The notes beneath the pieces were generated by a model. The model saw nothing but the letters and a program-made list of their open reading frames with translations, searched no databases and had not been told where the DNA came from. 64,000 bases of DNA. Source: Plumapathes pennacea (Eukaryota; Cnidaria; Anthozoa; Antipatharia; Myriopathidae). The position numbers and the translations under genes are program-made. Below, piece after piece: positions 1 through 64,000 of the stretch (the first letter of the stretch is position 1; each line of letters starts with the position of its first letter). The stretch lies in contig OZ038462.1 in assembly GCA_964036295.1 (NCBI GenBank), forward strand, positions 31,768,855 to 31,832,854, in the 5' to 3' direction.

Positions 1-190
1 CCTGTCTCGCTCTGACCACTAACTGAATTTGCAACACGGTAACCCCAGGTTCAAATCCTCGGCCACGTTATGTAAATTGCCAACTGGTTAGCCTCCGACC
101 ACTTGGGATTCCTAAAAATTTACGTTGAGTTTAAAACACGGCCCCACCAGCTCTGCTGAAATACGGAGTACCGTGTATAAATAAATATAC
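1..190 (+). repeat. tRNA-derived SINE, left-truncated by the window edge
   Basis: This is the 3' part of the same SINE family seen at 44085-44353 and 49800-50005 on the other strand. It keeps a perfect pol III B-box (GGTTCAAATCC, about 49-59), then the shared body (AACTGGTTAGCCTCCGACCA) and an AT-rich tail ending in AAATAAATA. The first tRNA-like unit lies mostly outside the window. Confidence 0.75.
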
Positions 191-346
191 TTTACTTTTT
201 TACTTTATAGTTCTTAGTCAAAAGCAAACGCTCCGAAAATTTATTATGAATTGTCTCACGATAATTGGTGATGCTTAGAAGAGGATGAAGAGGATCGTTC
301 TTGTGGACGGGGCTTCAGTTATAATCTTTAATCCTTTTATTAACAG

Positions 347-674
347 GTGTACTGTGGGAAAAGCAAACAACGACCGTCCATAGACAGCCCAGCTAAAGAA
401 GCGCTCATTATCAGTTTCGACATTGATATTGTGGATCTGAATCCGGATGTTAATAAACATTCTGAAAAAGCCAAGCTTCATTCCATGGGAAATAACTTGA
501 ACAAACGCGCTGCCGATATAAGCAAAGCATTAAAACAAGCAGCAGCCTCCGCAGTCAACATAAATCAAAATGCCGTGGACGTCCAGGAAGGCGAGGCGGA
601 AGTATCTTGTCCAAATGGCAAAGCTGTGGTCGTCAAACAAGGCTCAAGATCTAAAATAACCCGCTCAACGTGTG
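347..674 (+). CDS. Exon: region before the GCC2/GCC3 repeats
   Basis: The acceptor is TTATTAACAG at 337-346 and the donor GTGAGT at 675. The exon encodes 109 codons plus one base (phase 1 end), from VYCGKSKQRP to ITRSTC. The middle is an Ala/Lys-rich probable helix (ADISKALKQAAASA). The exon must be internal because it starts directly behind an acceptor and has no start codon of its own. Confidence 0.65.
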
Positions 675-3081
675 GTGAGTACCAAAAACCACAGATGGCT
701 GTGTTTTCCTATTTTAAGTTAAAAGAAATGAAGATTTTTTGTTCAGTTTTTTTTAGCAACAACATTTTCATATCCAATAAAGTAAAATATATTCTAATAG
801 TAGTATTTGTAAAAAGAGCTGTTTTATATAGCTGTAAGAGAGATTCCAATCGAAACGTTTGTTATTAGAAGTTATACATATTAATATTGCTTATGACAAC
901 ACTGTCTTTTTTATTTTATTTTTTTTGCACAACTTGGGTTGGGAAAAAACGTGCAGATTAAATTATTATAACGCACTAAAGACGCGCGCAGTTTTAAAGA
1001 CATAGTTTAGTTTTATTTCATCTTTCAGTCTATTCACACTTTACAGTAGGTTCTAAATAAAACTAAACTGTTCTTTTTTGTTGATAGATGCACTATAATA
1101 TTAATATGAACTTAAACGTAACCTCTTTTTTTTTTTTTTTTTGGCTCTGTCACCTTTTGAACTAGTGAACTGCGCTATTGGAACTCGCTATAAAGTGGAC
1201 TCTAAAACATGCGAAGTGTGCCCAGTTGGAACTTATCAAGACAAAGAAGGACAGGAAAACTGTAAAACTTGTCCCGACGGATCAGTGACGCTAGGATCGC
1301 GCTCCACGGACATCGATGATTGCAGAGGTAAAAAAGTTAAATATTCCATATATCAGAAAATACCAAATATTGTTTTACAACCACATTGGTTTCGTAACCG
1401 TGTTTTTGTAACCAGATTTTTTTAAATTTATTGCTCAAGTAGAGTAGGTATTTGTTTATTTAAAACTTGAAAGGTTTGCCACTGGACTTCCTCTATAGCA
1501 TGTATATAAATAAGTTGGAAAATTCCTGGCAGATAACTGCCGGATAACTACAGTCTTAATCTCCACATTAAAATGCACACAAGCCCAAAAATGACGTCTT
1601 TACAATCGAATCTAAATGACGGAAATATGTTGACTATTAGAATAAGTGTGCGTTTTAACGCTACGCCTTTGAGTTATAAAGGTTTATATTTTGGATATGG
1701 TAATGACGTGACGTCAAAGAAGGAACAATTCATTATACAAAATTTTGATGGCAGAGATAAATGACATTTTATCATACTAACCATAGAAATTCGTCTGTGG
1801 CATAGAAATTCAGTTGAAATATTAGTAATGGTAATCATTTGAAAATACATCTAATAGTTTGGAATTTTCTTTGAATTATAGTTTTTGCCAGTGTAATGAC
1901 AAGAACGTTGAAACATAATCTATTAAACAATTGATTCTGATGTGTAAAAGATGGACGCCGTTGTTAAGAAATGTGCGCTAAAGTTTCGAGCGTCAGCTCT
2001 TCCTTGGAGCAAGTGTTTTAGCCCAATCACGAGCTAAAGATGCATTTAATTTGTTTTAGGAATTTGTGGACCTGGTGAGCACTCTTCAACCGGACTGGAG
2101 ACGTGTGTTTCTTGTCCAATCGGCTTTTACCAGACTGCAAGCCGCAGCTCCTCGTGTATAAAGTGTCCCAAAGGAACCACCACAATGGACGTTGGAGCAA
2201 ACTCCAAAGATTTGTGCAAACGTAAGAATTTTAGCATTGATAGCATTCGTCCTGCTTTGCAGGTTTGAGAAGTAATCCATGACGATACGTTAAGTTAAGC
2301 CACATAGAATGCACCAGTAGTTTACACTGTATTATTATGACACTTAAGTGTAAGACTAAAATTTAGAGCCGGACAAATAATAATGAAACAGAACATAAAA
2401 TTCAATTCACCAATTAAATTCATTAACGTGCTTTATTGTCTTTTTCTCAGCTTCCTAAGACCGTACAGTACTCCAGCCATGCAAGGTCTTGTTTCGAGAT
2501 TTTTAATGTTATGTGCATAACACAGAAATATCTTGTTTGTCGCTGCTGAGTTTATATTTGTCGTACAATAGTTGTGTTGCCATGGAAACATGTGGATCAG
2601 ACCCTTACCGTATGTAAACTTTTATCAAATGCAAAATTCATAACTTATCGCACAGAACTGTACAAGTAAACTAACTGAAACACCAATGAATACTTGCAAA
2701 TAAATCATGGTTAAAGCTGGTAGTCTATAGCTTGTCCATTTGTTGTTATCTGGCACCTAAACTGTTAACAAGAGCAAGTAGTTGCCTAACACTTCACCTT
2801 TTTCAAACAAAAGTGCACAAAATTATGCGTCCTTTTCTTGCTATAACTCGCACTCATATTATAACCTATATTAATCGCTTTATTTCGTGCGTTTGCTATT
2901 TTCATTTTATCCTGATTGCACAATTCTCTCTAAACAACCAGAGTTGGCTTTTGATCTTGCTGATGAATCAGGAATCAAACAAATTGATTTTCAGGATTGT
3001 CACACAAGCCTAAAGGTATCAGGAGACGTTCGTGACATGCTCGAACGGAAAACTGAGACAGCGCGCGTTCAGTACAAGTAA
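347..3081 (+). CDS. Extracellular protein with GCC2/GCC3 (ephrin-receptor-like) repeats, partial
   Basis: This is the 3' part of a multi-exon gene that begins left of the window. Exons are 347-674, 1166-1327, 2060-2221 and, less surely, 2942-3081. Every junction is phase 1, the usual phase for shuffled extracellular modules. The product has about 110 residues of mixed alpha/beta sequence followed by two cysteine-rich repeats of the GCC2/GCC3 (ephrin-receptor-like) type, one per 162-nt exon. In secreted proteins such as SVEP1 a comparable region precedes GCC2/GCC3 repeats, so a SVEP1-like adhesion or matrix protein is the best guess. Cellular location (secreted or cell surface) is inferred from domain type only. 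It converges with the minus-strand gene at 5-11 kb. Confidence 0.65.
1166..1327 (+). CDS. Exon: GCC2/GCC3 repeat 1
   Basis: This 162-nt phase 1-1 exon follows a long T-tract and ACTAG acceptor; the donor is GTAAAA at 1328. It encodes NCAIGTRYKVDSKTCEVCPV and continues with GTYQDKEGQENCKTCPDGS, matching the C-x-x-C-P-x-G-T-Y-Q pattern of ephrin-receptor-like repeats. Confidence 0.8.
2060..2221 (+). CDS. Exon: GCC2/GCC3 repeat 2
   Basis: It is exactly the same length as the previous repeat exon (162 nt, phase 1-1), which suggests exon duplication. It encodes ICGPGEHSSTGLETCVSCPI followed by GFYQTASRSSSCIKCPKGTT. The acceptor is TTGTTTTAG and the donor GTAAGA at 2222. Confidence 0.8.
2942..3081 (+). 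CDS. Candidate terminal exon of the GCC2/GCC3 gene
   Basis: A pyrimidine-rich stretch and acceptor (AACAACCAG, ending 2941) open a frame in the correct phase 1. It encodes 45 residues (LAFDLADESGIKQIDFQDCH and on to VQYK) and a TAA stop. The tail is charged and protein-like but matches no domain I recognise. No AATAAA follows within 200 bp. It could instead be chance coding sequence. Confidence 0.3.
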
Positions 3082-4617
3082 ACTCCACGAAGCTAGTGTT
3101 TTCTTGTAGCTTAATATACACAGAATCGGGATAGCTTTGTTTTCCAAAATGTTAAGCGGACGCCGAGTTTTAGGGATTATTATGCAAATTTACATGGCCC
3201 CAAATGGCGAGTTCCAAGTCATTACAGATTTGTCGGACTACTGAGCCGATAGTGTTTTTGTACTTCAGGTATGTTGATCTGAATAAGCGTCTCCGATTTT
3301 TGATATTTTGTTTGGTTCGGAAAATATTTAAAATCAAAGTTGTGCGACATGCTTTTGGGGGGAAGTTTTTTACGGCAAATGAAATAACTCGGGTTCTAAA
3401 GCGAAAACAAAAAATAGGAGACACACTTTGTAAGTTAACACATCGGTATATACTTGTGCAAAATGTTAACCCAATCCGTTAAAATCCGCTTGCGCTGGAA
3501 CTTCAAGAAAACGCTACGTTTTTTAGAAGCAGAGAAAATCGCGCCGAAGATTTTCGGCGCCCGACGGAGTTTGTTGACATAAATAGCTAATTTGTCAGCC
3601 AGATGTCACTTTGATACGCTTTGATGTAAAGCATCGTTGTGTAATCTAGCCCGAGACGTCTTACTTCGGCGGTTTATTTATTATTATTATTATTTTTTAT
3701 TTTTTTTTGCTAAACAAAAAAAGGACTGATTTTCTTCGTAGTTTCGTAATGCCGAATTACACACGCAATATTTGTGTTTTGCCAGATTTCACGGGATATG
3801 TCGGTGTTGCCTGAGACGGATGAGTTGACTGGTGATAAAAGGTCGCGGCAGGTTGCTTTTTGGATCGAAATTTGCGTTCGAGCCAATTTCTTGCGAACTA
3901 AAACAAAACATCGAAAAAGGACAACGAATTCGGGCAGATATATTGAAAATAGATCACATTATAGAAAAACTACATTTTGGTAAAATTTTTACCGGAACGC
4001 CTCCTGGTACCTTAGCGAGTCATTTGTATATTTGGTTGAATGCGCTTCGACGTGCTGTACGAAACTCATCTAGGTTTTACTTTACAAGAGTAATCTTTAC
4101 AAGTTTATAAATATATTAACATAAGTTGTTGGTACCAACTTTCTTGCGATCTCTGAGTGCATCCAGGACTCACTCTGCAAAGAAAGAAAGAAAGAAAGAA
4201 AGAAAAGGACAAAACAAAACAAAAACAAAAACAAAATGAATAGCATTAGTTAGTCTATGTATTGATCAGTTCAATTCAACGAGACAACTCCGGAACGCGA
4301 TGTGTGCGAAAACTGACTCAACCGAGGCCATGGGAAGTTTTAGAGCCACAAATACTATACGTTTACTTACCTCAGTGCAGCCTTGTAACCGATATTAAGT
4401 ACCAAACAGCGAATAAGTTATCCATTTTCAAATCTCTGAATCGTTTGAAAAGACCGGCCTGTTTTGAGTGTGTGGCCCAGCAAAGCAAGTGTCCCTTCCC
4501 CCACCCCTGGGAATTTCCACCCTTCGATCCACCAGTAGTATAGAGCAAACTTTGTCTTGGTCAATTACTGCACACTTAATGTATGAATATTGCCTTGTTA
4601 GTTTTCTACCTGGCTGC
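3082..4617. other. Intergenic, repeat-derived, no gene seen
   Basis: The part at 3120-3620 resembles the interior of the TTAA-flanked element at 50046-51412 (shared wording around tgtctccgattttgatat and tccgttaaaatccgc). A short (GAAA)n run lies at 4178-4205. I see no convincing exon on either strand. The 3' end of the minus-strand gene must lie somewhere here or in the MITE next to it. Confidence 0.5.
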
Positions 4618-5051
4618 GTCATCTGCCCGGGGGGGGGGGGGGGGAAAGGGGTACTCAATAGGAATTTTAGGGGGGTTCCGCTGACTCTATAAAACCCTGA
4701 CCCTATTCAAGACACAAAAATGGAAATTTTGCTACCCTGTCTAAGACAAAGTGCTCTAATTTGATACCCTGTTCTAGACTAAGTTTAGATAAGTTAGCCT
4801 GCGTTGCACGCGTTTCCACTGGAACACACAAAGAAATAGCGCGAAAATGGTGAGAGCAAAAATGTGGTTGAGGGGGGAGGGGAAGAGGAGAAAATCTTCG
4901 GAAAATAACCCTGTTTAAGACACAAAAATGTAACATTTGATACCCTGTTTAAGACAGAAGACCCTGAAAATGATACCCTATCGGGTGGAACATCCCTATA
5001 TAGGAAATATATGGGAGTACCCCCCCCCCCCCCCCCTCCCGGGGTCATCTG
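4618..5051. mobile_element. hAT-like MITE with G-run/C-run ends and 8-bp target duplication
   Basis: The element (4626-5043) has inverted ends CCCGGGGGG... and ...CCCCTCCCGGG and is flanked by the identical octamer GTCATCTG at 4618-4625 and 5044-5051. Eight-base duplications are typical of hAT elements. The interior repeats short motifs like ACCCTGTTTAAGACA several times. It encodes nothing and ends 18 bp from the donor hexamer of the WSC-like exon. Confidence 0.75.
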
Positions 5052-5074
5052 TCGATGTCTAAGCACTGACTTAC

Positions 5075-5338
5075 TAAAAAGATAAACGTTGTTTCTCCAG
5101 CTACCCCCGAGACCGTTTTTGCACTGGTTGTCATATGCTTTACCGTACACTTTGTACGTTTCGTGAGCTCGTCGGCCGGTAAAACACTGTCCGCCATATT
5201 GTACTCCAAACGCGCGGTTTCCTTCACTGACAGCGATTGCAGCACATTCATCGATAGCACTGGGTCCACTGAAAGTCCTTCCACTGTAAGGAATAGCCCT
5301 TTCACGCTTGTCGACGAAACATCCAACCAAGTGATACG
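5075..5338 (-). CDS. Exon 5: WSC-like four-cysteine domain
   Basis: This 264-nt phase 1-1 exon has acceptor TTTCTTCCAG and donor GTAAGT. It encodes YHLVGCFVDKRERAIPYSG, an IDECAAIAVSEG helix, GVQYGGQCFTG, and a close at CKNGLGGSWRNNVYLF. The order GCF-D...RAIP, EC, GGQC, C-NG-GG-W-N-VY is a recurring cnidarian module related to WSC domains. The exact family assignment is my inference. Confidence 0.7.
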
Positions 5339-8300
5339 CTGGAAGAAATGAAGTGTCACCTAGCAAGCAGTAAGGGGTTGTGCAATGCAATTTTAGCCGT
5401 AAGAATTTATACACCCAAACAACTCAAGACGCGTGAAACTATAACTGTTTCGTAATGCTCTGAATAAAACGCATCACACCTCGAGTACTCCCAACTGAAT
5501 TTAAGGTATAATAACCTAGATACCATAAATGAAAACATTCGTTCTTCAACCTACCGGTAGAACAGACCTCCACTGGACAACGAATTGAACTAGTAATGGG
5601 CTTCTTTAGTGAATCGGCGAATTGTTCACTTTAACTTTCATAGTTGGCACGCATTACGGCCAAATGGTCAGATAATACTTGCAATTGCTTGTTAAATCAT
5701 TTGTAGGCAGAGACCGTAAATTGAGTGTTTTTGGTTACCTGTGCACTTGAATCCGTCTCCAGCGAACCCCGGCTGGCACGTACATTTATAAGAACCCGGA
5801 ATGTTTATGCAGTTAGCAGACGAGTCACATGGGTGACTGTCGCACTTACCGACGTCTGAAAACAGAGAGAGAGAGAACTTGGCCCTTGAAACCTTGCTCG
5901 ATTGAAACCTGATTAAACTATAAATTATCTTTACCACACTTGTATGCTTGCTTCAGGGTTGCCTCACAAGGTTGAGAGGATCTACATTTTAAGTTTGGTC
6001 AAAATAGCAGCAAAGAAAACAGTAAAGCCTGGTCCTCACTAGTGCATAAGCATAAGCACAAGCATAAGCATAAGAATATGAGAGCGACAGTGGCGACATA
6101 ACCATAAGCATAAGGATCGAACACGTCCGTTCCTTAAAGGCTGGTTCACACGAGTAAAGCAAGCACAAGCGCAAACGCAAACGCAAGCGCAAGCGACCGG
6201 TTCACCCGATAAAAATTGTAAAGCAAGTGCAAACGCAAGCGCAAGAGAATGGAATAGTTTTCATTCTCTTGCGCTTGCGTTTGCGCTTGCTTTACTGTGT
6301 GAACCAGCCTTAAAGCCTGGTCCTCACTAGCGCATAAAGCATAAGCATAAGCATAAGAGAGCGACAGTGGCGACATAAGCATAAGCATAAGGAACGAACA
6401 TGTTTGATCCTTATGCTTATGCTTATGTCGCCACTGTCGCTCTCTTATTCTTATGCTTATCCTTATGCACTAGTAAGGACAAGGCTTAAGCCTTGTCCTC
6501 ACTAGCGCATAAGCATAAGCATAAGCATAAGCACAAGCATAAGAATAAGAATAAAAGAGAGTTTCTAACCCCAATGATTAATCTAGCCTGCGCTTCATTT
6601 ATCTGTTTTTCTTCTTCTAAAGTGCACTTCTTCTATCAGGCTTTCTTAATTTCCAGTCGGCTTGTTGTAATTTAGAGTTATTATCACCGCGGGTTCACGG
6701 TTCTTTAACAAGCGTATGTTAAAGTTGAAAAACCCGTGGCAGCTGGGAGCGACTTTAAAGCCTTGTCCTCACTAGCGCATAAGCATAAGCATAAGCATAA
6801 GCATAAGAATAAGAATAAGAGAGCGACAGTGGCGACATAAGCATAAGCATAAGCATAAGCATAAGGAACGAACATGTTTGATCCTTATGCTTATGCTTAT
6901 GTCGCCACTGTCGCTCTCTTATTCTTATGCTCATGCTTATGCGCTAGTGAGGACAAGGCTTAACTTGTGAAAATGATGGTATCGTTTGATTACGTTTGCT
7001 TTGCTTCCCTTAGTTTTGACCAGAAATAAAATAAGAAAAAAAAAAAAAAGAAAAGAAAAGAAAAAACCGTACACAACTGGAAGAAGAATGCGAAAGTGAA
7101 CATAATTGCACAATCAAAGCAGCGTTGTCGCTGTAAGGTAGGCTATCTTTTTAATTGACAGTTTGTCAGCTTTTACTTTTTAATAACAGAACAGAAACAG
7201 AATTTTTTAATTTACAGAGTGCGCATCCGTTTCCGCAGGCCTCCACCTTGGCCGAGCCTCGTATTCGAAAGTCTTGTTCAGAACGCTCCATTCATTAGGC
7301 GCCAGAGGGTGAATATTATAGAACTTTAGTGTGGCGCTTAAAATGGTAGCCTCCTAAAAACACTGCTGCAATCATTTAGAATTCTTCACTTCACAACACT
7401 CATACACTTGCTTCTCAAAGGTTGAGCGACTCTTTTTACGCACAACGGATTTTGACAGTTTGACTTCGACTCTTATTTCTAATTAGAGGCCACGATTAAT
7501 CCAGCCTTCGCTTCAATACTTATCTGTTTTCTTTTACTAACTGAATTCGTTTCTTCTATCAGGCTTTCGAGTATTCGTGCTCTGTAACAACTATAAAATT
7601 GAATGTAACACGAGACATGTTTATAATATTATTGCGGTTTTGTTCACAGTGTGTTCAGTCCATTTGTAACTGGAAACTCAATGCTCAGGACTATATTTCG
7701 GTGTATTTTTCATTTCTAGTATACAATGACCATTGCGAAAGAAAGGCTACATGATCGAATGGAAGAAGCATTTCAACAGGCAATGTACGATAAGCAAAAG
7801 CATTTTATGAGGCAACAGATGTCATGTACAGTGCAAAGCATAAATCGCCATTGTTTTACGGCTAAAGCTCATCGATCGTAGCTTTGGTTTCCGTTTTCGG
7901 CCTATTATCTTCCCAGAAGTATTAGCGGCGACAAATATATTTGCAATCCCGCAGCGGTATCCATCAAACGGCTATTCTCAAACCTCGATTATAATGTTTC
8001 TAAATTGCAACAGATCGACCGGCAATTCATGAGTACAATGATATGTTGCTGGCGAAAATTAAGCAAAGCAAAAAGCACATACAATCAAATGATAGAAATA
8101 TTTCGACAAGTTGAAGTCGCTCCGGGCTGTCACGGGTCTTTCAACTTTGATTTACGCTTCTCAGACAACCAAGAATTTACCAAAAGCTCTATGGTAAATG
8201 GTTCTGAAATGCAACAGTTTGCCTAGCAATTCATAAGTGCAATAATAATCAAAACAACTCTGTAAATTCCGTGCCTTTCAAGTTCATCGATCTCTTGAAA

Positions 8301-9413
8301 TCTATTTCTTCGTGCGTATGTAATCATGCCCAAATTTGGAATAAACGTCCTAATTTGGAATTCTATTGTTGACACACGACTAACGGACGGACGGACTGAC
8401 TGACGAAGTCTTGACTGCAGGTCTCGCTTCGCACTTTCAGTGCGACGCCGACCTTAAAAACTGCAAGAGCGCAAGCAGATGTCAACAAAAATCTCACGTT
8501 ACATACTTGAAACTCAGCCAAGAGAAATAAAGCCTTCAACACCGCTTTGCGGTGAACATCACCCAATGAAATTATAGTATTTTTGCTTGCACGTCAATCA
8601 AACTTCAAAATCCTGGAGGGGGGATGTATTTTACCAATTGCCATGATACCTGCGCTTTTGGATCCCGGGTTAAAACAATTTTATGCTGGGCCCTTAGGCC
8701 CAGCATAAAAATTACGAAGGGGAAAAAGGGAAGAACAAGGTTCACAAAGAGAGCCCATTGAATTCGTTACATATACTGACGTACCCCGCACAATTGGCAC
8801 AGTATACTCACTGTCTACTGACCTGTCTCGCAGTCTATTCCGGTGTAACCGACAGGACAGACGCATCTGTAATTTGTTTTAGATAACGAACTGCAGCTGG
8901 CTTTGCTTGGACAGGGACTACTGGTGCAGGCGTTCTGAAGATCATAGATGAAAACGCAAACACATTTTTTACAATAGCACGTCAGTTTCTCGCTTTGTAA
9001 TTCAGTTAATTTTCATCATCAATAAGAGGACAGACACATAAAATCGAACGCTGAGGACGATGATTTGGACGAAGACTGTCAATTCAGCTTCAATTTTACC
9101 TCAATTCTTGCAAAAGCGACATTTGGCAATTGAATTACAGAACCAGTTGAGAGGTGAAACTCCTTAAGCTTTGTCTTTAAATTATCAAGAAAACCGCTGC
9201 AAAAAAACGTCTAGATTCATTTTGGCAGAATTTTATTTTGCGCGCGCGAAATGCTCATGTCAAGCTGTCATTTTTTGGCCAATGAAATGTCTTGAATTTT
9301 ATCCTCGACCAATTAAAACGCGAGGAAAGTTGTCTTGACAATAATTCGGTCAACTCGAAAAAAGTTCAGCGCTTTCTTGCAGGTTTTCCCCGCTTCATCG
9401 CTTGAGTTTGTTA

Positions 9414-9455
<42 letters not shown>

Positions 9456-11010
9456 GACAAAAATTGACGCCAGTTTTTTTATGTGTAGGCGAAGTGCCTC
9501 GTGGATCCACATCTTTTTGACAATGTTATGACGCGTTTCATCATCAATAAAAGGACAGACACAAAAAGAACTGACGTCAATTTGTTAAGTGGAATGGAAG
9601 AAATATTAGTCTCAAAGAAAGACTAAAATCGAATGTCGTTTCTTAATTTATAACAGAGAGAATACTGACCACAAGTGGCCGTTGCAGTTTGTAGATCTCT
9701 TTTTGTGTTATATCAAGGCTAACTGGATCTGCTTTATAATATAAAACTGTATGAACCCGAGACTGAAGTTGTATTTTCTCTGTATAGTTATAAATTAGCT
9801 TGAATTGGAAATAACTAAGACGGAAGAAACTCCTAAACAGCAAAAATAGACTGAGTGTGTGACAGTGTTGTCTTTCACAGTGTGATAAGTCAGCTGAATC
9901 GTAAGTGCTTTTGCCTTCTTTTTTGGCTGGCATGAGTTGCAAAAATACTCACGACGGTTTCCCTGTAGTTGTATGAAGGGTCAGGTACCAGGTCCAGTGG
10001 ATGTCGGATAGCGTCAGAGTTACTCAGCTCACACACGTGACTCCCATGTTGAAATGGTCCCAGGTTGTAGGACACACAGAATTCTTCCAGAAAACACTCG
10101 ATTTCACAACCGGAGGCGGATTCAACGCCAATGGAGCGAATAACATGTTTATCTAGACGCTTGCCTTGCATGTCTGGCAGATAATGAACCTGTCGCGGAC
10201 AGGAACCTGCAGTTCAAACAAGCAACTTCATATCGACTTACTAAGTAACTAAGGTTCAGCCTGCCCATATTGAAGCGGAAGTTTTACTACTGCGTGCCGG
10301 TTCTTCTAAAACTAAAATCAAAATTAGAGGTGCAGGTGCAATAATAATAATTTTTATTCAGGAGGCCAACATCACTGTCCTGAGTATAAGCGCAATAGCT
10401 ATAAGCGCGATTATTTCTAAGACGAAGAAAAGGTATACGTGTGAACTAGGACAGCGCAAGCACCGCGCCAGCGCAAGCCCAAGAAAAACTAAGGAGTGCT
10501 GTGTTTGCGTTGCTATAAACATGGTTGCCACCAATTTTACAATTAAAGTATTAAATTTTTATCATCTCTTTATCTGTATATTCGCACATCTCTTGTGCTT
10601 GCATCGCTCACAGTTCATGGACGCGCACAGATGTCTTGTGCTTGGGTTGATCGTGATAAAACAACAGTGAAAATTAACAGTGGAGAACGTTTTACTAAGA
10701 AAATACCCGACGAGACCCCACATACAGCTTAATATACTGTGGATACTTAAGTCGAGTTTTCACTTTTTACATTATACGGCTAGCCAACTTGTGATTAGAT
10801 TTGATGCATATAATTGTGCCAGAAAGATTATTTGAGTTTTCAGTAAACTCCTAAATATGTAATTGTTAGTGATGGAAAGCGACAGTGAAAGTCAAGCGAG
10901 ACAAAAATCAGGGGAAAAAATTGGGATAAAGCGGTATTCTAACCTTTCTCTCCTGATGACAGACCACACGAAATAAAAAACTCGAGTAGAAGGATCCACT
11001 GAAGTCCCAT
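5075..11010 (-). CDS. Secreted PAN/Apple-EGF-EGF-WSC-like protein, 3' end not placed
   Basis: Five minus-strand exons join in phase: 11010-10944 (signal peptide), 10206-9953 (PAN/Apple), 8934-8823 (EGF), 5855-5739 (EGF) and 5338-5075 (WSC-like), giving 271 codons so far. Junction phases are 1, 0, 1, 1, and the last donor is phase 1, so at least one more exon follows at lower coordinates that I could not identify. PAN/Apple modules bind protein or carbohydrate, EGF modules mediate protein contacts, and WSC-type modules are often linked to glycan binding. An extracellular adhesion, recognition or matrix role is therefore inferred, not shown. The start is chosen because ATGGGACTTCAG opens a clear signal peptide ending in a donor of the right phase. 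Confidence 0.78.
5739..5855 (-). CDS. Exon 4: calcium-binding-type EGF domain
   Basis: This 117-nt phase 1-1 exon has acceptor CTCTGTTTTCAG and donor GTAACC. It encodes DVGKCDSHPCDSSANCINIP, then GSYKCTCQPGFAGDGFKC. The aspartate before the first cysteine, the Asn and the aromatic between C3 and C5 fit the calcium-binding EGF pattern. Confidence 0.85.
6024..6963. mobile_element. Cluster of TTAA-flanked foldback elements with hexamer-repeat arms
   Basis: Palindromic units lie at 6134-6313, 6310-6489 and 6755-6963, with half-units at 6024-6137 and 6486-6556. Units share related ends (AAGCCTGGTCCTCACTAG or AAGGCTGGTTCACACGAG) next to TTAA. The arms are tandem hexamers: ATAAGC in some units, AAACGC/AAGCGC in the unit at 6134. 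All sit in the intron between the two EGF exons. Confidence 0.8.
7380..8000 (+). repeat. Dispersed repeat, copy 1 (second copy 15950-16680)
   Basis: Over 600 bp this matches 15950-16680 in the same orientation, for example gagcgactc, gacagtttgacttcgactc and aggcaatgtacgataagca. Shorter pieces of the same family recur at 5880-5990 and 6570-6680, where the foldback cluster has broken it up. No coding capacity is seen. Confidence 0.7.
8823..8934 (-). CDS. Exon 3: EGF-like domain
   Basis: It encodes a compact EGF module with six cysteines (NACTSSPCPSKASC, then YRCVCPVGYTGIDCE). The exon starts in phase 0 and ends in phase 1 at donor GTCAGT. A PAN domain running directly into NAC...SPC is a common order in cnidarian predicted proteins. 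A repeat element begins about 30 bp upstream of the acceptor. Confidence 0.8.
8965..9589 (-). mobile_element. Non-autonomous inverted-repeat element, copy 1
   Basis: This is an inverted, diverged copy of 15030-15690. Shared parts include the ends (GACGTCA...AATTTGTTA and TTACAATA...ACGTCAG) and the internal string caataagaggacagacaca. A 32-base A-run at about 9420-9451 sits inside. The other copy has a central BamHI-like palindrome (tggatcca); here only half survives. Confidence 0.65.
9953..10206 (-). CDS. Exon 2: PAN/Apple domain
   Basis: Acceptor CTGCAG and donor GTGAGT bound an exon that is phase 1 at its start and phase 0 at its end. It encodes a PAN/Apple fold with the expected cysteine order: GSCPRQ, GCEIECFLEEFCVSYNLG and HVCELSNSD, ending in DPSYNYRETV, the typical closing strand of PAN domains. 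Confidence 0.8.
10944..11010 (-). CDS. Exon 1: signal peptide
   Basis: It encodes MGLQWILLLEFFISCGLSSG followed by EK, a classic short n-region, hydrophobic core and Gly/Ser cleavage region. It ends in phase 1 at donor GTTAGA. The 67-nt exon is too short to stand out as an open reading frame and was found by matching the phase of the PAN exon. Confidence 0.75.
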
Positions 11011-13390
11011 GATCCTCGAGCTTCACGTTTTATGTTTGACTCTGCAGTAGTCCAATTAACTTGTACTACAGGTGTTTGGGAATGACTTTGAAAGTGTTAG
11101 ATATTAAGCAAAATAATGTTAATTTATCTTTGCAGCAATATCAGTGGGCGGTACAATCATTAACAATTAAGAATTTTGAAATAACTATGATGTGACGCGC
11201 GTTCTGATTGGCTAAATAGTAGTATCATAGTTATTTTATAATATATAATATGCGTGCCATATTTGCGTAGATTGATGCAAATACGAGAGGGTCGAAATAT
11301 GGGAAAAAGCGATCTGTCTAATGCTCGGTTTTTACCACCAAGTAGAGGTGCACTTTTACTTTGGTCGGTTGTTTTGTCGAGCGAAAATTGCAAACTAGAC
11401 CGATATCAATGCTAACATGCAGATCTACTAACTAAAAATTGACTGCACCTCTCGAATGTATTGACAAACATTTTTACGTAAGAACTGAGTGGGTAAAAAG
11501 CGGCAGCAGCACAAAATGCCAGAATTTTAGCAAAAAAGTTCTTTTGTGTAAAAACTCGTTTACACTTAGTACACTATAATTTCCGAAAATTAGTCAAAAC
11601 GGAATCCACCTGTACTCCGTTTTCTATTATAGAATACATTTTCAAGTCATTTTACTTCTCGCGCGCGGCAGGCAAATAACTATCTCATTATTATTTTATA
11701 ACATGCATTATAAAATAACCATGATACTACGCGCGCTCTGATTGGTTAAAAAACCATTTTATAAATAAGTACAAAGACATGGAAATGACGAATCCTGAAA
11801 TAAAAAGACTGCGTGTCGTCCCCTACTTCAAAGATTCATGTGTTACAGAAACTGCAGTGGGCTATTAGAGCAAATAGTGAAGCCGTGTGCAAATCATGTG
11901 CAATTAAGCAGCGTGAAGAAAAGTTGTCCGAATATTGCATGAAATTTAATTCGGAAACTGTGAGACAGAAAGCCAACAATTACACAGTCAAAGAACAGTC
12001 ATTCTCTAAAGTTTCTAACCATTATACCTTCGTCTCCTGTGGCTCGTAGCTAGTAACTAGATGGCTTAGATCACCGGAGTTTCACCATCGCCAGAAATTT
12101 CAGACATCCGGTTGCGCCATCTCGGAAGAGGCATCAGGTTTCACGCTGACAGCCGCTCAAGAAATAATAAAGAAATGTATGGGATCTGATAATAAATTGT
12201 GCTTTTCGCTTAACTGAAGCACGTTCGTAAAAATGTCTGGGCAGCATTCGGAAGAGGAAAGCTTCCTAAACACAACAGTACAAAAAATATTTATCTCCGG
12301 TAAAATTCGATGTGTACTTTTTTGAATTTAAAATTTCGGCCGACGTAAGAAGGGATTGATAGCAGAATATGCTCAAAACCGGCTACTGTCACTTTTTAAG
12401 CTGCATTTAATACAAGAACCTTGGGTAAAACGCAAAATGTCTACCCCGTCGTACCTGATTGTCGAAGGATTGAACATCTCCTGTGAAGCTTCAGTCAGTC
12501 CCCTGGAGCAAATTCGATGTGTACTTTTTGTGTTTGAATTTGCAGTTCACAGCCAGCCAAGGCGAATACCTCCCGTGAAATACGCTGACTTCGGATGTTG
12601 ATATTTTGGGCTGGGAAGCTCCAAATCGCATGAAAATTGTACCGAGCGAAAGCTAATTTCAACTAGGTCGTTCAGCGGCACGTCTCCTAAACGTAGCAGT
12701 CTCTTTTTGAACCGGAGAAACCCATCCCTCCCCCACCCCACTGAGGCAAAGTACGTAACAATGTTGAATGTGTGAATGGCGCATGCTCATACTGCACGCC
12801 GCTGGGAAAGACCGGAAGCAATCGTGGACGCAAAATGTCCGGAATTTCTGGCGATGCACGAATAATTGTAGGTTTATGGTGATGAAATGCACAGTCTTCG
12901 CTAATGAGTCTGTCTCGGCTGTCGGCTCGGTGGCACAAAAGCTGTTGAGTCAATTCAATGGAGTTGACTGTCGTCCGCTAGAGTTCAAGTAATGCTCAAG
13001 TAAAGCAAACAAATGTACAAACTACCTTCTTCAGCAGAATAGTGTTGTTGTGCAGACATGTTTACGTCGAGTGGCACCGTTGTCCTGAAAGTTGAAACCT
13101 GACGGCTCAAAACATTCTCGCCGGTTCTTTTGAATTCTTGACAAACAGTGGTACTAATATCCGACACATTTCTTGCGAAATTCATCTTCATTTAGCAGCC
13201 TGTCAAGTTTTTCAAGTGAACGGTGTGTGGTGTTCCGTTTTCATTCATGGACTGACTTGAGCGAAGTGCCGTGAAACAGACTTTCCGATTGGACGAGCGT
13301 GCGTTTTGACGGTTTTCGGGAGAATCTTGAACTTGATCATTTTCAATAGTAAAGTTCTTTCAGGTAATAAAAGCTTCGTTATTTTATAAA
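11011..13390. other. Intergenic, small inverted repeats, no gene seen
   Basis: Two related AT-rich pieces lie at 11150-11260 and 11690-11790; both carry cgcgctctgattgg next to attttataa, so they look like halves of one foldback family. The stretch at 12057-13190 has short frames on both strands without splice structure or domains; I see no supported gene. Confidence 0.4.
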
Positions 13391-13391
13391 A

Positions 13392-13579
13392 GCAATATGA
13401 CACTCGTTTCCATGTCTATGTACTCTTATATAAACACTTGAGATGTTGTGAGAACACTCGAAAAAGTTCAAAATCACTCGCCGAAGCAGCTCGTGATTTT
13501 GAACTTTTTCTCGTGTTCTCCCAACATCCCGCGTGTTTATATAAGAGTGCATAGACATGGAAACTCGTGTTATATTGCT
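13392..13579. mobile_element. Foldback element
   Basis: A near-perfect palindrome with arms of roughly 80 bp: gcaatatgacactcg pairs with cgtgttatattgc, and gttcaaaatcac pairs with gtgattttgaac. The centre is a short CGCCGAAGCAGCTC-like loop. Confidence 0.75.
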
Positions 13580-13821
13580 TAAAAATAATGACTGAAAAAG
13601 ACCATAAGAAATATGTATACCGTGCCTTTTACAACACCACAGGAAGAAACAACCGCCTGGTGAATGTTAAAACTACTTTGATAAACCGGGCACTGGTCCT
13701 TCCTTCCCCTAATTGACAATTCTGGCAAGCGAAGAATTTCCACATTTTGTTGCTCTGTCCTCCAAATTGCATTCCCGTGACGCGCATGATTCAAATTCGC
13801 GGTGGGGAGTGCTTTGAGAGA

Positions 13822-14680
13822 TTCAGCTCCAACCGAACATTAAGGACAAGGTAATTTTCTCCGCCTTGAAAAATTTACGAGCGCTTATTTATTCCAAAAT
13901 TGCACGAGAAATCATGGGATTACTTGTTAATAACATGCATACAATAATTTATTTACGTCGCGCAATTTTGTTCAATTTCGTTACAATTCACAACTAGTCT
14001 ACAAGTGTCTCTCAAGAACTTTGTTTTCTCGCAAACAGAATCGGAATCGTCCTGAGGAATGAAAACACGCCCTTTTGTTTTGTTTGGCTTCGCAAATACG
14101 CGCGCCAGCTGTCGGCAAATTTTTAATTTCAAATTTCTGCACTGTTAATTTCACATTTCTGCACCGTTAATTTTACATTTTTGCACTGTTTGGGATAAAT
14201 TGACGTGCGCTCAGCCAATCAGAATGCAGAAATTATTGTATGCATGTTATTAGTATAGGTAATCGCATGATTTCGAGTGCAATTTGGAATAAATTAGCAA
14301 GAGTAAATTTTTCAGCTCCAACCGAACATTAAGGACAAGGTAATTTTCTCTGCCTTTTAAATAAAAATTCTCATTTCTATACTAATAACATGCATACAAT
14401 AATTTCTGCATTCTGGTTGATAAATTTGAAATTAAAAATTGCCGACAGCTGACGCGCGTATTTGCGAAGCCAAACAAAACAAAAGGGCGTGTTTTCATTC
14501 CTCAGGACGATTCCGATTCTGTTTGCGAGAAAACAAAGTTCTTGAGAGACATTGCAATTTTGGAATAAATAAGCACTCGTAAATTTTTCAAAGACCACAA
14601 ATTGCGCCTGTGGTCTTCGAAAAATTTACTCGTGCTAATTTATTCCAAATTGCACTCGAAATCATGCGATTACCAATACT
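13822..14680. mobile_element. Nested foldback elements
   Basis: Direct and inverted copies of the same modules alternate: cagctccaaccgaacattaa occurs at about 13828 and 14312, and the ttctgcattctg/cagaatgcagaa and aacatgcatacaataattt modules occur in both orientations. Short triplicated stretches (ttaattt-caca-tttctgcac) lie near 14110-14190. No coding content is seen. Confidence 0.65.
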
Positions 14681-15029
14681 AATTTTAGAATCTCATGAAA
14701 CTTACAGGAATAGTTTCCAGGAGTATAGCGAAAGTTTCGATATAACATTTGTGATATTTCGTAGTGCGGGTGCGAGTAATGAGAGCAAACAATCACCTGT
14801 CACTTGACCTTTTTCAAATAGAGGAGCATAAAATTATGCGTAGTTTTGCTATATCTTGTTAACGGCTGAATAAAAATAACTCTAAGTCTCGTTGTAGTCC
14901 CGGGAAGGTTTCCTAAGAGGTAACCCCCTTCTACTGTACACTATGCCATTGTCTTTTACTAGAGCTTTTGCAAAGCGGCACTTAAAGAGATAAATTTTTT
15001 CATTATCTGATATTTGTCTACCAGTCGAA

Positions 15030-15690
15030 TTAACAAATTGACGTCAGTTTTTTATGTGTCTGTCCTCTTATTGATCATGAAACGCGTCATAACCTTGTCA
15101 AAAAGTTGTGGATCCACGAGGCGCTTCGCCGAGTGGATCCGCAACTTTTTGACAATGTTATGACGCGTTTCATGATCAATAAGAGGACAGACACATAAAA
15201 AACTGGCGTCAATTTGTTTTTTACAATAACAAAACTCAAGCGACGACGCGGGGAAAACACGCAAGAAAACTGGATTTTGTTCGATTTGACCGAAATGTTG
15301 TCAACAACTTTTCCCGCTTTCTAATTGGTCGAGGTTGAAATTCAAGACATTTCATTGGCCAAAAAGTGACAGTTTGACGTGAGCATTTTGCGCGTGCAAA
15401 ATAAAATTTTGTCAAAGAAGTTGGAAAGAAATGAAACTAGATGCTTTTCTGCAGCGGTTTTCTCGACAATTTCAAGACAAAGCTCAAGGAAATTCGCCTC
15501 TGAACACTTCTGGTTCTCTACTTCAAATGCCGAATGTCGCTTTTGCAAGAACTGAGGTAAAATTGAAGCTGAATTCACCTTCTTCGTCCAAATCACTGTC
15601 GTCAGCACTCGATTTTATGTGTCTGTCCTCTTATTGATAATGAAAATTAGCCAATCACAAAGCGAGAAACTGACGTGTTATTGTAAAAAT
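15030..15690 (+). mobile_element. Non-autonomous inverted-repeat element, copy 2
   Basis: This is the better copy of the family at 8965-9589. An internal palindrome of about 65 bp per arm centres on ggatccacgaggcgcttcgc at 15110-15135. The ends read acaaattgacgtcag and ctgacgtgttattgt. A related hairpin centre (gaggcgcttcgccgagtg) occurs in the element at 19403. Confidence 0.65.
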
Positions 15691-15949
15691 TTGAATTTGA
15701 ATGAAGTATGAAGTGTATTTTCTGTTTGCTGTGTTTGCCACGTGTATTATCGAAAGCGAGTGTAAGCGCAACAGCGAAAGTTGGATCACCTTAAGAAAAC
15801 TAGACTGGCGTTGCCAGTGAGCTCGCGGCGTGAGTTGCGTCGAGACCAGAATATACTAAAATGGAAAGTAGGGACAAGAGTGGAACTCCCAAGAGAGACT
15901 TCCAGTTTCTCACCAGAAAAATATTACACAATATAGAGAACTTGGCTGT

Positions 15950-16680
15950 TGACACCTTGCTCAAATGAAACCTGATTAAACTATAAATTATCATTACAAC
16001 ACTCTTACACTTGCTTCTTAAAGGTTGAGCGACCCTGCATTTTGAGAATGCGTGACATATCTTTTTATGCACAATCCGGCGATTTTTGACAGTTTGACTT
16101 CGACTCTTATTTCTAATTAGAGGCCACGATTAATCCAGCCTTCGCTTCAATACTTTTGTGTTTTCTTTTATTAACTAAATACGTTTCTTCAATCAGGCTT
16201 TCGAGTATTCGTGTTCTGTAACAAATATAAATTGAAAGCGAGGAGTGTAACACGACACTTGTTTATACAATATTATTGCGGTTTTGTTCACAGGTGTTCA
16301 GTCATTTGTGACTGCAAACTCAATGCTCAGGACTATTTTGGTGTATTTTTCATATCTGGTATACAATGACAATTGCGAAACAAAGGCTACATGATCGAAT
16401 GAAAGAAACATTTCAACAGGCAATGTACGATAAGCAGAAGAATGTTATGAGGCAACAAATGTCATGTACAGAGTAAAGCATAAATCGCCATTGTTTTGCG
16501 GCTAAAGCTCATCGTAGCTTTGGTTTCTGTTTTCGGCCTGTTATCTTCCCAGAAGTATTTCGTGCCGCCGCAGAAAGTTTCGTCAGGGTTAAATATTTAG
16601 CGGCGACAGAGATATTTGCAATCCCGCAGCGGTATCCATCAAACATTTGTTTACGGCTATTCTCAAAGCTTCCGCGGTGA
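15950..16680 (+). repeat. Dispersed repeat, copy 2
   Basis: It matches 7380-8000 in direct orientation, with an extra 5' part (tgaaacctgattaaactata) that matches 5890-5930. It may be the remnant of a longer element, but I see no reverse transcriptase or transposase coding. Confidence 0.65.
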
Positions 16681-16999
16681 ACTTAAGAACACAAGCCAAA
16701 ATCGTTCCCTAAAATCCAGTTTATCCGTACATGTTCCACAGAGCCCAATGGTGTTGAGTTTGAATGGAATGCAGTTAACTTTTACACGCAAGTAACGAGC
16801 AATATTTACTGGCCACAGTCTCGAGTTGTTTAGCGAAGTCAATTACATACATACCATACATAATTTTATTGATGCTCCCCTCAAGGGGCTTTTCAGCAAC
16901 AATTTGGCTTCGCCATATTACTGGGGAGTACAGGCACTGAGGGTGGTCACTGCCAGAGATTTGTTTACGTCCTCAGTGGTTCTTTTACGTCCCCCCTGT

Positions 17000-17218
17000 A
17001 ATCAAGTAAAGGAGTATAGGAGACAGGACCGCCATTTTATGTAGTCATCCGAGCCATGTGAAGATCTTACCATTTACTGATAGAAACAAAGGCAGCATTA
17101 GAAGATTATCTTCTCCTTAGATATTTTAAGACCCCGAGTGCTGGTCCGGCCGGAGTTCGAACCCGCGACCTCCGCACGAAAGACCGGCACTCAACCAACT
17201 GAGCCAACCGGGCGGCGG
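17000..17218 (-). repeat. tRNA-derived SINE of a second family
   Basis: Read on the minus strand from 17218, it starts with a tRNA-like head: A-box TGGCTCAGTTGG and B-box GGTTCGAACTCC. The body that follows contains AGCACTCGGGGTCTTAAA and GGCGGTCCTGTCTCC, a body style I recall from anthozoan and other invertebrate SINE2 elements. It ends about 140 bp before the sulfotransferase start codon. Confidence 0.65.
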
Positions 17219-17361
17219 TTTACGTCATCGCATATCACGTGATAATATGAACCAATCACCGTGTGCTGATTCTCAACCCAGTAAAAGGAAAACAACAAAA
17301 AAAAAAACTCCATTTTTACTCGCCGCAGCTGCGCAGCGCGAGCAATTACTCAAATACGACC

Positions 17362-17476
17362 ATGCGTTCACTAAAAAAGAAATATTGTCTAGTCATCACT
17401 GTGTTTCTGTTGACGGTTAGTTTGTATGTTATACAGAATATGAAAAGCCTTCATCGCTCGGAGAACCCATTGTCAG
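17362..17476 (+). CDS. Sulfotransferase exon 1: cytosolic tail and membrane anchor
   Basis: It starts at ATG in the context CGACCATGC and encodes MRSLKKKYCLVITVFLLTVS then LYVIQNMKSLHRSEN. Basic residues come before a hydrophobic span, as in type II Golgi enzymes. The donor is GTAAAA, phase 1. Confidence 0.8.
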
Positions 17477-20400
17477 GTAAAAAAACTACCAGAAATCTCC
17501 TAGAAATCTCCTTGTTTTGAGCCAGGCAATCATTGTTTTGTTGTGGCATTTCAGGAGATGAAAATGGCAAGGAAGAGAAATCTGTCGTGATTAATGTAGG
17601 TACTGCTTTTGTTATAATACGTTTAGTATAGTTTAAAGACGAATGAGCGGTGTACCAGGTAACGACCACTTCACAGTTTGTTATGCACGATCGCGCAGAA
17701 CTAATTGCTCTATACCTCTAAACATGTGAGTTGTAGTTCGGTAGTCCAGCATTCTTAACTTTGCCGCGTCGCTAAGCGCGTTTATATATTTAGCATACTT
17801 TATTACGCCACAAGTTTCTCTCTCTCTCTTTCTCTCTTTAATACTCAAAATATCTCTTATGTTAGCAAATTTTTGCGCTTCTAGTTTTCGATTAAATTTT
17901 TGTCGTCAAACTACCCAGTTACAGCCAACATTTAGCTGGCGTTTCTAGAAAAGTTTGCAGTTTTAAACAAAAGCCAGCGAGTTTTTAAGTTTAGACTCTC
18001 CCGACATTGTATACAAACTCGGACGTCTTCAGTTCACACAGCTGTTTTTGATTGTCTTACGAAATAATTTAAATTTTAAATTTTCGTGCATGTCTTTTAT
18101 TAATTCAACTTTGATTGAAAGATGAAATCACTTCAACAAAGAAATTTTTTGCAAAAAAAAAAAAAAAAAAAAAAAATTGTCTAAGCTTTTGAGCTTTTGC
18201 CATTAGCTAAAATACGCGAGGTAATAGTATTTCTGTCGATAACACGTGTACTCTTCCAGGGCATTGGCCAAAATAATTATCTTGTATTATGCTTTTTGTT
18301 TTGTTTTGTTTTGTTTTTCAGCTGCTAGTTTTTCTTTTTTCTTTACTGGATTTATTCCTCTCTTTGCCTCGTCGGTCCTATTTTGGATGTTTTTCTACTA
18401 CCTGTATTTTTAGATCCCCTTGCTTCTAGTGCTCTGCTTTATGTCAAAAGGAATATAACGTTCAGCGATCAAACGGCATGTTCAGTGTACTTGTTTATGT
18501 CGGGCTACCTGAGTGCCAAATAACGGTGGCCGCATGAAGAATGATGCTAGGACTGTCGGTGGAAACTGAAACGAACAAAAGTCGAGTATTACATAAAAAG
18601 AACCTGCACCAGAATAAGAACCATTAGTATATACCATACAAGCCGGAATAGTACTTTTCGCTCGTTCTGATTCACAATATTCACCTCTCGGCGGCTTACA
18701 GTGAAGTAGTCTCGCATGCAAACCCAATTTTTGTCAGAAAATAAAATAGTTATTTGGGATCTCAGGATATTAGGATATTAGTCGGTGAATAGAAAGTGAT
18801 GCTTTTCTCGCAGGAACTACATTACAGTGACTGTATAACCCCAAGGAGAACACTCATAGCCGAATTTCTAAATGTTTGAGTTCTTGTTGAATTTGCTTTC
18901 CTAGTTCAAAATGTGCAATAATGTGTTCACAACTAGAGTTTGATATGAAATAACTCGTCCGTTAAAAATTTGTTTGAAATGTCATCTTCCAGCCAAGAGC
19001 TAAGAAGCCTTCCTTCAAAATCACCGACACAGTTGACTTATACGCACTTACTACGTGCGATTTCTCTTCTCAACAACCAATCAAATTAAATCAAAACAAA
19101 AGGTGGTAAAACAAGTTCGATTAGATAAACGACTAAACAAATAATCCGGAGGAGCAAATGAAAAACGGTCACGTACAAAAATTGCTAGTAAAACAAAAGT
19201 AGAAATAATCATCAAGCACAGCGTCAATCATAGCTGGAGCTATAACTGAGGCACCAAATAGACAAGAACAAAAAAATAAATAAATAAATAAATAAAAGTA
19301 GCAACCGCTCTTTGGGTTCCTTAATCTTTTCTTTGCGTTCTTTTATCGTGCTTTTTAGACAAGTTGCTGCTACGCGAACGTGGCACTATGACTGAGCCGT
19401 GTGTAATTAATAAATTTCCACTGGTTTGCCGTGGTGTGGACTCTTATTTACCACAATTTACGTCATCACATGGTCAAAATGTTGTGGACTCACGAGGCGC
19501 TTCGCCGAGTGATTCCGCAACTGATTTTGACCATGTGATGACGTAAATCGTGGCAAATAAGAGTCCACACCACGGCAAACCACTGGAAATTTATTAATTA
19601 CCACAACATTTAGAAATATACATGAAACTTTCGTTGTATTTCGCTGCAAAACGTGACATGCTGGCGTCAGCATTGTTGTCTGGACTCTATTTACCACTGT
19701 AAATCGACCAATCAGAGAGCGAGAAACTAGTGTGTTGTGGTAAAACATAATTTTGACGGCTGGCTGGCTAGCTAAATAAAAAGCACTATTGCTATAGTTA
19801 AAGAACTGACCAGTTTTAGACTATGTCGACATGAAGATAAAACGTTGCCACGACTGATCCATGTCCATTCGACATGCAGTCCTATTTTTAGAGAAAGTAC
19901 TATTTTTAGGCAAGACTATCATTGGTCCGCCGTTGTTAACACGTGATACATGCATGCAAAAATGTCGTGCACCAGGCGTGAAAGTTCCTCGTTCTCTTTA
20001 TCATTGAAATATATATATATATATATATATTTTTTTTTTCAGTATCTGCGCGCAATTTTCTTGTGAGTCTTTCAGGGCTTAAGATGTTTATTCGGTTCTG
20101 CACAGCAAATATGGAGGTCATCTCGACCTTGAATGATAACGTCAAGTTGCCGGGAGAAAATTTTGCAATTTAGTAATCAATGAAGTCGGGTTTGACGGGG
20201 CGGCTATTCTTTGGTATGTGCCACACCGCACATTGATTATGACAAAAGACAAGCCACGGCCATCCTTGAGAAAGCAAATTATTGGGCTGAGAAAACCAAG
20301 CTTTGCCTGCAGATTCCTGTACTTCGGATCACGCGTATGCCGTGGACATATGCGTAATGAACTGCTATCACTGATTTTTCCAACCAATTGGGGTAGTTTT

Positions 20401-22230
20401 TCAACATCCTTGAGATCTATTTTTCCAGTTTCAACACGATCTGCATAACTCTGTGAAATGTCCAGCGCACTTGCTGTAGTCTTTGCAGTCGGAGGCGGTT
20501 TATACAGACAGGAAAGAAGTGCTGACGAACCCAGCGATTCAATTTCACAGTGAACTCCAAGGCCCAAGCTACGAATAGTGGTTGCTAGGTTTTTCAGAGT
20601 GTTATCGTTTCCAGAGAGCTTTTGCTTTGGCAAATGTTCCTTTCCATGCGTTTGCTGATAGCGATGCTCGAACTTTCTTAATAACTTCTGCATGTCTTTC
20701 ATTTGTCGGCACAAGCTTTTTATTTGTCAAAGAACTGTACTCTGAATGAAAGTAAAAATAAATTGTTAAATCAAAAAAGGCTGCTTTTGAAACTCCCGCA
20801 AAGTAGACCAATTTCTCAAGGTTGCGCGCGGTTCACGGGCTAAAACTTTTAAATTCAACATTCAGCTTTCTTTCACGGCAGATTGTGTTCATCCTCGGTG
20901 CAAATGCTTCATGCTGCGCTTTTATTTGAGTTAGGATGACTATCTTGAGTTTTAAAGTCGTTTTATACAACAGTCACGCATGAATGCTCGCTAAACGATA
21001 TCATCTCGAAAGTTGTTGCTTGTGTCAAGCTTGGATGCGCGCGCAACCTTGAGAACCTGGTCTATTAATCACAGCAGTTGCAACACACGTACCTTCATTA
21101 CTTTGACTGGCTTTGCAGACATTCCTTTTTCGTTTTGATACGACTGTTAATTCATCAACTGAACCTTGAGTCTTTCTCTTTAGAAACCTTTGAGTTTTTC
21201 ACGGCCTCACCATTTACCAACAGATGTTTCAGAGCAAGCGGGGTCCTGGGCCTGGCTCGAGACAAAAATAGCTCCTGCGCTAAGAATAAATTTCAAATAA
21301 TTATCATGGGTCACGGGGATATGTTCTATTCTCTTACCTCATACTATCTTGTCGTAAAAGGTCCCTTCTTTGCAGGACAAATCAGATTACAGTTCACAAA
21401 GTTTGTCTAACCAAAGGGGAAGAAGAGAAGCGATTGTTAACTTTTGCCAACACAGTGGCATTCCAAGCCAAACACCCAGATCTCATTTGAAGAACTTAAT
21501 AGTAAACGAAAAGTACAAGACTCTGTTCTGTTATGTACCTAAAGTGGCGTGCAGCAACTGGAAGCGCATTTTTCTGGTCTTGGATGGGAAGTTTAACAGA
21601 ACGGAAGATATTTCAAGAACTATGGCTCACGAACCAGGAAGATTAAGGTTTCTTGACTCATACTCCGATGCTGAAATAAATGAACGGTTGCGTACTTACA
21701 AGAAGGTTGTATTTGTTCGCGAGCCGCTGGAACGTTTACTGTCAGCTTACAGGAATAAAATAGAGTACGACTTTAACGGCAAATTCCACCGACTCTATGG
21801 ACAGTACATTGTAAAGAAGTACCGCGGCAGCAGCTTTACATCGAAACCACTCAACAAAGATCGAGCAACCTTTGTGGAATTTGTGAAATACTTAGTGGAC
21901 TTGGATGCAAATGCGAAACTGGAGGTTCACTGGGAAAGAATGCACAAATTATGCTTCCCTTGCGAAATAAATTATGACTTCATTGGGAAATACGAGAGCC
22001 TTGCTCATGACGCCGATGAGGTTCTTCGCGTGATAGGAGCCAGTCATGCTGTCAGATTTCCCAACATCGGAAAAGCTCCGAGTGGAAAAGAAACAGAGGG
22101 ACTCATGGAGAGATACTTCTCACAGATTACCACCGAACAATTGAGAAAACTTTGGCAGATCTATGATAATGATTATGAACTCTTTAGCTACTCTAAGCCA
22201 ACTTATCTGGAAAAAGTTACGAAGCAGTAA
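17362..22230 (+). CDS. Carbohydrate sulfotransferase, Sulfotransfer_2 / HNK-1 (CHST8-14) family
   Basis: This is a complete three-exon gene (17362-17476, 17555-17595, 21376-22230), 336 aa, with matching phases (1, 0). The product is a type II Golgi membrane enzyme that moves sulfate from PAPS to a sugar hydroxyl of a glycan; the acceptor (chondroitin/dermatan, HNK-1 or GalNAc) cannot be told from sequence. Visible parts are an N-terminal basic stretch and membrane anchor (about residues 8-25), the 5'-phosphosulfate loop VPKVACSNWKR (106-116), the 3'-phosphate site FVREPLERLLSAYRN (165-179), and the family block CFPCEINYDFIGKYESL. Length is a little below vertebrate CHST11-14. A potential N-glycosylation site is at Asn126. 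An AATAAA lies near 22664. Confidence 0.9.
17555..17595 (+). CDS. Sulfotransferase exon 2: short stem exon
   Basis: This 41-nt exon lies between acceptor GGCATTTCAG and donor GTAGGT. It encodes GDENGKEEKSVVIN, an acidic and polar stem segment, and links phase 1 to phase 0 exactly as exons 1 and 3 need. Confidence 0.7.
19403..19745. mobile_element. Foldback element in the sulfotransferase intron
   Basis: Arms of about 90 bp (aattaataaatttccactgg pairing with its complement at 19580-19600) surround the hairpin centre gaggcgcttcgccgagtg. The right end keeps gaccaatcagagagcgagaaa, similar to the end of the family at 15030. Confidence 0.7.
20142..20702 (-). CDS. Unrecognised 186-residue open reading frame inside the sulfotransferase intron
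   Basis: The longest antisense frame in the intron starts at ATG (20702) with MKDMQKLLRKFEHRYQQTHG and ends at a TAA. The first 40 residues are basic and probably helical; the middle is Ser/Lys-rich and of ordinary protein-like composition. No domain is recognised. It could be a single-exon host gene, a retrocopy fragment or part of a transposon; an inverted-repeat element lies just beyond its 5' side. It may also be a chance frame. Confidence 0.3.
   Translation of the reverse strand: MKDMQKLLRKFEHRYQQTHGKEHLPKQKLSGNDNTLKNLATTIRSLGLGVHCEIESLGSSALLSCLYKPPPTAKTTASALDISQSYADRVETGKIDLKDVEKLPQLVGKISDSSSLRICPRHTRDPKYRNLQAKLGFLSPIICFLKDGRGLSFVIINVRCGTYQRIAAPSNPTSLITKLQNFLPAT
20805..21066. mobile_element. 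Short inverted-repeat element
   Basis: The left end gaccaatttctcaaggttgc and right end gcaaccttgagaacctggtc are inverted copies with few mismatches, followed inwards by CG-alternating cgcgcg on both sides. The roughly 260-bp length and lack of coding fit a MITE. Confidence 0.6.
21376..22230 (+). CDS. Sulfotransferase exon 3: catalytic domain
   Basis: The acceptor is CTTCTTTGCAG. A single open exon of 284 codons plus TAA holds the whole catalytic domain, including both PAPS-binding motifs and the C-terminal DNDYELFSY block. No frameshift or missing motif is seen. Confidence 0.92.
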   Translation, partial: DKSDYSSQSLSNQRGRREAIVNFCQHSGIPSQTPRSHLKNLIVNEKYKTLFCYVPKVACSNWKRIFLVLDGKFNRTEDISRTMAHEPGRLRFLDSYSDAEINERLRTYKKVVFVREPLERLLSAYRNKIEYDFNGKFHRLYGQYIVKKYRGSSFTSKPLNKDRATFVEFVKYLVDLDANAKLEVHWERMHKLCFPCEINYDFIGKYESLAHDADEVLRVIGASHAVRFPNIGKAPSGKETEGLMERYFSQITTEQLRKLWQIYDNDYELFSYSKPTYLEKVTKQ

Positions 22231-23177
22231 GGATTTTGAAACCTTGAACCGATGAACAGGCGCGGGGTATAAACAATCCTAGCATCAAAATTAAAGCAAA
22301 AATTCTTGTGATTGCTTTTCTTTTTGCGTTTGGCGGTATTTTCGACCAATCAGCCGAACAAAACTCAAAACTCGATCGCAATCTTCTCACGCATGTAAGC
22401 AAGAAGCCTGCGATAACAGACGCACTCATCCGCCTGTTGCTTTGCGAGGCCAAAAAAGACCGTCGCGAAACCGAGCTGCCAAACGACTTTTGATTGGTCG
22501 CTCCTGAGACAGCATATGACGTCATGGAAGTCGTTCGTCGGCTTGGTTTCGCAGACGGTACTTTTCGGTTCTCTTCGATTGGTTACTTAAAGTTCCTATA
22601 TTACCAAAATATTTATAATTAAACGAATTATAATTATATATACTAAGTAAATAGTAGATATAAATAAATAGAAGTAGTTGAAAGTAAATAGTAAATAGTA
22701 CTCAGGCTACAAAGAGTGCTGCTACAGCTGCAAAAATATACTCTGGACGTAAAGTATACTCCTGGACGTCTCATGTGCCTATCCGACACCTTTTACAGAG
22801 CGCACCCAGGGCATTATGATCCTAACCACGAAAGCAAAAACCTGTTGGAATTAAAAAGACTGACGATAGAGCTCACATAAAGGAAGCTGTGGGACAAGTA
22901 CCGACATGCTTGCGATACCGCTGAATAATCAAAGAGAATCAATAATCACATGTCATATCCCTTACCTCCCATGGTTTAAAGTGGGGACAGACACCACACT
23001 TTATTACATAGACACGAATGTTTAACTGAAGAATTACCGTGCGTAAAATCCATACGAAACTACATCCGGGACCCGAGTGGCGTATTTTCCATAACCCCAC
23101 TAGTGAGGATATCGATGGCATCATTTCCCGCCTTTGTACGGTTGTTTCTGCATTTCTTGTCTATATAACAAAAAGGA

Positions 23178-23281
23178 AATTACACGGCGGCTTAAAGATA
23201 TGAATTTTATTTTCGAGTGGTAAAAAATAATATTTTTACCATTCGAAAATAAAATTCATATCTTCGCGCCACCGTGTAATA
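23178..23281. mobile_element. Small foldback element
   Basis: Near-perfect palindrome: attacacggcggcttaaagat pairs with atcttcgcgccaccgtgtaat, with aatattattt at the centre. The ends resemble the elements at 30769 and 34570 (cacgg-cgcttagagatat), so it is probably a short relative. Confidence 0.7.
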
Positions 23282-24537
23282 TCCTCTATAGAACTTTCCC
23301 CGAGAATGAAACCACCTGTCCTGCCAAAAACTGTGCGCCCACAGGTCATACAGGGCCAAGCAAGCAAAGTGTATCATGACCAAGGCACAAACCAGACATG
23401 ATTCGTCCAGACATGCGGTTTCAACCAAGCACGGCCAAGTGGTAGATTTGGACGGGCTGTTGCAGCACTCCAAGATTTCGGCAAGACCATGCAGGAGAAG
23501 TAAGGAAATGGAGCGGTCGAGTGGTTAAAGAGGACATTGTTATGATTGGCTATTGCTAATTTCAGCCGGTTCAATATGCATTCTCCGTATCATTCCTCTT
23601 TCAAATATTACGTGTATCTTGAAGGGGAGATGTACCATAATTTGTTTACTAGTCGCATTAGGCGTGGGACCAAGTATTGCACCAGCCATCCTGTAGCTCA
23701 ACTGCGCATGTTCTGCAGAGTCCTTTGTTCGATTCTTCATTAAACATGGTCGAACTCTGCCCCAGTAATCCTGTCAATTACACGCATCAACTTTAGGTTG
23801 ATAGACATATTGGTACCTAGGGTTATCCCTCGCGGTAAAATAGGTCGAGAAACCAAAACAAATTGCAACGAGCGAGTTTTCTTCTTTTCTTTTTGCCATG
23901 ACAGGAGTTGGTGTAGCTACAGAACGATGAGAAAGAAAATATTATTCTAACAGGCGTGGGTTCTGACAACATTTTGTTTTTGTCATGACAGTAGCTTCAC
24001 TTCTGTTGACTGTCCGTTGGTCAAGCTAAACAAAGGAAACATAATCTCCTGTGGCTGTATGCAAAATTGCCAAGTCAATGCGAAGTTCTATGTTACTTTA
24101 GAATGACTCTATACTTTTGACAAAAAAATATAAAGGTTATAGGTAATTACGTTGTTCAGCCAAGGTGTGTCGCTCTTGTTCTCGTGGCTCCATTTCTTGT
24201 ATCCAGGATGATGTATTGCTTATGATTGCTACGGTAAAAGAATAATTCATTGAAAGGAGAATTTCCGAGAAGCTTCCGTTTATCGACAGGAAAACTGATC
24301 GGGGAAAGACTAACATTTCCGAATGGTTGATTGCATTCTTGCTGTGTTTGCTTGGGTTGGAAAATGGTCGATCGATTTCTTTTTAAAGCTCCAATACGGT
24401 CTTCACCAGAACCACAAGTCATTGAATAATGGTATCGGAAATTACTTCCAAGATGTTTTAATGCCTCGGGCGGTGTGCCAGAAATCGTGAATAATATGTT
24501 ATGAAAACGTGTCTGTGCTTTCTAAAACGATTGTGTA

Positions 24538-24539
24538 AA

Positions 24540-24627
<88 letters not shown>
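24538..24627. repeat. (AAT)n microsatellite
   Basis: About 30 uninterrupted AAT triplets, ending in AAATAAATA. Confidence 0.95.
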
Positions 24628-24633
<6 letters not shown>

Positions 24634-26146
24634 TTTTAATTCGGAACCAAAACTATTTTTTCATTTTTGTTAAAACCTGAGCGTCCAGCACAGCTCACAC
24701 TGGGCTCTACAATGAAAGATAAATGCTTTTCATTAATTTTTTTGATCCGCTTTAAGAAACTAAAATTGTTCTGTCTTGTCGCATTAGTGTAGCGTTGATC
24801 ATCTTCCTCAAAGCCGTTCCTGTTGGTCTATATAACTCAGTAAATGTTTATTTGATCAGTTTGCTTGATGTACGTGCTAACAGCGAGGGTTGTTCTGACT
24901 ACTGTCAAGCACTTGTGGAATGTTATTGCAATTGAAACATCATACGCCAGCTTTCCTGTCATCGTCGCAGGTGCGTTATTCACAAGTACAGGCAGCTAAG
25001 CGTCTGAGATCGTGATCTTGGCCAATTTTCACCGCAGATCACAAGAGATAACACGACAAACGAAGCTTGCGTTTTGAGCCGCAAATTTGAACCTCCAGCG
25101 AAAACGATACAAGTTGGCGAGTTAGTTTCAAATCTTTCCATTCAGGAGTGCGTTTCAGTAATTAAAATTTGCTGCATCGTTTTCGTGTTCACGGGAGATG
25201 AACAAACGTTTGCGCAACGTCTTCAAACGCAAAAGGAATTTATTTGTTTGAACCAGCTGCGAAAACTAAACTAACCACAACCAAACTTACATGAAGCGCC
25301 GTGAAGAATATTTATATATGACGTGACAAAGTGGTACTAGCCATTTTGCTCTGACTGCTCTGACTTTGCGCTAGTGATCAAAGTATTAGACAAGATATTG
25401 ATCACGACACCATGCAGATCAACGTTAGTTGACAAATGCAGATCAACTCTTGTCTCCACTTCACAACTGCAGTAAACACACTGCACTAAGGGCAAATAAG
25501 TTTATTTGGGGAGGTCCAGGTGAGAACCAACCCAAACCACGCTACAAGTAGAACAATTCTCTCCCGACATAAACATCTATACATACAGTGTAACCCTCTC
25601 TAACTTGTGGACACGAGAAGAGATAAGGGAATACCGATCGAAGTAAACATGCCTTACTTCACATGCATTTGTGCTAGAAACTATCAGCAAAATTACCAAA
25701 CAGATGTCAAACAAATTGCCAGTTAGGCTGGAAAGTAAGCAGGGCGTTCAATATTCTTTATCCCCTTTTTTGTCAGGTAGACTGCCAGTTAGGCTGGGGA
25801 ATTCCAAAACACTTGTCCCCCTTTTTTGTGTCAGATAGACAGCCAGTTAGGCTTGGGCGTTTTTCTTTCTTTCTTTCTTTCTTATTTTGTAACTTTAATG
25901 CCAAATGGAAGGAGACCAGAGTACTAGCTAAAGTAGCCAAGCAACCGCTAACAATAGGGGTGCGGTTAGAACGGAGGCCAAAAAAAACTTGTCACGAAAA
26001 ACCCTGTGGGAAAAAACGTGACAGGAAATCTGGTTAGGAGCCAAGGCTCAAGCTCCAAAAATTAGTAGCCCATCCTACGAAGGCTTTACATAAAAGAATC
26101 GTCCTTTCCTACGGAAGCTAGAAAAATAAATAAATAAATAAATAAA

Positions 26147-27887
26147 CTAGAAATACGATAATCGCAGATATCCCCTCGCTCAGTAGTGGGTTTTCGGAAA
26201 GCGGGATTCTTGTTTATTTTCCGTTCGGACATTATTTAATTTTTTTTCAGCAAACCACGGCTGTGTAGCGACGTCACCAGTCGGCCGCTAAAAAAATCTT
26301 TGTCACACGGCAGTCTGGTTTAGTTCAGACAACGTGCACAGTCTGCAATTTTCGTAGACACTAGCTGAACTTCAAAATTCGCTGAGAAAACATTTACACG
26401 CAACTACAGAATACTCCCGAGGCTTGAAAGCCAAGCAAAGTCGATCTTGGACACCGAAGTTTTTATGAATTTCAAGAAAAGCCGCGATTTCTCCAGCCAA
26501 TGCTTTATCCTAACCACATACGTGTATGTTTGTTTTTTTGCGTGTGTGCCAAATTTAGAACCGTCAAAGCGAGTCGCTTGTTTACACGCTTTCGAAGTCT
26601 CGGAATCGTGTGAATTTTGGCAGGGATTCAATTTTGAACACAACAACTTTTCAAACTGCGTTTGACGATTTTAAAATCTTTGACAGAAAAAAGAAATCAA
26701 GTCACTAAATAATACAAGGTCCGATTTTATTGAGCGAGGAAACCCGGTCACTAAATAATACAAAGTCCGATTGTGTTGAGCGAGTATCTTACGGGGGTCC
26801 CGCTAGTAGACATATTGTTTAATTTGGAAAGCAGTGGCCGGATATTTTCTACTTTAATAGCCTTCAAAAAGCAAAAGCATTTTAACCCGGTTACATTTTA
26901 TCCTTGAATACAGTGTGCCAACAAACGCGGCGACAAAACTTCACAGCATGTGTCAGACTGTCAATGAAATTATGCAAACATGTCAGGAATCGGATGACAC
27001 AATCTTGCACGAAGGCATTTTAAAAATAGCTTTGAAAACCAGCGAAAAGATCACAGTATAATCCTACTTGGCCTTCATCACAGTTCCCGGGGCATCAAAC
27101 GACAAAATATACGGCAATTGTTGAAATACCAATGATAACACGACCGTCGTTTAACAAAAGTGTATTTAACGTTAATTGATGTAAATTTTCAAAACTCACC
27201 GGTTCCTGAAAGCCATAGCTTTAGCTCTTTTCCAGCAAAGGAAACAAAACCCAAAACACTATTGTTTACGTCTTCAATGATTTCAAAATACACTGTATAG
27301 AGCAGTCCTCGTACAGTACGAAAATTCCACTTTCCATTGTATTGTGTTGTCATCTTGTCAAACTTGGATTCTGAAAACTGCATTCCTGTTATTGCGAAAG
27401 GCGAAATTTGCAACAGTGATTGTTCGATTTCCACCGACTGTATTTTGCTATTCCTTTCTGAAGAAGTGTCTGCGTTTTAACACAATACTGGCGTCTGGGA
27501 TTAGTGTTCAGGTCAACCAGTTGGGCCTTAAAGAATCCGTTTTACGTCTAGTAAAGCTTGCCTCCCATGCACTGGCAAAATATCCGGGCAATTTACAGCC
27601 GTCCGTCGAACTGCTTGGCCTTGTATCTGCATCTTGTTGTACAAAATCACTTCAGTTCGTACTCTATCGCATGTCTCCAAGAAAATGGCGGTTTACAGTT
27701 AAGCTGCCGATGTAACCTCGCCTGCTGTGTTCGCTCGACGCGGAGGGCCTTGGGACGAGGTCGTATGGCACAAACAGACAAACACACGAACATTAGATTT
27801 CGAGATGGCGACACGCTTGGAGTCTCCGATAAGGCGATAATACTACTGCATTAGCGTCGTGAATATTTCCCTCACTTCGTTCGGGGA
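26147..27887 (-). mobile_element. Helitron-like non-autonomous element, copy B
   Basis: On the minus strand it begins TCCCCGAACGAAGTGAGGG at 27887 and ends ATTATCGTATTTCTAG at 26147. It sits between A (27888 side) and T, as Helitrons do (5'-TC...CTRR-3', A/T target). About 150 bp of the 5' end and 35 bp of the 3' end match the element at 46104-49360 in the same relative orientation. The interior differs. A near-duplicate of 50 bp (gtcactaaataatacaa) lies at 26700-26780. Confidence 0.7.
27200..27434 (-). CDS. Exon-like open frame inside Helitron copy B
   Basis: It reads MEIEQSLLQISPFAITGMQF and continues through a well-formed globular-looking stretch (KWNFRTVRGLLYTVYFEII, VLGFVSFAGKELKLWL), ending at a consensus donor GTGAGT in phase 1. 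No family is recognised. Its place inside a Helitron suggests a captured host gene fragment, but no parent gene is in the window. Confidence 0.3.
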
Positions 27888-29289
27888 TAAAACTAAAAAG
27901 CGCTACCTGAACGCGGTCGGTTCGTAGGCATAGATGACAGCCACGTGCTATACTCTCCTTTTTATACCCCTACGTACTACCCATAATACTCCGGCCTGAG
28001 ACCCAGGCCACGTTGTATCTCGAGCCGCCAAAATATTTATTTCAGCCTTATTCGCAGGCTCATTCGACAGAAATAACATTTTTCTTTTGGGAAACAAAAC
28101 GTTCGAGCGTTTTGGTCAATATTGCTCAAATTTTCGTGAGCTGTAGGCAACATATTCTTCTCCAATACCGTGCCAGAGATTTTTGATTTTTTGTTTCGTT
28201 ATTTTTTTATTAAATAGTTTGTACAAAAAACGGGTTTTGAAACGCTCCCTCCACTTTAAAAGAGAATAAAATCCTTAAAACAAAACGGATCATTCGCTGA
28301 CACGGTATTTTAGTCAACCTCATTGAGTATCTGAAAGAAGTTGTTTTAGCATTTTAAAATAAAACCGACAGAAATTTTGTTTCCCGTTTCCTTTTTCAAA
28401 TTAACCTCAATCGCAATTCATCTTTGATGTGTCTGAAAACAATAACACCAGATCTGTAATCTGCCGTCAAAGACCTTTACAATGATATATAATACGTGTA
28501 TGTACGTTAAATTGTAACGCTACAATGATATTTTCAAGAATGGAGAGCGCAAACCTTTATCGGGACCTTTAGTTCCCTGTTAGTCATAGCCAATCAAGAA
28601 AATAGATGTGACCATACATTGGCCTGTGTTTTATACATATACTGGATTTACTAACGTTTTAAAATCTCGTTTTTCAGTCATCGTCGCGAACTGCTTCCTT
28701 TTTTCACGCGTAAAAGTGATATTTCACCTGTCATAGCAAATCAAGCGATACTTTCTCTCGCTTCCCCAAGCTATCACTGAACGACTCTCGCCTTTGGAGA
28801 CTTCAGAAACTAAATTTATTGCTGAGCTATAGAAGAAAACATAAATACGCGAGAAAGCCTAAACGAAACGTAAAGCCACATTACTCGCAAATCAATGGAA
28901 GAATCGGAGAAACCCGAGGAACACACACAACAACAAACTCAATGGTCATCTCTACGATTCCAACTTGAGTTCGGAAGAAACGTCCATTGGCTGTCGTGTC
29001 TTCATGGACTTATTGTAAGCACATTGCTGGAACAGCAGGAACAATTATTGGATTGGACCTGAACGCCCCCAACACGTAAAGTAGGGAGACATTCCGATCT
29101 CGTTTTCCTTTTGAAAATCTAACAGTTACTTGCGAAACGTGTTAATAAAAAATTAAAACATCTCTAGACACCTACAATTAGTTATTCGCTTGTCCACTTG
29201 AGCCTGTTGAAAGCAGTTTCATTTAACTTGTTTATAGAAATAAATCTAACAACATATCGTTAAAAACAAATGTGCGTGTTTTGTTTCAG
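27888..29289. other. Intergenic, AT-rich, no supported gene
   Basis: No clear repeats or domains. A short frame from ATG 28896 (MEESEKPEEHTQQQTQWSSL) ends near a GTAAGC donor and could be an unplaced first exon; no partner exon is obvious. Confidence 0.3.
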
Positions 29290-29816
29290 GTCCCTCGTGT
29301 GATACACCTCCCCCTGGTAATGTGATTCCAAAGCCGTCCAACTGTACTGAATACTACCAGTGTGTCGATGGGGAACCTTTGGAGCAGGCTTGCCAAGGGG
29401 GACTCGTTTTCAACCCGTCCATAAGCACCTGCGACTGGCCTGATAATTATCAATGTAAGCAATTGAACATGAGTATACGTAGGCATAAATGCATGATAAG
29501 AAAAGGGCAACGTGTGGAAAACTTAGTAAAAATAAGGACGCTTTTTCATCATATAATCAAGCAGCCCTCCTGGAGTGAGAGGAAGTTAAAGGGTGACTCT
29601 GACCGCAAAACGTTACTCTGAAAAAAATGCTTTACTGCAAATTGTATGTATCGGCCTTCTTTGACTGAGATGATACATTCTTTTTAAGGCCCAGTTACTT
29701 GCACCGGGAAGGACGACGGGATCTACGAGATTGAGTGTGATTCCTCCACGTGTTACCTTTGCTGCGATGAGATCATGACACAGTTCCCATGCACAGACGG
29801 GGAGATGACCTGTTAA
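29290..29816 (+). CDS. Chitin-binding peritrophin-A (CBM14/ChtBD2) protein, C-terminal part
   Basis: Two exons (29290-29454 and 29689-29816) join in phase 1. The first encodes a full six-cysteine peritrophin-A domain: C-x14-C-x5-C-x9-C-x12-C-x7-C, with the aromatic motif NCTEYYQC and FNPSISTCDW. The last cysteine codon is split by the intron. The second encodes CTGKDDGIYEIECDSSTCYL and stops at TAA after DGEMTC, so domain 2 is cut short compared with the family. The role is chitin binding in the extracellular space. The 5' exons were not found, so it may be the tail of a chitinase paralogue or a separate chitin-binding protein. The last exon and the DNA downstream have a decayed duplicate at 51640-52080. 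Confidence 0.75.
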
Positions 29817-30768
29817 TCCGGAATAATCAAATCCGCGACATATCATGAGAATCAATTGGGTGAAAGTAGTTTAACGTAAAAAAGCTAATGACTTGTAAGA
29901 GGTCATTGCTCAAATTAAAGTATAGTCTACCTGCAAGCAAAGTGATTCGTGTAGACGTCGTTTGCAACGGCACGCGGCTATTCCGTTGTGGTTAATAGGG
30001 TGATGTCGTGTGTCTGGTTCTATCTCTATCTTTTCTTGGTTATCTTTGTATGTCAATTATTTACTTTTAAAGCAAATCCAAAAACTCTGCATAAATTATT
30101 CAGAAGCACCTTGAAAATGCACGTAATACTACTTCAGGGACACCATATTTCAAACTTCGCCCAGGAACTGCATGTCCTCGGAACCTACCGCGTTATTGTT
30201 AAAAGCTGGCAAGTAAGAGAACCCAAATATATATCCTCCCGACTGTTTTTGTATAATTTATGCACTTCATGTTTCATAAAGGCATAATTTACCTGACGAA
30301 ACACTTTCCTCAATTAAAGGGCAACTGAGACCTCCAAATGAGCCTAATTTATACAAAACTTAATGCGACACTGTCGGCTGCATTGGTATCCCTTGCTGTA
30401 TATCTATCTACTTTGAAAAACCCGGAAATATTCGTCTACTGTGCTGTCATTTATTAAATTTATTGAGAAGGCAGTCTGTCAGCGGATTGGCGGATGGCAT
30501 CATAACGTCAAAATTTCTGCCCGCGATTTGAAATAATAGAGCTCGTGTTTGAATTTGTTTTTAGTTGTATGATAGTTGTGGTTCACTGCTGCGTACAATC
30601 AACTAACTATTCTGCTAAAACGTGTTGGTGAAAACGAGTTGGTAAAAATTATTACGGCAGTTCAAGCTTTGATCAATATCAAAATGAAAGTCTCGAAAAC
30701 AGAAGTTCAGCTGGTTTCACCGTCGCATCTTGATTTAGAATTGGATGCAATATTATATTTTATTACAT
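29817..30768. other. 3' flank of the chitin-binding gene
   Basis: 29817-29980 matches 51943-52080 and is probably 3' UTR; an ATTAAA variant polyadenylation signal is at 29914. The rest to 30768 shows no exon structure that I can support. Confidence 0.4.
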
Positions 30769-31023
30769 AAACTGAGAAATGTCGTATCTGAACACACGTA
30801 AAAATACGATATTTTTACGTGTGTTAATATCAGCCAAGCAGTGATCTTGCATGTTTTTGCATTTCTTAGTGGCGAAAATCTCTGTATCACATCAGAGTTT
30901 ATGAAATAAATAGAATAATACACGGACGCTTAGAGATATAAAATTTATCTTCTCGTGTTCATCTCGATATCGAGATGAACACGAGAAGATAAATTTCATA
31001 TCTCCGCGCGCCCATGTATGTAA
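30769..31023 (-). mobile_element. Foldback element, copy 1
   Basis: It contains two hairpins: cacacgtaaaaatacgatat with its complement, and gtgttcatctcgatatcgag with its complement. It is an inverted copy of 34570-34925, sharing atacatgggcgcgcggagat and tagtggcg-aaatctctgtat. Confidence 0.75.
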
Positions 31024-31126
31024 TTAGCGGGACCACCGTAAAATACGGTGATCGGATTTCTTTCTTATTTTCCTTTTTTCTTTCCTTCTTTCTTTTTCCC
31101 TTTTTGAAGTTCATTTCAAGCATGTA

Positions 31127-31470
31127 ATGTTAACAAAATGTCAAGACATACAAAAACCTATCTTTATGATATATGATGTAGCACCGACTTCGATAAAGAA
31201 ATTTTAATGAAATACGCGAAATTAATTCAGAATTTCAACCTGAGCCAACACAAGAATTCAGCTGAACCCTATAGGAAAGGAAAGCAAAGCTGCAACGGGT
31301 CTTCTATAGAATCTAATATTCACTGAACGACTGATGCGCGGTCTGTGTGTAAATTTGCCGTGACACTGCTTTTATGCTCGAGTGTTATCGAGTTTTTCTA
31401 TAACATACTTATGAAAAGGCAAATGCCCCAACACTTTCAATCAGGCTTATCCAGGTAACCAAAAATGAAG
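31127..31470. repeat. Diverged duplicate segment, copy 1 (copy 2 at 33190-33640)
   Basis: It aligns with 33190-33640 in the same orientation through shared pieces such as gagccaacacaagaat, aaagcaaagctgcaacgggt and ctgatgcgcggtctgt. Copies differ by many substitutions and small indels. The minus strand of copy 2 holds a small open frame; in copy 1 that frame is broken. Confidence 0.6.
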
Positions 31471-31763
31471 CGAACCACTGGTTCAGTAGAACTAGATATG
31501 AATATCTGTATAATTTTTGAGATGTTTAGAAGTTTCTGGGATTCTCAAATTATCTTTAGATATTTCCAATATTGCCAACAGTAATCTGATTCAGCGGTTT
31601 CCCCCTTTAATAATGTATCCAATAATCGTTAGTGCGCATTTCTGTATGATTCTGGATACGAAAGACTTGCAAATGTGTAGTGGACATATTTCTTTCGTTA
31701 AAGGTTTTATGAGAATGCATTTTAGTTCAATATTTTCCCAACCTGTAATCTGGTTATACATTA

Positions 31764-32024
31764 TTAAAGGAGCCCTCTCAACCACAGTCTTTTGCGCGCC
31801 GAAATCCTTGGTTCCGCCATTTTTAGGGCCCCGAAAGTCGAAAGACGAATAGCAACCCACTTCCATCCGACTCGTTTGAGGAGAAGATTAGTTTCTTTTG
31901 ATCTAAAAGGGCTACTAATTTATTTTTCTTTCGTGTTCTACGTTCCTTTGTGTTGGGAACCAAATTCAGCCTTGGATTTTCAGATGTAAACAAAACATTG
32001 GAAAGGCTGAGAGGGTCCATTTAA
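31764..32024. mobile_element. piggyBac-like MITE, copy 1
   Basis: It is flanked by TTAA on both sides, with inverted ends AGGAGCCCTCTCAACC and GGCTGAGAGGGTCC. An inverted copy lies at 52397-52657. It is about 260 bp and non-coding. Confidence 0.75.
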
Positions 32025-33455
32025 AGTCACTGACGCTTATTTTGCTAATAATCAGGTGCAACTGAATAGCAAGAAAAGTAAGCAATGTTCATGTTTTGTG
32101 TATCTTTCTGCACTAGAGCCGGACGCTAGATGATTCGTGGCTGCGGCGTCTTTTTTTATAGTCTTATTGAGTGAAAATAGTAATATCCTTATAAGAAAAA
32201 GAGGAAGATATTTGCAAAACATTTAGAAATATATGCAACTCTTTTCAAAAATTTCCGGAAAGATGTTTAAGTGATTTTATGTGATATTTGCATCTAGTCC
32301 TACATTTGCAGTCTCTTCTATTTTCAAAAACAAATAGACAATGGCAGAGTCATGCTTGGTTTTCCACGATACATAGCCTTAAACCGCATTTACAGTAGGT
32401 TTGACGTTGATGAAGAACTGCATGGTAGTCAGATCAATTTAACAGAGATTATCTGCCTTGATAATCACTTTCAGTTGGTGAATTATTATTCTCTTGTCAA
32501 CGAGTTCGTGAAAGTTATATCGATTTAAGGCAGTTTAAGGTAATGCGATCGTGCAATTTCTACTCCACAAATTTCCCTTATATTCGGCTACAAAGACTCC
32601 TTTTGTGTACCAGATTCGAATTTAAAAAAAAAACGGGGTCACCGACTCCGTTTAGCTGCTATTGTGACCTGAATATCACGCGCTTTCTGCCTGAATAGAA
32701 CAGTTTACATTTTAATTCCGAAAGAACTGCTCCACGGATTTTTTTTTTTTTTTTTTTTTTTTTCACAAATTGCAGATCTTACACGTAGAGACCTATACCT
32801 TAAAATTCAGGGTAGGTCACCCAGTTCTATTTTTGCGTTATTCCTGTGTTTCCAAATTCGCCTTATCGCACGGCGGCCTTGTTGGATTGACGTCATAGTT
32901 TGTAATACGAAAAAGGATGTGGGGCGCAGAGCATGTACGAAACTCTGTTGTGTTTATTTATGTAAAAATGTCATAAAACATAACACAACATAACAAATCT
33001 CGTGACTTTTGATAAAAATGTTGATGAAAATGACAGCAAGTTAGTAAAACCACGAATATGCACAAGAAATGTTGCGCACAAATGCACGACCGCATTACCT
33101 TAAGTGAGCTACAATCAATATAAAAACTAAAGTCACGAAATTTCACCGCAGTAGTACTTTCTGGAAACTTGAAGAATATCAACTGGATGCCGTATGTATA
33201 ATTTTAACAACATGCCCATGGTTTTACACATACAAGAAACCTATCGTAATGATATAATTTTTTATGTAGCAATGACTTTCGAAGTGTATTTAAACACTTC
33301 CAGAGTGTACACGTTCCAAACTAAATTTAAAAGTTTCAAAATGAAGCTTTTCGCCTGAGCCAACAAAATGAGCCAACACAAGAATCCAGCTGAAGCCCAT
33401 TGGAAAGCAAAGCTGCAACGGGCCTTTTACAATTTATTATTCATTAAACAACTTA

Positions 33456-33623
33456 TTATGCGCGGCCTGTAGTATAAATTTTCCTGACACTGCATGCCAA
33501 AGCCGAGTGCAATTGGAACGTGCCTACCAAGCTCTTGTACAATATACTCTGAGAAAAGGTAAGTGTCGCAACACTTACGATCAGGATTGTGCAGGTAACC
33601 AAGAATAAAAGGAACCAGTGCAT
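33456..33623 (-). CDS. Possible small secreted peptide or first exon
   Basis: A frame from ATGCACTGGTTCC encodes 55 residues, starting MHWFLLFLVTCTILIVSVAT, a strong signal-peptide or membrane segment, and ending IYTTGRA at TAA. A consensus donor (ATC/GTAAGT) lies 15 codons in, so it could instead be a signal-peptide exon. It points away from the chitinase gene. No homologue is recognised, and the related segment at 31127-31470 does not keep the frame. Confidence 0.22.
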   Translation of the reverse strand: MHWFLLFLVTCTILIVSVATLTFSQSILYKSLVGTFQLHSALACSVRKIYTTGRA

Positions 33624-33929
33624 TTCAGCCTTTTCCTTTTCATTTATAATCATACATTCAATGGTGCCACAAGTTCCGAAAACATTCATTTTAGTTTTCA
33701 ACGGTGTTCTCACAAGTATCCATAAACACAGAGGTAGTTCATGATTTTGGTGATGGTCCTGGTGGCGTAGTCGGCACCGACCGCTGTGTTCCCAGTTCAA
33801 TACCCCACCCCCTCCCCCCACGAACAATTCAGTGTGGAAAAACAAAGTGAATTCTTATTTCCTGTTCGTGGTATTCCTGAAAACTAGCTGAGAGTAGCTA
33901 AGAATATTTCCACGTTAAACATAAAATTT

Positions 33930-33957
33930 ACCTTTTTTTTTTTTTTTTTTTTTTTTT
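33930..33957. repeat. Poly-T tract
   Basis: About 26 consecutive T; a similar run lies at 32740-32763. These are probably retroposon tails or slippage tracts. Confidence 0.85.
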
Positions 33958-34076
33958 ACATCTGCCATTTGCTCAATACCTCATGCAGCGAAGTATTAGC
34001 TTCTTTTTAACGAGTTGGTGAAAGTTATCGGCAATTTCCGGCAGTTCGATTGTAGCTTCGAACGATGTCGAAATTA

Positions 34077-34256
34077 TAGTCTCGAAATTTGATCGTAATT
34101 TAGCACTTTAGGTTGGTTGTGATCGTCCGGGTTAGAGTAGTCTCCAGAAAGACTGTTGTTGGTGACTGACGTTTCGACTACCTGAGCGGAAGTCATCTTC
34201 AGAGTCAAGTGAAAAGTATTCAGTAAGCACTTTAATAAAAACTTCCAGTAATGCAC
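34077..34256 (-). repeat. Fragment of a dispersed retroelement (Penelope-like flank, tentative)
   Basis: The minus strand encodes MTSAQVVETSVTNNSLSGDY within a short frame. This signature recurs at the ends of many anthozoan repeat-derived frames, and I associate it with Penelope-like retroelement flanks from memory. A related shorter piece lies at 49490-49560 (gatcgtacggctcagagtag). Confidence 0.4.
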
Positions 34257-34434
34257 ATCAGGGCGATTTAGTCATAGTTGCCTCAGCTGTAGCATCTCTA
34301 CGAGTACGTTTAAGTACGTTGTAAAAATAAAAAAATTAAAAATTAAAATTAATTAATTAAATAAATAAAAAACAAAAACAAATTGAAATGATTTTAATGA
34401 AGGTTCCTCCATTTCTTTATCAATAGCGTCCAAG

Positions 34435-34504
34435 ATGGGAAACAAGATGATTTCTTTCTTGACTCTGACCGCTGTGGTGGCGACAATTTTGTTGGGATTG
34501 ACTG
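34435..34504 (+). CDS. Chitinase exon 1: signal peptide
   Basis: It encodes MGNKMISFLTLTAVVATILL plus GLT and ends at GTAAGC in phase 1. It was chosen as start because its hydrophobic core and donor phase fit exon 2; the distance to exon 2 is 1.76 kb. Confidence 0.72.
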
Positions 34505-37500
34505 GTAAGCTGCTATAATGCGTCTTTACATTAAAACCTAGGGGCAACTCGTTGAACAGAGGAACCTACTACTGTATATATAGAGAATAATACATGGGCG
34601 CGCGGAGATTGAAATTTATCTTCATGTGTTCATCTCGATATCTCACGAGTGAGCGAAGCAAACGAGTGAGATATCGAGATGAACACGAGAAGATAAATTT
34701 CATATCTCCAAGCGTCCGTGTATTATTCTGTTTATTTCATAAACTCTGGTGTGATACAGAGATTTCCGCCACTAAGAAATGTAAAACCCCATGCAAGATC
34801 ACTGCTTGGCTGATATTAACACACGTAAAAAATATCGTATTTTTACGTGTGTTCAGATACGGCATTTCTCAGTGGCGGAAATCTCTATATCACACCAGAG
34901 TTTATGTAATAAACCTTATTATGAAATAAGAACTATATAACGCGCGCTCTAATTGCTTTCCAACCGTGTTTTCATGAGGCTTTATAACATGGAAAGTGTA
35001 TTATATTGGTCTGACGTTGCGCAGTAGGACAAAATTTTGGACTGCTCGAATTTAGTGAAGTTCCCGATTCTTAACTTGACCTGAGTTATAAACCTCCACC
35101 AAAATTTCGGTAACGGCGGTTGAGGCAGAAGGAATAACTAATGAAAGATTATTTAGCGGTCGGCAGAAAAAGTTCGCTAACACTCGGCTTTCTTTTGAAA
35201 TAACAGCGAAAAGGACAAGTCCATTGAATTCTCGACAACAGAAATTGGTTTTAGATAAATAAAAAAAAAAGAAAACTGTCGTAGTATTAGTGATATCATG
35301 ATGTGTGTTTTAAAGTACATATACATGAACTGCGGATGATAAATGAATGTTATAGTGACTTTCGCAATTACAAGGCTTCATAGTTCAGTGGTCGGAGTGC
35401 CGCACCGGTATCGCGGAGATAGTGTGGACGATTTCCGTTGAAGCCCGGTATTTTTCCGTGCTATTATTACAACTGCTTCAGGCCCCAGAAAACAAACACT
35501 TAATGTTGGCACAACATCACCCAGCCGTGTTATCTAAAAACCCGATGAAAGAGCCCGATGAAAATAGATGATCGAAAACGCAAAAAATGCATCGCAATTG
35601 CTGCTCTTATTGTCGCCTGAAGCGTTCAGTGCACAATGTTGGGCGATGTTCATCCAACATGTTACGTTCGTTTGCTCGGACTTTTAGGCAATGACTCCGC
35701 CTCTTTGAATATTGCATTTGCATATTTCATACCAAACTGCAGGCGCATTCACAGCATTCAAAACTCTTGCATTTCACTGCAAAGGTTTACCCCGGGATAC
35801 TGCGGAAGTACTTAAGCCGTGCGATCACCTTGCTTTTGAGTCAGCGGTTACTGCACAAAATTGTGGATTTAAGCGCAGATTTTATAGTTAAATGTAACGC
35901 TCGTAAAACCTAAAAACCTAGCCAAAAAACTCAATAATTGGAGTCGATACTCAACTATAAGTTATTCCAATGCATTTTCTATAACATAATTTGTGCAAAA
36001 GAAAAACGAGACTTGCGCATGATGTGAAATTTCACTTCGAATAGTGAGAAATTAGATAGCCATGGCGACAAACGCTGACCAACGGAAATGACATCAAGAA
36101 CGTATTACCGCGGTGTCCTACCCCGCACGAGCCAAATAATTGTTTATAATATAGTTGAGTCACTAGTCGCTAGATTCGATATTTATATCCTCCGGACTAT
36201 ACCTTTGATTCTTTGAGCGCAAATATAATCGAATTACAAATTAACGTTTGCTCTCATATTCCTTCAGCGGCAAGACGAAGTGGCCGCACCGCCAGACTTA
36301 ATGACGAATGCCAATTGGCAGACACCAGTCTTCTGGTTGGCTACTGGGGTCAGGATGGTTCCGGCAGCAATTGCGACGATACACTGGCGAGCGTGTGCAG
36401 CAGTACGGATTATGACATCATTGTCCTTGCATTTATGGTCTATGTCTCACCAGGTGGGTGGAAGAACGTGGCTCCCTTGCGATGCAGTTTGTAATACTTT
36501 CACGTGTTCTGAGTTAATAGCAGTATGTCAGGTATGAAAAATAGATCACTTTTGGGTATTTCAAAGATTCTTAAACAAGGGCGTACGCTACAAACGCAGA
36601 TCATTCTTTGTATATATATTTTTAATAAAGATAATCAATTATGCTGCCACAGCGTCCGAACGCTTGCGCAATTCACCACATACTAGTTTTGTCACCGCTT
36701 GGTCCACAGAATGTATTGTGATGCTATTCGATATTAAGTTCAAACATTTAATATTATTTAATACGTTTGCTTTAGGCTGCCAGGACGTACTTGACGTCGG
36801 GCCACATGCCATGCAATGTATCATTTTGTTTAGAAATCGGCTATCCTCGTTTTTTATACCTAAAATATAGGTTTTGTCGAGGATTATTTCTGTCTGAACA
36901 TTTCACAAACGAGCCTTTCACTTACTACTGTCTTGTGTGGTTAGTTTTGCCGGGTATTGATTCTATATCTCTCCATAACTTCCACAAATACTGATAGACA
37001 TGCTTCTCTTAAAATGCACATTGCTGTGACCTGTCTAATTCACGGAACCGACTGAACTGACGGACCCGAAGGAACCCTAACCCTAACCCCGAATTAGACA
37101 CGCCGCATTGCTACGCGGGTGGGTGCAACAATGATGCCAGGTATCCTGATAAGCATGTTCTGCGGTCAAACGTAAAATAAATGAAATTTCAGGTTTACCA
37201 AGAGCTGTATACCAAACGATACAATTGACAATATTGCAATACTATTACACAAGGTATAGCCGAGCATTTTGCACCTGGTAGTGCAACATTGTATGTGCGA
37301 ACCACTTTGTTGATGTCAAAGAATCTTCCCCGTATTTTATGGGGTCCAGCTAGTCGATATATTTTGTACGTCTGTATGTGTGTGTAACGCTCCTTCCCAG
37401 GTTTCGGCCTCATTGAAAAATCCAAGATGGCTGACGAACCGCCAGTGAAATAGGCGGATTTGAATGCATGATGGTGATCAGGGCAAAAACAAAGAAACAT

Positions 37501-40156
37501 GGCGGCGACGCGTGCGGAAGTCTCGGTTTAATAGTGAAATCGCTCAGAATCTAGAAGAAATGAAAGCTTGCAAATGATAATTTGGAGTGCTCCAAGTTCC
37601 ATCGATCTGGAAAACGAATGTATATGCAGTATATTTGCCCTGATTACCCATCATGCATTCAAATCCGTGAAGGGGTCTATGCAACGTGAACAAAGTCAAA
37701 GTTTCAGCATATCCATTGACAAGTGTGTTCTGAAAAAATTAGAAAGGCGTCTAGAAAGGCAGCATATGAACTTAAATCCCTTTAGACATGAAGTCGATGA
37801 ATTGATTGGTGTTCTAGTGCTTGGTGCTAATAAAAATCTCTCCACTTTCCAACGCTGGGGCTCAAAACGCCTTACTTCCCTTGTTTATCTCAATTGCAGA
37901 GGAACTGAACTTCTCATGTCACTGCTCTGGAACTGTGTCTACTACCTTTACATGCTCAGAGATCGAAGCAGGAATCGAGGAATGCCAGAATAACGGTAAA
38001 AAGGTTCAACTGTCCATCGGTGGTGCCACTGGTAATATGGAATTCGCGAGCGCGGACGATGCTACTGCGTTTGCCACAAGGTTAAACGATTTGTTTCTGA
38101 ATGGAACTGGTGCCGAAGACGAGCGACCGTTCGGGAGGTGAGTGAATCGTGTTTACTCTAGTTCATTCATGCACCTGTTGTAGTTTAGTTTTAAATTGAA
38201 AATAAAAACGCGGCTTTTAGTAAAAGTATACGTGAAACAATCAAATTTGATATCTTGTAGGAAACCTCGGCTGGGACAAATTATCATTAAATTCTTGGCA
38301 ACATTTATTAGTCTTATTGAAATTCTGATCAAAAAATAAAAGCAGTACTAGTAGGCAGCAGGAGGAGACAGTGCTTCTGGATGTTACTAAAACGGGGAAA
38401 GAGAGTGGGAATGGGGAATGACCAATCCTAACCCTACCTAACCCCATGCCCCACGCGGCTTCGCTGTCGGCTTATTTGATCTCATTCACCAATCCCCATT
38501 TTAGTAACATCACAGTGATTCCTCTAAAAATTGATCTCAAAAGAGCAAAATCAAAAACTCTTAGATCGTGCCACATATGGAATATTTAGGAAAAGCTAAC
38601 ACTTGCAATACAAAAGAAAAACAACATGAGAAGGAATGTGCTTTACTCCGTGCGTGAACAGGCTAGCCCTATGAGGACACTACAAGACTCGCAGTCATAC
38701 AATCGTCCACGCTTATCGCCAACACGAACAGGAGTGCTCTCGATCTGTTAACGGCAATCCAAGGGAAAAAGTGTCGTAATTTTAGTTGAGAAGTGAGATA
38801 ATATCAAGAGAATATGACTTTTGATAACTAAAATTCTATCCTGAAGCCAAGTCGGTGACATTTCTCAACCTCAAGCGTCAACGATCGCGTGTTTCTTAAA
38901 ATATTATCTATCCGCATTTTTAAAACAATTTTTTGTATCGTGTCTCTACGAAATGAAACCACTTTCGGAGTGTTGTGAGACTAAAATCGCCTTTCAAGTT
39001 CTTTCAAACATACGCACAGACAACAAATGTTGATGATGTGCACTTTGTAGCGCATAACATGCTAGTACAAGTCTAAAACATAATTATTTAGTCCCCAATT
39101 ACTTCTGCCAACAAACTAATTTACAGTGTCACCAATCAGTTTTTAAAAAGCTAAATACGTTGACATTATATAAATACGTAGACGTTTCAATGCAAGCGAC
39201 ACTTCGTTGCCGACAAATGTTTCATAAGTCGCTTCCAATCTTCAAAGAAATCGTCGTATTTCCTGGATCCTTAATTTTCAATCTGATGCGAACGGGCAAT
39301 GACCGCAATTAATTTACCACACAGTAGACACTGCTACAACTTGTCTTCTTCATAACTTATTTTTCATTAACTAATAGCGGTAACAAATATACAACATGGT
39401 CTCACCATTTTCCAAGTTACCGTCTGAAGATATGATCTTTTTAAGCTAAGCTACACAATGAACCACATGGTTAAAAAATGTAGTTCATACACGTGTTTGT
39501 ACTAGTAGAGCGGTTTTCGGATGACTGTCGAAAGTAATCGTGTGATTGCTTTGGTTTTGCGTTTGCTTCGCTTTCGGATTGGTCCACACGAGTTTGTCAG
39601 CATGCTCAGCCAATCAGGAACAAAACCAAAACCAAAACCAAACACTTCTCACGCAAGCGATGGCGTGTACTCGCACTGCTGATTGGAGAGTAAAACCAAA
39701 CGCAAGACCAAACACAAATTACTTTGGCTTCCAATTGGCTGAACTGTTTTCTCTCAGTCTCTGTGATTGGCTTGTGTGATTACTTTGGTTTTGGTTTTCG
39801 ACAGTCATCCGAAAACGGCTCTAAAGAGTTGCATTTACACTCAACAGCGCAGTACTGGATGGTATTGACTTGGACATTGAGGGTGGAACGACAGATTACT
39901 ACACCGAGTTCGTCACGGAGCTGCGCTCGCTAATGGACGCTGATACCTCAAAGACATACCTTATATCTGCTGCTCCACAGTGCGTCTATCCTGATGCTAA
40001 TCTCGGAACAGGTTCGTCAATGTGTGCTAATTCCTCTTGTAAGCAAAATCCTCTCTCCAAAAGCGTAAAGGACCGAGGACCTGCACTTAAACCAAAATGC
40101 AAATGTTTAGAAGTATAGTAAGTAGTAGTATAGTAGTAGCAGTATAGTAGTTATTA

Positions 40157-40245
<89 letters not shown>

Positions 40246-43200
40246 CTGAGTAGTAAGTAGTAGTAGTATGTGGTTGGATTAGTAGTGGTAATCATTGGTG
40301 TGCTCATTCAATTAACGATTAATAGTGCGAGTAATGTTTGAAACTTCTAACAAAATAACACGAGTCCGCAGGACGAGTGTTATTTGTGGAATTTTCAAAC
40401 ATTACGAGCACTATTAATCGTTAATTGAATGAGCACACCAATGATTACTAGTTAATAATATAGATGCAAAAATAAACAAGGTGAAGGAAGCCATTCCAAA
40501 GCAAAACCAACAGTCAATCAATGTCAAACGCGCGACTTTTTATTGGACGCTGAAAATTCACGCTGTGAAAATTTGCGTAACGCAAAACTCAAGTCAACGA
40601 GGATCACTGTCTTAAATAGCCTTGAATGAAAGACTGAGTTTACCCTGAGTTTTGCTATGGAACTCGTTATGGATGAAAGTCACCGAACAACAGAACCGCT
40701 GAAACGGCATAACTGGCTGCCGAAAATCTCAGAAAGGAAGAGAAACCTGAGTTTATGGCAAGTCTATATAGTTATATTTACTTAGCGAAGATTAAGAAAC
40801 CGTTGAAGCTGCTGTTCAGTGAAAAAATTGCTATCGTATCGTGAAGGATTCAAGCTTCAATCATAAAGTTCTGCAGAAAAGCCGATCGACATACTCGCGA
40901 ACATTGAGCGGCTAAACTTTCACAAACAAGCTTTTCAGCAGAAGAAACTGGCCGATCGAAACTAGAGAAATCAACTTACGAAATTTACTGATCACGACCT
41001 GTCGATGATCTCTGAAGTTTCAGACTATTCCCGCTGCGGATGGCTTGACACTTTGCTGATCTCCGAACATAACTTGACTTCGGGCTCGTAGATTTCCACT
41101 TTCATTTGACGATAATTCTGTCAGCTCCTCCCCGAATTTCTTTCAGGCATTTTCATCCATGTTTTAGAGTCGATTTCGTGCGTTTGAATTTCCCAGTTTA
41201 AACTTTTATGGCTGCTTTGTTTATGTTTTGGGAATCTCTCGCCCTTGGCCACCATTTTTTCTCGATGCAAAAGTTGAGCTCGCGTGATTGTCATGGCAAC
41301 GAAGTGTGCAAAATCAATTAATCAATTACTTAAATCTGTGCAATTAACTCTGATTAACTACTTTTGCACATCTGATAAACCTTTTTGCACACTTGCACAC
41401 TAATTTAAATATAACAGCCCTGTTCTCAGCCAATCAGAATCGAGTATTTTTGCATCTATATTATTAGTAGTAATCATAAATATTACAATTTCCTCGAATG
41501 TGATTTTTTCATAAACCCCCCCGATTAATCATTAATTGGACACCTATTGTTCTGTAATCGGATACTTCTTTGTTCTGTAATCAGACAGTTGGCTTGACCA
41601 ATCATAAGCAAGAGTGAAATTTAAATGCACCAATCAGCGTTACACTGATTTTCAGTGGAAAACTCGATTGCCGGTGTGAGTTTGTGGCTTCTCGAAAGGC
41701 GAATTTTGTTAATTCTTGGACAACTTAACATGCAAGGAACAGTTTGTGGTCAATCAAAGAACGTGAACAGTCACTATGTAACGAAAGAAGACAGGAAATT
41801 TTCGCCGGTCGGGCGCGTTTGTTTAGTTCACGACATCGCCAGCATGCTGTGCTATAGACACTCCGAAACTTACGGCTCGGCCAATGTCAATGAACGTCGT
41901 TAATTCATTTCAAAATCATGGAAGAAACTTAACTTTGTTGTGATGGACTGTGATGGACAAACGCTCCTAGAAAATTAAGCCGTCAAGAAATCGGGGGTTT
42001 GTAATTGCTGTGCCGACCCGCTAAGATACAGATTTTTTCAGTCTTGAGTATTTCCTTTGAACGCTTTGGAGTAAACTTCTGTGAAAAAAATAAACTAGTA
42101 TTCTGAGTTTCAAAGTACCTGTTATGTTAAAAAATGTAAACCTGAAAAGTCGAAATAAACTGTCTTTCAATTTGTGAGTTCGTGATGGGTTTACTGATTT
42201 TTACTGAGTGTAAAGAACTTACACATTTTTTACTTTTACTTCAAAAATCCGCATTCAACTCAAATCATTGGGTAAATTAGCTTCTTCTTTCTCTCAAGTA
42301 TTTTAAGTTGATATAACTGAGAGCTAGATAACTACGAACAAGCGGCGTGTTTACAAACGCCGAACCGTGTGTACGCGCGTGTTAAAATAGATCGGCGATG
42401 AAGTACTTCTTGATGCTTTGTTTTTATGTATAGTACAGGAGAAGACGCTGAAGCTATATGATCATTTCATTCTCATAAATTGTAATATTTATGATTAATT
42501 GGTAAGAGGACTTCGTGTCGTCCGATGTCGGTCTGTAATCATACTCGTGATTACGAAATCAGACTCCCGCGAAGCGCGGTCGTCCGATTTCGTAATCACT
42601 CGTATGATTACAGACCGAATCGGACTCCACTCAGTCCTATTACCATTATTAATATGTTGCTCTTTTTACAATAATTTTGGAAATAACTAGGAATAGCTCT
42701 CGCTAAGTGCCAACGAGCGCAACTCTCTGGAACAGTAACAAAAATAGAAGCAAAATGAAAAATGACTCGCTGGTCGATTCGTTTGTATTTTTTGCTTTTC
42801 AAATGTATTTTGTTTCGTATTGCTTTTGTATTGAATGGCACGCTGGCCTGATGTTGGCACGTTGAGCTTTCAACATAACACGGCTCGCTGGCCGACTTTG
42901 AGCACGCTCGCTCGATTTAGAACACGCTGGTTCTTGACAAACAATTCGCTGAAGTGCACTAACGTAAAGCGTTAGAAGAGGAACACAACAAGTTCAAGAA
43001 CACAAGATTGTTTTACTGTCCTTTTGCTCACCCGAAGTAGAACAACGTCGATACTCTGACAGGACTCCGCAAAACTCGCCACGCGGAGACTTTCGCTGGC
43101 CAAAAATGCTCCAGCATAACACCAAAGAAGAAGCGCTGCAATTGGTTAAAATCTCCGCATCTCGCGCTCCCATTGGCTCAGAAAACAAGCAGAACAAAAC

Positions 43201-45961
43201 AACTCGTATTTTAATTGGCTAACTTGAAACAATTGCAGAAAAACATTACGTCATTCTAAGTGGTTACGCTCCATTCGAGATTTTTTCCCCCTTCTCTCGT
43301 GCACGGCTCTATGATGCTGCCGCCTCGCAGCCTCGCGTCTTCGCTCGGCTGCTCGTTGGCAATAATGCAAAGCAGGAACTGTCAGGCAACCCAAATTTCA
43401 AAATATAAATATATTATTGATAATACTATGATATGAAAAGAACTATCTACCAAAGACAAAATTGAAGCTAGATGAAATTAAAATGGGAATGCTAAATAAT
43501 TGATAAAGTCACACTTTCACTGAATCGAAATTTTAATAAATGCTTTCGTCTGCTAAAAAACTTCGCCTTCGTCTGCTAAACAAATAAAGTCAGAACACGC
43601 AAATAAAAAGCTAGAAAAAATCATGTGCTTTAAAGAACATTGTACAAATCAAAAACATAGTTAAAAATAGACAGACGTGTATTTTGAAGTTAAACTGAAA
43701 TAATTGCTCGTACTCACACCAAATTAATCTGGTTTGCAGTGTTAACAGACGCCGGAGAGAAGTTCGATTACGTGTACATCCAGTACTACAACAATTACTG
43801 TGAATACAGTTCAAGTGCTACATCCTTCAACTCAACGCTCGAAGAATGGTTGGCTCTTGCCGAGGGTAACTTCAGCGTTTTAATTGGACAACCAGCATCT
43901 TCAGAAGCAGCTGGTAGTGGCTACCTTACCCCGGATAAATTGAATGAAATGTATACAGTAAGGACCTCTGCTACTATATACCATTAGCTAATTATATATC
44001 AGGGGTACATGTGTATAGCACATCGTTTCCTCCGAAATTTCTCAAACTATTAATAATTCATGATTTTGGTAACCAAAAAAAAAAATCATTTTATTTAAGT
44101 CTCAATGTATTTAGCACTGCCGTGCTAATTCGGGAGACTTGAAGTGCAGAAACCAAATATCATAAACTGAACGCAGATTTTTTAAGAATCCCAACTGGTC
44201 GGAGGCTAACCAGTTGGCTATTTACACAGTGTGGCCGAGGATTTGAACTCAGGGGTACCGTGTTGCAAGTCCAGCTAGTGGTCAGAGCGGGACTTGAACC
44301 TGGGACCTCCGGATTTCAAGTCCGGCGCCCTAACCACTCGGCCACACTGCCTCCCAAACCAACCAGCGCATTGCGTTTTTTTGCTCAGGTGGATGGGGTT
44401 TAATACAGCGTCAAACACTGATTCGAGTGCTTGATCCAATTTTATTTCCAACTCTCAAGGGAAAAAATGTTTTTGCATACATTCCTTTGAGAACTTACTT
44501 TAAAAACTCCTGCTTCATCGTCTTTGATGAGAAATTCCAAGCACCTCGATACAGTAAAAGCACTCGGCCGCTCCGAGGCGGCTTCGTACTTTCAGAGTTC
44601 TCGGCGTTTGGAACCATTTATCAAACAGGTAATCCCCTGAAGGTAATTTATATCAACGATGGATTATGAAAATATTTGCTCTAAACAACAAATTTCCGTA
44701 ACCGCTATTTCTGTGAATGGCTTCACTTCATGAACTTCTATTTCCCGTTCAAAATACACCAGTTATACATGTAATTGGAGTGGAGTGTTAGTTACTGGAA
44801 CGAAGACTCGTTTAAATTCTTCAAAACATCTATGACGGGTCATCCTTATGGGATAACTATTTCTCTACTACTAAGGCAGACAAAACGCCAAATAGAAAAG
44901 TTAGTTTGATACCGTAACTTTTCCTGGGGTTTTAATGCTTGCATTGCCTTTTACATGGCAGCTAATGAAACTGTTTTGTCGTTTCTGCACCGCTTTGGTT
45001 GTTGATGTTGTTATTGTTTGCATAGAGTGTCAGTGGTGTCGACGGGATCATGTTGTGGGATGTCTACGAGGACCAACAGAACTCAATTAATGGCAAAAAC
45101 TACTCCGAGTACGCTTATGAAGTAATTCACGGAGGTAAGGACGCCGCTAACAAGCTACCCCAATACACACACTCAGTCAGAAACTCAGACATGCACTCAA
45201 AACAAGAAGTGAAGAGGAGATTCGGGACAAGACGCAGCATGGACTCAAGGTAGTAGACTCAAACTCGGGACTTAGAAACAGATAATTACATGTACAGTGG
45301 CGCAAAATGAACCACGCTGTGATGAAGGCATGGCTCTAAATAACTACACACCACGGCTAGTGACAAAACGGCAAGTTCAAGTTCAAGTTCATATTTCTAG
45401 AAAGTTACAAATATACAATTAAAGAGGAACGACAAAAACAGTGCATGATACCCGATCACCCGTATGCAACTTGCATTTAATATCTGGAGCGAAAAATGGT
45501 GGTTAGACCAAAACAGAATGCACGGAACTAAATATTGGATAGAAAAAACGCTTTAACCAGGTGAAGCTCCAAGAATTAACATCCTGCAAGAGACAGTGAA
45601 GAAAACTATACAATTTAGGATTTCCTGTCGCTATTAGTCATGTCACATCAGGCAAATTAGTTTCATATCTGCACACGTTGCAACAAAACCACGCACCATT
45701 TCTATAAGTACAAGACTGTTAAATTTTTCATAAGACCCCGCCTAGTCTCGCAATTTTCGTTGCGTTGGGCAACTTGTCTCCCAACGGCGTTCCTATGCAA
45801 GCTGAAAGAAAAATTGCCTCGTGTAACATGACCTTTACAAAGCTTACCTTAATAAAAGAAACCTGTAGTAGTTGAAGTTTAAAATATGTAACTTTTATTC
45901 ATTTTCACAGAGTACCAACCAACCAGAAATTCGCCTCACAGGATCGCTCCAGATTCAGAAT
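34435..45961 (+). CDS. GH18 class III (hevamine-type) chitinase, secreted
   Basis: Seven exons join in phase: 34435-34504, 36268-36453, 37900-38137, 39848-40011, 43740-43957, 45026-45134 and 45911-45961 (345 codons plus one base). The enzyme hydrolyses beta-1,4-linked GlcNAc in chitin. Seen in the product: signal peptide (residues 1-23), first barrel strand VGYWGQDGS, the SIGG strand (KVQLSIGGATG), the catalytic signature DGIDLDIEGG with acid/base Glu176, the substrate-site block YVYIQYYNNYCEY, and barrel strand 8 GVDGIMLWDVYED. Length and motif order match plant/bacterial-type class III chitinases rather than the animal ChiA-like class. The last phase-1 donor leads on to another exon; 51845-51942 fits. 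Introns are packed with transposons. The protein is probably secreted for digestion, defence or remodelling of chitin. Confidence 0.87.
34570..34925 (+). mobile_element. Foldback element, copy 2
   Basis: It is inverted relative to 30769-31023 and longer at the centre, where gatatctcacgagtgagcga forms part of a palindrome. A second hairpin, acacgtaaaaaatatcgtat, sits in the right half. It lies in chitinase intron 1, 66 bp after the signal-peptide exon. Confidence 0.75.
35374..35485 (+). repeat. tRNA-like SINE head, third family
   Basis: The sequence starts GGCTTCATAGTTCAGTGG (good A-box) and ends CGTTGAAGCC, so a 7-bp acceptor stem (GGCTTCA/TTGAAGCC) can pair. The B-box is degenerate (GGACGATTTCC). 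It is probably a decayed tRNA-derived element in chitinase intron 1, not a working tRNA. Confidence 0.5.
36268..36453 (+). CDS. Chitinase exon 2: barrel strand 1
   Basis: Acceptor TTCCTTCAG, donor GTGGGT, phases 1 and 1. It starts with a basic stretch (ARRSGRTARLN), possibly a processing site, then LLVGYWGQDGSGSNCDDTLA and YDIIVLAFMVY, the first two strands of the GH18 barrel. Confidence 0.82.
37456..37668. mobile_element. Short inverted-repeat element in chitinase intron 2
   Basis: The left end ggatttgaatgcatgatggt and right end acccatcatgcattcaaatcc are inverted copies; gatcagggcaaa and tttgccctgat continue the pairing. It is about 210 bp and non-coding. Confidence 0.65.
37900..38137 (+). 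CDS. Chitinase exon 3: SxGG strand
   Basis: Acceptor CAATTGCAG, donor GTGAGT, phase 1 to phase 2. It encodes ELNFSCHCSGTVSTTFTCSE and KKVQLSIGGATGNMEFASAD. The SxGG motif precedes the catalytic strand in all GH18 enzymes. Confidence 0.85.
39505..39823. mobile_element. MITE next to chitinase exon 4
   Basis: Inverted ends TAGAGCGGTTTTCGGATGAC and GTCATCCGAAAACGGCTCTA are nearly perfect for about 30 bp. The interior repeats AACCAAA/TTTGGTT motifs and ccaatca. It stops 24 bp before the exon 4 acceptor at 39847, so the branch point probably lies in element DNA. Confidence 0.8.
39848..40011 (+). CDS. Chitinase exon 4: catalytic strand
   Basis: The exon is phase 2 at its start and phase 1 at its end. 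It encodes the active-site signature AVLDGIDLDIEGG with all catalytic acids present, then LISAAPQCVYPDANLGT, a typical class III continuation. A MITE ends only 25 bp upstream of the exon. Confidence 0.9.
40122..40265. repeat. (TAG)n and (TTA)n compound microsatellite
   Basis: A run of TTA triplets (about 40150-40190) passes into a run of TAG triplets (about 40190-40240). Confidence 0.9.
40288..40448. mobile_element. Foldback element
   Basis: Arms of about 70 bp: taatcattggtgtgctcatt pairs with aatgagcacaccaatgatta, and ataacacgagtcc pairs with ggacgagtgttat around a GCA loop. Confidence 0.8.
40441..41477. mobile_element. 1-kb inverted-repeat element in chitinase intron 4
   Basis: The left end atgattactagttaataata and right end tattattagtagtaatcat are inverted copies, and tagatgcaaaaat/atttttgcatcta extends the pairing. 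The interior shows no transposase and includes cagccaatcagaat, a motif common to local MITEs. Confidence 0.65.
41471..42500. mobile_element. 1-kb inverted-repeat element abutting the previous one
   Basis: The left end taatcataaatattacaatt and right end aattgtaatatttatgatta are exact inverted copies for 20 bp. One frame inside (41655-41903) begins MENSIAGVSLWLLERRILLI but has no recognised domain and is not treated as a gene. Confidence 0.7.
42498..42645. mobile_element. Foldback element
   Basis: Arms ggtctgtaatcatactcgtg and cgtatgattacagacc pair; the centre cccgcgaagcgcgg is GC-rich. The ends tggtaagagga and tcctattacca are inverted. Confidence 0.75.
43740..43957 (+). CDS. Chitinase exon 5: substrate-binding strand
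   Basis: Acceptor GGTTTGCAG, donor GTAAGG, phase 1 to phase 0. It encodes FDYVYIQYYNNYCEYSSSA and FSVLIGQPAS, matching the Q-Y-Y-N-N block of hevamine-type enzymes. Confidence 0.87.
44085..44353 (-). repeat. tRNA-Ser-derived SINE with a doubled tRNA-like head
   Basis: On the minus strand from 44353: A-box TGGCCGAGTGG, anticodon arm CCGGACTTGAAATCCGG (TGA anticodon position) and B-box GGTTCAAGTCC. A second anticodon-like arm (TGGACTTGCAACACGG) and second B-box (AGTTCAAATCC) follow, then the SINE body and tail. A 13-bp perfect inverted repeat (CAGTGTGGCCGAG, 44227-44239, and its complement 44337-44349) brackets the doubled head. Confidence 0.8.
45026..45134 (+). CDS. Chitinase exon 6: last barrel strand
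   Basis: The exon is phase 0 at its start and phase 1 at its end. It encodes SVSGVDGIMLWDVYEDQQNS and a final helix YSEYAYEVIHG. The Trp of strand 8 lines the substrate cleft in GH18 enzymes. Confidence 0.87.
45911..45961 (+). CDS. Chitinase exon 7: short linker
   Basis: A 51-nt phase 1-1 exon lies between TTTTCACAG and GTATGT. It encodes EYQPTRNSPHRIAPDSE, a polar, proline-containing linker. It would join the catalytic domain to a C-terminal module. Confidence 0.55.
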
Positions 45962-46103
45962 GTATGTATTGCTCACTCGGGGCGCTGTTCTTTGTCAAGC
46001 TTACAGTTTAAAGTTTAACTTTAAAACGACGATAACTTTCAGTAATATTACCTGAAAGTGAAGACTAGCTAAATAATCCTCTCCACAGAAGCACCTGTCA
46101 TTG

Positions 46104-49100
46104 TCCCCGAACGAAGTGAGGGAAATACTCACGACACTAATGCAGTAATATTATACCGCCTACTTGGGGACTCCAAGCCTGTCGCCATCTCGAAATTTAA
46201 CGTTCGTCTGTCTGTCAGTCTGTCTGGCGTACGACTTTAGGCGCGGTTACCCCGCTAACCAATAACAAAGGCCGGATCGATCACGTGTGCCCTGTTGTTT
46301 TACTCGGATTAACAGAGAAATTAGACTTGAACGAAGCATTTAGATTTGAACGAAGCAACAATATATCGTAGCTACGTTCACGAAAATGGAAAACTTAACT
46401 GAAAAACTTGAAGCACAACAGTCTCGCGAAGCTCGTCTTCAAACGAGAAGGGAACAGGCACGAGCAAGGCGAAATCGTGAAACGAGCGAACAACGCCAAA
46501 TTCGTCTCGAGAAAAGGCGACAATCCTGTTATGATCGACAGCATCATAAAAAGAATCGTGCCGAAGAAACGACTCCGCAAAGAAAACAGCGCATGAATGC
46601 CGATCGAAAACGACATGAACAGAAGCGGAAAACGCAGACAACTCCGCAAAGAGAATCCAATCGCCAGCGAGTAGCTTCTCGACGTGGCAATGAATCGTCT
46701 GAACGGAGTACCCGCAGGCTTCAAGCTCAAAATGAAGCCAACACTCGACGCCGACAACAACGTGCTGCAGTTATCGAAGAACGTCGCAGCCAAAAACAGC
46801 AATATTTGCATAACCGTGGGTGGGCAAATTCAGACATTCCTCCATTCCACGAACAAGAATGGGTGCGGGAAGAACTCACTGCCTTTCACAGCTTTGAGGA
46901 AAATCTTCGACAGTTACGCTGCAAGGAATGCAGAGAAACATGGCCGATCACCAACCAAAGTGTGCCCGAACTGAACTATATCTGCACTAGGTGCAAACGC
47001 GACAAAAAGACCTCGTGTCGATTGTTCTCAGCTGAAAACGACATGGATCCTGGGACAGTCCCTGCAGAATTACAGGACCTCACCGAAGTAGAGGAAATGC
47101 TGATCGCCAAAGCTTTACCAATCATGTGTGTTTACCGAAAGCACGGCGGCCAGCGTGGGTACAGAGGTCATAAGTCCTCAATTTGCCACAGGATGTTCAG
47201 GGATTTCTCAGCACTCTTCCAGCCAATGTGAGTGATCTGCCCGTTCTTATCATCAGGAAGCAAGAGGCAGGTAAGAATTGAAAACTATTCTGTATGGCTT
47301 TTATAGTTGTATTTATATTTTTGACCTCGCTGTGTATTGATGGCCAAATTTGCAATAATTACGCATTAATTGCAATTCGGCCATTCTTTGTCATTGTTTC
47401 TTTTCAATGAAGAACAGTTAAACAAAGAATGCATGGTGAAATTTTGTTTAATTTGAATTCCTACTTAATCAGACCACTGATTGTGTTTTGTTATTATTTG
47501 CTACATTTTTAGACACAAGGATCGAAGAGAACACAATACTGTATACATGTGTTTGTACTTTGATTCACCATTGCAAAAGCTGTAGTTTGTGTTTTTTAGA
47601 ATATTTGCCAATTTTTACTACAGTATCAGTGCCTAATTAATTTACAGTGATTTATGATCTATGCAGTGAAGTTTCTTTAGCTGTCCATATGATGATGTGC
47701 ATTTGTTTTTATGCCATGTACACTTGATATTACGCTCGGGGATAACCAAAAACATTTATGGCAGTGTTTTGAGGAAAGAATTGGCCTCTATTATCAGGAC
47801 AACAAGTATTTATTTACAGTGCGCCAGTTCCTTTGCAGCATCCTTCCAAGATTTATGTCAATTGTGGATGAATAGTACAGGTTAGCTATGTGCATTGTAT
47901 TGTGTACATCATGTGAATTATCTTATTAATCCACTTAAGACTTGGTGCCTTTTCTGATTTTTGTAGGAGCAAAGAAAGAGGTTCCTTGGCTAAACTTACA
48001 CTTCGGTCCAAGTGGAAGTTCAATTTCTATGTTGTTTATAGGTAAGTACTGTATAATAAATTTGCAACAATATGTACCGAAGACAAAAACCTGAACATGT
48101 GTTTTCATTTCCAAAGATCATGCTAAAGGAAATGTTAAAGTGAATGAATCATGCTGAGAAGCCAACTCCTGTGCTGTTAAGGGATCCTCATATACCAAGT
48201 CACTGACATCATGAAAAGTGTAAAGTGTGAAAGGAGCCAAAAATGAACTCAATGCTGACGTGTACAACCCGATTGTCTGGTCCAACAAGAATGCCAAAGG
48301 AAAATGTTCTCAAAAACATTGGCCTGTATATTCTGTATATCCTGTTGAGTACGCCACAAATAAATTTTCAGTATATCTGTATGTTTTCTTAAAATTTGGA
48401 ATGGTACTGTACTGTGCTCAAGTGGATGACATGCTCAGAGCCAAGTATTTTTTTCTGTGTACCTTTTTGACACAAGGTTTTGTTATTTACTTATTTGTTA
48501 GAGGGTTGTTTGCTTTTTATGAAGGAAAACTTCAGTACAGTTATGTAATATAAGTGGCAATAACATGCGAGTATATAAGGCCAGCACCAAGGTAGACAGT
48601 AACCAATGTTGTAACAACAAGTTTAAACCCTTTCACACCTAAGAGTGATCAAATTCAATTTTCTCCTTCAGTTGAAAGTGTACTGTATTGTACAGTATAG
48701 AGAATATATAGCTTTTTGTACCTTTTGGTTAAGTGAATGCTGACTAAACTGTCACTTCTCAATGCATAATTTATTTTATATTATTTGTATTTTGAAAAAG
48801 CTGAGAGATTCTGCATTTAGGCTTGGGAGTGAAAGGGTTGTTTACCTGTATTAAGTTCATGATAGTTATTATTCCCTTATCCTCCAAGGGATTGTGCTCC
48901 TGCATGCTTTTGGTTGGAGAGTACGTTCCTACTTTTTCCTACAAGGTTTTGGGTTTTTGTACTAGGCAAGAGCACTTGATGAAGCTTATATAACACAAAT
49001 GTATGATAAAAAGGGCACACATTGATTAGTGTGCTGTATGATGATGATGACAGTAAGATTAAGAATAAAAAAATTGATGCTGATATATATGTTGTTTTCT

Positions 49101-49360
49101 TATTGGGTCAGAGCTTAGTAACACAAAGTTACTATATTTCAGACCACTCTTTTTCTCCTTTAAGTGTTCAGCACTTGGTATAGTACAAGTAGTAAAACGT
49201 TATTTTAATATGCTTGCCCCATCAACTACAACAAGCTGGTTACATCAATGGTCGTATAAAATAGACACATTACTTCTATGTTTACTTTTTTGCGTCGAAC
49301 TTCTAATATATGCCAGTGCAGGACGGAGTGAGGGGGTATCTGCGATTATCGTATTTCTAG
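46104..49360 (+). mobile_element. Helitron-like element, copy A
   Basis: It begins TCCCCGAACGAAGTGAGGG and ends ATTATCGTATTTCTAG followed by T, sharing both ends with copy B at 26147-27887. Next to the 3' end is the small palindrome CGATTATCG. It carries the N-terminal part of a Helitron protein but no rolling-circle nuclease or helicase, so it cannot move by itself. The section 47300-49300 holds exon-like fragments (for example 47971-48040, reading AKKEVPWLNLHFGPSGSSIS before a GTAAGT) with no recognised family. It lies between the chitinase linker exon and its candidate last exon. Confidence 0.7.
46386..47271 (+). pseudogene. Helitron N-terminal ORF (DUF6570-like), frameshifted
   Basis: It starts at ATG 46386 with an Arg/Gln-rich coiled-coil region ([20 protein letters not shown]). 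A Cys-x2-Cys pair region ([20 protein letters not shown]) and the conserved block [20 protein letters not shown] / [17 protein letters not shown] follow, typical of the N-terminal region of metazoan Helitron helicases. Near 47170 the frame breaks: expected downstream residues ([20 protein letters not shown]) continue in another frame until a GTAAGA donor at 47272. The in-frame stop is at 47231. No later Helitron domains follow. Confidence 0.7.
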
Positions 49361-49799
49361 TATTATAGTTTGTGTCTGCCGCATAAGCGTTAACTGATTC
49401 GTGTGTAGCACCAAACTTACCTTACTGTACATTAATACCTGAAATCAATGAATGGGATATGCAATTATTTTATTTTTTGCATTTGCTTGTGATCGTACGG
49501 CTCAGAGTAGTTTTCAGGAAGACTGTTGTTGGTTACTGCGGTATCAGCCAAATCACTAAGTACTAACGGCCCATTCAACAGTCTCAATTGATGTGGGGTT
49601 CACGAATCTGCTACCTAATGCCGCCTTTTCTGATAATTCGTTCGGTTGTGCTTAGGAAGTCTCACGTTCAAGTAAAGTAGGCTAAAAGCGAAAACAAGAA
49701 TCTATAAACATCCATGAATTTCTTTCCTGGCGTGATTTAAACAGGCGAAATTGTTGTGTAAAAACTAAAAGCAGCCACAGGTATAAATAAAAATAAAAT

Positions 49800-50005
49800 A
49801 AATCACTTGATTTAAGTCTCGATGTATTTAGCACTGCCGTGCTAATAGGGGAGACTTGAACTGCAGAAACGAAATATCATAAACTGAACACAAATTTTGT
49901 TAAGAATCCCAACTGGTCGGAGGCTAACCAGTTGGCTATTTACATAGTGTGGCCGAGGATTTGAACTAAGGGCTACCGTGTTGCAAATTCAGATTCAAAT
50001 TCCCA
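49800..50005 (-). repeat. tRNA-derived SINE, third copy, 5'-truncated
   Basis: It is nearly the same as 44085-44240 (ggaggctaaccagttggcta, gtggccgaggatttgaact). The first tRNA-like unit is missing at its 5' side; only the second unit and the body remain. Confidence 0.75.
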
Positions 50006-50045
50006 CGTTATGACTGATCGATTTGACTGTCGTTGCTTGCCGTAT

Positions 50046-51412
50046 TTAAGGTATCAGGATACCCTCGTGAACGACATGTGTTCAAACCCATTTTTCGCGC
50101 TAGTGTTACATTTAACTAATAATAAAGTATATATTTTCTGAAAGCTCAACAATCACAGATTTAGGTTAAAGCTTTATATTTTTTGAATTTGCTAAAGAAA
50201 GAAAGTTATCAGCTTCCGAGTGAATTTTGACCTTGCCTCGTTAAAAAAGCCTAATGTCACTCGGATTTTACCCGATTTGATTATTTATTGTTTCAGCCTA
50301 CTGTTGACACAATGAAGAAAAAAAAGGTGTCTCCGAATTTTGATATCTTGTCCATATACAAAGTTATTGACTTTTAAAGTTGGCCGATCATATTTCTAGC
50401 TGGGCGCAAGACAAAAGTGGAAATATCTTCCGAACGAAAAAAAAAAGAAATAAAATCGGAGACACCTTTTTGTAGCTTTGATATTGATTCACATATTTGC
50501 CAAGTTTCAAGCCAATCGATTAAAATCCATTGAAATGCAGGTTTCCGAAAGAAACACTTATCCGCGTTTTAAAAACACCGAGAAAAACACATTTAAAGAT
50601 TCTGACCAGGGAGCCGGAAACCTGTTTACATAATCGCCTCATCTGTCAGCAATCTGTCAAAACACCGCAGTTAGTGCTTTCGCATAGAGGCTTTCCAGGC
50701 ATCTTGTAGGTAATTGAAACACGCAGCACAAAAGACCGCCGTGTATAACTACGGACATCAATGCTTCGTTCGGGTTAGTTTCGCAGCATCTATTTTGCCT
50801 TCACAGTTGCACTCACCACTCAACGCCAATTCAACCTTTTGCATCCACAGTTGGAATTCGGAATTAGTTCAAGCAAATGACAAACTCGTTCTAAAAAGAG
50901 AGCTGCGAAAAGCAGGAGTGCTCTTGAGCCACCACCATCGAGCATGGTCCACGCGCTGCTCTAGGTTTATAAATCGGCATTGTGCAAGAATCACACGTTG
51001 TGACATTTCGTCGCTCACGTGGTTATATTTAATTTGTTTCAGCGTAAACATAGAAAAGCGTTCACAAAGGTGTACAAGGAAAGATTTCTTGCGGCATTTC
51101 GTTATTCTTGCAGATTTGCTGTTAGTCATGCGTTACCCGTCGCGCGGCTAAAATTTGTACTTTATTGTTTTGCATGACTGACGCGCAAGCCGCATGCTGC
51201 GCAGTTACGGGTGATACTAACGATCTGTTGACAGGTAGCTTCCGGCGAGAAAGAGAAAGATAAAATCCTTTCGGTTAAATATCTCGGGAAAAAAAAATAG
51301 GTATCCAAATTTTGTTTTCAGAAACACAAGGTAAAACATGTAGTAATTTCGTTAAGCCAAAAAAAAAATTTTTCGAATCTGGCAAAGTCCGGAGGGTATC
51401 CTGATACCTTAA
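50046..51412. mobile_element. 1.4-kb TTAA-flanked inverted-repeat element
   Basis: The ends TTAAGGTATCAGGATACCCT and AGGGTATCCTGATACCTTAA are exact inverted copies; TTAA is the likely target duplication, as in piggyBac. The terminal repeat is itself palindromic (GGTATC..GATACC). The longest interior frame (50714-51151, + strand) shows no transposase features, so the element is probably non-autonomous. Parts of its interior resemble 3120-3620. Confidence 0.72.
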
Positions 51413-51639
51413 TACACTTTCTAAGTTTGTGCTAATTTATTTTGCGATAAAACGTAGAAAAACATGAGAATCCGCCCTTTTCGAACGATACGAAAATGGC
51501 CGCCGTCAGTCACTGGGCGCGCAAAGCATCTACGATGAGAGGGACAAAAGGGGCGACGTGTGCAAAACTTAGTGAATGAAATATCCGAGGAACTTTTAGA
51601 ACTTTCAGGACCTTGAAGCAGACAAAAACTTTACACAGT

Positions 51640-52080
51640 TTAAAGAACTGACATGGTCATACAATCAAGCCTCCCTCCTGGAATGAGAAGGAACTGTTCC
51701 TTCAAGTTAAAGGGTAACACTGCCCGCAAAACGTTTCTCTCAACAAAATGCCGGTTGTTTGATTAGTTTTAATGAAATCGTAAAGGCTTACTATAGATTG
51801 TATGTGTGGAATTTATTTCACTAAGATAACACATTCTTTTTAAGGTCGTGCTAGTTGCGCCAGGAAGGCCGACGGGTACCACAGGAATCGTTGTGACTCC
51901 TCCGAATTCTACTATTGCCAAGATGAGATAAGGATCTTTTAATACGGATTAATAGTCGAATCCGTGCCACTTTGTGAAGGAGTTAAAAGCAAACTAATGA
52001 GTTGTAAGAGATCATTGTTTGAATAAAAGTGGTTGTGCAAGCAAAATAATTCGTGTTGACGTCGTTCGCAACGCCACGCG
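51640..52080 (+). repeat. Diverged duplicate of the chitin-binding gene tail
   Basis: It aligns with 29530-29980 across intron, exon and 3' flank: ctccctcctgga-tgagagg, cccgcaaaacgtt, acattctttttaagg, gttgtaagag-tcattg and gtgttgacgtcgtt. Both copies have the same orientation. The exon inside is described at 51845-51942. Confidence 0.75.
51845..51942 (+). CDS. Candidate terminal chitinase exon: truncated chitin-binding module
   Basis: Acceptor TTCTTTTTAAG and phase 1 match exon 7. It encodes CRASCARKADGYHRNRCDSS, then EFYYCQDEIRIF and TAA, about the first half of a peritrophin-A domain. AATAAA follows at 52022. The exon and flanks are a diverged copy of 29530-29980. Either it is the real end of the chitinase or a decayed duplicate; the 5.9-kb gap from exon 7 contains a Helitron. 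Confidence 0.4.
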
Positions 52081-52396
52081 GCTAGTCTATGCAGGCCGAT
52101 GAGAGGTTTTAAGGTCGCGAGACTTTCTCCGTCTTTTTTTTTTTTTTTTTTTTTTTCTTGGTTATTTGCGTGTTCAGCTAGTGCTATGGGGTAGCCCCAT
52201 TTCCTTGTAAACAGGGCCTAACAAACAATTCCGACATTTTTTTAATATGCAATAGTTACGTCATTTTTGATTTACATTGACCACTAGCTTGAACCCCACG
52301 TTCAGACAAATTTGATTGACATTTTATACGCTTTCGAAATGAATCACGGCTCCAAATGTTTCTACGTTTTGAACAACTGGTTCGTAAAATTCATCC

Positions 52397-52657
52397 TTAA
52401 AGGAGCCCTTTCAGCCTTTTCAATGTTTTTGTTTACAACTGGAAAATCCAAGGCTGAATTTGGTTCCCAATACGAAAGAACGTAAATTAATCAAATGAAA
52501 AATAGCTTAATAGCACTTTTAGATAGAAAAAAAAAAACTAATCTTCTCCTCAAACGAGTCGGATGGAAGTGCACTTCTATTCATCTTTCGGGGCCCCAAA
52601 AATGGCGGAACCAAGGATTTCGGCGCGCAAAGGACTGTGGTTGAGAGGCTCCTTTAA
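52397..52657. mobile_element. piggyBac-like MITE, copy 2
   Basis: This is an inverted copy of 31764-32024, bounded by TTAA on both sides with ends AGGAGCCCTTTCAGCC and GTTGAGAGGCTCCT. Shared interior strings include tctcctcaaacgagtcggat. Confidence 0.8.
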
Positions 52658-52972
52658 TGCCGTCGTCGTAAAAACTATTGAGCAATTTGTAAAATCACTA
52701 AAATAAAGTAATTTGGAAGGTGGCCCAAAAACAGATTTGACGGAAACGTTTAATAGCGCAGTCATAAGTCAGTCTTTGTCTCTTTCTGACGTCATATAAT
52801 ACAGTTTACAACTGATTTTATGATACTCCAATAAATATTTACAATAGAAGAAGTACCAGAAAATATAGGTTCGGCCATGCTGAGGTAAACCCTACAGCAT
52901 TTGGCTGTCAAATCAAATAAATTTGACGACCAGCTAAAACGTATGTGCTATTCTTTTTTTATCTTTTTTTTT

Positions 52973-53008
<36 letters not shown>

Positions 53009-53970
53009 TTTTTCTTTTTTTTTTTTCAACGTCAGAAAAAGACTATGAAACTCTATTAACACTTCAACTTTCTAAACATATTCGGTAATCACAATTTGTT
53101 TCTGTTTGTTTTTATAGCTCGAAATTTGATTCTTTTTAATGAGAAAACACCTGACAAAAGACCACGCTGAAGTAGCTCTACAAGATTAGAAAACGAAATG
53201 TACGAGAGCCTGTTTTAACAGGTGTTGCTCAGTCAAAACAAAGACTTAGGACCTAAGACCTGTGTAAAATATGTAAAATACTGAAATGAAGACACGATCA
53301 AACTCGGTTCGGTGCCTAAAGGATATCTTTTATTCTATTTTTAAGGCTTATCTTTTTTATTTTTTGACGCTATTTGCAATATGCAAATAGCTTCTATGTC
53401 GGCGTTTGGGCGATAGTTGAACAGCCGTTCGGCCCATCTCATTAGGTCATTAAAATGCTCCCCCTCTAGGTGGCAAAAACTACTGAGGGGGGAGGAGCAT
53501 GAAGTTTTATCCATATAAAAGCCGCCGTGGTACAGGTCCTGTGAGAAAGTTTGTCTTTTATTATCTACTTAACACAAAGAATGCACAGAGAGATTTCCAG
53601 TAAAGGGTTTCCGTGCTAATGTTATAACTTTGCGACAGAATGTCAGAAGCTAAATTACCTCTCCAGGGAGGGGTTTTCTAAATATAATTGGCTCTCTCGC
53701 ACGTGGAAATTCAAGGCATTATTTAATGGCGGCTGTGAGCGTTGCCGATTCTTTGGTTGCATGTGGAAATCTGCTCCCCCTTCAGCCCCCGGATGACATA
53801 TCCGTAGTATCTGGCAAACAGGCGACACAGATTCACATTTAGAGCGACATTTCTGGACACATTTGCGAATATACGCTCCGCTCACAAAAGAAGGAACACA
53901 GCTGTGTGGTGTGACCATGACATATGTTTTGGCAAAGGTAAAAGCTTATTCCGAGATTTTTTGCGTTCGC

Positions 53971-54441
53971 TGATATGTTTTTTGACACATGATTTCATGC
54001 CATAATTGCAAATGCAGATCGACTGTGGTATGTCTGAGTTGTTTGTTTATAAAATTGTCTCGAGCGGATTCTGTCAATAATGAAAAATCGACAGGAAATT
54101 TTACTGTGAATCCTTTTAACCACCGTTCGAATAGCACGAGAAACAGGTTTGTTCGGCTGGAGTGTGTTACGTTACGAAACTATTATAACGGGTCAAAATC
54201 TGGTTTACCTCACATGATATGTTTGTTGACACATGATTTCATGACCAGATCGACTGTGGTTTGTCTGAGTTTGTCTCTAGCGGGTTTTGTCGCTAATGAA
54301 AAATCACTGAAAAGTCGATAGGAAATTTTGCTGTGAATCTATTTCACCACCGTTCGAAGAGCACGAGAAACAGGTTTGTTTGGCTGGAGTGTGTTACGTT
54401 AATACGAAACTACTATAACGAGTCAAAGTCTGGCTTACCTC
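53971..54441. repeat. Two-copy tandem duplication of about 240 bp
   Basis: Copy 1 (53971-54214) and copy 2 (54215-54441) share tgacacatgatttcatg, agatcgactgtgg, cgagaaacaggtttgtt and ctggagtgtgttacgtta in order, with scattered differences and small indels. Confidence 0.8.
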
Positions 54442-55524
54442 GCAGAAATTTACAGAACGACTGTTTTGGCAAGCTATACTTTCCTCCTTTTATGTCGATC
54501 AGCTCAAAATAATCATATAATAAACTGTCATGCTTGTGCATTTCTGTTTGGTCATGCATAGTACGTAGCTGGCATAGTGGGAACATAGTGTAAAACTCCG
54601 ATCAAACGGTGATAATATTCGATGATAGTTCGTGCCCCGTTGTAACACGAACTACCTATCATAGACTATCATCAACTAGCAAATAGCTTCACGTACGCTT
54701 TGCGGACATAAGTTTTTATTTTTTGTTGGGGTCATCGCTGTAGATTTCATGATGCGTTTCTACAAAACGAAGATTGTCTTAGGTCTCAGGTTTTCAGGGT
54801 CTTAGGTCGTCGTTTTGTAAACACCCTGGAATGAAAATATGGAAATTCAAAGCAGCCTTACGAGCCAGGCCTTCTCATGCATGAAACTATATGCACTGAA
54901 GTCGGTTTAGCAATAGTTTGAACGATTCTTTACAGTATAAAGCTCGACTGCACTACAGAGGGAACGGTTAAACATGCTACAGGGCTTTTCCAGGTTTATG
55001 GAGCTTGGCTTACCTTATGTGCACGAATCCCATGCTTTGCCATCTACTCCTCCCCCAACCGGCTGCTGATCGCTCGCCAATAAGAGTACAACAGGCCAAT
55101 TAAGATAGACACATACAAAAAAGAAAAAAAGAAAGAAAAACCCGTAGCGCTGACTACCTGTATCGCGGTCGCAAGGTGTTCCCCGCCCCAGATTCTGCCG
55201 GTCCCAATAGACGCAGCGCTGACTTTTGTATCACGGGCTCAAACCGTTACAGTTTGAAAATCGAAACGTATGCCACAAATCACTGCTGAAAAAACTAGCA
55301 TGTCATTGTTGTCCCCTCAGGAAGCTGATTTTGGAAGCCCGATTGGCAGACACTAGCAACTGTGAAGGTAATTCAGTGACCAACGTTTCCTTTTCTGCGC
55401 GCTCGCTCGTGACGTTTCCCTGATTGCCTGTGAAGTCATAATTTGCTGCTCAGCTTTTGTTCGATCAGTTGTGCCGATGCGTTCGTACAGAACGGACGTC
55501 GGATTGTTTTTCCTCTTTTAAAAG

Positions 55525-55564
55525 ATGGGAAACTCCCTTAATTCAGAAAACGATGCTTTATCAG
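55525..55564 (+). CDS. Repeat-protein exon 1: start codon and MGNS N-terminus
   Basis: ATG follows a pyrimidine-rich stretch ending in TTTTAAAAG. It codes for 13 residues plus one base before donor GTGACG. The start was chosen by phase match with exon 2; an alternative upstream start cannot be excluded. Confidence 0.55.
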
Positions 55565-58500
55565 GTGACGCATTGCAGTACATGTAGTTTCTGAATTATT
55601 GATTTGCACTTTGCTCATGTTTTCATCATGACTGACTGATCGCGCGGTTCAACTCAAAGTTAGTTGAATTTGGCGTTTAATTTGATTAGTTTATTTAACT
55701 CGTTAGCTGCTTGATTGGCAGATTTCTACTGACTCCACAGCTTTTAGGAGAGCTTCTTGCTTTTATTTGTTGAATTTGTATCTGCATTTCTTTGATTATC
55801 TGCAAAATATTCCAGTATTCTTCTTTCAGTGCATACAGGTTTTCATCTGCAGGAACAATCCTTTAACAAATTATAACTAATTAAACTAACTAGTATTTTT
55901 TGATTGGAATATTTTTCAGATGCAAGTGAAATAAATCCAGATACACATTCTTCTATCAGTGGATACAGGTATTGTCTGCAGGCACATTTCTTTAATGATG
56001 TTTTGTTTTGGCCCTTCTTGATAACAGCATTTTATAGTGCTGACTAGGTTACCCTGGCTGGTAAAATAATATTATTAAAAAAATAATAAATATTATTATT
56101 ATTAACAAATTATAACTAGTTTCCTAGTTAAGATTGAGGTTCCGTTTCTGTTAATCAGGATGACCCTTGTATTGAGAGTTAAGTACAATTGCAACCACAT
56201 CTCTAGCAAATGTACCACCCAAAGTACAATACTTGTAACATAATTATGCATTTTAAAAGTATAACTTATTGTACTAGTAAGTTACAATTAATTCTTTGCC
56301 CAAAATCTAAATCATGAAAGGGCTGGGACATATTAAAAAGGTTAGGATATTGTCAACAGAGTTTTATATGCATTATAGGCCAGTGCATTAGCTCTTTTAA
56401 ATTTTGCATGAGGATATCCAGCAAACTTCTAAAACCCATGGATAGATCAAAGTGTATTTTTTTCCAGACAAGTAGTTTTCCAACCTGTCTTCCAAAGTTT
56501 GTTGAGCTGTAGGGACGTTTCCTGAGGGTTCTGCACAGTTTTGTCATCAGTACCAGGGTGCTGACTTCAACAATGAAAGGAGCATGTGTTGTCTCATACA
56601 TGTACATCCTTGTCAAAATCCTGTCCCAGAGAAAAAAGCTTTTCCCCTATTCCTCATAACATATTGACACTTCAGTATTACCAGGGTTTGAAATTAGCGT
56701 AATTGTACCCAGCATCTCTCACAGTTAAGTCATGTTTTGGTTGTCCCATCCAAACTCTTGGTATTTTTACCCACTTGTGCTAAAAATTTACATATTCATT
56801 AGTTTCCTATTGGAACTGCAACCACTGGAAACTGTTTGATTGCCCCAGCAGGATTTTGCTTGTTCAGGACAACTGGACAATCATAAATCTCAAACCCTGT
56901 GTACTGTTACCCATTGAATTTGAATGGCAAATTACATAAATACTGTTAGGTATACAGAAGGATTTTAATTTATAAATAAAAAGAGGTTAGTACACGGTAA
57001 GGAGTGCAATACGGTGGAGTATTTTTACGAATTGGTTTTATTTTTTTAACCCTTCTTCAGGTGAAAAAAATAAAACTGACGAGTAAAAATACAGCCGTAT
57101 TGCACGACTTTTCGTGTAATAAATTGTTTATTATACGACAAACGAAGCAGGACAAACGTTATCACCATGCGCAAAAAGGAACAAAAATTGATGTGTTTTT
57201 AATAAACCAGTTTATCTGGTTCCTGACGAGTGCAATACGCTCACATCTTTGCACTCTTCAGCCTGTATTTGCACTCGAAAATGTGAAGTCGTGTAATAAA
57301 ATTGTGGAATGTTTATTTTTGTTATATAGACTGTGAAGGTACTGTGAGGCTCTTGTCCAGATTTACCAGCATTTAAATAAAATTCTATAATTTAATATTA
57401 ATTACAGGTAATGGTATGTACAATCTATATTTATTTATTAGTTTGATGCTTGATGCCTTTATTGAATATGCACATGGTCATACATGTAATATCAGAAAAA
57501 CTGTGCTTCTATGTGTATACCCCTGTAAATGACAACCACATCTTGCTAAAACACAAGAAAACCAATGGACCCTCAAGAAAAGTATTGCTTTGTTTTTGAT
57601 GCAAATTTTATAAATAGTATGTACATCTGAATAATAGTTTGTTATTTGTGTGCATTTTCAGCAGGATAGTGTATGAAAAAATAACTGATTTTCTGGAGTA
57701 TGAAGGCTTTACACAGGTTCCGGTAAGTATCATCAGATCATCATCAAGTAGTTTTCATTTTCAAAAAGTTAGCAGTTATCTAATAGCTTACACAAATGTA
57801 TTGAGCCAACAATCATGTGTTTCTATTCACAAGTGTGCTTGCATGTTATTCTGATTAACTCTAAAAACAATCATCGATACCTCCAGAGGAGTCAGTGGTA
57901 AATAACTCTGGAACTAATTAATTAGTTCCTACCACACAGTTCTTGATAAGAAAAACATGTTTGGTCAGTTCATGCTTATTTTGATTTCCTGATTGGTTAA
58001 CAAATTATTGCTCATGACTAATACTTTGCAGGGGGGAGGGGGCTATATTAGCTTATACCTGTAAATGTTAGCTGTATTATAGTCACCATACAAATGACAA
58101 ACACAGTCATACAGTTTTTGCATCATTTGAAAGTCTTATTTCTGATTATGGCAATAATTTTTAAGTGTTTCTTCACACTACCTACCAGAAATAACAGCTA
58201 AATTATTTTGACAACCACTACAACTATTACAAACACATCAAGACATTTCCCTGAAAAACAGCATGCTTAGATCAATTACATATACTACAGTAGATCCCGC
58301 TATCTCAAACAGAATCCGACAAGAACTTAATAGAACTTTCCTTTGGTAAAACCATGTTATCTTTGATTTTCCGCTATCTGGAACTATTTCTGGCTTCCCT
58401 TGAGAGTTCAAGATGTGGGGTTCTGCTGTACTATATATAAGGGACTGTTCATTTTTTATGAGGTGGGGGGGGGGGGGGGCTGGTGGGATTTGGGGGGGCA

Positions 58501-61500
58501 TGCAAAAAAAATGGCCTCAAAGGAGGGGCAGGCAAAAAAAAAGTGGAAGTAAAGGGGGGGTGCGCAAAAACTTTCACAACTCATGAGGTATTACTATGAA
58601 AACAATACATATAACACAATATGTGGACAAGTACAACCGTATGGAAAGTTTACTAATATAGAGGCTCCATAGCCTTAAAAAATGCAGGAAAACAGTGTTT
58701 CAGGGAATCTAGATTTCAATTTTTCTGGGGGATCATACCCCTAGACTCCCCCAGCAGCTCACGCCTCTGGCGCTCAAGCCCCGGGCTCAAGCCTCCCTGA
58801 TCTGCCCCAGCTACTTTATTCCAAGTAAAGCTTGATGCTTGACATAAAGCCGGGTTTGCTGCTTTAATGTGAAGTGAGGCTCCAAAGGGGTTACATATTT
58901 TTCTTAGCAGGCAAGGGGGGATGCATAATTTTGTATTGTCTTAGGGGGGATATACAAATTAATTTAATGAATGCAGCCTAAAAAGCGTCCTTTTGAGAAC
59001 AGTCGTTTAATTCATAAGGGAAGAGATACAGGGAACACCTTATTTTAGTCCTGAATTCGAGTCAATCTGCAGTTGAGCTCTAAATAACGCTCAGTAAAGA
59101 TCACGCAAAAAAAATGGTGGGCTGAGGGGGGGGGGGGGGGGGCATGTGAAAAAAATGGCAGGCTTGAGGGGGGGGGGAGGGGCATGCTGTTTCCCAGTGG
59201 GACTTCCCCAAATCCTACTAGCCCCCCTATCTCACAAAAAATGAACATTCCCTGATCAAATTTTCCTTTGGGAGCAGGAGTTCAAAATCACATCAAAATA
59301 ATTTAAAATAATCATTAGAAGCAACACAAGGAAATCTATATCTTGCCTAACATAAATATCCACCATATTTATTGTGCAGATTATTTTACTTAGGATAGGA
59401 ATCATTTAAGATCGCCATGGTACCTGAAATAGGATGTGCTCTAGTCCAAATTTATTTGGATTTCCCAGGGTATTCTGTTGTTCTCCTGATTTTTCCGTAA
59501 GACAAGCACTACCATGTTTTAGCAAATGAACATTATTATTTGAATTCCCTGTCCATCTGCCTATTTATTTCTTGATCATTACTATTACTATTATTACTAT
59601 TATTGATTTAACGGGTGCTCTGTAGAAATACATGGGAGCTAACAATATTTAGAAGAAATTTTAGACGGTAAATGTTTGATGTATCAACTCTTACAGAGTG
59701 ATAACCAAGAGGAGATCTATGACAGAGATGAGCCCGAAGAAATGTGCACCATGCTTTTTGGAGCTGATATCGGTGGAGATCGGAACTCCATCCGCCGCCG
59801 CCGCGGCAGTTCATCTGCAGCTTGCCACGTGGTACAAGAACAGCCAAGGTCTACTGTACCTAGGGAAGTTTTTCAGCGAAGTCCGTCTCCCAGTCGGTCT
59901 CTACAGTACAACACCTTGTCGCAATCCACAAGATCGCCTGTTATTCCTTCTCATTCAACCCCACCAACTTGCGTGCCACCAATGACATGCGCTGGGGAAG
60001 AAGGCTCCTGGTTTGAGGCGGGTGTCTTCAACAACGGACTGCCACAGCGGATGATTGGTCAAGATCCACGTCAAGCTGTGACCTGCCTTAAAACAAATAT
60101 TCAGTCAGATGCATCAGCATCTGAAAAGATTCCAAGTGCCACCACCGGGCTCATCAGAAGCCCTGTAGCACAAAAGGAAGAAAATTATTCGGACCCCGAT
60201 GAAAGAAAGGCCACCACGCCCGAAGGAACGAAAGTGAATGGCGAGCTAAAACTGAAACGCGGGCCCAGTGGAAAATCAATTGACCAAAAAACCACCCGGG
60301 TTGCAAGATCACCTGTAAGTCCTCCTTATCAGTATTCAGTTTTGTCAAAGGACATGCCACGAGTGGGATATGCGCTGAAAGGCTCCTGGTCCGTTACTGG
60401 TGTCTCCCACAATGGACTGCCAAAGCGGATGTCTGATCAGGACACACGTCAAGCTGTGACCTGTACTGAAACACAGTTTCAGTCAAGCGTACCTCCATTT
60501 CAAAAGATTCCAAGTGCCACCACCGGGCTAATGAGAAGTCCAGTACCAAAGAACAAATATAACTCCTTGAGATCTGACGACAGAAAGTCGACCACGCCTG
60601 AAGACACGAGAGGGTATACCGAACGGAAAGTGAAAGGCGCTTTTAACGGAAACTTGGATGGCCCCACGTCTGATTCCACGTGTGATCGAGATGCACGTCA
60701 AGCTGTGATCTGCACTGCAAGAGAGATTGACTCTGGCGCATGCCCACCTAAAGAGATTCCAAGTGCTACCAACTGGCTAATGAAAAGCCCTGTTTCAAAG
60801 GAGGGAGAAAATTCCTTGAGATCTGAAGCCAGAAAGTCTACCACGCCTGAAGACACGAGAGAGAATACCGAACAGAAAGTGAAAGGCGGTTTTAACGGAA
60901 ACTTGGATGACCCCACGTCTGATCGAGATGCACGTCAAGCTGTGATCTGCGCTGCAAAAGAGAATGATTCTGGCGCATGCCCACCTAAAGAGATTCCAAG
61001 TGCTACCAACTGGCTAATGAAAAGCCCTGTTTCAAAGCAGAAAGATAATTCCTTGAGATCTGAAGCCAGAAAGTCTACCACGCCTGAAGACACGAGAGAG
61101 AATACCGAGCAAAAAGTGAAAGGCGGTTTTAACGGAAACTTGGATGACCCCACGTCTGATTCCACGTGTGATCGAGATGCACGTCAAGCTGTGATCTGCA
61201 CTGCAAGAGAGATTGACTCTGGCGCATGCCCACCTAAAGAGATTCCAAGTGCTACCAACTGGCTAATGAAAAGCCCTGTTTCAAAAGAGGGAGATAATTC
61301 CTTGAGATCTGAAGCCAGAAAGTCTACCACGCCTGAAGACACGAGAGAGAATACCGAGCAGAAAGTGAAAGGCGGTTTTAACGGAAACTTGGATGACCCC
61401 ACGTCTGATTCCACGTGTGATCGAGATGCACGTCAAGCTGTGATCTGCACTGCAAGAGAGATTGACTCTGGCGCATGCCCACCTAAAGAGATTCCAAGTG

Positions 61501-64000
61501 CTACCAACTGGCTAATGAAAAGCCCTGTTTCAAAGGAGGGAGATAATTCCTTGAGATCTGAAGCCAGAAAGTCTACCACGCCTGAAGACACGAGAGAGAA
61601 TACCGAAGAAAAAGTGAAAGGCGGTTTTAACGGAAACTTGGATGACCCCACGTCTGATTCCACGTGTGATCGAGATGCACGTCAAGCTGTGATCTCCACT
61701 GCAAGAGACACTGACTCTGGCGCATGCCCACCTAAAGAGATTCCAAGTGCTACCAACTGGCTAATGAAAAGCCCTGTTTCAAAGGAGGGAGAAAATTCCT
61801 TGAGATCTGAAGCCAGAAAGTCTACCACACCTGAAGACACGAGAGAGAATACCGAGCAGAAGATGAAAGGCGGTTTTAACGGAAACTTGGATGACCCCAC
61901 GTCTGATTCCACGTGTGATCGAGATGCACATCAAGCTGTGATCTGCACTGCAAGAGAGATTGACTCTGGCGCATGCCCACCTAAAGAGATTCCAAGTGCT
62001 ACCAACTGGCTAATGAAAAGCTCTGTTTCAAAGGAGGGAGATAATTCCTTGAGATCTGAAGCCAGAAAGTCTACCACGCCTGAAGACACGAGAGAGAATA
62101 CCGAGAAGAAAGTGAAAGGCGGTTTTAACGGAAACTTGGATGACCCCACGTCTAATTCCACGTGTGATCGAGATGCACGTCAAGCTGTGATCTGCACTGC
62201 AAGAGAGATTGACTCTGGCGCATGCCCACCTAAAGAGATTCCAAGTGCTACCAACTGGCTAATGAAAAGCCCTGTTTCAAAGCAGAAAGATAATTCCTTG
62301 AGATCTGAAGCCAGAAAGTCTGCCACGCCTGAAGACACGAGAGAGAATACCGAGCAGAAAGTGAAAGGCGGTTTTAACGGAATTTTGGATGACCCCACGT
62401 CTGATTCCACTTGTGATCGAGATGCACGTCAAGCTGTGATCTGCACTGCAAGAGAGATTGACTCTGGCGCATGCCCACCTGAAGAGATTCCAAGTGCTAC
62501 CAACTGGTTAATGAAAAGCCCTGTTTCAAAGCAGAAAGATAATTCCTTGAGATTTGAAGCCAGAAAGTCTACCACGCCTGAAGACACGAGAGAGAATACC
62601 GAACAAAAAGTGAAAGGCGGTTTTAACGGAAACTTGGATGACCCCACGTCTGATTCCACGTGTGATCGAGATGCACGTCAAGCTGTGATCTGCACTGCAA
62701 GAGAGATTGACTCTGGCGCATGCCCACCTAAAGAGATTCCAAGTGCTACCAACTGGCTAATGAAAAGCCCTGTTTCAAAGGAGGGAGATAATTCCTTGAG
62801 ATCTGAAGCCAGAAAGTCTACCACGCCTGAAGACACGAGAGAGAATACCGAAGAAAAAGTGAAAGGCGGTTTTAACGGAAACTTGGATGACCCCACGTCT
62901 GATTCCACGTGTGATCGAGATGCACGTCAAGCTGTGATCTGCACTGCAAGAGAGATTGACTCTGGCGCATGCCCACCTAAAGAGATTCCAAGTGCTACCA
63001 ACTGGCTAATGAAAAGCCCTGTTTCAAAGCAGAAAGATAATTCCTTGAGATCTGAAGCCAGAAAGTCTGCCACGCCTGAAGACACGAGAGAGAATACCGA
63101 GCAGAAAGTGAAAGGCGGTTTTAACGGAAACTTGGATGACCCCACGTCTAATTCCACGTGTGATCGAGATGCACGTCAAGCTGTGATCTGCACTGCAAGA
63201 GAGACTGACTCTGGCGCATGCCCACCTAAAGAGATTCCAAGTGCTACCAACTGGCTAATGAAAAGCCCTGTTTCAAAGGAGGGAGATAATTCCTTGAGAT
63301 CTGAAGCCAGAATGTCTACCACGCCTGAAGACACGAGAGAGAATACCGAAGAAAAAGTGAAAGGCGGTTTTAACGGAAACTTGGATGACCCCACGTCTGA
63401 TTCCACGTGTGATCGAGATGCACGTCAAGCTGTGATCTGCACTGCAAGAGAGATTGACTCTGGCGCATGCCCACCTAAAGAGATTCCAAGTGCTACCAAC
63501 TGGCTAATGAAAAGCTCCGTTTCAAAGGAGAAAGATAATTCCTTGAGATCTGAAGCCAGAAAGTCTGCCACGCCTGAAGACACGAGAGAGAATACCGAGC
63601 AGAAAGTGAAAGGCGGTTTTAACGGAAACTTGGATGACCCCACGTCTAATTCCACGTGTGATCGAGATGCACGTCAAGCTGTGATCTGCACTGCAAGAGA
63701 GACTGACTCTGGCGCATGCCCACCTAAAGAGATTCCAAGTGCTACCAACTGGCTAATGAAAAGCCCTGTTTCAAAGGAGGGAGATAATTCCTTGAGATCT
63801 GAAGCCAGAATGTCTACCACGCCTGAAGACACGAGAGAGAATACCGAACAAAAAGTGAAAGGCGGTTTTAACGGAAACTTGGATGACCCCACGTCTGATT
63901 CCACGTGTGATCGAGATGCACGTCAAGCTGTGATCTGCGCTGCAAGAGAGATTGACTCTGGCGCATGCCCACCTAAAGAGATTCCAAGTGCTACCAACTG
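55525..64000 (+). CDS. Unrecognised protein with long 83-residue tandem repeats, partial
   Basis: Four exons join in phase: 55525-55564, 55920-55968, 57665-57722 and 59697 onward. The last stays open to the window edge, so the product has at least 1,483 residues. The N-terminus is MGNSLNSENDALSG (Gly2 suggests possible but not canonical myristoylation). A short segment (IVYEKITDFLEYEGFTQVP) and an acidic then Arg/Ser-rich region follow, with RRRRGSSS and SPSPSRS. Two divergent repeats (from about 60036 and 60414) come next, then the homogeneous array from residue 379. I recognise no family. Low hydrophobicity, high Ser/Thr/Lys/Glu content and many TP/SP sites suggest a mostly disordered, possibly phosphorylated protein. 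Function is unknown. Confidence 0.72.
55920..55968 (+). CDS. Repeat-protein exon 2
   Basis: A 49-nt exon lies between ATTTTTCAG and GTATTG, phase 1 to phase 2, coding DASEINPDTHSSISGY. A look-alike segment without the first half of the exon lies 130 bp upstream (55817-55845). Confidence 0.5.
56000..57664. other. Introns of the repeat-protein gene
   Basis: AT-rich with few repeats. At 57003-57345 segments such as gagtgcaatacg and gtgtaataaa recur in both orientations, suggesting a decayed inverted-repeat element. No separate gene is seen. Confidence 0.35.
57665..57722 (+). CDS. Repeat-protein exon 3
   Basis: The acceptor is TTTTCAGCAG and the donor GTAAGT; phase 2 to phase 0. It codes RIVYEKITDFLEYEGFTQVP, the most globular-looking part of the N-terminus. 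Confidence 0.55.
58440..59253. mobile_element. G-rich inverted-repeat element in the last intron
   Basis: The ends agggactgttcattttttat and aaaaaatgaacattccct are inverted copies. The interior has runs of 14-18 G at 58464-58480 and 59125-59142 plus repeated ggggcatgc-aaaaaaatgg modules. It is non-coding. Confidence 0.7.
59697..64000 (+). CDS. Repeat-protein exon 4: giant open exon with the repeat array
   Basis: The acceptor is CAACTCTTACAG. I translated the exon base by base from 59697 to the start of the array and found no stop; the array consensus also has none in this frame. All length changes between units are multiples of three (one unit lacks 12 nt). Many unit-to-unit differences change residues conservatively (for example KEGD/KQKD, STTPED/SATPED). 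The frame is cut only by the window edge. Confidence 0.82.
60684..64000 (+). repeat. In-frame 249-bp tandem repeat array, 13 full units plus a partial one
   Basis: Units begin GATCGAGATGCACGTCAAGC at 60684, 60921, 61170, 61419, 61668, 61917, 62166, 62415, 62664, 62913, 63162, 63411, 63660 and 63909. The first unit is 237 bp, the rest 249 bp. Each codes 83 residues, starting DRDARQAVICTAREIDSGAC, then PPKEIPSATNWLMKSPVSKE, and ending GNLDDPTSDSTC, with three cysteines per unit. Copies differ at only a few positions, so they are kept alike by recent unequal exchange or gene conversion. Confidence 0.95.

Follow-up and report, generated by a model that had tools for sequence, protein, structure and literature searches.

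The 64,000-nucleotide stretch of Plumapathes pennacea DNA analysed here (the window; C1:31768855-31832854, plus strand) ends inside a giant, repeat-bearing exon. The gene is probably a lineage-specific Sec16 paralogue that has been truncated and rebuilt, in which a cytosolic COPII-binding tail would be combined with an exon 4 array acting as a length-selected spacer; Sec16 itself organises export from the ER. Positions beyond 64000 are numbered onward from the window into the assembly, which comprises 24 contigs (290 Mb). The repeats belong to a predicted 13-exon gene on the plus strand (55525-76682, 3,876 aa), whose model was drawn by eye and checked via phase, splice signals and, for most exons, conservation; all 12 introns are GT-AG and the phases fit. 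The initial annotation of this DNA, made from the window alone, had regarded the protein as unrecognised, which is not supported for the protein as a whole, since past the end of the window it shows homology to the C-terminal half of Sec16.

The first lead to this relationship came from a resemblance of the segments GWF..LPDD and RYVDV to Sec16, and it was then tested against the genome's own Sec16. A profile search of the genome with PF12931 (TPR_Sec16), exon by exon, gave matches at C11 only and caught one exon there; when the central-domain exons of this C11 gene (5.37-5.40 Mb) were joined by hand they matched TPR_Sec16 with E = 8e-43 over profile positions 1-267 of 298, and for this reason we take the gene to be the canonical Sec16. 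A genome search with PF12932 returned no match anywhere, controls included, and is uninformative. In the PDB the Sec16 central domain of this genome matched only 3mzk chain B, weakly (E = 0.95), and the C-terminal region of the window gene matched nothing in Pfam or PDB. In the genome searches the C-terminal 170 aa of the window gene met C11:5.376-5.378 Mb with hits that are weak per exon and occur in order (E = 0.004, 0.03 and 0.19), and the end of exon 4, i.e. its last ~29 codons before 66908, beyond the window, matched Sec16 at C11:5380441-5380560 with E = 0.0048, weak taken alone; this part is homologous to the Sec16 exon in which the ACE1 domain ends. Direct comparison of the two genes showed that: 1) the end of exon 4 together with exon 5 (67328-67426) shares 27 of 54 aligned residues with Sec16 (z = 27, equalled in 0 of 1,000 shuffles), and the region of exons 9-13 (72734-72823, 74378-74434, 75336-75498, 75965-76059 and 76632-76682, stop included) shares 78 of 140 with the Sec16 C-terminal region (z = 45, likewise 0 of 1,000). 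2) The aligned segments (exon 4 end and exons 5 and 9-12) occur in the same order as their counterparts in the canonical Sec16. 3) The two genes agree in splice phase at the end of exon 4 (0) and in exons 5 (0-0), 6 (0-1), 8 (1-0), 9 (0-0), 10 (0-0) and 11 (0-1), and exon 9 measures 90 nt in each; the Sec16 borders were picked by eye, its exon 12 was read at the acceptor only, and exons 6 (67858-71353) and 8 (72199-72278) are paired by position and phase alone. 4) Ahead of the ACE1 remnant Sec16 is interrupted by an intron, and additional exon sequence separates those of its segments that match exons 11 and 12; neither is present in the window gene, whereas exon 7 of the window gene (71677-71817) has no counterpart that we could see in Sec16. 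This exon resembles a duplicate of the end of exon 6, with SLKQPTLT.SALSGIPIQ common to both.

Other than the last ~29 residues aligned at the end of exon 4, the Sec16 central domain was not found in the window gene. TPR_Sec16 is absent from all pieces scanned, namely exon 4 up to the window end, the N-terminal, edge and C-terminal pieces, and exon 6. Queries from the Sec16 locus (309 three-frame stretches, C11 below 5395500) recovered no central-domain exon at the window locus or at the paralogue loci described below, their matches at E 1e-3 comprising tail exons and transposon-like repeats only, and a search of the window gene's introns with the same Sec16 frames found no concealed central domain. 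Thus, the C-terminal conserved region and the intron positions and phases of the Sec16 tail are present, and the rest of the central domain is missing as far as these searches show. We consider the protein's family link to Sec16 well supported by these comparisons, and do not count the gene as a strict Sec16, since the central domain that defines Sec16 was tested for and not found.

Exon 4 itself is open from 59697, directly after an acceptor ending at 59696, for at least 1,434 codons to the window end at 64000, as had been proposed, and in the assembly it spans 59697-66908, i.e. 7,212 nt or 2,404 codons with zero stops, keeping frame throughout the units. Reading the exon past 64000, a check suggested at the outset, meets no stop or frameshift before the GT donor directly after 66908, and the first stop of the frame, at 66927, lies within the intron. 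The 5' part of the exon (59697-60500) encodes a conserved N-terminal stretch and a first long module, together 60, 61 and 60% identical to the paralogues A1, A2 and D, in which this module is present as a single copy. It is followed by a 249-bp (83-aa) tandem array, which in the window occupies 60505-64000 (plus strand; 14.1 copies by TRF, with 95% matches and 0% indels). The first unit marked by IPSATNWLM begins at 60756, and 14 units start within the window, the last being cut at 64000; the full exon contains 21 such units, spaced by 83 aa in 19 of 20 cases and by 79 aa in one. Counting two diverged modules at each edge there are 25 modules in all (edge spacings 126, 83, 127 and 128 aa). The 19 units followed by an 83-aa spacing have a mean identity of 96.8%, with 18 of the 19 being distinct. 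Unequal exchange yields arrays with a homogenised centre and diverged edges. The 5' module aligns with the edge modules (46-54% identity) as well as with the array units (41-45%), and we read the 83-aa unit as a longer module that was shortened internally. Each unit has three cysteines and on average ~1.8 SP/TP sites (38 in 1,739 aa). Among shuffled 249-mers frame 1 stayed open in 44 of 5,000, and conserved coding sequence flanks the exon, which together place the open frame beyond chance. Minus-strand frames are also present in the array, and as nothing was found to support them as genes their original dismissal as by-products stands. G-rich tracts occur on the plus strand of the intron preceding exon 4, at 59108-59186 (a 40-bp tandem repeat by TRF) and ~58465-58520.

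Searches with the C-terminal 170 aa also recovered four paralogues (A1, A2, C and D) on the minus strand of C1, at 18.228, 18.269, 18.327 and 18.491 Mb, with 68-72% identity for the longest exon match. All four have in common with the window gene the exon 4 end and exons 5, 6 and 8-13, and A1, A2 and D additionally have exon 1, exon 3 and the 5' part of exon 4. Of the three small upstream exons with matching phases that had been drawn from the window, exon 1 (55525-55564, MGNSLNSENDALS) and exon 3 (57665-57722, RIVYEKITDFLEYEGFTQVP) are conserved in three of the four paralogues, the latter with 15 of 19 aa identical in A1 and D; exon 2 (55920-55968, phase 1 to 2), placed by splice signals and phase only, was recovered in none of the four and is tentative. 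The exon 1 product MGNSLN.ENDALS is kept in the window gene and three of the four paralogues, with none found in C, and in the same genes an in-frame TAA is the second codon upstream of the ATG. Its MGNSLN start fits the permissive N-myristoylation pattern.

In exon 4 of the paralogues, the place of the 83-aa array is taken by a 43-aa (129-bp) array, which in A1, A2 and D comes after the one long module; TRF counts 30.4 copies in A1, 31.4 in D, 5.4 in A2 and 5.8 in C. The 43-aa and 83-aa units are unrelated, scoring below the shuffled mean (z = -1.1). Alignment gave no support to the idea that the 43-aa unit arose out of either the 83-aa unit or the repeats at the Sec16 N-terminus. The N-terminal frames of Sec16 on C11 have short repeats of their own (129 bp x 2.4 and 108 bp x 3.6), of which the 43-aa repeat shows no relation to the arrays in the window gene or in its paralogues, and a 148-copy 3-bp tract lies between the tail exons of that gene. 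Since all four paralogues have this unrelated array in their exon 4, the array sequence is replaceable, with its flanks kept. Exon 6 of the window gene, open for 1,165 codons, contains a second array of 34 units of 20 aa with exact 20-aa spacing and 97.6% identity; this unit is unrelated to the 83-aa unit of exon 4, and the 20-aa units of the window and paralogue loci are related to each other (z = 29). Among the matches listed (best candidates), all 41 for the 20-aa query fall in the window gene or the cluster, and 37 of 38 for the 43-aa query fall in the cluster. The remaining 43-aa match, C1:29924183-29924359, is a stray fragment of two partial units, ~80-96% identical in DNA to the cluster units, as seen in the 3.5 kb read around it. 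Exon 4 from GDD..GADR to IVME measures 1,586 aa in A1 and 1,630 aa in D, as against 2,404 aa for the whole of exon 4 in the window gene. A1 appears intact in the exons seen, with stop-to-stop frames of 1,659 and 671 codons at exons 4 and 6. In A2 exon 4 is split over two frames, C is without the 5' part of exon 4 and has exon 6 split over two frames, and D has a frame change near the start of exon 4; it is possible that such breaks stem from assembly error in the repeats. The cluster spans C1:18.22-18.52 Mb, and upstream of copy C we noticed by eye frames for C2H2 zinc fingers. Tandemly duplicated genes are reported to make up about one third of the genes in two coral genomes in a study whose main text contains no mention of Sec16 (PMC10236652).

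The 83-aa unit has no convincing match in Pfam, NCBIfam or PDB (none in the PDB at E 1), in line with the original statement that it belongs to no known family. Four Pfam matches to the window frame, Defensin_1, DB, Bacteroid_pep and Germane, were put down to the repeats and rejected, since no stretch passes alone, the best being of 13, 25, 21 and 74 residues respectively; Defensin_1 exceeded its curated cut-off only as a sum across copies. FimV_Cterm (NCBIfam, 83-aa unit) and DUF4585 (exon 6), both below their cut-offs, and DUF3645 (exon 6), with 120.6 bits summed over copies of an 11-residue stretch, were discarded on the same grounds. The Uversky measure places both arrays of the window gene on the disordered side (exon 4, 0.376 vs 0.420; exon 6, 0.391 vs 0.423), and the 43-aa arrays (A1, 0.453 vs 0.416; D, 0.449 vs 0.414) and the window tail (0.447 vs 0.418) slightly on the ordered side, which counts against uniform disorder by this measure. 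An AlphaFold2 model of three 83-aa units, from four near-identical rows, has a mean pLDDT of 33.2 with no residue at 50 or above, and is compatible with disorder of the 83-aa array, as weak evidence. The tail contains the motif KAPPPPPPT, which is the sole PPP run in the 3,876 aa, is kept in all five copies of the gene and has as its equivalent EKAPPPPPPT in Sec16. The 83-aa array has no PPP run and the 43-aa arrays have five in A1 and four in D, and for this reason the two array types may differ in function.

Elsewhere in the window we noted four further frames. A single plus-strand frame at 21358-22230 gives a full-length match to Sulfotransfer_2 (E = 3e-59), and another at 29250-29621 encodes a chitin-binding peritrophin-A (CBM_14) domain (E = 1.5e-15). 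A 293-aa frame at 46350-47231 (plus strand) has a DUF6570 match (E = 8e-14) and resembles what we take to be part of a Helitron-type element. On the minus strand a frame at 4794-5423 has a WSC-like domain scoring 26.7 bits against a curated cut-off of 27.8. Outside the window, the mitochondrial contig C24 (17,711 bp) fits a hexacoral cnidarian: its first 6 kb, translated with table 4 on the minus strand, contain frames identified by eye as COX1 with an endonuclease-like frame, ND4L, COX2, ND4, ND6, ATP8, ATP6 and the beginning of ND5, and ARAGORN, set to the bacterial code, detected no tRNA in this contig. A genome search with the GFP profile PF01353, used as a marker of anthozoan origin, gave no match anywhere, the controls among them, and is uninformative.

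Published work on Sec16 suggests what the retained tail might do. The central domain of human Sec16 is reported to direct exit-site localisation, and its CTR to interact with Sec12, Sec23 and Sar1 (PMC4980449); the yeast CTR binds Sec12 (PMC3275590) and the yeast C-terminus interacts with Sed4 and Sec23 (PMC10184828), while dimerisation and Sec13 binding are assigned to the central domain (PMC7619307). PPP motifs in Sec31, TANGO1 and Sec16 are described as binding the gelsolin domain of Sec23, and some unrelated disordered regions as replacing that of Sec31, with a minimum length being suggested (PMC7594496). In the same report the yeast Sec16 region downstream of the central domain was unable to replace the Sec31 region, and hence disordered regions are not freely interchangeable. 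Against this background we infer that the window protein functions as a COPII binder via its tail. Under our preferred reading a Sec16-derived gene would have kept the tail from the last ~29 ACE1 residues onward, with one array preceding this remnant (exon 4) and a second between the remnant and the C-terminal region (exon 6). The protein would be cytosolic, and its tail, with KAPPPPPPT, GWF..LPDD and RYVDV, would bind Sec23, and possibly Sec12 and Sar1, in the manner of the Sec16 C-terminal region. With the central domain missing, neither Sec13 binding nor dimerisation by that route would be expected, which favours a role near ER exit sites as a COPII-binding spacer or competitor; localisation to these sites is uncertain because it is the central domain that localises human Sec16 there. 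Exon 4 would supply a reach of ~1,590-2,400 residues, and each 83-aa unit up to two SP/TP sites; selection would act on the length and general character of the array and not on the array's sequence. Recruiting coat, competing with Sec16 or Sec31, or linking membranes, with the MGNSLN start possibly myristoylated, are all conceivable roles.

A related explanation, which we regard as somewhat unlikely, is that the arrays matter little and the tail without its central domain sequesters Sec23, Sec12 or Sar1 as a competitor or buffer that damps COPII export. Overexpression of the human CTR alone, which is cytoplasmic, was found to disrupt ER-to-Golgi transport, and Sec23 coexpression rescued this for one isoform (PMC4980449). 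This behaviour is what such a competitor might show, as are a tail that is retained and constrained and a central domain that was not found; yet a pure decoy would presumably not need the unrelated arrays that occupy the same exon in two lineages.

The pattern of substitution bears on whether the family is instead a set of decaying duplicates, i.e. Sec16-derived pseudogenes whose arrays are functionless minisatellites growing in frame. The tail has dN/dS of 0.26, 0.25, 0.26 and 0.27 between the window gene and A1, D, A2 and C (198, 198, 198 and 170 codons) and is thus under purifying selection. Relative to A1 the values are 0.24 for exon 1, 0.14 for exon 3, 0.61 for the 5' part of exon 4, 0.07 for the exon 4 end (0.06-0.07 against A1 and D), 0.40 for exon 5, 0.95 for the non-repeat part of exon 6, 0.37 for exon 9, 0.71 for exon 11 and 0.04 for exon 12 (0.04-0.08 against A1 and D), with exon 10 being saturated. 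All comparable pieces together give 0.53, 0.38, 0.52 and 0.61 against A1, A2, D and C, and 0.32-0.88 within the cluster. Variation among the 19 array units comprises 23 non-synonymous and 12 synonymous variants for 193.7 and 55.3 sites, respectively (3.5 to 1; one-sided P = 0.07), and the lack of stops among these 35 changes is unsurprising (P = 0.23). Comparing synonymous and non-synonymous change between units, another check put forward by the initial annotation, thus gives a bias in the coding direction that is weak, and on this account the array is weakly constrained in sequence. The unrelated repeats of the paralogues suggest that selection, if present, is on how long the array is or on its general character and not on the sequence of the 83-aa unit; selection on repeat number, as envisaged at the outset, is possible. 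Decay is a possibility raised by the three of five copies that look damaged or partial, and the weak array bias and the unremarkable lack of stops fit with it. The values for exon 11 and the non-repeat part of exon 6 also count against our main reading, the latter fitting with decay as well. Set against this are the long open frames of exons 4 and 6 in both the window gene and A1, the low dN/dS of the tail and especially of exon 12, and the conservation of exon 1, its start codon and the stop upstream of it; so while the family may be decaying, we hold a pseudogene origin of these features to be unlikely.

As exon 4 runs from phase 0 to phase 0, it could be skipped in frame, and the main product might then join exons 3 and 5 with exon 4 usually spliced out. 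This is highly improbable in view of the frame kept for 2,404 codons, the low dN/dS of the Sec16-like exon 4 end and the identity of the 5' part in three paralogues. The remaining possibility, a secreted or surface structural protein as first suggested by the cysteine-bearing, near-identical repeats of a giant exon, is hardly tenable, as long hydrophobic stretches are missing from the protein (Kyte-Doolittle means over 19 residues reach at most 1.14), hydropathy, the hydrophilic MGNSLN start and the in-frame stop just before the ATG give no indication of a signal peptide or transmembrane segment, and the C-terminal part resembles that of a cytosolic coat organiser.

Returning to the reading of a rebuilt Sec16 paralogue with a spacer, we would venture, with less confidence than we place in that reading itself and as an idea that may well prove wrong, a more general proposal: a Sec16 without its central domain could become a COPII-binding tether that takes its long spacer from any in-frame minisatellite, with spacer length and loose structure being selected and the sequence nearly free. 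If true, it would provide a test, set up by nature, of whether disordered regions in coat assembly can function independently of their sequence. Sec16 is usually recognised by its central domain, and here a family without that domain keeps a constrained tail and swaps its arrays. It would amount to a natural experiment both on the Sec16 tail acting alone in a living animal and on whether long spacers are selected for length over sequence. Among the titles and abstract beginnings listed for open-licence PubMed Central, none describes Sec16 paralogues that are without the central domain or have such arrays.

Among known systems, genes with coding minisatellites, such as those for mucins and silks, carry within one giant exon repeats that keep frame and are homogenised except for diverged units at the edges. 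The window gene is like them in all these respects; unlike them, its protein shows no sign of a secretion signal and has a Sec16-like tail. The proline-rich disordered regions of Sec31 and TANGO1/cTAGE5, for which Sec23 binding via PPP has been reported (PMC7594496), are likened to it by this motif and not by sequence comparison, and the window protein differs from them in having one PPP run, located in the tail. With Sec16, including mammalian Sec16A and Sec16B, it shares the tail and the proline run, and it is set apart by a different N-terminus and two long tandem arrays.
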